Origin: Acetobacteraceae bacterium
GTDB taxonomy: Bacteria; Pseudomonadota; Alphaproteobacteria; Acetobacterales; Acetobacteraceae
Length of the DNA stretch: 35,266 nucleotides
Direction of reading: 5' to 3'
Assembly (NCBI GenBank): GCA_027449745.1
Contig: DAIDKZ010000233.1
Span: forward strand, 1 to 35,266
Shown: positions 1 through 35,266 of the stretch, one piece after another
Numbering within the stretch: the stretch's first letter is position 1
How the letters are laid out: every line of letters starts with the position of its first letter
Notes under the pieces: model-generated
The model's database searches: none
Told to the model about the DNA's origin: nothing
What the model saw: the letters and a program-made list of their open reading frames with translations, nothing else
Translations under genes and position numbers: made by a program

Positions 1-1517
1 TCGCCGATCGGGATATAGGGAACGTCGATGAAGGCCTGCCGCTGCATCTCCTCGCAGATTTTCTTCTGCAGGACCGGGGTGCTGGCGGCGAACCAATCCT
101 CGCGCAGCGCCTCCAGTCGCGGCGCGTTCGGCCAGCCGAACCAGGCATTGAGGCCGTTGCCGCGCAGCGCGACATGGCCCGCCGGGTTGAACTGGTCGAG
201 CCCCGACCAGGCGGTGAAGAACACCGACCAGCCGCCCTTCTCCGGGGGGTCTTTCTTCGCCCGCCGCTGCACGACGGTGCCCCAATCGGTCGCCTGCACG
301 TCCAGATTGAAGCCGCAGCGCTTGAGCAGGTCGGCGCCGACATTGCCCATGGCCTGCAGCACCGGAAAATCGGTGGCGATCATCAGCACGACGCGCTCGC
401 CCTTGTAGCCGGCGGCGAGAATCTCCTTTTTCACCTTCTCGGTATCACGCGGCCCGGCGAAGGCCTCCATGCCGACGGGGCTGGCCATCGGCGAACCCGG
501 CGGGAAGAAGCCGACATTGGCGCGCCAGTATGCGGGGTCGGTACCGGCCACCGCGGTCATGAACTCGGCCTGGTCGACGGCGCCGAACAAGGCGCGGCGG
601 ATGGCGGGATTATCGAAGGGCGGGAAGAGCTGGTTCATCCGCATCATCGCCGGCGTGCCGGTCGGGTCGAGCTGTTCCAGCACCAGATGGCGGTCGCCCT
701 TGAGCAGCGGCAACAGGTCGAAGGTCGGCTGCTCCCACCAGTCGGCCTCGCCATTCTGCATCGCCGCCGCCGCGGTCGCCGCATCCGGGATCACCGTCCA
801 CTCGACGCGGTCGAAGAGCGCGCGCTTGGGGCCGGCGATCCATTCGGCCGTGCCGTCGGCGCGCGGCACATAGTCGGCGAAGCGCTCATAGACCACGCGC
901 GCACCGGGCACACGCTCGTCGGCCTTGAAGCGATAGGGACCGCTGCCGACCATTTCGGTCACCTGCTTGAACGGATCGGTGGCAGCGAGCCGTTCGGGCA
1001 TGATGGCGGCGATCGAGGACGCCGCCTTGCCGAGGGCGGCGGGCAGCAGCGGGAACGGCCGCTTGAGGCGGAAGACGATGGTCCGGTCGTCGGCAGCGGC
1101 GAGCTCGTCGGTGGCGCTGAGCAGGGCCTGGCCGAACGCGTCCCGCTTGCCCCAGCGCCGGATGCTCGCGACGCAGTCGCGCGCCAGCACCGCCGTGCCG
1201 TCGTGGAATTTCAGCCCCGGGCGGAGCACCAGCCGCCAGGTGCGGTCGCTGTCCTCGGTCGTCGCGCTTTCGAGCATCTGCAGCTGCGGCTGGTATTGCG
1301 CGTCGATGCCGAACAGCGTGTCGAAGACCATCAGGGCATGGTTGCGGGTGACGTAGGCGGTGGTCCAGACCGGGTCCAGCACCGCCAGATCGGCCTGCGG
1401 GATGAACCGCAGCACCCTCGATGCGGCGGAAACGGCGAGCGCTGGGCGGGCCAATGATGGCAGAGCCAAAGCTGTCGTGGCGGCAAGCCCGCCCCTGAGC
1501 AGGGTGCGTCGCTGCAT
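1..1517 (-). CDS. ABC transporter substrate-binding protein, peptide/SBP_bac_5 type (3' end outside window)
   Basis: Periplasmic solute-binding protein of the dipeptide/oligopeptide (family 5) class, expected to deliver a ligand to an ABC importer. The start is the ATG at 1517, preceded by a GGGGGA ribosome site six bases upstream. The N-terminus, MQRRTLLRGG followed by a hydrophobic stretch ending in ARPALA, looks like a Tat or Sec leader. The mature part begins VLRFIPQADLAVLDPVWTT, the usual opening of this family, and the last visible residues (FIDVPYIPIG) match the family's C-terminal region. About 505 codons are visible, so probably only a few tens are missing. No permease or ATPase gene is visible; they may lie left of the window. 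The ligand cannot be told from sequence: family members also bind glutathione, nickel or opines. Confidence 0.9.
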   Translation of the reverse strand, partial: MQRRTLLRGGLAATTALALPSLARPALAVSAASRVLRFIPQADLAVLDPVWTTAYVTRNHALMVFDTLFGIDAQYQPQLQMLESATTEDSDRTWRLVLRPGLKFHDGTAVLARDCVASIRRWGKRDAFGQALLSATDELAAADDRTIVFRLKRPFPLLPAALGKAASSIAAIMPERLAATDPFKQVTEMVGSGPYRFKADERVPGARVVYERFADYVPRADGTAEWIAGPKRALFDRVEWTVIPDAATAAAAMQNGEADWWEQPTFDLLPLLKGDRHLVLEQLDPTGTPAMMRMNQLFPPFDNPAIRRALFGAVDQAEFMTAVAGTDPAYWRANVGFFPPGSPMASPVGMEAFAGPRDTEKVKKEILAAGYKGERVVLMIATDFPVLQAMGNVGADLLKRCGFNLDVQATDWGTVVQRRAKKDPPEKGGWSVFFTAWSGLDQFNPAGHVALRGNGLNAWFGWPNAPRLEALREDWFAASTPVLQKKICEEMQRQAFIDVPYIPIG

Positions 1518-1667
1518 GGATCCCCCGATCGGTCGCGTTACGGCCGTGATGAAAATTGGTGAAGCGTCCCTGCCCCGACGATGGCAGCCTCGCGGGGCGG
1601 GTTCAAGCCGGCCCGGATTGCCGGGGGCGGATTGCCCAGCCCGGCCGAGCCCGGTATTGCGAACGGC

Positions 1668-2123
1668 ATGGACGCGATGCTCAGCCGCCTCGCCGCCGGC
1701 CTTCCCGCCCCGGCGCGTCGCCTGGCCACCGTCGCGCGGCTCACCGTGCTCGCCCAGTTCCTGCGTTTCGGCACCGTCGGGGTCGGCGGCTTCCTTGTCG
1801 ATACCGCGACCGTCTATGCGCTACGCCGCCCGCTCGGGCTCTATGGAGCCGGGGCCATCGCCTATCTCGTCGCGGCGAGCGCCAACTGGGCCCTCAACCG
1901 TGCCTGGACGTTCCGCGCCGCGCCGCGCCACCGCGCGCACCGCCAGTGGCTGCGCTTCCTCGCCGTCAACGCCGCCGGGTTCGTCCTCAATCGCGGCGCC
2001 TATGCCGCCTTGATCGCCGGCTTCGCGCTGGCCCGTGAGGCCCCGGTGCTCGCCGTCGCAGCCGGCGCCGTGGCCGGCATGGGGCTGAATTTCACGCTCT
2101 CGCGCCGGATCGTGTTCCGGTGA
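1668..2123 (+). CDS. GtrA-like family membrane protein
   Basis: Small integral membrane protein of 151 residues with about four hydrophobic segments. FLRFGTVGVGGFLVDTATVYAL followed by SANWALNRAWTFR is the characteristic GtrA layout, a small charged loop between helices with NR-x-WTF. GtrA proteins are thought to move polyprenyl-linked sugars across the inner membrane or to assist cell-surface polysaccharide modification. I chose the ATG at 1668 because homology begins soon after it; an in-frame ATG at 1581 would add a non-conserved proline/glycine-rich stretch, and neither has a clear ribosome site. The 3' end overlaps the next gene by four bases (GTGA), suggesting translational coupling. 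No glycosyltransferase lies nearby, so the substrate is unknown. Confidence 0.82.
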   Translation: MDAMLSRLAAGLPAPARRLATVARLTVLAQFLRFGTVGVGGFLVDTATVYALRRPLGLYGAGAIAYLVAASANWALNRAWTFRAAPRHRAHRQWLRFLAVNAAGFVLNRGAYAALIAGFALAREAPVLAVAAGAVAGMGLNFTLSRRIVFR

Positions 2124-3283
2124 GGCCGGCGGCGGCGCGCGGCATCGGCGTCGTCGCCGCCGGCTTCGCCACGTTCGTCAATCTCTATGCCACCCAGGCG
2201 GTGCTCCCGCTCCTGGCGCACGAGTTCGCCGTGCCGCTGCCGCGCACCGGCCTCACCGTCACCGCGCCGCTGTTCGCGGTGGCGCTGATCGCGCCCTTCG
2301 TCGGTTCGATCTCCGACCGGCTCGGGCGCAAGCGGCTCATCACCGTGGCCGCCTGGCTGCTGGCGGTTCCGACCGCGCTGCTCGCCGTGACGCCGGACTT
2401 CGCCACCCTGGTCCTGCTGCGCTTCCTTCAGGGACTTGCCCTGCCTTTCATCTTCGCCGTCACCGTCGCCTATATCGGCGACGAGGCACGCGAGGCCGAG
2501 GGCATCCGGCTCGCCGGCACCTATTCGGTCGGCACCATCGTCGGCGGCTTCGCCGGGCGGTTCATCCTCGGCCATGTCGCGGCGCTCGCCGGCTGGCGGG
2601 CGGGCTTCGTGGTGATCGCGATGCTGACGGCACTCGCGGCGGCCGTGGTCGGGCTGATCCTGCCGCGCGAGCGAAATTTCGTCGCCCAGCGCGGGCTCGG
2701 CGCCGCGCTCGAAAGCCTGCGGGCGCATCTCGCCAACCGCCAGCTCATCGCCACCTACGCGGCTGGGTTCGCCGTGCTGTTCTCGATCGTCGCGGCCTTC
2801 ACCTACGCCAATTTCCTCCTCGCCGCTCCGCCCTACCGGTTCGGGCCGGCAGCGCTCGGCAATCTGTTCGCGGTCTATCTGCTGGCCATCGTCTCGACAC
2901 CGGTAGCCACCCGGCTTGCGGTGCGGATCGGCCGCCGCGGCACGTTCGCGCTCGCCGGCATCGTCGGCATGAGCGGGATGGCGCTCACCCTGGTGCATGG
3001 GATCGGCGCCATCGTCGCCGGCCTCGGCCTGGCGATCGGCGGCATGTTCATCGAGCAGGTGCTGGCGATCTCCTATGTCGGCGCGGCGGCGGTACGCGCG
3101 CGCTCGACCGCCGTCGGGCTCTACGTCACCTTCTATTACATTGGCGGCAGCCTTGGCGGCGTGGCGCCGGCCGGGCTGTGGCACCTCGCCGGCTGGCCCG
3201 GCTGCGTCGCCCTGGTGCTGTTCGTCCAGGCCATGACACTGGCCGTGGTGACGGCATTCTGGCGCGACAAGGCAGCGGCGTGA
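2120..3283 (+). CDS. MFS transporter, 12-TM drug/metabolite exporter type
   Basis: Major facilitator superfamily permease of 387 residues with the regular spacing of 12 hydrophobic helices. The signature loop between helices 2 and 3 is present (GSISDRLGRKRLI), and the N-terminal TQAVLPLLAHEFAV is typical of proton-driven exporters of the YnfM/arabinose-efflux kind. The start is a GTG at 2120 overlapping the GtrA stop codon (GTGA), so the two are probably co-translated. The binding-protein gene at 3364 follows after 80 bases on the same strand and could be cotranscribed. Export of a drug or small metabolite is the likely activity; the substrate is not predictable. Confidence 0.88.
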   Translation: MRPAAARGIGVVAAGFATFVNLYATQAVLPLLAHEFAVPLPRTGLTVTAPLFAVALIAPFVGSISDRLGRKRLITVAAWLLAVPTALLAVTPDFATLVLLRFLQGLALPFIFAVTVAYIGDEAREAEGIRLAGTYSVGTIVGGFAGRFILGHVAALAGWRAGFVVIAMLTALAAAVVGLILPRERNFVAQRGLGAALESLRAHLANRQLIATYAAGFAVLFSIVAAFTYANFLLAAPPYRFGPAALGNLFAVYLLAIVSTPVATRLAVRIGRRGTFALAGIVGMSGMALTLVHGIGAIVAGLGLAIGGMFIEQVLAISYVGAAAVRARSTAVGLYVTFYYIGGSLGGVAPAGLWHLAGWPGCVALVLFVQAMTLAVVTAFWRDKAAA

Positions 3284-3363
3284 TACGCACCCCGTTCCGT
3301 CGTCTGACGCTCCGGCCGGCCGGACCGGACATGGCGGCAAGAAACCTTGGAGGGAGAAGCACC

Positions 3364-4587
3364 ATGACCCTGTCACGCCGGCTGTTGCTCGGCACCGCCG
3401 CCGCCGCCCTGTCCGCCCCCCGCGCGCGGGCGCAGGCCCGGCCGAAAATCCGCATCGGCGTGCTCAACGACCTGTCGGGCACCTACCGGGACACGACCGG
3501 GCTGACCTCCGTGGTCTGCACCAAGCAGGCCCTGGTGGATTTCGGCGCCTCGGCGAAGGACCTCGACGTCGAGATCCTCTCGGCCGACCATCAGAACAAG
3601 CCCGATATCGGGGCCACGATCGCCCGCCAATGGTTCGACCAGGGCGTGGATGCGATCGTCGACGTGCCCACCTCCTCGGTCGCGCTCGCCGTCGCGCAGG
3701 TCGCGCGCGAGAAGGACAAGATGATGCTCAACGCCAGCGCCACGACGACGGCGCTGACCGGGGCCCAGTGCTCGCCCAATACCATCGTCTGGAGCTTTGA
3801 CACCTACATGCTGGCGACCTCCTCGGGGGGCGCGATGGTCAAGGCCGGCGGCAAGGACTGGTTCTTCATCACCGCCGATTACGCGTTCGGCCATATTCTT
3901 GAGGAGCAGACGAGCAAGCTGGTGCTGGCCGCGGGGGGCAAGGTGCTCGGGCGGGTGCGCTACCCGTTCCCCGACACGACGGATTTCTCCTCCTTCATCC
4001 AGCAGGCACAGGCCTCGGGCGCGAAGGTGCTCGGCCTTGCCAACGCCGGGCTGGATACGGTGAACTGCATCAAGCAGGCGAACGAGTTCGGCCTACCGCA
4101 ATCGGGCATGCGCATCGCCCCGCTGCTGATGTTCATCACCGACGTGCATGCGCTCGGAGCCCAGATGTGCCAGGGGCTGACCCTGACCGAGAGCTTCTAC
4201 TGGGACCTCAACGACCGCACCCGCGCCTTCACCAAGCGCGTGCTGCCGCTGACCCCGAACAACTGGCCGAACCAGGCCCACGCCAGCGCCTACGCAGCGA
4301 CCCTGCACTATCTGAAGGCCGTCGCCGACATGGGGCCGGCGGAGGCGAAGCGCAGCGGCCGGGCGACGATCGAACGCATGAAGCGGATGCCGACCGAGGA
4401 CGATTGCTTCGGCAAAGGGGCGATCCGGGCCGACGGGCGCGGCATTTTTCCCGCCTATCTGTTCCAGGTGAAGACGCCCGCCGAAAGCACCGGGCCATGG
4501 GATCTCTATAAATTGAAGGTGACGACCCCGCCCGAGGCAGCGCTGCATCCGCTGGGCGAAGGCGGCTGCCCGCTGACGCACCTCTGA
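3364..4587 (+). CDS. ABC transporter substrate-binding protein, branched-chain amino acid (type I) class
   Basis: Periplasmic type I solute-binding protein (Peripla_BP_6 class), 407 residues. The ATG at 3364 follows a strong GGAGGGAGAA ribosome site. The N-terminus (MTLSRRLLLGTAAAALSAP) is a twin-arginine-like leader ending near RARAQA. The mature domain opens KIRIGVLNDLSG and carries DHQNKPDIG, shared almost word for word with the protein at 7054-8286. This subclass often serves aromatic acids as well as amino acids: CouP of Rhodopseudomonas palustris, a phenylpropanoid-binding protein, is of this type. No permease or ATPase genes adjoin it. Because the molybdenum hydroxylase follows on the same strand, I infer the two act on a related compound. 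Confidence 0.92.
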   Translation: MTLSRRLLLGTAAAALSAPRARAQARPKIRIGVLNDLSGTYRDTTGLTSVVCTKQALVDFGASAKDLDVEILSADHQNKPDIGATIARQWFDQGVDAIVDVPTSSVALAVAQVAREKDKMMLNASATTTALTGAQCSPNTIVWSFDTYMLATSSGGAMVKAGGKDWFFITADYAFGHILEEQTSKLVLAAGGKVLGRVRYPFPDTTDFSSFIQQAQASGAKVLGLANAGLDTVNCIKQANEFGLPQSGMRIAPLLMFITDVHALGAQMCQGLTLTESFYWDLNDRTRAFTKRVLPLTPNNWPNQAHASAYAATLHYLKAVADMGPAEAKRSGRATIERMKRMPTEDDCFGKGAIRADGRGIFPAYLFQVKTPAESTGPWDLYKLKVTTPPEAALHPLGEGGCPLTHL

Positions 4588-4615
4588 GACCGGGGCCTCC
4601 CCGTGCCGGCCGGTC
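4588..4615 (+). other. Inverted repeat just after a binding-protein gene, possible weak terminator
   Basis: GACCGG at 4588-4593 pairs with CCGGTC at 4610-4615 directly after the stop codon of the 3364-4587 gene, with a smaller GGGG/CCCC stem inside. There is no T-run, so it may be only a structured 3' end or a weak attenuator before the molybdenum hydroxylase gene. Confidence 0.3.
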
Positions 4616-4700
4616 GTGAGGGTGGCGCGCTTGTGCGCCGGCCAGGGTCGCGCCATTGTCCGACGCCCGCACGGGCCAGCACGGGAGCAGCGCGCGCACC

Positions 4701-7064
4701 ATGGATGCACGGTTTGACGAAACCGATCTTGCCCTGACGAAGTTCGGCATCGGCCAGCCGGTGCCGCGTAAGGAGGATCCGACTCTCCTGCGCGGCGAAG
4801 GCCGCTATACCGACGACCTGTCCTTGCCCGGCCAGGCCCACGCCGTATTCCTGCGGAGCAGGGTGGCGCATGGCCGGATTGTCTCGCTCGATGTCGCCGC
4901 CGCGCGGGCCATGCCCGGCGTCCTGGCCGTGCTGACGGGCCCGGATCTCGCGGCGGCCGGCTTCCGAACCCTGCCGCCGGGGATGCAGGCGCCGCGGCCG
5001 AGCGATGCGCCCCCGGTACCGCCACAGCCGCCGCTGGCCGTCGGGCGCGTCCGCTTCGTCGGCGAGCCGGTCGTGTGCGTCGTGGCGGAGACCGCCCAGC
5101 AGGCGCGCGACGCGGCGGAGGCGGTTCTGCTGGACATCGACCAGCTCGATGCCGTCACGCTGGCGTCCACCGCCGCCGCGCCGGGTGCACCGCTCCTGCA
5201 CGAGGATGCGCCGGGAAACATCGCCTACGCGTTTCATTATGGCGATCGCGACCAGGTCGCCGCCACCTTCTCTGCCGCCGCCCATGTCACCCGCCTGGCG
5301 CTGCGCAATACGCGCCTGGTGGTCAGCCCGATGGAACCGCGCGCAGCGATTGGCGCCTACGACGCGGCCGGCGAACGCTATACGCTCCATGTCGGCTGCC
5401 AGGGCGTGTTCGGGCTGCGCAATGGGCTGAAGGATGCGCTCGGGGTGCCGACCGAGAAGGTGCACGTGCTGACCGGGCATGTCGGCGGGTCCTTCGGCAT
5501 GAAGGCCGGCGTCTACCCCGAGTACATCGCCATCCTGCACGCCGCCCGTGGTCTCGGCCGGCCGGTGAAGTGGCGCGACGACCGGTCCGACAGCTTCCTC
5601 TCCGACAGCCATGGCCGCGACCACGAGATGGAGGTCGAACTGGCGCTGGCCGCGGACGGCAAGTTCCTGGCCGTGCGCGTCACCGGCTACGGCAATGTTG
5701 GCGCGTATCTGACCAACGCCGCGACGGTGCCGCCGAGCATCAATGCGGTGAAGAACATCGTCGGTGTCTACGGCACCGATCTCGTCGAGGTGGACACGCG
5801 CTGCGTCTACACCAACACGACGCCCGTCGGGCCCTATCGCGGCGCCGGCCGTCCGGAGGGCAACTATTACATGGAGCGCCTGGTGGAGACGGCGGCGCGC
5901 GAGATGGGGCTCGACCCGCTTGCGCTGCGCCGGCGCAATCTGGTCCGCCCGGACCAGATGCCCTACGCCACCCCGGCCGCGACCACCTACGACAGCGGCG
6001 AGTTCCCGGCCGTTCTCGACAAGGCGCTCGCTGCGGCGGACTGGGACGGGTTCCCCGCCCGCCGCGCCGCCAGCCGCGCGCGGGGGCTGCTGCGCGGGCG
6101 CGGCATCGGCCAATATCTCGAAGTGACCGCACCGCCTTCGCGCGAGATGGGCGGGCTGCGCTTCGAGGCCGACGGCACGGTGACGATCATCACCGGCACC
6201 CTCGATTACGGCCAGGGCCATGCCTCACCGTTCGCCCAGGTGCTGGTGGCGAAACTCGGCATACCCTTCGAACGGATCCGGCTTCTCCAGGGCGACAGCG
6301 ACGAGCTGATCGCCGGTGGCGGCACGGGCGGGTCCAAATCCATCATGGCAAGCGGTGCGGCGATCGTCGAAGCCAGCGCGCTCGTCGTCGAGAAGGGCCG
6401 CAAGGCGGCGGCGCACGTGCTGGAAGCCGCAGAGGCTGATATCGAGTTCGCCATCGACGAGTCGGGCGGGCATTTCCGCATCATCGGCACCGACCGGCGC
6501 ATCACCGTGCTCGACCTCGCCGCCCAGCTCCGCGGGGCAACCTTGCCGAAAGGCGTCCCGAACTCGCTCGACGTCCAGCATATCCACGAAGGCGCGCCCT
6601 CGGCATTTCCCAATGGCTGCCACGTCAGCGAGGTCGAAATCGACCCCGAAACCGGCCAGGTCGCCGTCGTCGCCTACACGATGGTCAACGACTTCGGGGT
6701 ACAGATCAATCCGCTGCTGGTCGCCGGTCAGGCCCATGGCGGCGTGCTGCAAGGCATCGGCCAGGCACTGTTCGAGGAGGTCCGCTTCGACGACAGCGGC
6801 CAGCCGATCACTGGCAGCTACATGGACTACGCCCTCGCCCGCGCCGCCGATGCGCCGCCCTTTCTCGTTTCCAGCCACCCGGTGCCGGCGAAGACCAACC
6901 TGCTCGGCGCCAAAGGCTGTGGCGAGGCCGGCTGCGCCGGGTCGCTACCGTCGGTGATGAACGCGATCGTCGACGCTCTGGCCGAGTGTGGTGTTCGTCA
7001 CCTCGACATGCCTGCCACGCCCGAGCGGGTGTGGCAGGCCATTCACGGCGACGCTACGGCTTGA
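4701..7064 (+). CDS. Xanthine dehydrogenase/aldehyde oxidase family, molybdopterin-binding large subunit (CoxL-like)
   Basis: Large catalytic subunit of a molybdenum hydroxylase, 787 residues. The N-terminal a/b-hammerhead domain contains GQPVPRKEDPTLLRGEGRYTDD, then come GGSFG (residues 262-266), GPYRGAGRPEG (Y379 onward) and near the C-terminus GCGEAG, whose Glu742 occupies the position of the conserved base. The CO-dehydrogenase-specific AYxCSFR loop is absent, so CO oxidation is unlikely; hydroxylation of an aldehyde or N-heteroaromatic is expected. Such enzymes need a 2Fe-2S subunit and usually a FAD subunit, and neither is encoded nearby. I prefer the ATG at 4701, which has a GGGAG upstream, over a TTG at 4656. 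The 3' end overlaps the convergent binding-protein gene by 11 bases. Confidence 0.9.
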   Translation: MDARFDETDLALTKFGIGQPVPRKEDPTLLRGEGRYTDDLSLPGQAHAVFLRSRVAHGRIVSLDVAAARAMPGVLAVLTGPDLAAAGFRTLPPGMQAPRPSDAPPVPPQPPLAVGRVRFVGEPVVCVVAETAQQARDAAEAVLLDIDQLDAVTLASTAAAPGAPLLHEDAPGNIAYAFHYGDRDQVAATFSAAAHVTRLALRNTRLVVSPMEPRAAIGAYDAAGERYTLHVGCQGVFGLRNGLKDALGVPTEKVHVLTGHVGGSFGMKAGVYPEYIAILHAARGLGRPVKWRDDRSDSFLSDSHGRDHEMEVELALAADGKFLAVRVTGYGNVGAYLTNAATVPPSINAVKNIVGVYGTDLVEVDTRCVYTNTTPVGPYRGAGRPEGNYYMERLVETAAREMGLDPLALRRRNLVRPDQMPYATPAATTYDSGEFPAVLDKALAAADWDGFPARRAASRARGLLRGRGIGQYLEVTAPPSREMGGLRFEADGTVTIITGTLDYGQGHASPFAQVLVAKLGIPFERIRLLQGDSDELIAGGGTGGSKSIMASGAAIVEASALVVEKGRKAAAHVLEAAEADIEFAIDESGGHFRIIGTDRRITVLDLAAQLRGATLPKGVPNSLDVQHIHEGAPSAFPNGCHVSEVEIDPETGQVAVVAYTMVNDFGVQINPLLVAGQAHGGVLQGIGQALFEEVRFDDSGQPITGSYMDYALARAADAPPFLVSSHPVPAKTNLLGAKGCGEAGCAGSLPSVMNAIVDALAECGVRHLDMPATPERVWQAIHGDATA

Positions 7065-8286
7065 CCAGCGGGCAATGGCCCTCGGCCAGCGGGCGAAACG
7101 CCTGCTCGGCCGGGATCGTCGATACCAGGTTGAACATGTCCCACTCCCCGTGCGACTCGGCCGGCGTCTTGGTCTGCATGAGATAGACCGGATGCATGGC
7201 CCGGCCGTCGGCGCGAATCACACCCTTGCCGAACAGCGGATCGTCGGTCGGGATTGCCTTCATCGCCGCCACCACGGCGCGGCCGTCCTCAGCGGCCCCC
7301 AACTGCTTCACCGCTTTCAGATAGTGCAGCACGCCGGCATAAACGCCGGCCTGCATGTCGTTGGGCATGATGTGGCGAGGATGGCGTGCGGCGAAGCGCT
7401 TCGCGAACGCACGCGAGGCATCATCATGGTCCCAGTAGAACGGCATCACCGCTAGAACACCTTGGGCGTTCGCCAGGCCGATCGGCTTGATGACGTTGAT
7501 GTTGACGATCGGCCCAGCAAACTGCATGCGCCCGGCCAAGCCGAATTCGCGCGCCTGCTTCAGCGCCGTCACCGTATCGTCGCCGGCGTTCGCCAATCCC
7601 AGCACATCCGCACCCGATGCCTGCGCCTCGACGAGATAGGTCGAGAAATCCGTCGTCCCGAGCGGATGACGCACCGTGCCGACGACGCTGCCGCCCGCCG
7701 CCTTCACCGCCTCGGCCGTACTGCTCTCCAGGGCGGTGCCGAAAGCGTAGTCGGCGACGAAGAAGAACCACTTCTTCCCGCCATGTGCGACGACCGCGCG
7801 TCCGAGCGCGTGGCCCGCCTCCCAGGTGTCGTAGGTCCAGTGCACGGTGTTCGGCGAGCATTTCTCCCCGGTGAGTGCGGCGGTGCCGGCACCTGACCCG
7901 ATGAAGACCTTGTTCTTCTGGCGCACCAGATCAGCCACCGCCAGCGCAATCGAGGAGTTCGGCACATCGACGACGACATCGACGCCATCCTGGTCGAACC
8001 AGGCCCGCGCGATGGCCAGCCCGATATCCGGCTTGTTCTGGTGATCGCCGAAGACCACCTGCGCCTTGGCGCCGTTCACCGGCCCGAAATCCTCGACCGC
8101 CATCTGCGCCGCCACCACCGAGCCCTGGCCTTGATAGTCGGCGTAGACACCGGAAAGATCATTCAGAACGCCGATCTTCACGGGCTTGGTCTGAGCCATG
8201 GCAGCACTCATGCCCGTCCAGCCGAGCGCCAGGACACACCCGACCAGAGCGACCCCGGTGCGCCGCTGCAATTCCATTCGCTTCAT
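7054..8286 (-). CDS. ABC transporter substrate-binding protein, branched-chain amino acid (type I) class, paralogue of 3364-4587
   Basis: Periplasmic type I solute-binding protein of 410 residues, clearly paralogous to the 3364-4587 product: both have IGVLNDLSG, DHQNKPDIG, a VDVP-x-SS-x-ALAVA block, FFxxADYAFG, TTDFS and VLGLANAG-x-DTV. The start is the ATG at 8286 with GGAGGGAA just upstream. The leader MKRMELQRRTGVALVGCVLAL ends near AMAQ. It is divergent from the MarR gene at 8404, so the two probably share a control region. With a hydroxycinnamate operon beyond the regulator, an aromatic-acid ligand is a reasonable inference. It has no permease or ATPase gene here. Confidence 0.92.
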   Translation of the reverse strand: MKRMELQRRTGVALVGCVLALGWTGMSAAMAQTKPVKIGVLNDLSGVYADYQGQGSVVAAQMAVEDFGPVNGAKAQVVFGDHQNKPDIGLAIARAWFDQDGVDVVVDVPNSSIALAVADLVRQKNKVFIGSGAGTAALTGEKCSPNTVHWTYDTWEAGHALGRAVVAHGGKKWFFFVADYAFGTALESSTAEAVKAAGGSVVGTVRHPLGTTDFSTYLVEAQASGADVLGLANAGDDTVTALKQAREFGLAGRMQFAGPIVNINVIKPIGLANAQGVLAVMPFYWDHDDASRAFAKRFAARHPRHIMPNDMQAGVYAGVLHYLKAVKQLGAAEDGRAVVAAMKAIPTDDPLFGKGVIRADGRAMHPVYLMQTKTPAESHGEWDMFNLVSTIPAEQAFRPLAEGHCPLVKP

Positions 8287-8403
8287 CGCGTTCCCTCCAT
8301 CGTTGTCGTTCTATCCTCGCGGCACGCTCCCGCGCCACGCTTGCGCCATGGCCGGCGTCACTCCTACAGTTGCAGCCACCATGAGCCACACATCCCGCCG
8401 GCA

Positions 8404-8877
8404 ATGAGCGACGTCTCCGCTCCACCCTGCACGACACTTGACGACCGCGCGATCGACATCGGGCCGTTGCCACAGCTCGTCGGCTACGCGCTGCGCCGTG
8501 CCCAGCTCGCGGTGTTCCAGGATTTCTACGCCACCTTCGCCGAATTCGACATCCGTCCGACGCAGTTCTCCGTGCTCACCGTGCTCCGCCACAATCCGGG
8601 ACGGCGTCAATCGCAGATCGCCGACGCGCTCGGCATCAAGCGCGCCAATTTCGTTGCCTTGTTCGACGGCCTGCGCACACGCGGGCTGGCCGAGCGGCGG
8701 CCGGCGCCGGATGACCGGCGGGCGCACGCACTCTACCTCACCGAGGCAGGCGCGGCTCTGCTCGACGAGCTCGCCGTACCGCTGGCACGTCACGAGGGCC
8801 GCTTCATCGCGCGGCTCGGCGCGGCGGACATGCAGCGGCTCCTCACCCTGCTCCATCGCATCACCGGCGACGGCTGA
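8404..8877 (+). CDS. MarR family transcriptional regulator
   Basis: Winged-helix regulator of 157 residues. The core PTQFSVLTVLRHNPG, QSQIADALGIKRANFVALFDGL and the wing RRPAPDDRRAHALYLTEAG are the MarR fold with recognition helix and DxRA wing motif. The ATG at 8404 fits the usual N-terminal length, but its ribosome site is weak. It is divergent from the binding-protein gene and converges on the thioesterase gene, overlapping it by 17 bases. MarR proteins such as CouR, FerC and HcaR repress hydroxycinnamate operons and release DNA on binding a hydroxycinnamoyl-CoA. I infer the same role here, with the inverted repeat at 13273-13287 as a candidate operator. Confidence 0.9.
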   Translation: MSDVSAPPCTTLDDRAIDIGPLPQLVGYALRRAQLAVFQDFYATFAEFDIRPTQFSVLTVLRHNPGRRQSQIADALGIKRANFVALFDGLRTRGLAERRPAPDDRRAHALYLTEAGAALLDELAVPLARHEGRFIARLGAADMQRLLTLLHRITGDG

Positions 8878-9310
8878 CCGCGCGCGGCACATCGACCCCG
8901 AAACAGTCCATCAGCGCCTCGGGGATCGGCACGCCCTTGATCGCCGTCACATTGGCCGCCGCGCGGGCAACCCAGACGCGGGTTTCCGTGCACTCGACGC
9001 AGAGCGCGTGGTCCTTCAGCAGCCGGTGCTCGACGTCGAAGCTTGCGCGTCCGAACCGGGTGACGCGGCTCTCGATTGTCACCTCGTCACCATAGGCGCA
9101 CGGCACCATGAAGCGCGCACGCGTATCGACCATGGGGAATCCGACGACGCCGTAATGCTCCAGCAGTTCCGGCTTCTTCATGCCGGAAGCGCGCGCGAAC
9201 AGTGCCGCCGTGGACGCATCGAAAAACGCGAAGAACCGTGGGTAGAACACGATCCCCGCCGGATCGCAGTCTCCCCACTCGATGCTGACATGGCGCACAT
9301 GCACGAGCAT
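8861..9310 (-). CDS. Acyl-CoA thioesterase, 4-hydroxybenzoyl-CoA thioesterase (hotdog) family
   Basis: Hotdog-fold thioesterase, 149 residues. WGDCDPAGIVFYPRFFAFFD near the N-terminus is the hallmark of the 4-hydroxybenzoyl-CoA thioesterase family; the Asp of DPAG corresponds to the catalytic Asp17 of the Pseudomonas CBS3 enzyme. It would hydrolyse an aroyl-CoA such as 4-hydroxybenzoyl- or vanilloyl-CoA to the free acid. The ATG at 9310 has GAAGG eight bases upstream and lies 11 bases after the thiolase stop, so it is the last gene of the minus-strand operon. The 3' end overlaps the convergent marR gene by 17 bases. Placed after the thiolase, it could release the aromatic product of side-chain thiolysis. 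Confidence 0.88.
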   Translation of the reverse strand: MLVHVRHVSIEWGDCDPAGIVFYPRFFAFFDASTAALFARASGMKKPELLEHYGVVGFPMVDTRARFMVPCAYGDEVTIESRVTRFGRASFDVEHRLLKDHALCVECTETRVWVARAAANVTAIKGVPIPEALMDCFGVDVPRAVSRRR

Positions 9311-9321
9311 TGGCTGAACCT

Positions 9322-10578
9322 TCAGGATGAGAATACTGGATTTTCCACCAGCAATGCGATGCCCTGGCCACCGCCGATGCAGGCCGAGGCGATGCCCCGC
9401 CGAAGCCCGGCACGGCGCAGTTCGCGCGCCAGCGTCACCGCCAGGCGCACCCCGGTGGCGCCAAGCGGATGGCCGATCGCGATGGCGCCACCATTGACGT
9501 TGAGCCGGGCCTCGTCGAGGCCGAGTTCGCGAACGCAGGCGAGTACCTGGGCACCGAACGCCTCGTTGATCTCGATGCGGTCGATGTCATCGAGCGACAG
9601 CCCGGTGCGCGCGAGCAGCGCGCGGATCGCCGGCGCCGGCCCAATTCCCATGATCTCCGGCGCACAACCGACGGCGACGCCGGCGACGAGGCGGGCAAGG
9701 GCCGGGCCGGAATGCCGGCGCAGAAACGCGCCCGAGCACACCAGCGCGGCCGCGGCGCCATCCACGACGGCCGAGGAATTGCCGCCGGTCTGCACGCCGC
9801 CGAACGCGGGGCGGATCCGCGCCAGCGCCTCGACCGACGAAGGCCTGACATGCGTGTCTTCGGCCAGAGGCGCGGTCCCGCGCGGCAGCGCGATGCCCCG
9901 TGGCCGTAGTCCATCGACGGCAAAGACCTCGTCTCCGACAGCGACGATCTCGGCCTCGAAGAAGCCGGCTTGGCGCGCGGCGAGCGCACGCTGGAAGCTG
10001 CGCGCGGCGTACGCATCGACTTCTTCGCGGCGAATATCGTAGCGGCGGGCGAGGTTTTCGGCCGTTCCACCCATCGTCACATCGGCGGCGGGGTCGAGCA
10101 GCGCTTCCCAGAGGAAGTCCTTGAACTCGACCTGGCCCATGCGGAAGCCGCCGCGATGGGTGTAGGCCGCGACCGGATTGCGGCTCATCGATTCGGTACC
10201 GACGCAGAGCGCCAGATCGACCCCGCGCTGGACGGTCTGGTCGGCGCCCTGCATGATCGCCTCGATCCCGGTGCCGCACACGCGCTGCACCATCATCGCC
10301 GGCACCGCCTGGGGGACGCCGGCATAGAGCCCGACATGGCGCGGCAGCATGTAGGCATCGAAGCTGGCCTGCGCCATGTTGCCGGTGATGACGCTGCCGA
10401 CCGCGTCGGCCGGCACGTGGGCCCGCGTCAGCACCGCGCTTGCCGCCTTGATGGCCAGATCGGTCGGCGAGACCAGGGCGAAGGCGCCGTTGTAATCCAC
10501 GAACGGCGTGCGCACGCCGTCGAGCAGCCACGCATCGTCCCAGCGGCTGACGACGGCTTGCGGCGATGCATCGTTCAT
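9322..10578 (-). CDS. Thiolase (acetyl-CoA acetyltransferase / 3-ketoacyl-CoA thiolase family)
   Basis: Thiolase of 418 residues, a normal length for the family. All active-site elements are visible: nucleophile Cys101 in VCGTGIEAI, NEAFGAQ at 338-344, His370 in GHPLGATG and Cys400 in CIGGGQG. The start is the ATG at 10578 with GGAGG eight bases upstream. It overlaps the stop codon of the preceding ligase gene by four bases (ATGA), indicating translational coupling. Its likely role is to cleave the 3-keto-3-arylpropionyl-CoA formed from a hydroxycinnamoyl-CoA into acetyl-CoA and an aroyl-CoA. In Pseudomonas HR199 the thiolase gene aat sits beside fcs and ech, so this arrangement has precedent. 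Confidence 0.92.
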   Translation of the reverse strand: MNDASPQAVVSRWDDAWLLDGVRTPFVDYNGAFALVSPTDLAIKAASAVLTRAHVPADAVGSVITGNMAQASFDAYMLPRHVGLYAGVPQAVPAMMVQRVCGTGIEAIMQGADQTVQRGVDLALCVGTESMSRNPVAAYTHRGGFRMGQVEFKDFLWEALLDPAADVTMGGTAENLARRYDIRREEVDAYAARSFQRALAARQAGFFEAEIVAVGDEVFAVDGLRPRGIALPRGTAPLAEDTHVRPSSVEALARIRPAFGGVQTGGNSSAVVDGAAAALVCSGAFLRRHSGPALARLVAGVAVGCAPEIMGIGPAPAIRALLARTGLSLDDIDRIEINEAFGAQVLACVRELGLDEARLNVNGGAIAIGHPLGATGVRLAVTLARELRRAGLRRGIASACIGGGQGIALLVENPVFSS

Positions 10579-12428
10579 CGATGGTCCTCCACGAGGATGA
10601 CGTCCGCGGACGGCGGATCGGCATAGAGTGCGGCGACGTCCGCCGCCCGATGGGCCAGCATGGCGCGCTGATTGAGCGAGCCCTTGTCGGTGACCTCGCC
10701 ACGATCGAGCGACGGCGGGGTGACCAGCAACAGCGCACGGCGGACCCGGTTCGAGCTGCCGGTCGCGCGCCCGGCCAGCTCGGCGAGAGTGGTGGCGATG
10801 CGGGTGCGTACGCGGGGATCGGCGAGCAGCTCCGTATCCGCCGCCGGCGCGTTGCGATCGGGCCGCAGGGCCCGGCAGGCGGCGAAGTCGGGCACGGCGA
10901 GGATCGCGACGTAATCGCGGTTCTCGCCGGCGATGACGACGTCGCGGACGAGCGGTGTCAGCGCGGTGAGGAGCGCCGCGCGAAGCGGGCCGACACTCAC
11001 CCATGTGCCGGTGGAAAGTTTGAAATCCTCGGAGATGCGCCCTTCGAACCGGAAGCCCTTGAACGGCGCCGTCTCGTCCACGAACGCCAGCGCATCGCCG
11101 AACTTGTAGAAGCCGAGCTCGTCGAACGCCGCATCCGTGCGCGCCGCGTCGCGCCAGTAGCCCGGCGTGATGTTCGGCCCGCGCACGCGACCTTCCAGCT
11201 TGCCCTGCACCGGCGCGAGCCGCAGTTCGACGCCCGGGACCGGCAGCCCGACCATGCCCGAGGCGGCGTAGTCCTTGCTGCAGGCGAGCGCGAACGGCGC
11301 CGTCTCGGTCGAGCCGAGACCGGTGAGCATGACGATGCGCTCGCCGCAGGTTTCCACCGCCAGCGCATCGAGCGCATCCCAGACAGGCTGGGCAAGTCCG
11401 GCGCCGGCATAGAACATCATCTTGAGCCGGCTGAAGAAGATCTCGCGCAGCGCCTTCTCACGCGCGAGATAGGGCACCAGCTCCTCGTAGCCTTTGGGCA
11501 CGTTGAAATAGACCGTCGGGGCGATCTCGCGCAGGTTGCGCACCGTCGCCTCGATGGCGCCCGGCATCGGCCGTCCATCGTCGATGTAGAGCGTGCCACC
11601 ATTGTTGAGCACCAGGCCGACATTGTGGTTGCCGCCGAACGTGTGGTTCCAGGGCAACCAGTCGACGATCACGGGCGGCTCGGTGGCGAGGACCGGGTAG
11701 GTCTCGACCAGCATCTGCTGGTTACTGCACAGCATGCGTTGGGTGTTGATGACACCCTTCGGCAGCGCGGTGGAGCCGGAGGTGAAGAGGAATTTCGCGA
11801 TCGTGTCCGGCCCCACTTTGGCGGCGGCCGAGTCGACGGCGGTGCCGGCAGTGCGGGCGAGGAGATCGGCGAAGGCAGTCATGCCTGCGTGTGGGCGCGC
11901 CGCGACGATCTCGCATCCCGCCGGTTTCGTGGCCGCGATCGCGGCGGCGAAAGCGGCGCCATCATCGGCGAAAATCAGGCCCGGGGTCAGCACGCCCATG
12001 ATGTGCCGCAGCCGCCCATAGTCGGTCGCCACCAGCGAGTAGGCAGGCGAGATCGGCGCGTAGGGCACGCCGACATGCATCGCGGCCAGACCGAGCAGCG
12101 CATGGGCGATGGAATTTCCCGACAGGATGGCGATCGGCCGTTCCACCGACAGGTCCCGATCGAGGATCGCCTGGCCGAGTGCGCGAACGGCTGCCAGCGT
12201 CTCTCCATACGTGCAGATATTCCACCCACCGCCGGCCGCGCGCTCGGCGAGGAAGGCGCGCTCCGGCGCTGCGCGCGCCCAGTGTTCCAGCCGTTCGGTG
12301 AGCCGGTCCGCGTAGGTGCCGAGCTGATCGATCGGCCGCACCAACCAGCCGCCGTCCTGTTGGCGTTCGCAGCGGACCTGCCAGGTACGCAGCGCGACCT
12401 CCCGCGTCCGCATATAGGTGTCCGGCAT
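10575..12428 (-). CDS. fcs: Feruloyl-CoA synthase-like AMP-dependent acyl-CoA ligase
   Basis: ANL-superfamily ligase of 617 residues that would activate ferulate, p-coumarate or caffeate with ATP and CoA. The phosphate-binding loop is [10 protein letters not shown] (216-225) with an Ala where Gly is usual. [12 protein letters not shown] (258-269), GSTET (372-376) and [15 protein letters not shown] (463-477) are the blocks I associate with the feruloyl-CoA synthase subfamily rather than 4CL or acetyl-CoA synthetase. I chose the ATG at 12428, which follows a GGGGGA; a TTG at 12446 would add six residues. The crotonase gene lies upstream (stop at 12450) and the thiolase start overlaps its stop. 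Substrate assignment is by family resemblance only. Confidence 0.85.
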
Positions 12429-12449
12429 TCCTGGTCCCCCGACCAAACT

Positions 12450-13235
12450 TCAGCCGCGATGGACGACTTTGCCGGCGCGCTTGTCGAGAAAGGCGCGCAG
12501 CCGGTCCTTCGCCTCGGGCGCGGCCTGTGCCACCGCGGACATCAGCGATTCGAGCAGCAGGCCGGTGGCAGGATCCGAATCGGCGATCCGCGGCAGCGCT
12601 TCGATCAGAGCGAAATTGGTCAGCGGCGCGTTCTCTGCGACGCGGCGGGCCAGTTCCACGCCCTTCGCCAATCCTGCGCCAGGTTCGGCGAGATACTGCG
12701 AAAAGCCGAGCGACACGCCCTCCTCGGCGCCGTAGGTGCGCCCGGTGAGCATCATGTCCATCATCCGCGCCACGCCGATCAGGCGCGGCAGCCGCACCGA
12801 GCCGCCGCCGCCCACAAAAATACCGCGCGACCCTTCCGGCAGCGCGTAGAAGGCGCCGCGTTCGGCCACGCGCAGATGCGCGCTGGCCGCCAGTTCCAGC
12901 CCGCCGCCGACGACCGCGCCGTGCAGCACGGCAATCACCGGCACGCCGCAATGCTCGATGCGCTCGAAGGCGCGGTGCCAGAGCCGCGAATGCGCGAGGC
13001 CGGCGGCCGCGTCGCGCTCCTCAAGATCGGAGAGGTCGAGCCCGGCGGAAAAATGGTCACCCTCGCCATGCAGCACCACGGCCCGGACCGCCGGCGGCAG
13101 TTCAGTGAATATCCGCTCCAGCCCGGCGATGCTCGCGCTGTCGAGCGCGTTGCGCTTATCCGGCCGCGCCAGCCGGACCAACGCGATGCCATCGTCGATG
13201 GCGACCGCCAGCGGCTCGGATCGACGTTCCAGCAT
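12450..13235 (-). CDS. Enoyl-CoA hydratase/isomerase (crotonase) family
   Basis: Crotonase-fold enzyme of 261 residues, first gene of the putative hydroxycinnamate operon. It has the oxyanion-hole pieces HFSAGLDL and GAVVGGGLELA. The Glu of GLEL and the Glu of LPEGSRGI fall at the positions of the two catalytic glutamates of rat enoyl-CoA hydratase, so hydration is plausible. It does not closely resemble the Pseudomonas feruloyl-CoA hydratase/lyase Ech as I remember it. It could therefore be a plain hydratase feeding a beta-oxidative route, or a lyase giving an aromatic aldehyde. The start is the ATG at 13235, about 40 bases downstream of the promoter and inverted repeat at 13273-13306. Confidence 0.88.
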   Translation of the reverse strand: MLERRSEPLAVAIDDGIALVRLARPDKRNALDSASIAGLERIFTELPPAVRAVVLHGEGDHFSAGLDLSDLEERDAAAGLAHSRLWHRAFERIEHCGVPVIAVLHGAVVGGGLELAASAHLRVAERGAFYALPEGSRGIFVGGGGSVRLPRLIGVARMMDMMLTGRTYGAEEGVSLGFSQYLAEPGAGLAKGVELARRVAENAPLTNFALIEALPRIADSDPATGLLLESLMSAVAQAAPEAKDRLRAFLDKRAGKVVHRG

Positions 13236-13272
13236 GGCATTTTCCCCCGCGCCGCGCGCGCCCTCGGATTTG

Positions 13273-13306
13273 GTTATTTGATATAACTATCTTGAGCCCA
13301 CGTCAA
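13273..13306 (-). promoter_or_regulatory. Candidate sigma-70 promoter with overlapping inverted-repeat operator
   Basis: On the minus strand TTGACG (13306-13301) is a good -35 element and TATCAA (13283-13278), 17 bases on, a plausible -10 for the crotonase-ligase-thiolase-thioesterase operon. A perfect repeat GTTAT-N5-ATAAC occupies 13273-13287 and covers the -10. It is conspicuously AT-rich in this GC-rich window. A regulator bound there would block the polymerase, and the MarR encoded at 8404 is the obvious candidate. I found no clear copy of the repeat in the marR/binding-protein intergenic region. Confidence 0.55.
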
Positions 13307-13371
13307 GCGGAAGCGCTACGCAATTCCCATCGGTCCGATAACCGCATACGATTGCCGGCGCGGGAGGGCGA

Positions 13372-13941
13372 ATGCTCGGGGAGATCGTCGCAGGCAGCGG
13401 GTTGGGAGCGCTGGTGGGCATGCTGCTCGGCCTCTCGGTCTCGCACGTCGTGGGGGGCGTCATCGGTGCGCTGGCGGCGCTGCTTGGCGCCTTTCTCGGC
13501 CTGCGCGGCGACGGCCCGGTGGGGCGAACCTGGCGCATCGGCGCATTCGGCTTCGCCTGTTTGATCGCCGTGCTCGCCGGCCTTTCGGTGCGCACCTATG
13601 CGCTGCTGGCGCCGAGCGTGCAGGACGATGTCGCCGCCTGGACCCGCGCGGGCTATTCCGCCGATGAAGCGCGCGCCTATGTCGCGCTCGAGCGGCTCGG
13701 GGTGAAGCCGGCGCAGCACGACGTGATCGCCACCCCTGCGCCGGGCGCAGCGTCCGATGCGCTGTTCGCCGGGCCAACGGCCGGTCTCTGCGCGCGGCTC
13801 GACACCATGCCGGCCCCCGTCAAGCTCCGCCTGCTGCGCGGCGCCGGCGTGCCCTACGCGGCGATCGCGGCGGCCGCCGAGGCTGCCGCGGATCCTGCCA
13901 AGGCGCTGGCAGCCGGCATGGAGGTTCTGTGCGGCGGTTGA
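13372..13941 (+). CDS. Membrane protein of unknown function
   Basis: I do not recognise this 189-residue protein. The ATG at 13372 follows a strong GGAGGGCGA. The first 75 residues hold three glycine/alanine-rich hydrophobic stretches, of which the first (GLGALVGMLLGLSVSHVVGGVIGAL) resembles glycine-zipper segments. The remainder is soluble, with two similar helical pieces: a first around WTRAGYSADEARAYVALERLG and a second around LLRGAGVPYAAIAAAAEAA. The end overlaps the GTG start of the trypsin-like gene by 13 bases, so the two are probably translated together. A membrane anchor or partner for the downstream secreted protease-like protein is a guess from context. Confidence 0.75.
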   Translation: MLGEIVAGSGLGALVGMLLGLSVSHVVGGVIGALAALLGAFLGLRGDGPVGRTWRIGAFGFACLIAVLAGLSVRTYALLAPSVQDDVAAWTRAGYSADEARAYVALERLGVKPAQHDVIATPAPGAASDALFAGPTAGLCARLDTMPAPVKLRLLRGAGVPYAAIAAAAEAAADPAKALAAGMEVLCGG

Positions 13942-15953
13942 CGCTGGCCGCGCTGCTGGCCTGGGGCCTGGCCGCGCCCGCCGCAGCCGAGGGCCCCGAC
14001 CTCACCGTGCTCAACCGGGTCGCGCCCTCGGTGGTGCGGATCGTTGCCGAGGGATGCGCCGGCGCCGAACCGGCGCGAACCGGGTCCGGCTTCGTCTGGG
14101 GCAGCGGACACCAGGTCGTCACCGACCTGCATGTCGTCATCGGCTGCCGCGCGGTCCGGGTCGGGTATCAGGGCATCGACGAGCTCTCGGCGCGGATCGC
14201 CAACGTGTTTGTCCAGGCCGACCTGGTCCTGCTCGACGTCGACCAGCCTCCCGCCGCGGTCGGCGGGCTCGACCTAGCGGCCAGCGTGCCCACCGTCGGG
14301 GCCACGGTGGACGCGTTCGGCTATCCGCTGGGACTGCCCGAACGCGACACCAAGGAACTGCATATCTCCTACGCCACCGCCGGCTCGCCGGAGCTGCGCC
14401 AAGGCCTGCCGGCCGACGTTCTGGCTGCGCTGCAGAAGCAGGGGTTTCCCGCTCTCGACATCGATGTCCTGCATCTGGATGGCAATCTGCTGCCGGGACA
14501 TTCCGGCGCGCCGCTGATCGATGGCGCCGGCCGCGTCGTCGGCGTCGGCTCGGGCGGGCTGGCGCGCGGTACGGTCGGCATCGGCTGGGCGGTGCGCGCG
14601 CAGTATGTCGGCCAGTTGCCGAGCCACCATGACCCGGTGCCGACCGGCTCCGAGGAAGCGGCCGCGAGCTTCGCCTACGCCGAACCGGCAGCGGCGGCCG
14701 ATACCGTGCGGTGCGGCGGGCTCACCCTGGTGCGGACCCGCACCGCCGACCTGGCCGACCTCGCCGCCAGTTCCGATGATCCCGACCGGCTCGAACCGCT
14801 CGCCCGCGCGCTCACCGCCAGCAGCGTCGCGGCGCTGGGGACGATCCGCTACGCCATCTGGACCGAAACGGCATCGGGCGCCGCGATCGCGGTTCCGGCC
14901 GGTCTCGCCATCGCGCCGACGGCCGAGGGATGCGACTTGCAGCTGCGCCCGCCGAACCTCCGTCTGGTGATGCGGATCGGCCCGCTGGCCGGCGCGGTCG
15001 CCAGCCTGCCGTGGGACCTCGCCCGGAACCGGCTGCAATGGGAATCCTTCCTGGCGATCGACCGCCTCATCGGGTCGGGGATCACCTATCGCGGTTACGG
15101 GCTGACGGATGGACCGCATCTGGTCAATGGCGCCGAGGTTCTGCGCCGGATCGGCGATGGCCATGGGGCGGACGGCCGGACCATTCGGATGTTCCGCTCC
15201 GACCTCGCCGGTCGCGGCGCCTACATCATGATCGCGGCCATCGACACCGCGGCCGAGCCGCCCGAGCGCATGGGCGCGGAGGAGCGGGCCGCCTGGGCGG
15301 CGGCGCTGTTTGCCGTGCAGCTGAGCTCGTTCCCGCCGCTGCCGGGCGAGCCGCCGAACGGATCGAAGCCGTTCCCCCGCACCTTCGACCTCGCCCGCTG
15401 CGGCGATCTCGGCCTGACGTTGCTGCGATCCACCACGCTCGGCGCGCTGGCCAAGACGGGAAAGGACCAGCCCTCGGCGCGGACCGACGCGCCGGTGGGG
15501 CTCTGGGTCAACCCCGACTGGGGCTTCACCCTGCCTCTGCCCGCTGGCATGGCCCCAGCCGCGAGCGAAAGCGCCTGCGTCATGCCCTGGCGCGAGCACG
15601 ACCGGGTGCGCTTCGTCGTCCGCACCGTCAGCCGCTCTGCCGCCATGGCGCGCGCGCGGCGCGGCGACGGCAGAGCGACATGGGCCGCGGCGCTGGAGGC
15701 CGAGCAATCCGGCTTCGTCCGGCGGCTTGCAACGCTCGCCGGCGCGACCTGGCGCGACCCGTCGCCGGCGGTGCGCGCCCGCAGGCAGTCGTGGCAGATG
15801 ACATCGGCCGACGGCCGCCGCGCCATCGTCATCCGCATCCATGGCCTTGAATACGCCCTCTTCGTCGCCGCCCTGCTGGAGCCCGATGTCTACCCCCGGG
15901 TGCGGACGCTGGCGGACCACGCGATCGCCGCCACCGGCGAGGGCTTGCCCTGA
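13929..15953 (+). CDS. Secreted trypsin-like serine protease domain protein with duplicated C-terminal domain
   Basis: Predicted exported protein of 674 residues. A signal peptide (MRRLTLAALLAWGLAAPAAA) precedes a trypsin-like domain to about residue 230. The triad is readable: His68 in TDLHVV, Asp98 in ADLVLLD, Ser192 in PGHSGAP, the last a variant of GNSGGP. The rest, about 260-670, is not PDZ. It looks like two copies of one domain: RCG at 261-263 with PAGLA and Cys335, and RCG at 490-492 with PAGMA and Cys550. In each copy PAG lies exactly 12 residues before the Cys, suggesting a disulphide per repeat. The start is a GTG at 13929 overlapping the previous gene. I do not recognise the repeated domain; a protein-quality or regulatory protease of the envelope is likely. 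Confidence 0.82.
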   Translation: MRRLTLAALLAWGLAAPAAAEGPDLTVLNRVAPSVVRIVAEGCAGAEPARTGSGFVWGSGHQVVTDLHVVIGCRAVRVGYQGIDELSARIANVFVQADLVLLDVDQPPAAVGGLDLAASVPTVGATVDAFGYPLGLPERDTKELHISYATAGSPELRQGLPADVLAALQKQGFPALDIDVLHLDGNLLPGHSGAPLIDGAGRVVGVGSGGLARGTVGIGWAVRAQYVGQLPSHHDPVPTGSEEAAASFAYAEPAAAADTVRCGGLTLVRTRTADLADLAASSDDPDRLEPLARALTASSVAALGTIRYAIWTETASGAAIAVPAGLAIAPTAEGCDLQLRPPNLRLVMRIGPLAGAVASLPWDLARNRLQWESFLAIDRLIGSGITYRGYGLTDGPHLVNGAEVLRRIGDGHGADGRTIRMFRSDLAGRGAYIMIAAIDTAAEPPERMGAEERAAWAAALFAVQLSSFPPLPGEPPNGSKPFPRTFDLARCGDLGLTLLRSTTLGALAKTGKDQPSARTDAPVGLWVNPDWGFTLPLPAGMAPAASESACVMPWREHDRVRFVVRTVSRSAAMARARRGDGRATWAAALEAEQSGFVRRLATLAGATWRDPSPAVRARRQSWQMTSADGRRAIVIRIHGLEYALFVAALLEPDVYPRVRTLADHAIAATGEGLP

Positions 15954-15970
15954 TCCGCCGCTGCGGCGTG

Positions 15971-15986
15971 CGAGGGCTTTCCCTCG
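15971..15986 (+). other. Small hairpin between protease genes
   Basis: CGAGGG and CCCTCG form a perfect 6-bp stem with a CTTT loop, 17 bases after the stop of the 13929-15953 gene. There is no T-run. It could stabilise the mRNA end or partly terminate before the HtrA gene at 16042. Confidence 0.3.
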
Positions 15987-16041
15987 GCGCCGCGCATGCA
16001 CATCTGAAATGGCACGCATGCCACCGTCGCGAGGTTGAAGA

Positions 16042-17454
16042 ATGCCAAGACGCCTGATGGTCTGGCTGCTGATGCTGGCCGCCGCTGCGGCCGGGTCCAC
16101 GCCCGCCGCTGCGGGCAACCCCCTGGCCGTCCAGCAGCCGCGGCCTCTGCCGGAGATCGTGGCGCCGCTCTTGCCGGCGGTCGTGAACATCACCGTTCTG
16201 CGCCAGCCGAACGGCGCCGCCGCCCAGGGCGCGGAAGACATGCCCAAGCCGGTCACCGGCCTCGGCTCCGGCTTCATCATCGATGCCGACGGCTACATCG
16301 TCACCAACCGCCATGTCGTCGCCGGCGGCTATTCGGTCACCGTCGTCCTGAACGACGAGCGTGCCTACAAGGCGCGCGTTCTCGCCACCAACGAGCGGCC
16401 GGACCTGGCGCTGCTGAAGATCGAGGCCGGACACAAGCTGCCCACGGTCGCGTTCGGCGACAGCGACGCGCTGCGGGTCGGCGAGCCGGTCGTGGCCATC
16501 GGCAACCCTCTCGGCCTCAGCAGTTCGGTGAGCGTCGGCGTCGTCAGCGCGCTCAACCGCAACCTCAACAGCACGATGATCGATGACTTCGTGCAGACGG
16601 ATGCGGCCATCAACGAGGGCAATTCCGGCGGCCCGCTGTTCAATCTCCAGGGCCAGGTCGTCGGCGTGAGCTGGGCCCTGGTCACCCCCGGCAGCGCCAG
16701 CGGCTCGGCCGGGCTCGGCCTCGCCATTCCCTCGCGGGACGCGGCCTGGGTCATCGGCCAGATGCGTCGCTACGGCCGCGTCCGCGCCGGGTTCCTCGGC
16801 GTCCGTGTCCAGGAGGTGACGCCGGACATGGCCGATGTACTCGGCCTCCCGGAGACGAACCCCGGCGGCATCATCGCCGGCATCTGGCCCGGCGGGCCGG
16901 CGGACAAGGCCGGCATGCGCGAGGGCGATGTCATCCTCGCCTTCAATCATTGGGAGCCGCACGACGTGCGGGCGCTGCTGCGGGCCATGGGGTCGAGCCC
17001 CCCGGGCCAGCCGGTTCCAGCGGTGATCTGGCGGGAGGGCCGGACCGAGACGGTGCAAGTCACGCTCACGGACTGGCGCGACCCGCGTGATGATCCGGCT
17101 GGCGCGCCGGTCGCGGTGGATCGCGGCACCCGGCAGCGTTCGCCCGATCTCGGCTTGCATATGGCGAGCGCCGATGCGGCTGCGGTCCGCACCATCCAGC
17201 TCCCCGACGGACGGACCGACGTGACCATGCACGGCGTCACCGTCGTCGGCGTCGCCGCCAACAGCGCGGCTGCGGATGCCGGCTTTGCCGCCGGCGACGT
17301 AATCCTGCGCGTGATGAACGCGCCGGTCGCCACCCCGGCGGAGGTCACAAGCGCGCTCGAGGCGGCCCGCGCGGACGGGCGCAAGGCGGTGATGATGCTG
17401 GTTTTGACCGACAGCCGTACCCACTGGGTGGTGGTACCGATCCACGAAGGGTAG
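16042..17454 (+). CDS. HtrA/Deg family periplasmic serine protease with two PDZ domains
   Basis: Deg-type protease of 470 residues. A signal peptide (to about residue 24, STPAAA) is followed by the S1C protease domain with His91 (TNRHVV), Asp121 (RPDLALLKI) and Ser195 (NEGNSGGPLF), so it should be active. Two PDZ-like regions follow, about 255-345 (LGVRVQEVTPDMADVLGL, then GGPADKAGMREGDVIL) and 370-465 (NSAAADAGFAAGDVIL). The Q-linker and LA loop are short, more DegQ/DegS-like than DegP-like. The ATG at 16042 has GAGG/GAAG upstream. It lies 88 bases after the trypsin-like gene and may share its transcript. Role: degradation or refolding of misfolded envelope proteins. It is clearly diverged from the Deg protease at 27899. 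Confidence 0.92.
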   Translation: MPRRLMVWLLMLAAAAAGSTPAAAGNPLAVQQPRPLPEIVAPLLPAVVNITVLRQPNGAAAQGAEDMPKPVTGLGSGFIIDADGYIVTNRHVVAGGYSVTVVLNDERAYKARVLATNERPDLALLKIEAGHKLPTVAFGDSDALRVGEPVVAIGNPLGLSSSVSVGVVSALNRNLNSTMIDDFVQTDAAINEGNSGGPLFNLQGQVVGVSWALVTPGSASGSAGLGLAIPSRDAAWVIGQMRRYGRVRAGFLGVRVQEVTPDMADVLGLPETNPGGIIAGIWPGGPADKAGMREGDVILAFNHWEPHDVRALLRAMGSSPPGQPVPAVIWREGRTETVQVTLTDWRDPRDDPAGAPVAVDRGTRQRSPDLGLHMASADAAAVRTIQLPDGRTDVTMHGVTVVGVAANSAAADAGFAAGDVILRVMNAPVATPAEVTSALEAARADGRKAVMMLVLTDSRTHWVVVPIHEG

Positions 17455-17494
17455 CGCCGGCGCCGGATCGAGTCGGGGCTTGGCGCGCCTGCCC

Positions 17495-19099
17495 TCAGGG
17501 ATCGAGCAGCACTCCGGGATTGAGCAGCCCGCTCGGGTCGAGCGCCCGCTTGGCGGCGGCCAGGGCGGCGGCGAACAGGTCGGGGCGCTGGCGGTCATAC
17601 CACGGGCGGTGATCGCGGCCGACGGCGTGGTGATGGGTGATGGTGCCGCCGGCGGCAATGAGCGCGTCCGAGGCAGCGGTCTTGATCACCCGCCACTGCT
17701 CGATCAGGGCCTCGGGCGGCCGGCCGGGCGCTCCGAGCGCGTGGAAGGTGAAATAGGGCGCGGGTCCGTCCGGATAGGCGTGGGTGAACCGGCAGGTAAC
17801 CTGCCCCGGCCGGCCGGTGGCCTCGCGGATCGCCGCCTCGGTCGCCGTCGTCACCGCGGCATGAAAGGCCTCGAACCGGTCCCAGGTGATCGCCGTCTCG
17901 AATGTGTCGTTGATCGCGCCCCAGCCGACCGTGTGCTCGCGCAGATAGGGCATGCGGATGAAGGCGGTGCGCCAGCGCTCGGCGGCGCCTTCGCGGTGGG
18001 CGTCGGCGGCATCGGTCTCCGGTCGGCCGCCATGGTCGGCGCAGCATTCCAGCGCGCGGGCCATCCAGGCATCGAGCGTATGGTCGCCCGATTCGAAGCC
18101 CAGCACCATGATCGCCACACTGCCGTCGGCAGCGCCGGTGTTGAGCGCCTCCTGCGGGTCGAGAATGCGGCAATTCGCCGGATACAGGCCGGCCTGGAGC
18201 AGCGCCCGCACGGCGCGGGCGGCGGCGAGAAAATCCGGGAAGCGCACCGCTCCGCCGGCGCGGAAGCGCGGCCGGTCCTGCAGCCGCATCCATGCCTCGG
18301 TGATGACGCCGAGAATCCCTTCCGAGCCGATGAACAACCGGTCCGGGCTCGGCCCGGCGCCGGAGCCGGGCAGCCGGCGCGTCTCCAGTGCCCCGGCCGG
18401 GGTGACCACGCGGACACTCTCGACCATGTCGTCGATATGGGTGAGATGCGTGGCGTAATGCCCACCCGAGCGCGTGGCGATCCAGCCGCCGAGCGTGGAG
18501 TATTCGAAGCTCTGCGGGAAATGGCGCAATGTGAGCGCGTGGGGGCGAAGCTGCGCCTCCAGCGCGGGGCCAAAGATGCCGCCCTGGATCCGGGCCGCGC
18601 GCGACGCCCGATCGACCTCCAGCACCCGATCGAAATGGCGAAGATCGAGCGAGACGGCGCCATGGTAGCGCTTCGAGTCCACCCGCGGCTCGACCCCGCC
18701 GACCACGGAGGAGCCCGCGCCGAAGGGGATCAGTGCCGCCTGGGCCGCGCCCGCCCAATCCATCACTGCGCCGAGTTCCGCCTCGTTGCGCGGGTAGGCG
18801 ACCAGGTCCGGCGCGTTGGCATAGTCGCCGAGCAGGCCGCGCACCGTGTCGGGATAGGATTTGCCATAGGTGTGGGCGGCGCGGTCATAGTTCCCGGCGC
18901 TGCAGATCCCGGCGAGCGTGGCCGGCGGGGTGAGGCGCGAGGCCGGCAGCGTCAGCGCGTCCAGCGATGGCGCTGGCCGCTCGGGGAAGCCGTCCACGCC
19001 AAAACGCGCGGCGTAGCGCTGGCGCACCGCCGCCAGCTCCTCCGCGGTCGCACCCTCGCCCTCGCGTCCCCAGCCGAAATGCTTGAGCCGTGCTGTCAT
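17495..19099 (-). CDS. FAD-binding oxidase/oxidoreductase, alkyldihydroxyacetonephosphate synthase (AGPS)-like
   Basis: Flavoprotein of the VAO/PCMH superfamily, 534 residues. The FAD-binding domain shows PFGAGSSVVGG (125-135) and FEYSTLGGWIATRSGGHYAT (198-217); the C-terminal domain has GGTITHHHAVGRDHRPWY with the HHH triplet at 489-491, typical of AGPS, the ether-lipid enzyme. Bacterial proteins with these motifs are common and many are probably dehydrogenases of 2-hydroxy acids rather than ether-lipid synthases, so the reaction is uncertain. I chose the ATG at 19099, which has GGGAGG upstream, over an upstream start at 19153 lacking homology. It is the last of three same-strand genes, 81 bases after the VTT protein. 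Confidence 0.87.
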   Translation of the reverse strand: MTARLKHFGWGREGEGATAEELAAVRQRYAARFGVDGFPERPAPSLDALTLPASRLTPPATLAGICSAGNYDRAAHTYGKSYPDTVRGLLGDYANAPDLVAYPRNEAELGAVMDWAGAAQAALIPFGAGSSVVGGVEPRVDSKRYHGAVSLDLRHFDRVLEVDRASRAARIQGGIFGPALEAQLRPHALTLRHFPQSFEYSTLGGWIATRSGGHYATHLTHIDDMVESVRVVTPAGALETRRLPGSGAGPSPDRLFIGSEGILGVITEAWMRLQDRPRFRAGGAVRFPDFLAAARAVRALLQAGLYPANCRILDPQEALNTGAADGSVAIMVLGFESGDHTLDAWMARALECCADHGGRPETDAADAHREGAAERWRTAFIRMPYLREHTVGWGAINDTFETAITWDRFEAFHAAVTTATEAAIREATGRPGQVTCRFTHAYPDGPAPYFTFHALGAPGRPPEALIEQWRVIKTAASDALIAAGGTITHHHAVGRDHRPWYDRQRPDLFAAALAAAKRALDPSGLLNPGVLLDP

Positions 19100-19180
19100 C
19101 GTCACCTCCCGAATTTGGCCGTGATCTGACGCCCGCGGTGCGGGGCTGGTCAAGACGGGTCGCGGACCCGATCGGACCCG

Positions 19181-19759
19181 TCAGAGCCAGCGGAGCAGGA
19201 GGAATCCGCCGATGATCCCGCCGGCCAGCAGGGTCGTCACCAACCCCAGGCGCCGCTCGATGAAGCCGCGCACCGGGTCGCCGAAGGCGCGCAGCAGCGC
19301 CGCCAGCAGCAGGAAGCGCGCGCCACGCGTCGCCAGGCTCGCCACCATGAACAGTGCAAAATCGAACCGCGCCGCGCCGGAGGCGATGGTGACGAGCTTA
19401 TAGGGGATCGGCGTCAGCCCCTTGATCAGGATCACCCACAGGCCCCACCGGGCGTAGGTCTCCTGGAATCGGGCGAACGCCGCGTCGTAATGGTAGAGTT
19501 TCAGGATCGGCGCGGCGATCTGGTTGAACAACGCATAGCCGATGAAATAGCCCAGCGCCCCGCCCGCGACACTGGCCAGCGTGCAGATCAGCGCCAGCCG
19601 CCAGGCACGCTTCGGCCGCGCCAGGGCCATCGGGATCAGCAGCGCATCCGGCGGCACCGGGAACACGCTGCTCTCGGCAAAGGCGATGACGGCGAGCCAC
19701 ACCGGAGCCCGCGGCGAACCGGCCAGCGCCAGCACGCGGGCATAGAGGCGATGAAGCAT
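19181..19759 (-). CDS. YqaA family (VTT/DedA-like) inner-membrane protein
   Basis: Polytopic membrane protein of 192 residues with a VTT/SNARE-associated domain. FAESSVFPVPPDALLIPMALARP and the later GLWVILIKGLTPIPYKLVTIASGAAR are the paired re-entrant motifs of the YqaA/DedA group; the proline- and charge-bearing motif lies within the membrane. DedA-type proteins help recycle lipid carriers such as undecaprenyl phosphate or scramble phospholipids. The start is the ATG at 19759, only 9 bases after the LpxR-like gene, so the pair is an operon. Coupling an outer-membrane lipid A modifier with a lipid-handling inner-membrane protein suggests an envelope-lipid function, which is inference. Confidence 0.88.
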   Translation of the reverse strand: MLHRLYARVLALAGSPRAPVWLAVIAFAESSVFPVPPDALLIPMALARPKRAWRLALICTLASVAGGALGYFIGYALFNQIAAPILKLYHYDAAFARFQETYARWGLWVILIKGLTPIPYKLVTIASGAARFDFALFMVASLATRGARFLLLAALLRAFGDPVRGFIERRLGLVTTLLAGGIIGGFLLLRWL

Positions 19760-19768
19760 GGCTGCCGA

Positions 19769-20779
19769 TCAGAACCGGAACGAGGCGGCGAGCGATCCGA
19801 ACTGATGCAACCCGGCGCGCTGCGTGCGGAACTCGGCGGTCTGGAAGGCTTGCGTGTAGGAGATGCGCACGCCGTCGAGGATCATCGCCAGACCGATTTC
19901 GAGCTCACCCTGCAGCGGCACCAGCGAGACCGCCGGGCTGGTCCGAAAATTGTTGCCGGTGATCAGCATATCGTGCGCGACACCCTCGCCATGGGCGCCG
20001 ACGAACGCATACCAGTCGAACGGTGTCACCGGCGTGTAGGCATCGCCGCCGCCCGGCCCGGGAAACACCCGCGGCACACCGAAATCCGACTGCAGGCCCT
20101 GGCCGATGCGGATGACCCCACCGGTCATCGCGTAGATGCGCAGATTGCCGAGCCCGACCGAAAGGTCCGGCAGCACGTCCGTCTCCAGCCCGCCGAGGCT
20201 GCCCGTGGTCAGGCGCCAGATGCGGGCGCTGACGAACTCCGCCACCGGCTCGTCCTGGATCTGGTACGTGCCCCAACCCCTCGTGCCCTTCTGGCCGATG
20301 ATGCTGTGGAACCCGTTCTGCACCAGCTGGCCGCCGGCGTCCGGTCCGACGAGCCCGACATCCACGCCGATGATGCTGCGTGTTGTCGTGGTGTCCTGGA
20401 GCAGCGCGAAATCCGCCGTCAGCACGCCGGCGAAAGGCCGGTCGCCGGCCGGCGGATGTCCGGAGGTCGTGTCGGCGGGCGTAAAGATCGATTGGCCGAT
20501 ATTGACGCTGACGCGCTGGCGCCCTTCGCCCCAAAGGTCGCGCCCGATGCGGCTCACGAAGTCCGGAACGTCCTCGGTGGGCGAGGTGTAGCCGAGCAGC
20601 AGGCCATTGACGTAGTACCGGTCCGGCAGGTTCGCCGAGGTGATCGAGGCGTTCTCGTCCTGGAAGGTCCAGATCGCGTGCGGATCCGGCGGTGGCTCGT
20701 CCGCCCATGCGCTGCCCGCCGCGAGTACAAAACCACCCGCCGCGAGCAGCCGGGTGATGAGGGAGGGAGTTCGGGCCAT
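19769..20779 (-). CDS. Lipid A deacylase LpxR family outer-membrane protein
   Basis: Predicted outer-membrane beta-barrel of 336 residues with a signal peptide ending at SAWA-D and a C-terminal Phe (ASFRF), the usual barrel-insertion end. Family motifs are DRYYVNGLLLGY (53-64), DRPFAG (113-118), and LVQNGFHSIIGQ with His158 followed by GWGTYQIQDEP. His158 matches the catalytic His122 of Salmonella LpxR. The family normally has Asn-Asp in the first strand; here Asn43 is followed by Ala44, so the Asp seems to be lost. LpxR removes the 3'-acyloxyacyl chains of lipid A in a calcium-dependent way. Activity of this member is therefore uncertain. The ATG at 20779 lacks a strong ribosome site. Confidence 0.82.
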   Translation of the reverse strand: MARTPSLITRLLAAGGFVLAAGSAWADEPPPDPHAIWTFQDENASITSANLPDRYYVNGLLLGYTSPTEDVPDFVSRIGRDLWGEGRQRVSVNIGQSIFTPADTTSGHPPAGDRPFAGVLTADFALLQDTTTTRSIIGVDVGLVGPDAGGQLVQNGFHSIIGQKGTRGWGTYQIQDEPVAEFVSARIWRLTTGSLGGLETDVLPDLSVGLGNLRIYAMTGGVIRIGQGLQSDFGVPRVFPGPGGGDAYTPVTPFDWYAFVGAHGEGVAHDMLITGNNFRTSPAVSLVPLQGELEIGLAMILDGVRISYTQAFQTAEFRTQRAGLHQFGSLAASFRF

Positions 20780-20800
20780 CGGGCACCCACGGTCATTGAA

Positions 20801-20836
20801 CGGACTTATAAATATCGCTTAACTCTTCGCCTGCAA
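20801..20836 (-). promoter_or_regulatory. Possible promoter of the LpxR-YqaA unit
   Basis: An AT-rich patch at 20805-20823 stands out in the 152-base gap. On the minus strand TTGCAG (20836-20831) and TATTTA (20814-20809) are spaced 16 bases and could be -35 and -10 elements upstream of the LpxR-like start at 20779. The match to consensus is only moderate. Confidence 0.28.
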
Positions 20837-20931
20837 ACCCCGCGCCCGCCCAAGGGAATGAGAGGCGCGGACAGGAGGCAGGGGCGTAGGGTTCGCCCAG
20901 GCGTCAGCGCGGCCTGCCTTGGCTGCGCGCG

Positions 20932-22719
20932 TTACCTCTTGTCGGGCAGGGCAAAGACCCAGAGGACGGCACCATCGTCCGGCAGGGCGACGTCCGGGGC
21001 CAGGGTCGCAAGTTCCTGCCCCTGACCCGATCCGTTGCCGACGGGCAACGCGATATACTGCTTACCGTTCACGCTGTAGCTGATCGGGAAACTGTTCACC
21101 GCATTGTTGGTGCGCATGTGCCACAGGACCTTGCCGGTGGCGGCGTCGAAGGCGCGGAACTCGCGGTCCCAGGCGCCGGCGAAGACGATGCCGCCGGCGG
21201 TGGGCAGCACCGCGCTGGTGGCCGGCGCGCGATGTCGGAACGACCAGGTCGTGGAACGATCCGTCAGCTTCAGCGCGTCGACCCGCCCGACATTGCCATC
21301 GCTGCCAGGGACGAGATTGCGCGAGAACATGGAATGGCCGCCACCGGTATAAGGCTGCCCGGGCTCCAGCGGCACCGGCGTGGTGAAGGCGCAGAATTCG
21401 TTCAGCGGCAGGAACAAGGTCTGCGTGTCCGGGTTGAAGGCCGTCGCCGGCCAGCCCCTTGCCCCGGGATCGGACGGACAGTTCAGCGTGGACTGGCCCA
21501 CGTGCGGCACGGTGGCGTCGCTGATCGTCTTGGCACCGGACTTCGGGTCGATGCTCTCGACCACGTTCTGCGGCACGGTTTCCTGCGCCCACAGCCACTC
21601 GCCCGTGGTCCGATCGACCGCCTCGACAATGCCAAGCTTGCCGACGGTGACGACCATCTTGCGCACCGCGCCCTTGAACGGCAGATCGACCAGCATCTGT
21701 TCGAACGCGTCGTCGAGGTCCCAGGTATCGTTCGGGAGGTGCTGGTAGTGCCACCGCACCTTGCCGGACGCGATGTCGATGGCCAGGGTCGAATCCGAAT
21801 AGAGCGCCGTGTTCGTCACGCCTGGCGCTGCCTTCAGCGGCAGCGTCCCGCGCATCTCGGCGATCCACGGATACGGTTCGCCGACGCCGAAAAACACCAG
21901 ATTCTGCTGCGGATCGAACGAACCGCCCGCCCACACCGAGTCCCCATGCCTTGCCTCCAGCGGCACGCCGTTCCAGCTGTCGGAATTGGGGTCGCCCGGA
22001 TGCGCGATCGTCCAGACGCGCCACTTCTCCGCGCCGGTATTCGCGTCATGGGCCGCAATGAAGCAGCCACCGGGCTGGCCGTTGCCGCAGCCGCTCACGC
22101 CCTGGATGATCATTCCGCGGGCAACGAGCGGACCGGAGGTGTAGCGCCAACCCTGGCGCCAATCCGCCGTCGCGTGGTCCCAGAGGACCTTGCCGGTCTT
22201 CGCGTCCAGGGCCACGAGGTGCACATCGGAGGTGCTGATCACCAGCTTGTCCTGGAAGATGGCCATGCTGCGCTTGACGAGATCGTTGCCGCCGTTCTCG
22301 ACCATCTTCGGCGGCAGATCGCGCCGATACTCCCAGATCAGATCCCCGGTCGCGGCGTTGAGGGCCTGAACCCTGTCACCGTAGCTGCCGATGTAGAGAA
22401 TGCCGTCATGGACGATCGGGGTGCCTTCGGCCGGCCCGCTCGGCAGCGACCACGCCCAGGCCACCTGCAGGTCCTTGACGTTGTCCTTGGTGATTTGCTT
22501 GAGCGGGCTGTAGCCGAACCCGTCATAGGTGCGGCGCCACATCAGCCAGTCGCCGGGATCGGGGTGCAGCAGCATCTCCTCGCTGACCGGGCGCTGGTTC
22601 CGGGTCAACTCGGCCGCCGCCGGCTGGGCGTGGACGGGACCACCGGCCAGGAGCAGCGGGATGAGTGCAGATGCCATCCCGGCAATCGCGATCGCGGCGT
22701 TCCTCGTGGCCGGCATCAT
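20932..22719 (-). CDS. Periplasmic PQQ-dependent dehydrogenase (alcohol dehydrogenase-like beta-propeller)
   Basis: Eight-bladed quinoprotein of 595 residues with a signal peptide ending near GPVHA. Repeated W-motifs such as NAATGDLIWEYR, DAKTGKVLWDH and DAATGKVLWHM mark the propeller. Catalytic Asp334 is in TWDLDD. No CxxCH haem site is present, so it would pass electrons to a separate cytochrome or quinone. The vicinal Cys-Cys of methanol dehydrogenases is missing. Two usual metal ligands differ: the GAE glutamate position reads GCG (Cys211), and the Asn of GTGNPxPW is Glu281 (GVGEPYPW). Asp336, two residues after the catalytic Asp, is the position linked to lanthanide use in XoxF. The start is the first ATG of MM at 22719 with GGAGG upstream. 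Substrate unknown. Confidence 0.9.
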   Translation of the reverse strand: MMPATRNAAIAIAGMASALIPLLLAGGPVHAQPAAAELTRNQRPVSEEMLLHPDPGDWLMWRRTYDGFGYSPLKQITKDNVKDLQVAWAWSLPSGPAEGTPIVHDGILYIGSYGDRVQALNAATGDLIWEYRRDLPPKMVENGGNDLVKRSMAIFQDKLVISTSDVHLVALDAKTGKVLWDHATADWRQGWRYTSGPLVARGMIIQGVSGCGNGQPGGCFIAAHDANTGAEKWRVWTIAHPGDPNSDSWNGVPLEARHGDSVWAGGSFDPQQNLVFFGVGEPYPWIAEMRGTLPLKAAPGVTNTALYSDSTLAIDIASGKVRWHYQHLPNDTWDLDDAFEQMLVDLPFKGAVRKMVVTVGKLGIVEAVDRTTGEWLWAQETVPQNVVESIDPKSGAKTISDATVPHVGQSTLNCPSDPGARGWPATAFNPDTQTLFLPLNEFCAFTTPVPLEPGQPYTGGGHSMFSRNLVPGSDGNVGRVDALKLTDRSTTWSFRHRAPATSAVLPTAGGIVFAGAWDREFRAFDAATGKVLWHMRTNNAVNSFPISYSVNGKQYIALPVGNGSGQGQELATLAPDVALPDDGAVLWVFALPDKR

Positions 22720-22856
22720 GCGTGCGTTCCTCCGCTCGGTCGCGATGACCACAACTCGGGTGTCGGACCGGCCGCGCCGACAGCGCAACGCCCGATTGAA
22801 ATACCGATGATCGCAGCGTGACCGCCGGCCCGGACGGCGTCAAGCCGGCCGCCGGT

Positions 22857-22886
22857 TTGACACAAGCGCGCTTCCCGGCAGATCCT
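22857..22886 (+). promoter_or_regulatory. Possible promoter for the 22917 gene
   Basis: A perfect -35 hexamer TTGACA (22857-22862) is followed after 17-18 bases by AGATCC/GATCCT, a weak -10, about 30 bases before the ATG at 22917. The rest of this 197-base divergent gap shows nothing recognisable. Confidence 0.3.
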
Positions 22887-22916
22887 GGCGAGGTTCGGGA
22901 ACGGGTGGAGGACCCT

Positions 22917-23435
22917 ATGCCATCGGCTGCGATGCGCGCCGCGCTCGGCTTCGTGGCCGCGGCGCTTTCAGTCTTGACGTTCCAGCAGGCGATGTGGGGC
23001 GTGCTGCACGCGCTCGCCCTGCCCGGGCTGGCGATGCCCGCGCCCTACCCCACCGACCCCGTCATTCCCTATGGTCTGCCCAGGCTCCTCAACGACTGCC
23101 TGCTCGGCGGCGTCTGCGGCGCGGTGTTCGGCCTCGCCGCCCCCCGGCTGCCCGGTCCGCTCTGGCTGTGGGGGCTCGCCATGGGCATCATCGTCGCGCT
23201 GGCCGGACTGGTCATCGCGCCGACGGTGAAGCATTACCAGATCGGCGCCCGCTGGATGTCGCTGCGGGCCTATACGACCATGCTGACCATCCTTCTCAGC
23301 TATGGCCTGCCCATGGGTAACCGCGGCAGCATGCTGCTGGCTGCGGCCCGCGCCTTCCTGGTCGACGGGGCGTGGGGCATCGGCGTGGGCGCCATTCTGG
23401 CGCTGGTCGGGCCCCGCATCCGCCGCCCCGGCTGA
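22917..23435 (+). CDS. Hypothetical integral membrane protein
   Basis: Unrecognised 172-residue protein with four or five hydrophobic segments. The ATG at 22917 follows GGAGG with ideal spacing, which is why I reject the longer frame from 22818. Segment one (AALGFVAAALSVLTFQQAMWGVLHAL) is followed by a conserved-looking loop with PYPTDPVIPYGLPRLLNDCLLGG, where Pro, Tyr and a single Cys cluster, then further helices and a short basic tail (GPRIRRPG). It is divergent from the PQQ dehydrogenase and 95 bases ahead of the MFS gene on the same strand. No function can be assigned. Confidence 0.75.
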   Translation: MPSAAMRAALGFVAAALSVLTFQQAMWGVLHALALPGLAMPAPYPTDPVIPYGLPRLLNDCLLGGVCGAVFGLAAPRLPGPLWLWGLAMGIIVALAGLVIAPTVKHYQIGARWMSLRAYTTMLTILLSYGLPMGNRGSMLLAAARAFLVDGAWGIGVGAILALVGPRIRRPG

Positions 23436-23530
23436 GCGCACGGGGCGCGTCGGCTGACGTCCGGTCTGGCGTCCGCCATCAAGTCAGTCCATTCTCGGCC
23501 GGTCCAAGGAAAGCCGGGAGGGACCAACGG

Positions 23531-24832
23531 ATGACGGCAAGCTCGCCGAGGATTCGGACGATGCAACGAGCAGCACTGGGGCTGCTGGTGCTCGCCGGAG
23601 TGATCAACTACATCGACCGCGCGACGCTGGCCATCGCCAACCCGCTGATCCGTCACGATCTCGGCCTTTCCATCCGCGACATGGGGCTGCTGCTGTCGGC
23701 GTTCCTGTGGGCCTATGCATTCGCGCAGTTGCCCTCGGGCGCGCTGATCGACCGGCTCGGCCCCCGCCTGCTGCTCACGCTCGGCCTCACCGTCTGGTCC
23801 GGCGCACAGGTTCTGGGCGGACTGGTGCGGAGTTTTCCCGAATTCTACGCCGCGCGCATGCTGCTCGGCCTGGGCGAGGGCCCACAGTTCCCGACCTGCG
23901 CGCGCGTCGTGCGCGACTGGTTCAACCTGCGCTCGCGCGGGCTGGCGACAGGGATTTTCAACTGCGCCTCGACACTCGGCACCGCAATCGCCGCGCCGCT
24001 GCTCACATGGCTGATGTTCGTGTTCGGCTGGCGCGGCATGTTCATCATCATGGGCGTCGCCGGGCTCATCGTCGCGGCGCTGTGGTTCGCCGTCTATCGT
24101 GCGCCGAGTGCCTACGGGCTCGGCGCCGAGGAGCGGGCACATCTGGTCGAGGGCGACCCGCCGGGCGAGGCGCCGCGCATCACCTTCGCCGAATGGAAGG
24201 CGTTGTTCCGCTTCCGCACCACGTGGGGCATGATCGCGGGGTATTTCGGCACCATCTACCTGACCTGGATCTACACCGCCTGGCTGCCCGGATATCTCGA
24301 GCTGGAACGGCATATGAGCATCGGCAAGACCGGCTGGGTGGCGTCGATTCCCTATGCGTTCGGCGTCGTCGGCGGCATTCTGGGCGGCTATGTCACCGAC
24401 TGGCTGATGGCGCGCGGCGCGGCGCCGATCGCCAGCCGTAAATACCCGATGTCGCTGGCCCTGGCCGGCACCGCGCTGGCCACCGTTGGCGCGGCGCTGG
24501 TGGCGAGCAATGTGCTGGCCGTGGCGTTCATTTCGCTGGCCATCTTCCTGGTCTTTGTCACCAGCTCGGCCTGCTGGTCGATGGCCTCGGTGGCGGCGCC
24601 GTCGAACTGCACCGCCTCGCTCGGCGCGATCCAGAACTTCGGCGGCTATCTCGGCGGCGCGCTCGCACCCACGATCACCGGCATCATCGTGCAGGAAACG
24701 GGCTCGTTCGTGCCCGCCCTGCTGGTCGGCGCCGTGATCGGCCTCGCCTCCGCGGTGGCCTATGTCGTCATCATCCGCGCTCCGATCACGCCGGCGCAGC
24801 TCGGCGGAACCGTGCTCGCGTACGCGGATTGA
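23531..24832 (+). CDS. MFS transporter, anion:cation symporter (ACS) type
   Basis: Major facilitator permease of 433 residues with 12 predicted helices. The N-terminal VINYIDRATLAIANPLI and the GEGPQFPTCARVVRDWF block are hallmarks of the ACS family, which imports organic anions such as glucarate, galactonate, 4-hydroxyphenylacetate or phthalate by proton symport. The start is the ATG at 23531 with GGGAGGGACC ahead of it. It converges on the ThDP-enzyme gene, 21 bases from its stop. Given the aromatic catabolic genes in the window, an aromatic or sugar acid is plausible, but nothing in the sequence decides this. Confidence 0.9.
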   Translation: MTASSPRIRTMQRAALGLLVLAGVINYIDRATLAIANPLIRHDLGLSIRDMGLLLSAFLWAYAFAQLPSGALIDRLGPRLLLTLGLTVWSGAQVLGGLVRSFPEFYAARMLLGLGEGPQFPTCARVVRDWFNLRSRGLATGIFNCASTLGTAIAAPLLTWLMFVFGWRGMFIIMGVAGLIVAALWFAVYRAPSAYGLGAEERAHLVEGDPPGEAPRITFAEWKALFRFRTTWGMIAGYFGTIYLTWIYTAWLPGYLELERHMSIGKTGWVASIPYAFGVVGGILGGYVTDWLMARGAAPIASRKYPMSLALAGTALATVGAALVASNVLAVAFISLAIFLVFVTSSACWSMASVAAPSNCTASLGAIQNFGGYLGGALAPTITGIIVQETGSFVPALLVGAVIGLASAVAYVVIIRAPITPAQLGGTVLAYAD

Positions 24833-24853
24833 CCGATAGCGCGTGGAGCGCCG

Positions 24854-26560
24854 TCAGAGTGGCGGCAGCCATACATCGAGCACCGCGGCGCGGCCTTCGA
24901 CGCGCACCGCATGCAGCGCGGCCGCGATGGCGCCGTCCAGCTCCGAGACGCGCGTCACCTTGGCAGCGAACGCGCCGCCGGCCGCGGCGGCGATGGCGCC
25001 GTAGTCCGGCGGTGGGTCGAATTCGACGCCGATCGCATTCGCGCGGCTGGCGAATCCGTCCGGATGCACGGCCAGCATCGAGAGTTTCGGCGATTTCCAG
25101 CCGCGGTTGTTGTACACCACTTGCAGAAACGGAGTGCGATATTGCCGTGCCATCCAGTGCACGCTGGATGGCACGGAGAACATGTAAGAGCCATCGCCGG
25201 TCAGCGCCCAGACGGTCTTCTCCGGCCGCGCCAGTTTCACCCCGATCGCCGCGCCGCCGTTCCAGCCGAGCGAGCCGCCGCCGCTGGTGAACAGCGTGCC
25301 AGGTTGCGACAGTCGCAGATGATCGATGATCGTCGGGTAGTTGGAGATGCCCTCGCTCAGCACCAGCGTGTTCTCGTCCAGCGCGGCGCGCAGGCGCGCG
25401 GTCAGCACGGCGCCGGTGATGGTTTCGCCCTCCGGCTGTTCGCGCCGGAGCAGCTCGGCGGCACGCGCGGCGTGGCGGGTCCGCCAGAAATCGGTGCGCT
25501 CGGCCACGCGCTCCTCATCCAGCGGGAGCGCATCGAGCGCGGCGTTGAGCTGGGCCAGAGCCGTCTCGGCGTCGGCGCGGAACATCGCCTCGGCACCGAT
25601 ATCGAACAGCGGCATCTGCTGCTTGATCGGATCAGTGTCGATATGCACGATGCGCGCGGCCGCGTCCGGGCGGCTCAGCAGCGGGATCCAGGGCACGTCG
25701 CTGTCGACGACCAGGACGAGATCGGCAGCGGCGAGGGCGGGATTCTGCACCGGTTCGTTCCACTGATTGCCCTGATAGAGCGGGTCATCGGTGGCGAAAT
25801 TGACGCAGTTGGGCACGGATTCCAGCACCCCAGCGCCAAGCCGTCGGGCCAGCCGGGTGAGCTCGGCCACCGCCGCCGGATTGCGCCCGAGATAGGACGT
25901 CACCACCAGCGGCCGCGCGGCGGCGGCGAGTGCGCGGGCAAGCGCTGCGGCATCGGCCGGCGCCAGTGCCGCCGGGGCCACTGCACGGAAGCCGGGCAAC
26001 GCGCGTGGCGGCACCTCCTCCTCCAGAACCTCGCGTGCGGCCATCAGATAGACCGGCCCCTTGGGCTCGGAATAGGCGAATTGCAGGGCGCGATGGAGCA
26101 TCTGGGTGATATTGCGCCCGCTGCGGAGTTCGTTGTCGTAGCGCACATAGCCGCGCACCAGACCGCGCTGGTCGAACACGTCCTGAATCCACTGGATGAA
26201 CTCGTTGCGGCTGCCGCGCAGCTCGCCTTCTTGAGTGAAGGGGGAAGCGCCGGCCAGGATCAGGACCGGCACGCGGCCTTTCGCGGCATTGTGCACCGCC
26301 CCGGCGAGCGCCTGCGTGCCGCATTCGACATGGACCAGCACCATCTGAGCCCGGCCGGAGACCTGGGCGTAGCCATGCGCGGCGGAGAGCGCCACCATCT
26401 CGTTGGGGCAGGTGACCAGCGCGGGGACGCTGCGCCCTTGCGCCCGGGCCTCGGCCAGCGCCTCGACGATCGGCGGGTGATCACTGCCGAGATTGGCGAA
26501 GATATAGGAGACGCCGGCGACAGCGAGCGCATCGATCAGCGCCGAGCTGGCAGTATACAT
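24854..26560 (-). CDS. Thiamine diphosphate-dependent enzyme, acetolactate synthase large-subunit/decarboxylase superfamily
   Basis: ThDP enzyme of 568 residues with the three-domain layout of the acetolactate synthase/benzoylformate decarboxylase superfamily. Glu54 in CPNEMVALSAAHGYA is the cofactor-activating glutamate. The ThDP/Mg motif runs from GDGS (455-458) to NN (484-485), the correct spacing. Several features differ from true acetolactate synthase, for instance GSDHPPIVEAL near the N-terminus and no adjacent regulatory-subunit gene, so a decarboxylase or lyase acting on a 2-keto acid is likelier. The start is the ATG at 26560 with GGGAGGA upstream, divergent from hemW. A strong hairpin lies inside the gene at 25145-25176. 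Confidence 0.9.
   Translation of the reverse strand: MYTASSALIDALAVAGVSYIFANLGSDHPPIVEALAEARAQGRSVPALVTCPNEMVALSAAHGYAQVSGRAQMVLVHVECGTQALAGAVHNAAKGRVPVLILAGASPFTQEGELRGSRNEFIQWIQDVFDQRGLVRGYVRYDNELRSGRNITQMLHRALQFAYSEPKGPVYLMAAREVLEEEVPPRALPGFRAVAPAALAPADAAALARALAAAARPLVVTSYLGRNPAAVAELTRLARRLGAGVLESVPNCVNFATDDPLYQGNQWNEPVQNPALAAADLVLVVDSDVPWIPLLSRPDAAARIVHIDTDPIKQQMPLFDIGAEAMFRADAETALAQLNAALDALPLDEERVAERTDFWRTRHAARAAELLRREQPEGETITGAVLTARLRAALDENTLVLSEGISNYPTIIDHLRLSQPGTLFTSGGGSLGWNGGAAIGVKLARPEKTVWALTGDGSYMFSVPSSVHWMARQYRTPFLQVVYNNRGWKSPKLSMLAVHPDGFASRANAIGVEFDPPPDYGAIAAAAGGAFAAKVTRVSELDGAIAAALHAVRVEGRAAVLDVWLPPL
25145..25176. repeat. Perfect 13-bp inverted repeat within the ThDP-enzyme gene
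   Basis: CCGTGCCATCCAG (25145-25157) and its exact complement CTGGATGGCACGG (25164-25176) are separated by six bases, TGCACG. The repeat encodes part of the SVPSSVHWMAR segment just after the GDGS motif. It could form a stable hairpin in the mRNA or be a dyad for a DNA-binding protein; chance from codon use is also possible. Confidence 0.6.
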
Positions 26561-26591
26561 GAGCGATCATCCTCCCTCTGGACGGAGCCCG

Positions 26592-27740
26592 ATGGCGCCC
26601 CTCGCCCTCTATATCCACTGGCCTTTCTGTCTGCACAAATGCCCCTACTGCGACTTCAACAGCCACGTCCGCGCCGAGCTGCCGCAGCGCCGTTTCGCCG
26701 CGGCGCTGCGCCGGGAACTCGCCTTCGAGGCCGCCCGTCTCGGGCGGCGGCGGCTGGGCTCGATCTTCTTCGGCGGCGGCACGCCGAGCCTGATGGCACC
26801 GGAGACAGTCGCCGCGCTGATCGCGGATGCGACCAGCGCCTTCGAGTCCGCGCCTGATCTCGAGGTGACGCTGGAAGCCAATCCGACCAGCGTCGAGGCC
26901 GGCCGGCTCGCCGCGTTTCGAGCCGCCGGGGTCAACCGGCTCTCGCTCGGGGTGCAGAGCCTGGACGATGCCGCGCTGCGCGCGCTCGGCCGCCAGCATT
27001 CGGCCGCCGAGGCCCGCGCCGCGCTGGAACTCGCCCGCGCGCTGTTTCCCCGCCTCTCCTTCGATCTCATCTACGCCCGGCCCGGCCAGACCCTCGCCGC
27101 GTGGGGCGCGGAGCTGGACGCAGCTCTGGCGCTGGCGGCGGACCATCTCTCGCTCTACCAACTCACGATCGAGCCCGGGACCGGGTTCGAGGCGCTGCAT
27201 CGCCAGGGTGCGCTGGTTCTGCCCGGACCTGAGGAAGGCGCCGCTCTCTACGAGGCGACGGGCGAGGCCGCGGCGCGGCACGGGCTCGCCGCTTACGAGG
27301 TTTCCAACTACGCCCGGCCGGGCGCCGAGAGCCGGCACAACCTCGCCTATTGGCGCTACCAGGATTACGCTGGCATCGGCCCGGGCGCGCATGGGCGGAT
27401 TACCCGTGAGGGCCAGGTCGTGGCGACGCGACGGCACCGTGCGCCGGAGGCCTGGGCGGAACGGGTCGAGCGCGCCGGCCATGGCAGCACTGCCGAGACG
27501 ACGATCGCCCCGGAAGACCGCGCCCGAGAGATGCTCCTGATGGGGCTGCGGCTGGCCGAAGGCATCGACCCTGCCCGCTTTGCCGCGCGCACTGGGCTCG
27601 CCCTCACCGCGGCGCTGGAACCCGCGATGCTGCGGGCGGCATGCGACGAGAATTATATCGAATGGCATGGAGGCCGGCTCCGCGCCACTGCCGCTGGCCG
27701 GCTGCGCCTGGACGCGCTGCTCGGCGCCCTGATCCGTTGA
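26592..27740 (+). CDS. hemW: Radical SAM family haem chaperone HemW
   Basis: HemW, 382 residues, a normal length. The radical-SAM cluster ligands are Cys13, Cys17 and Cys20 (CLHKCPYC), followed by Asp-Phe rather than the Gly-Cys found in HemN coproporphyrinogen dehydrogenase. HNLAYW at 249-254 is the HNxxYW haem-binding signature that separates HemW from HemN. It is expected to bind haem and hand it to respiratory apoproteins. I prefer the ATG at 26592, preceded by GGACGGAG and starting immediately before the conserved LALYIHWPF. An in-frame ATG at 26559 would overlap the divergent ThDP gene start. No RdgB or rRNA-methyltransferase neighbour is present. Confidence 0.93.
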   Translation: MAPLALYIHWPFCLHKCPYCDFNSHVRAELPQRRFAAALRRELAFEAARLGRRRLGSIFFGGGTPSLMAPETVAALIADATSAFESAPDLEVTLEANPTSVEAGRLAAFRAAGVNRLSLGVQSLDDAALRALGRQHSAAEARAALELARALFPRLSFDLIYARPGQTLAAWGAELDAALALAADHLSLYQLTIEPGTGFEALHRQGALVLPGPEEGAALYEATGEAAARHGLAAYEVSNYARPGAESRHNLAYWRYQDYAGIGPGAHGRITREGQVVATRRHRAPEAWAERVERAGHGSTAETTIAPEDRAREMLLMGLRLAEGIDPARFAARTGLALTAALEPAMLRAACDENYIEWHGGRLRATAAGRLRLDALLGALIR

Positions 27741-27798
27741 GCAGAACTATCAGCACACCCAACAATATGACGTAGGTTTCACCGCTGGTAACGGTCAA

Positions 27799-27812
27799 TG
27801 TTCAGGTGAACA
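27799..27812. promoter_or_regulatory. Palindromic site upstream of the Deg protease
   Basis: TGTTCA-GG-TGAACA is a 6-bp inverted repeat with a two-base centre, roughly 90 bases before the protease start at 27899, in a stretch less GC-rich than its surroundings. It has the shape of a dimeric repressor site. No obvious -35/-10 pair is seen, and the owner is unknown. Confidence 0.35.
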
Positions 27813-27898
27813 AGTCCAAATACACGATCATCTCAACCCGGGCATCGGCCCGGTCGAATTGGGCCACAGATCGATCGTTGAAGGAGTCTATCCTGTCC

Positions 27899-29407
27899 AT
27901 GACAAACTCGAAACTTTCTTCTCATCCCTCGCCGCGTCGCAAGATCGCGCGCGCCGCGCTGGCTCTCGCGCTGCTCTCGGGCACCGCGCTGGCCGGTTAC
28001 GGCGCTGGCCATGGCGTGTTCGCAGGCGAAGCGATCGCGCCCGCCGCGCCCGCCGCGCGCGTGCCGGATTTCGCCGCCGTGGTCGCACGTGTGAAGCCGG
28101 CGGTCGTTTCGATCACCACCCATCTCCAGGTGAGCGAGGCCGCGCAGGAAGGCCCGGTGCCGTTCCCCTTCGCCGTCCCCAACCAGGGCGAGCCCGACGC
28201 CGCTGGCCCGCGAATGACCGAGGCGCGCGGGTCCGGCTTCATCATCGACGCCAATGGCACCATCGTCACCAACAACCATGTGGTGAAGAATGCCAAGTCG
28301 GTGACGGTCACCCTGTCCGACGGCACCGAACTCAAGGCCCGTGTGCTCGGCCGTGATCCACGCACCGATCTGGCGGTGCTGAAAATCGACCCGCCGCATA
28401 GCCTGTCCTATGTCGCGCTCGGCGATTCCGACAAGGCGCAGCCCGGCCAGTGGGTCATCGCCATGGGCAACCCGTTCGGCCTCGGCGGCAGCGTCACTGC
28501 CGGCATCGTCTCGGCTCGTGGCCGCGACATCGGCAACGGCCCATACGACAACTTCATCCAGGTCGACGCGCCGATCAACCAGGGCAATTCCGGTGGCCCG
28601 CTCTTCACCCAGGATGGCGAGGTGATCGGGGTCAACACGGCCATCCTCTCGCCGAGCGGTGGCAGTGTCGGCATCGGCTTCGCCATCCCGTCCAACATGG
28701 TCAAGACCGTGGTGGCGGCGCTCGAGACCGATGGGCATGTCACCCGCGGCTGGCTCGGGGTTGAAGCGCAGCCGGTGGACAAGGCGCTCGCCGCCGCGCT
28801 CGGGCTGCCGGCAAAGACGGCGGCCGAGGGCGCGCTGGTCGCCTCGGTGGCGCCTGACAGTCCGGCGTCGCGGGCCGGGCTCGAACCGGGTGATCTGATC
28901 GTCGGCGTCGATGACAAGCACGTCGCCAACCCGCGCGACCTCGCGCTCGATATCGCCGCGATGAAGCCCGGAACATCGGCGAGCCTGGCCATTCTGCGGT
29001 CCGGCGAGACGCGGACCCTGACCGCGACGCTCGCCACGCAACCCGGCGAGCAGGTCGCCGACCGCGGTGGCGCCACCAAGCCATCCGATACGCCACGGCT
29101 CGGTCTCGCGCTGCAGCCTCTGACGCCGGAATTGCGGGGTCAGATCGACGTACCGCGGGGCACCGAGGGGGTCGTGGTCGCCGGCGTCGAGCCTGGCTCG
29201 CCGGCCGAAGCGGCGGGGATGCAGCCCGGCGACGTCATCCTCGGCGTCGGCGCGCACACGGTGAAGACACCGCAGGAGGCAATCACGGCGATCCGCAGCG
29301 AGGCGCATGCACGCCACGCGGTGGCGCTGCGCATCCTGCGCGACGGCCAGGTTGGCTATGCCGCGGTCGAGCTGCGCCGCTCCGAGAAGAGCGCCGACCA
29401 GGGCTGA
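27899..29407 (+). CDS. Do/DegP-type periplasmic serine endoprotease with two PDZ domains
   Basis: HtrA/Do protease of 502 residues, the standard length for alphaproteobacterial Do. A basic N-terminus and hydrophobic helix (KIARAALALALLSGTALAG) make a signal peptide or anchor. The triad is His127 (TNNHVV), Asp157 (RTDLAVLKI) and Ser231 (NQGNSGGPLF). PDZ1 (about 284-375) contains LGVEAQPVDKALAAALGL and PDZ2 (about 398-490) contains GSPAEAAGMQPGDVIL. I chose the ATG at 27899 with AAGGAG upstream; an ATG at 27806 would add 31 atypical residues. Function: quality control of envelope proteins. A stem-loop after the stop separates it from the convergent chaC-like gene. Confidence 0.93.
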   Translation: MTNSKLSSHPSPRRKIARAALALALLSGTALAGYGAGHGVFAGEAIAPAAPAARVPDFAAVVARVKPAVVSITTHLQVSEAAQEGPVPFPFAVPNQGEPDAAGPRMTEARGSGFIIDANGTIVTNNHVVKNAKSVTVTLSDGTELKARVLGRDPRTDLAVLKIDPPHSLSYVALGDSDKAQPGQWVIAMGNPFGLGGSVTAGIVSARGRDIGNGPYDNFIQVDAPINQGNSGGPLFTQDGEVIGVNTAILSPSGGSVGIGFAIPSNMVKTVVAALETDGHVTRGWLGVEAQPVDKALAAALGLPAKTAAEGALVASVAPDSPASRAGLEPGDLIVGVDDKHVANPRDLALDIAAMKPGTSASLAILRSGETRTLTATLATQPGEQVADRGGATKPSDTPRLGLALQPLTPELRGQIDVPRGTEGVVVAGVEPGSPAEAAGMQPGDVILGVGAHTVKTPQEAITAIRSEAHARHAVALRILRDGQVGYAAVELRRSEKSADQG

Positions 29408-29427
29408 GCAGCGTCGCCGGCAGACAC

Positions 29428-29454
29428 AACCCGGGAGCCCTTCGCTTCCGGGTT
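29428..29454. terminator. Stem-loop between convergent genes, probable bidirectional terminator
   Basis: AACCCGGGAGC (29428-29438) pairs with GCTTCCGGGTT (29444-29454) over 11 bp with one G-T wobble and a CCTTC loop. It lies in the 49-base gap between the stop of the Deg gene and the stop of the ChaC-like gene. There is no long T-run, but the placement is right for terminating both. Confidence 0.6.
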
Positions 29455-29456
29455 GA

Positions 29457-30200
29457 TCAGCCCGGCTCACCGGTGGCGGGCGGCTCGGCGCGGCGCGCGG
29501 CGAGCCGCTCGTCCACCTGGGCCGCGAGCATTTCCACCAACTCGTCATGGATCCCGAGGGTGCGAAGCCCCTCGCGCGTGCGCTGCAGATATTCTGCCGC
29601 GCTGCCGAGCTCGCCATACGCGGTGGCGAGCCGGTGCACGACCTCCTCGCGCTCCAGATCGCCGGCATAGCTCGGGGCATCGGGGTTGATGGTGAAGGCG
29701 ATGGCGTCACCGAACCGGGTCCCGTCCAGCGCATGCAACGGCACCCAGCGCGGAACGTAGCTGCCCGCGACCATCTCCCGCCGCCAGAGCAGGGACAATT
29801 CCTCTTCGAGCCCTTCGGCGGGCAGCCGCAAGGCGACGCCGACGCAGCGGCCGCCGCGATCGAGCCCGAGCAGCAGGCCCGGCTTTTCCGGCGTGCCTCG
29901 CCCGGCCAGCGCGGCGAGGCAGAAGCAGCGATGCCAACCGGGAACGCACGCCACCCGACGCTCGGCGTAGCGCACGGTCGGGTTCCAGATCAGCGAGCCG
30001 TAGCCGAAGAGCCAGACCGCTTCGTCCCGGTTCTGCCGTGCGGCGAGGACCGCGCGCAGCGACGCCGCGCGCTCGGCATCGCTGAGCAGCCGGAGGGTCG
30101 GCGCGGTGCGCGCCACCATGTCCTCGATGCCGCCCTCGCGCAGCCACTCCCGCGTCAGGGCGACGCGCCCGCGGGCGGGGTCGGGCTGATCCTTGCTCAC
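29457..30200 (-). CDS. ChaC-like gamma-glutamylcyclotransferase
   Basis: Predicted 247-residue member of the ChaC family, which cleaves glutathione to 5-oxoproline and Cys-Gly. The substrate-binding loop is VWLFGYGSLIWNP (FGYGSL at 65-70), and Glu142 in LWRREMVAGSYVP is at the position of the catalytic acid. An N-terminal extension of about 60 residues with SDAERAASLRAVLA is common in alphaproteobacterial members. The start is a GTG at 30200 overlapping the stop of the GNAT gene by four bases (GTGA), so it is translationally coupled as the last gene of the yqeY-dnaG-rpoD unit. A role in glutathione turnover under stress is inferred from the family. Confidence 0.88.
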   Translation of the reverse strand: MSKDQPDPARGRVALTREWLREGGIEDMVARTAPTLRLLSDAERAASLRAVLAARQNRDEAVWLFGYGSLIWNPTVRYAERRVACVPGWHRCFCLAALAGRGTPEKPGLLLGLDRGGRCVGVALRLPAEGLEEELSLLWRREMVAGSYVPRWVPLHALDGTRFGDAIAFTINPDAPSYAGDLEREEVVHRLATAYGELGSAAEYLQRTREGLRTLGIHDELVEMLAAQVDERLAARRAEPPATGEPG

Positions 30201-30793
30201 GCTGTCCCGCCGCGCCCGCCGGCGCGCAGGTGCGGCGGGATGACGAGGCCGAGCCGCAGCGGCACCGGCCATTCCTCTCGCACCGCGCGCACGGTCTGAA
30301 ACCCGACCCGATGGTAGTTGGGCAGCGCGCGCGGATGGTCGGCCGTGCAGGTGTTCACCGTCATGGCCTTGGCGCCATGCGCCCAGACCAGGGCAACGGC
30401 GTGGCAGAGCAGCGGGTAGCCAAGGCCGCGGCCGACCATGTGCGGCACCAGGCCGAAATAGGCGAGATTCACCGCCGGCCAGAACCGTGCCTCGAGCTCG
30501 TAGAAGCCGACGGGTTCGCCGCCGACATAGAGCACGTGCAGGCTCACTCCGGGGGCGGCGAGCGCGGCGGCGAGGTCCGCGTCGCTGATCGCGCGGCGCA
30601 GCCACCACAAATGCGGCCCGCCGACCGTGTCATAGAGATAGCGATAGAACGCGACCGACGGGCGCGGCACCGTCACCACCTGCGCGGGCTCCGGAAAGGG
30701 CGGCGGCGTCCCCTCCGGCGCACGCTCCATCCGCAGGAAGGTGACGGTGACGCTGACCCGCTCGACGGGCTCCACGGCGCGGACCTGGCTCAA
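30197..30793 (-). CDS. GNAT family N-acetyltransferase
   Basis: Acetyltransferase of up to 198 residues. [29 protein letters not shown] contains the beta-4 strand and the acetyl-CoA loop (here GRGLGYPL), and [19 protein letters not shown] is the usual C-terminal GNAT block. The longest start is a TTG at 30793 overlapping the rpoD stop by four bases (TTGA). An in-frame ATG at 30730 (MERAPEG) is an alternative, although VTFLRM just before it looks conserved and favours a start upstream of it. The acceptor is unknown. Its end overlaps the chaC-like start, placing it in the same transcript as rpoD. Confidence 0.82.
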
Positions 30794-32733
30794 TCGTCGA
30801 GAAAGCTGCGCAGCTTGCGGCTTCGGCTCGGGTGCTTGAGCTTGCGCAGCGCCTTGGCCTCGATCTGACGGATGCGCTCGCGGGTCACGTTGAACTGCTG
30901 GCCGACCTCCTCGAGCGTATGATCGGTGTTCATGCCGATGCCGAAGCGCATGCGCAGCACGCGCTCCTCGCGCGGCGTCAGGGTCGAGAGCACACGCGTC
31001 GCCGCCTCGCGCAGATTGGCCTGGATCGCCGCGTCGAGCGGGATGATCGCATTCTTGTCCTCGATGAAGTCGCCAAGATGGCTGTCCTCCTCATCGCCGA
31101 TCGGTGTCTCCAGGCTGATCGGCTCCTTGGCGATCTTCAGCACCTTCCGGACCTTTTCGAGCGGCATGCCGAGCTTCTCGGCCAATTCCTCGGGTGCGGG
31201 CTCGCGGCCGATCTCGTGCAGCATCTGGCGCGACGTGCGGACCAGCTTGTTGATGGTCTCGATCATGTGCACCGGAATGCGGATGGTGCGCGCCTGGTCG
31301 GCGATCGAACGGGTGATCGCCTGGCGGATCCACCATGTCGCGTATGTGCTGAATTTGTAGCCGCGCCGATACTCGAATTTGTCCACCGCCTTCATCAGGC
31401 CGATATTGCCCTCCTGGATCAGATCCAGGAACTGCAGGCCGCGATTGGTGTATTTCTTGGCGATGGAAATCACCAGGCGCAGATTGGCCTCGATCATCTC
31501 CTTCTTCGCCCGCGCTGAGTCGCGCTCGCCGCGGCTGACGGTGGCATAGACACGACGGAACTCGCTGGTCGGCAGGCCCGCGTCGGTGGCGATCTGGCCG
31601 ATGCGGGCACGCGCCACACCGATCTCCTCGCCATGCCGGGCAACGAAATTCTTCCAGCCGCGACCGGGCAGCTTGCTCACCCGCTCGAGCCAGTGCGGAT
31701 CGAGCTCACGGCCATGATAGTGCTTGAGAAATTCGTCCCGGCTTACCTTCGACGCCTCGGCCAGCCGCAGCAGCTGGCCTTCGAGCGCGGTCAGCCGCTG
31801 GTTCAGCTGCTTGAGCTGCTGCACCAGTTCCTCGATGCGGTTGTTATGCAGCCGCACCTGTTCGACCTTGTGGACGAGTTCCTCGCGCAGCTTCTCGTAG
31901 GTCTTCTCCGAGCGCGGACTGATCTCCTCGCCGGCTCCGATGGTCTCGAGTCGCCGGCTCTGGATCTTGTGCACCTTCTTGTAGAGGGTTTCGATCTCCT
32001 CGAAGGTGGTCAGAACCTCGGGCTTGAGCTTCTCCTCGAGCGCCGAGAGCGACAGGCCGGCGCCCTCGCCTTCCTCCTCCTCCAGCTCCTCCGCCGGCTC
32101 GAAGCCAGGCGCGGCAGCGACGCCGTCGGCGCCCTCGGGCACCGCCTCGACCGCACCCGGGCTTGGTCCGCCCTGCGTCGCTTCCAGATCGATGATGTCG
32201 CGCAGCAGCATGCGCCCGGCCTTGAGCGCGTCATGCCAGGCGATGATGGCGCGAAAGGTGAGCGGGCTTTCACACAGCCCGCCGATCATCATCTCGCGCC
32301 CGGCCTCGATGCGCTTGGCGATGGCGATCTCGCCCTCGCGCGAGAGGAGTTCGACGCTGCCCATCTCGCGCAGATACATCCGCACCGGGTCATCGGTACG
32401 CCCGAGACTCTCCTCGTCGACGTTGCCGGCGTGCTCTTCGTCCTCGGTGTCCTCGACCTTCTCGACCTTGGCGGCCGGCTCGGCCTCTTCGCTTTCCTCC
32501 GCTTCGACGACCTGGATGCCCATCTCGCTGAGCATGGACATCACGTCCTCGATCTGCTCGGAGCTGTTCTGGTCGGGCGGCAGCACCGCGTTGAGCTCGT
32601 CGAAGGTGATGTAGCCGCGCTCCTTGCCGCGCGCGAGCAACCGCTTCACCGCCGCCGACTGGGTGTCGAGCAGCGTGGTGTCGACGTCCGGTTCGCTGGC
32701 AGCGGGCTCAGCGGTCGCTTGCTTGGTTGCCAT
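30790..32733 (-). CDS. rpoD: RNA polymerase primary sigma factor RpoD (sigma-70)
   Basis: Housekeeping sigma factor of 647 residues. Region 1.1 opens the protein ([22 protein letters not shown]) and is followed by an acidic linker and region 1.2 ([22 protein letters not shown]). A long non-conserved helical insert comes next. Region 2 holds [19 protein letters not shown] and [19 protein letters not shown], the -10-binding part. Region 4 ends with [20 protein letters not shown], the -35-binding helix-turn-helix, and RKLRSFLDD. The ATG at 32733 has a GGGGGTGATCTGAGG leader. It lies 100 bases downstream of dnaG, separated by a strong hairpin. Confidence 0.98.
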
Positions 32734-32820
32734 GCCTCAGATCACCCCCATCATCGCTGCATCGATCATGCTGTCCGCGCGCGGCCGGCGCGCGCCGGAT
32801 GCGCTCGCCCGCGCGTCTTC

Positions 32821-32846
32821 CGGCGGCGCCGGCTCAGGCGCCGCCG
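32821..32846 (-). promoter_or_regulatory. Strong hairpin spanning the dnaG stop codon, dnaG/rpoD junction
   Basis: CGGCGGCGCC (32821-32830) and GGCGCCGCCG (32837-32846) are a perfect 10-bp GC-only inverted repeat with a six-base loop. On the coding (minus) strand the loop reads TGAGCC, so the dnaG stop codon sits in it. No U-run follows. It may act as an attenuator, mRNA stabiliser or processing site that lets rpoD be expressed differently from dnaG. Confidence 0.55.
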
Positions 32847-34675
32847 TCGCCGGTCTCGCCCTGGCGGAGACGCTCGCGCGCCTCGGCAAGGGCCAGGAGC
32901 CGCCGCTGGGTTCGTTCATCCGGCTGCTCGGCAAAATCGCGTTGCGCGGCCTCTATCTCGGCATCGAGGCGGGCGTGATGCAGGAGACCGAAAATATGCC
33001 ACCATCCCGCTTCCGCCTCCGCCGACACGGCATCGGGCAACGCAAACACGGGCAACGGGAATGGCGACGACGCCAATACCCGCTTGCTCACCGCGTCCAG
33101 CCCAACGTCGTGCAGGTGGGCGATGAGGCCGGCGCTGTCAAGCGCCTGCCCCGCACGCCCGCGTGATTCTGCCCAGGCGAGCACGGCCTCGCGCAACGGG
33201 CCCAGCCAGGGGGGCAGATCGATCTGCTGCCACTGCTCCTCGATCCCGCCGATCAGGGCCGGGTGGTGCAGCAGAATGGCGGCGAGGAGGCGCAGACGCT
33301 CGGACGCCCCCTCTTCCGGGGTCGGCGAGGTACGGCTGGCGCCTAGCCAACCCGGCTTCGGCCCGAACGGGCCCGCCGAGCCGCCCGGCGCCTTGTTCCG
33401 TCTGCCAGGCGCGTGCAGGCGCCGGTTTTCGGCGAAGAACCGATCGAGCAGTGCCTGGCGATATTCCCGCGCCAGCCCGCGATCATCGATCCGGGCCGCG
33501 ACAGCCTCCAGCCTGGCGCGGAACGCGGCCCGCTGTTCCGGCGAGGCCAGCGGCGCCGCCGCGCGGAGCAGACCGTAGAGCGCGTCGGCCAGAGGGGGTG
33601 CTGCGTCGAGCACGCGCTGGAACGCGTCGCTGCCCTGGTCGCGGATCAGCGCGTCGGGATCCTGGCCCTCGGGGAGGGTCGCGATGCGCAGGGTGCGTTC
33701 CGGTGCGAGCATCGGCAATGCGGCGTCGGCGGCACGGATCGAGGCGGCGCGGCCGGCGGCGTCGGCGTCGAAGCACAGCACCGGCTCGGGCGCGAGCCGC
33801 CAGAGCTCCTCCATCTGCTCGGCCGTCAACGCGGTACCGAGCGGCGCCACGGCGCCGGCGAAGCCGCCCTGGTGCAGGGCGATCACGTCCATGTAGCCCT
33901 CGGCGATGATCACCGGCGCGCCGGCGCGGGCCGCGGCACGCGCCAGATCGAGCCCGTAGAGCGTGCGGCGCTTGGAAAACAGCGCGGTTTCCGGGCCGTT
34001 GAGGTATTTGGGCTGCCCATCGCCGAGCGTGCGGCCGCCGAAGCTGATCACCGCGCCGCGGCGATCGCGGATCGGGAACATCACCCGCTCGAAAAACAGC
34101 TCAAAGGGCCGCGCGCCGCCCTCGTCCTGGCGCAGCAGGCCGGCCTCGGCGAGCATCGCGGGCTCGATTCCGTCGCGCCCGAGTTCGGCGGTCAGCGCGC
34201 CACGGCCCGGGGCATAGCCGAGACCGAAGCGGCGAATGGTCTCCTCGGACAACCCTCGGCCGCGCAGATAGGACAGGGCGCGGGCCCCCTCCGGCAGCAG
34301 CAGCCGGCGCTGGAACGCCGCGGCGGCGGCGGTCAGCACGCTGCCGAGATCATGCCGCCGCCGCTCGGCCGCGGCGGCCTCGGCGCTCGGCCGCGGGACG
34401 TCCAGCCCAGCCTCCCGGGCCAGGAGGTCGACCGCCTCGCGGAAGTCGAGCCCCTGCGTCTGCATGACGAAACCAACCGCATCACCGTGCGCGCCGCAGC
34501 CGAAGCAGTGGAAATGGTCGTCATAGACGTAGAACGAGGGCGTATTCTCCTGGTGGAAGGGGCAGTTTCCCTTCCAGTTGCGCCCCGAGCGGGCCAGCCG
34601 CACGCGCCGGCCGATCAGCGCCGGGAGCGGAGTGCGCGCGCGCAGTTCGTCGAGGAAGGCCGCGGGCAGCGCCAC
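32834..34675 (-). CDS. dnaG: DNA primase DnaG
   Basis: Replicative primase of 613 residues. The CHC2 zinc-binding domain has Cys38, His41, Cys57 and Cys60 (CPFHQENTPSFY, then HFHCFGCGAHGD). The Toprim catalytic core contains VIIAEGYMDVIALHQ and the acidic CFDADAAGRAA, with the conserved FGGRTLGDGQPKYLNGPET before it. The C-terminal part would bind DnaB. The start is a GTG at 34675 directly abutting the YqeY stop (TGAGTG), a coupled start. It makes RNA primers for lagging-strand synthesis. The order yqeY-dnaG-rpoD is a variant of the macromolecular synthesis operon in which rpsU is replaced by yqeY. Confidence 0.97.
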   Translation of the reverse strand: MALPAAFLDELRARTPLPALIGRRVRLARSGRNWKGNCPFHQENTPSFYVYDDHFHCFGCGAHGDAVGFVMQTQGLDFREAVDLLAREAGLDVPRPSAEAAAAERRRHDLGSVLTAAAAAFQRRLLLPEGARALSYLRGRGLSEETIRRFGLGYAPGRGALTAELGRDGIEPAMLAEAGLLRQDEGGARPFELFFERVMFPIRDRRGAVISFGGRTLGDGQPKYLNGPETALFSKRRTLYGLDLARAAARAGAPVIIAEGYMDVIALHQGGFAGAVAPLGTALTAEQMEELWRLAPEPVLCFDADAAGRAASIRAADAALPMLAPERTLRIATLPEGQDPDALIRDQGSDAFQRVLDAAPPLADALYGLLRAAAPLASPEQRAAFRARLEAVAARIDDRGLAREYRQALLDRFFAENRRLHAPGRRNKAPGGSAGPFGPKPGWLGASRTSPTPEEGASERLRLLAAILLHHPALIGGIEEQWQQIDLPPWLGPLREAVLAWAESRGRAGQALDSAGLIAHLHDVGLDAVSKRVLASSPFPLPVFALPDAVSAEAEAGWWHIFGLLHHARLDAEIEAAQRDFAEQPDERTQRRLLALAEARERLRQGETGDGGA

Positions 34676-35134
34676 TCAGCCACCGAGTGTCTGGCGCACC
34701 GCCATGCCCGCCGCGGCCATGTCGAGCGCCGCGCCAAACCGGGATTTCAGCGCGCCCATCACCTTGCCCATGTCCTTGACGCTGGTGGCACCGGTCTCGG
34801 CAATGGCCGCCGCGACCGCCGTCGCCAGTGCCTCGCCCTCGATCGCCGGGGGCAGGAATGTCTCGATCAGCGCGATCTCCGCCTCCTCCTTGGCGACCAG
34901 GTCGGCGCGGTTGCCCTGGCGGTAGAGCGCGACCGATTCCTGGCGCGATTTGACCATGGCACGCAGCATGCCGAGGATGTCGGCATCGGGAACGCGCTCG
35001 ACGCCGCGCGGTCGGGCGGCGATATCGACCTCCTTGAGTCGCGCGAGGATCATGCGCAGTGTGGAGACGCGCGGCGCATCGCCAGCCTTCATCGCCGCCT
35101 TGAGCTGATCGGTGAACTCGTCGCGCATGGTCAT
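34676..35134 (-). CDS. GatB/YqeY domain-containing protein
   Basis: Small soluble protein of 152 residues of the YqeY family, related to the tail domain of the GatB amidotransferase subunit. Typical features are the N-terminal DQLKAAMKAGDAPRVSTLRMI, the central VKSRQESVALYRQGNRADL and the C-terminal TSVKDMGKVMGALKSRFG. The start is the first ATG at 35134, placed by an AGGAGG six bases upstream; a second in-frame ATG at 35128 is also possible. It is the first gene of the unit with dnaG, rpoD, GNAT and chaC. The family binds tRNA-like ligands but its cellular role is not settled. Confidence 0.93.
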   Translation of the reverse strand: MTMRDEFTDQLKAAMKAGDAPRVSTLRMILARLKEVDIAARPRGVERVPDADILGMLRAMVKSRQESVALYRQGNRADLVAKEEAEIALIETFLPPAIEGEALATAVAAAIAETGATSVKDMGKVMGALKSRFGAALDMAAAGMAVRQTLGG

Positions 35135-35211
35135 GGTCGGCCTCCTGATCCAGGATGGCTGGTCTATCGTCGCCGCTGCCCGGAGGGAAGCATCAACGGC
35201 GCGGCCGGCGA

Positions 35212-35238
35212 GCGGGGACACAGGAGCGCTGTCCCCGC
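35212..35238. repeat. Perfect 9-bp inverted repeat near the right edge
   Basis: GCGGGGACA (35212-35220) and TGTCCCCGC (35230-35238) flank a nine-base loop, CAGGAGCGC, about 80 bases upstream of the YqeY start. It could be a terminator of an upstream gene outside the window, an operator, or one copy of a dispersed repeat; the window edge prevents a decision. Confidence 0.4.
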
Positions 35239-35266
35239 GGACGGCCGCGAATCACGCGACACACCA

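Follow-up and report, generated by a model that had tools for sequence, protein, structure and literature searches.

A trypsin-like protease with tandem units of predicted Mog1p/PsbP-like fold and its conserved membrane-protein neighbour in an Acetobacteraceae bacterium

Trypsin-like proteases of the bacterial envelope are usually pictured as "protease plus PDZ". The PsbP-like fold is familiar from other settings: it occurs in photosystem II and in chaperones of secretion, as well as in nuclear transport. Among the domain architectures of prokaryotic trypsins, a survey from 2008 lists Tryp-PDZ, Tryp-PDZ-PDZ and Colicin_V-Tryp, and the main text of that survey, at least, does not contain the words PsbP, Mog1, DUF1795 or DcrB (PMC2605481). 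The periplasmic protease MarP lies behind four putative transmembrane helices, carries the triad His235/Asp264/Ser343 and cleaves RipA in acid (PMC6628586). The protein analyzed here resembles the HtrA/DegP/DegS (Do) proteins in having the Trypsin_2 fold followed by extra C-terminal domains; it has, however, no PDZ domain. Like MarP it is a chymotrypsin-like protease, but the anchor and the protease of MarP form one chain, whereas here the membrane part is encoded by a gene of its own. The N-terminal transmembrane region that marks MarP is not found in the protease chain, and the membrane segments are encoded by the upstream gene. MarP is not known to have PsbP-like units. No description of a trypsin domain combined with a PsbP/Mog1-like domain was found among the matches listed for open-licence PubMed Central, which covered titles and the beginnings of abstracts. 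The fold is known and the protease is known; their combination, together with a conserved partner, appears not to have been described before.

The analyzed DNA (hereafter the window) is a stretch of 35,266 nucleotides from an Acetobacteraceae bacterium, positions 1-35,266 of the forward strand of contig DAIDKZ010000233.1 (GCA_027449745.1). The protease gene occupies positions 13929..15953 on the plus strand, as the original prediction had it, and is an open reading frame of 674 codons (674 aa) with a GTG start. A Shine-Dalgarno-like GGAGG was read at 13920..13924 on the same strand, 4 nt 5' of the GTG and within the upstream gene. Residues 1-21 (MRRLTLAALLAWGLAAPAAAE; 13929..13991, plus strand) were recognized by eye as a putative signal peptide with cleavage near AAA/E. 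A hydropathy scan of the protease protein gave a single segment, residues 632-650, which is located inside the second C-terminal unit. We infer that the protease is exported.

Two other species of the same genus have full-length protease proteins 88% and 85% identical to that of the window. Comparison of the whole gene with that of one of these congeners showed 45/45/114 nucleotide differences at codon positions 1/2/3, so that the frame is under protein-level selection; the open reading frame is a real gene. The corresponding counts were 9/7/40 for the protease part (645 nt), 7/11/29 for unit 1 (654 nt) and 27/25/41 for unit 2 (585 nt). Unit 2 is thus the least constrained part of the protein and is evolving faster.

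Residues 52-206 (14082..14546, plus strand) match the Trypsin_2 domain of Pfam (PF13365, E 2.8e-16) at 61 bits against a gathering score of 27.6, which places the domain in this family of the S1/PA clan. The triad columns of the alignment are occupied by His68 (codon 14130-14132), Asp98 (14220-14222) and Ser192 (14502-14504), all on the plus strand. The three residues are invariant in a 12-row alignment and are kept in the thirteenth member of the family, L091; the glycine following the active-site serine is likewise invariant among the aligned members. With the complete triad and the apparent signal peptide, the protein fits its earlier description as trypsin-like and secreted in appearance, and the product of the reading frame would be proteolytically active through His-Asp-Ser. 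The motifs TDLHVV (at His68) and GHSGAP (at Ser192) are placed where they had been reported. The reading of GHSGAP as a departure from the usual wording, however, did not hold: GxSGAP is found in 9 of the 13 family members and GxSGGP in the other 4, the triad being kept in all 13, so that this is ordinary variation.

The PDZ domain, the lack of which had been pointed out, was indeed not detected in the protease protein by Pfam at E values up to 1, and the tail of the protein matched no Pfam or NCBIfam domain. The best NCBIfam match was MarP (NF033740, residues 23-227, E 1.9e-15), at 56.8 bits against a cut-off of 250. The HtrA models scored below MarP, TIGR02037 (HtrA/DegP, Do) giving 37.2 bits against a curated cut-off of 416.2. 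The solved structures nearest by sequence were chains of Deg1, HTRA1, HTRA2, DegP-like proteins and HhoA, with Deg/HtrA proteins in 31 of 31 rows. Two other assignments were rejected. The match to the anti-phage defence model RT-Protease_XI of PADLOC (E 6e-8) covered only the end of the model, positions 348-487 of 506, and corresponds to a generic protease domain. The three PHROGs matches of the whole protein, which might have indicated a phage protein, all fell on the protease domain. PHROGs also gave one weak match to unit 1 (E 0.0064).

The protease domain is followed by two units, unit 1 at residues 258-475 (14700..15353, plus strand) and unit 2 at residues 480-674 (15366..15950, plus strand). 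The tandem C-terminal duplication, which had been recognized by eye, was confirmed by the profile-profile comparison suggested beforehand. In hhalign, a unit-1 profile of 12 rows matched a unit-2 profile from the genus of the window (3 rows) with a score of 55.4 (P 4.4e-8), and with a score of 56.8 (P 3.5e-8) when the second unit of L047 was added (4 rows). Column-shuffled controls, 200 in each of two sets, did not exceed 20.3 and 22.3, respectively, so that the similarity of the two units is not explained by chance. With a 12-unit profile from which all second units were left out, the window's unit 2 scored 28.7 bits (E 4.9e-8 for 1000 sequences) and its counterparts in the congeners 25.1 and 23.8 bits; that of L047 was recognized weakly, at 13.4 bits (E 0.0023 for 1000 sequences). 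In the opposite direction the signal was weak, a profile of the three second units of the genus matching the window's unit 1 with E 0.004. An earlier unit-1 profile of 7 rows had found a second unit in only one of the three genomes of the genus in a whole-genome search (G001, E 1.6e-4). The similarity in sequence between the units resides mainly in their first 85-130 residues; the later part is matched by the predicted structures only.

In a tree of the units, the second units of the genus group with that of L047 (97/96) on long branches. A profile of the former does not find the latter (E 8.8). In another member, L073 (G549), the protease and the recognized unit are separated by an extra segment some 200 residues long (3203-3793). 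The tree places this segment beside the recognized unit of the same protein (95/93), on a very long branch, and no unit profile recognizes it (E 48 and 33 for 1000 sequences). A scheme of two independent duplications was therefore dropped, on account of that very long branch and of the failure of the profiles to recognize the segment.

The two units were modelled separately with AF2 from an 18-row alignment, in which the extra segment of L073 forms one row. The model of unit 1 had a pLDDT of 89.6 and a pTM of 0.88, and that of unit 2 a pLDDT of 83.3 and a pTM of 0.82. The order of strands and helices is broadly alike in both models, unit 1 having a few extra short elements. Since the alignment used for both mixed first and second units, the models are not fully independent. 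The best VIA-align match of unit 1 was PsbP (4rth; Z 10.8, 3.2 Å, 148 residues), and that of unit 2 was cyanobacterial PsbP (2xb3; Z 10.2, 4.0 Å, 139 residues). MTC28, LpqN, Mog1p, DcrB and the Eag chaperones (EagT6, SciW) followed for both units at Z of about 6-9; according to the tool's own warning, matches at this level may reflect a common arrangement only. For unit 2, weaker matches included RseB (2v43; Z 5.4 over 78 residues) and trigger factor (Z 5.2). Foldseek returned 17 rows for unit 1 at E up to 0.001, the best being PsbP (2.6e-5); for unit 2 it returned no row at that level, and the best was chain P of photosystem II (0.0021).

In the predicted models, the fold of both units is thus the Mog1p/PsbP-like fold, which is a known fold, and the units are unnamed at the sequence level. 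The structural alignments span about 110-153 residues at about 4-15% identity. Those with PsbP differ in leaving about 45 N-terminal residues of the units uncovered, which form a beta hairpin and helices in unit 1. A fold match at an identity of about 10% says nothing firm about the function of the units. A Pfam search of 17 units gave six families at E up to 1, none of them PsbP, DcrB or Mog1, with a best E of 0.021; a search of the PDB by sequence gave three rows for the unit, the best at E 0.17, which is chance level and was discarded. The claim of an undescribed domain is therefore sustained for the sequence, for which there is no named family (Pfam E at least 0.021 in 17 units), and fails for the fold. 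Structure prediction of the two halves, which had been proposed as a check, did not give two unrelated folds, and it did match the region to another named domain, that of the Mog1p/PsbP-like fold. A known role of proteins with this fold is that of a type VI secretion adaptor, according to the source cited here (PMC12419801). This role was set aside for the present locus, as no component of that system was found among the 28 open reading frames of the window that were scanned.

The protease of the window contains exactly six cysteines: Cys43 and Cys73 in the protease domain, Cys262 and Cys335 in unit 1, and Cys491 and Cys550 in unit 2. Cys43, the first cysteine of the protease pair, sits just before the Pfam Trypsin_2 match. 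With the signal-peptide region left aside, the pair of the protease domain is complete in 12 of 13 proteins and absent in L091. The pair of the units is complete in 15 of 17 recognized units and absent in two, those of L073 and L091. No domain with one cysteine of a pair and not the other was found in the 13 proteins and 17 units. Cysteines which are kept or lost together are what would be predicted for disulfides in an oxidising compartment, and the conservation pattern suggests the bonds Cys43-Cys73, Cys262-Cys335 and Cys491-Cys550. The original prediction had noted an RCG motif in each unit, found here at Cys262 and Cys491, and a cysteine 12 residues after PAG; with PAG at 323 and 538, Cys335 and Cys550 are indeed each exactly 12 residues past its proline, a spacing that is accounted for by the pairing within each domain. 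The units of L070, L071, L072, L073 and L091 have a further cysteine pair in their later half, again in twos, and in L073 and L091 it is the sole pair. This pattern suggests an alternative disulfide.

Thirteen proteins of the family were read (that of the window, L003, L004, L044 to L047, L069 to L073 and L091). Two recognized units are present in four of them, namely that of the window, its two congeners and L047; eight have a single unit, and L073 has one recognized unit together with the extra segment. Among the genomes sampled, the unit profiles detected the protease family in 8 out of 397 for the window's own taxonomic family (weak matches in G202 and G288 lying outside this count), 5 out of 385 for the class (weak matches in G481, G621 and G650 likewise outside) and 3 out of 329 for the phylum (weak matches in G898 and G1021 likewise outside). 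The genome of the window is included in all three counts. The phylum count also includes G549, the strong match of which is circular, its protein L073 having already been a row of the search profile. The sole member outside the class is in G917, which is the only one of the 41 genomes of its own family to carry the protease. The protease family is thus rare and scattered. When the window protein was compared with 60 relatives, 38 gave a match and, congeners aside, the listed matches were confined to residues 1-259, the protease part; the best protease-only match was L005 (E 2.4e-16). L006 was set aside as an ordinary HtrA by eye, and L048 (G284, E 0.0057) was dropped as a DprA-like protein by eye. 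Among plasmids, the window protein matched one record, from Vitreoscilla, over residues 25-198 only, the annotated neighbours being unrelated. The L045 protein matched 257 records, and the 20 listed of these 257 fall on residues 52-244, the protease domain; the partner of L045 found no plasmid record.

Directly upstream of the protease gene, a membrane-protein gene of 189 aa (13372..13941, plus strand), which the original prediction had overlooked, was recognized from tblastn homologs, their alignment and hydropathy. We read the hydrophobic stretches 1-46 (a hairpin) and 53-81 of its product as about three membrane-spanning segments. About 105 residues follow as a C-terminal domain, in which Cys140 and Cys187 are conserved; both are kept in all 12 aligned rows and are found at matching places in L091. 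A Pfam search of 12 partners gave a best E of 0.022 (glycine zipper) and no match to CvpA/Colicin V.

A tblastn search with the window partner found a homolog directly 5' of the protease in 11 of 11 loci, congeners included (E 1.2e-7 to 9e-111), and also directly upstream in L091, which belongs to another class (E 6.7e-20). The pairing therefore holds in 13 of 13 genomes, window included; five families of the class are represented, and a second class by one genome. When 385 genomes of the class were searched with a partner profile, four genomes of the protease family and the window's own were found at E 4e-57 or better, a recovery which is expected since the partners of those four are rows of the profile, so that the pairing statistic is partly circular. 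Elsewhere in the 385 genomes the profile matched only five others (G471, G500, G619, G625 and G705), at E 4.2e-4 or worse. The independent part of the pairing consists of the lack of any strong partner match without the protease and of the tblastn search made with the window partner alone. When the 327 open reading frames with 100 codons or more that lie outside the operon were compared all against all, across 11 loci of 6-14 kb and without the congeners, no other shared gene emerged (E 1e-6, more than 60 residues).

In the window, partner and protease genes share 13 nt. With starts that were partly chosen by us, the overlap is 4 to 19 nt in L044, L047, L072, L073 and L091, and the gap is 1 nt in L071 and 17, 17 and 62 nt in L045, L069 and L070, respectively. 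Among the 10 loci in which the junction was measured, 6 thus overlap and 4 are spaced by 1 to 62 nt; the start in L046 is ambiguous. Partner and protease are probably translationally coupled.

As for the remainder of the window, an HtrA/DegP-type gene with two PDZ stretches lies directly downstream of the operon (16042-17454; 371 bits to TIGR02037, cut-off 416), an adjacency seen within the genus only. Another HtrA/DegP-type protease is encoded at 27806-29407 and covers nearly the full model (475 bits to TIGR02037). An LpxR-type outer-membrane protein (19772-20779; PF09982, 2e-83) is encoded beside a VTT-domain protein (19184-19759). A cluster of thiolase, AMP-binding ligase and enoyl-CoA hydratase genes occupies 9322-13235 on the minus strand, together with the open reading frame of a MarR-type regulator at 8041-8877 on the plus strand; the hydratase gene adjoins the operon in the genus only.

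We propose, with moderate confidence, that the two genes form a module of the cell envelope in which proteolysis is carried out by a membrane-docked protease. The proposal starts from the observed domain order, triad, duplication and conserved gene pairing, and from the fold of the predicted models. The first gene would encode a small protein of the inner membrane; beyond its roughly three helices, a soluble domain at the C-terminus is probably stabilised by a disulfide. The second, overlapping the first, would encode a serine protease of trypsin fold that is exported and carries one or two Mog1p/PsbP-like units in place of the PDZ domains. These units would most likely be binding modules: unit 1 would dock the protease onto the membrane partner, and unit 2, where present, may bind a substrate or ligand or may be losing its role. 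Since eight of the 13 members have one unit, the second is dispensable for the basic function. The division of work would be as in MarP but spread over two genes, so that the module would loosely be a two-gene counterpart of MarP or DegS. The docking is suggested by an exported protease, by modules of a fold that docks elsewhere on membrane-linked partners, and by a dedicated membrane protein. The docking and the substrate are our inference, and a lasting operon could also pair an enzyme with a substrate or a regulator of it.

In another, rather unlikely, interpretation, the membrane partner would be the substrate or signal receiver, its periplasmic domain being cut when the units sense a ligand or misfolded protein. 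RseA has this role for DegS, and RseB is a regulator of that pathway. The gene pairing suits a dedicated substrate as well as an anchor, and RseB is among the weak matches of unit 2. That match, however, is no better than those of unrelated proteins such as trigger factor. The partner, moreover, has no recognized cytoplasmic output domain in Pfam (best E 0.022), only a short domain after its membrane segments.

It also seems doubtful that the protein is a general periplasmic quality-control protease of the HtrA type, in which the units would select substrates and the upstream gene would be a neighbour without contact. The common superfamily, the extra domains in the same place and the Deg/HtrA identity of all 31 rows of solved chains speak for such a role. 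The window, however, already encodes two HtrA/DegP-type proteins, and in all 13 genomes the gene is kept directly upstream although the other neighbours vary in the 11 loci compared, which would not be expected of a bare neighbour. Also improbable, in our view, is an effect of the units on their own protease, in which they would serve as a pro-region-like clamp or an oligomerisation domain and control access to Ser192. Their fusion at the C-terminus, like that of PDZ domains, would suit such an arrangement, and release could be triggered by the partner. It is highly improbable that the protein is a receptor or adhesin which keeps the trypsin fold but is proteolytically dead. The GxSGAP of nine members instead of the usual GxSGGP might be cited for this reading, but invariant His, Asp and Ser and the invariant glycine after the serine would be unexpected in a dead enzyme.

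The membrane-docked module which we favour may be extended to a more specific form. Eag chaperones grip the transmembrane helices of effectors. By analogy, the fused PsbP-like domains might grip a hydrophobic or transmembrane part of the partner, and the state of the membrane, through lipid stress or the redox state of the paired cysteines, might switch the protease, which would make the pair a PDZ-free counterpart of DegS/RseA. We regard this joint proposal as speculative and hardly probable; if true, it would represent an undescribed envelope system.

For the family as a whole, the place of the PDZ domains is taken over by a different binding fold, as far as the models predict it. The conserved membrane partner makes the function directly testable through two adjacent genes. 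Recognition of the family would also give a name to some proteins so far annotated by their protease domain alone.
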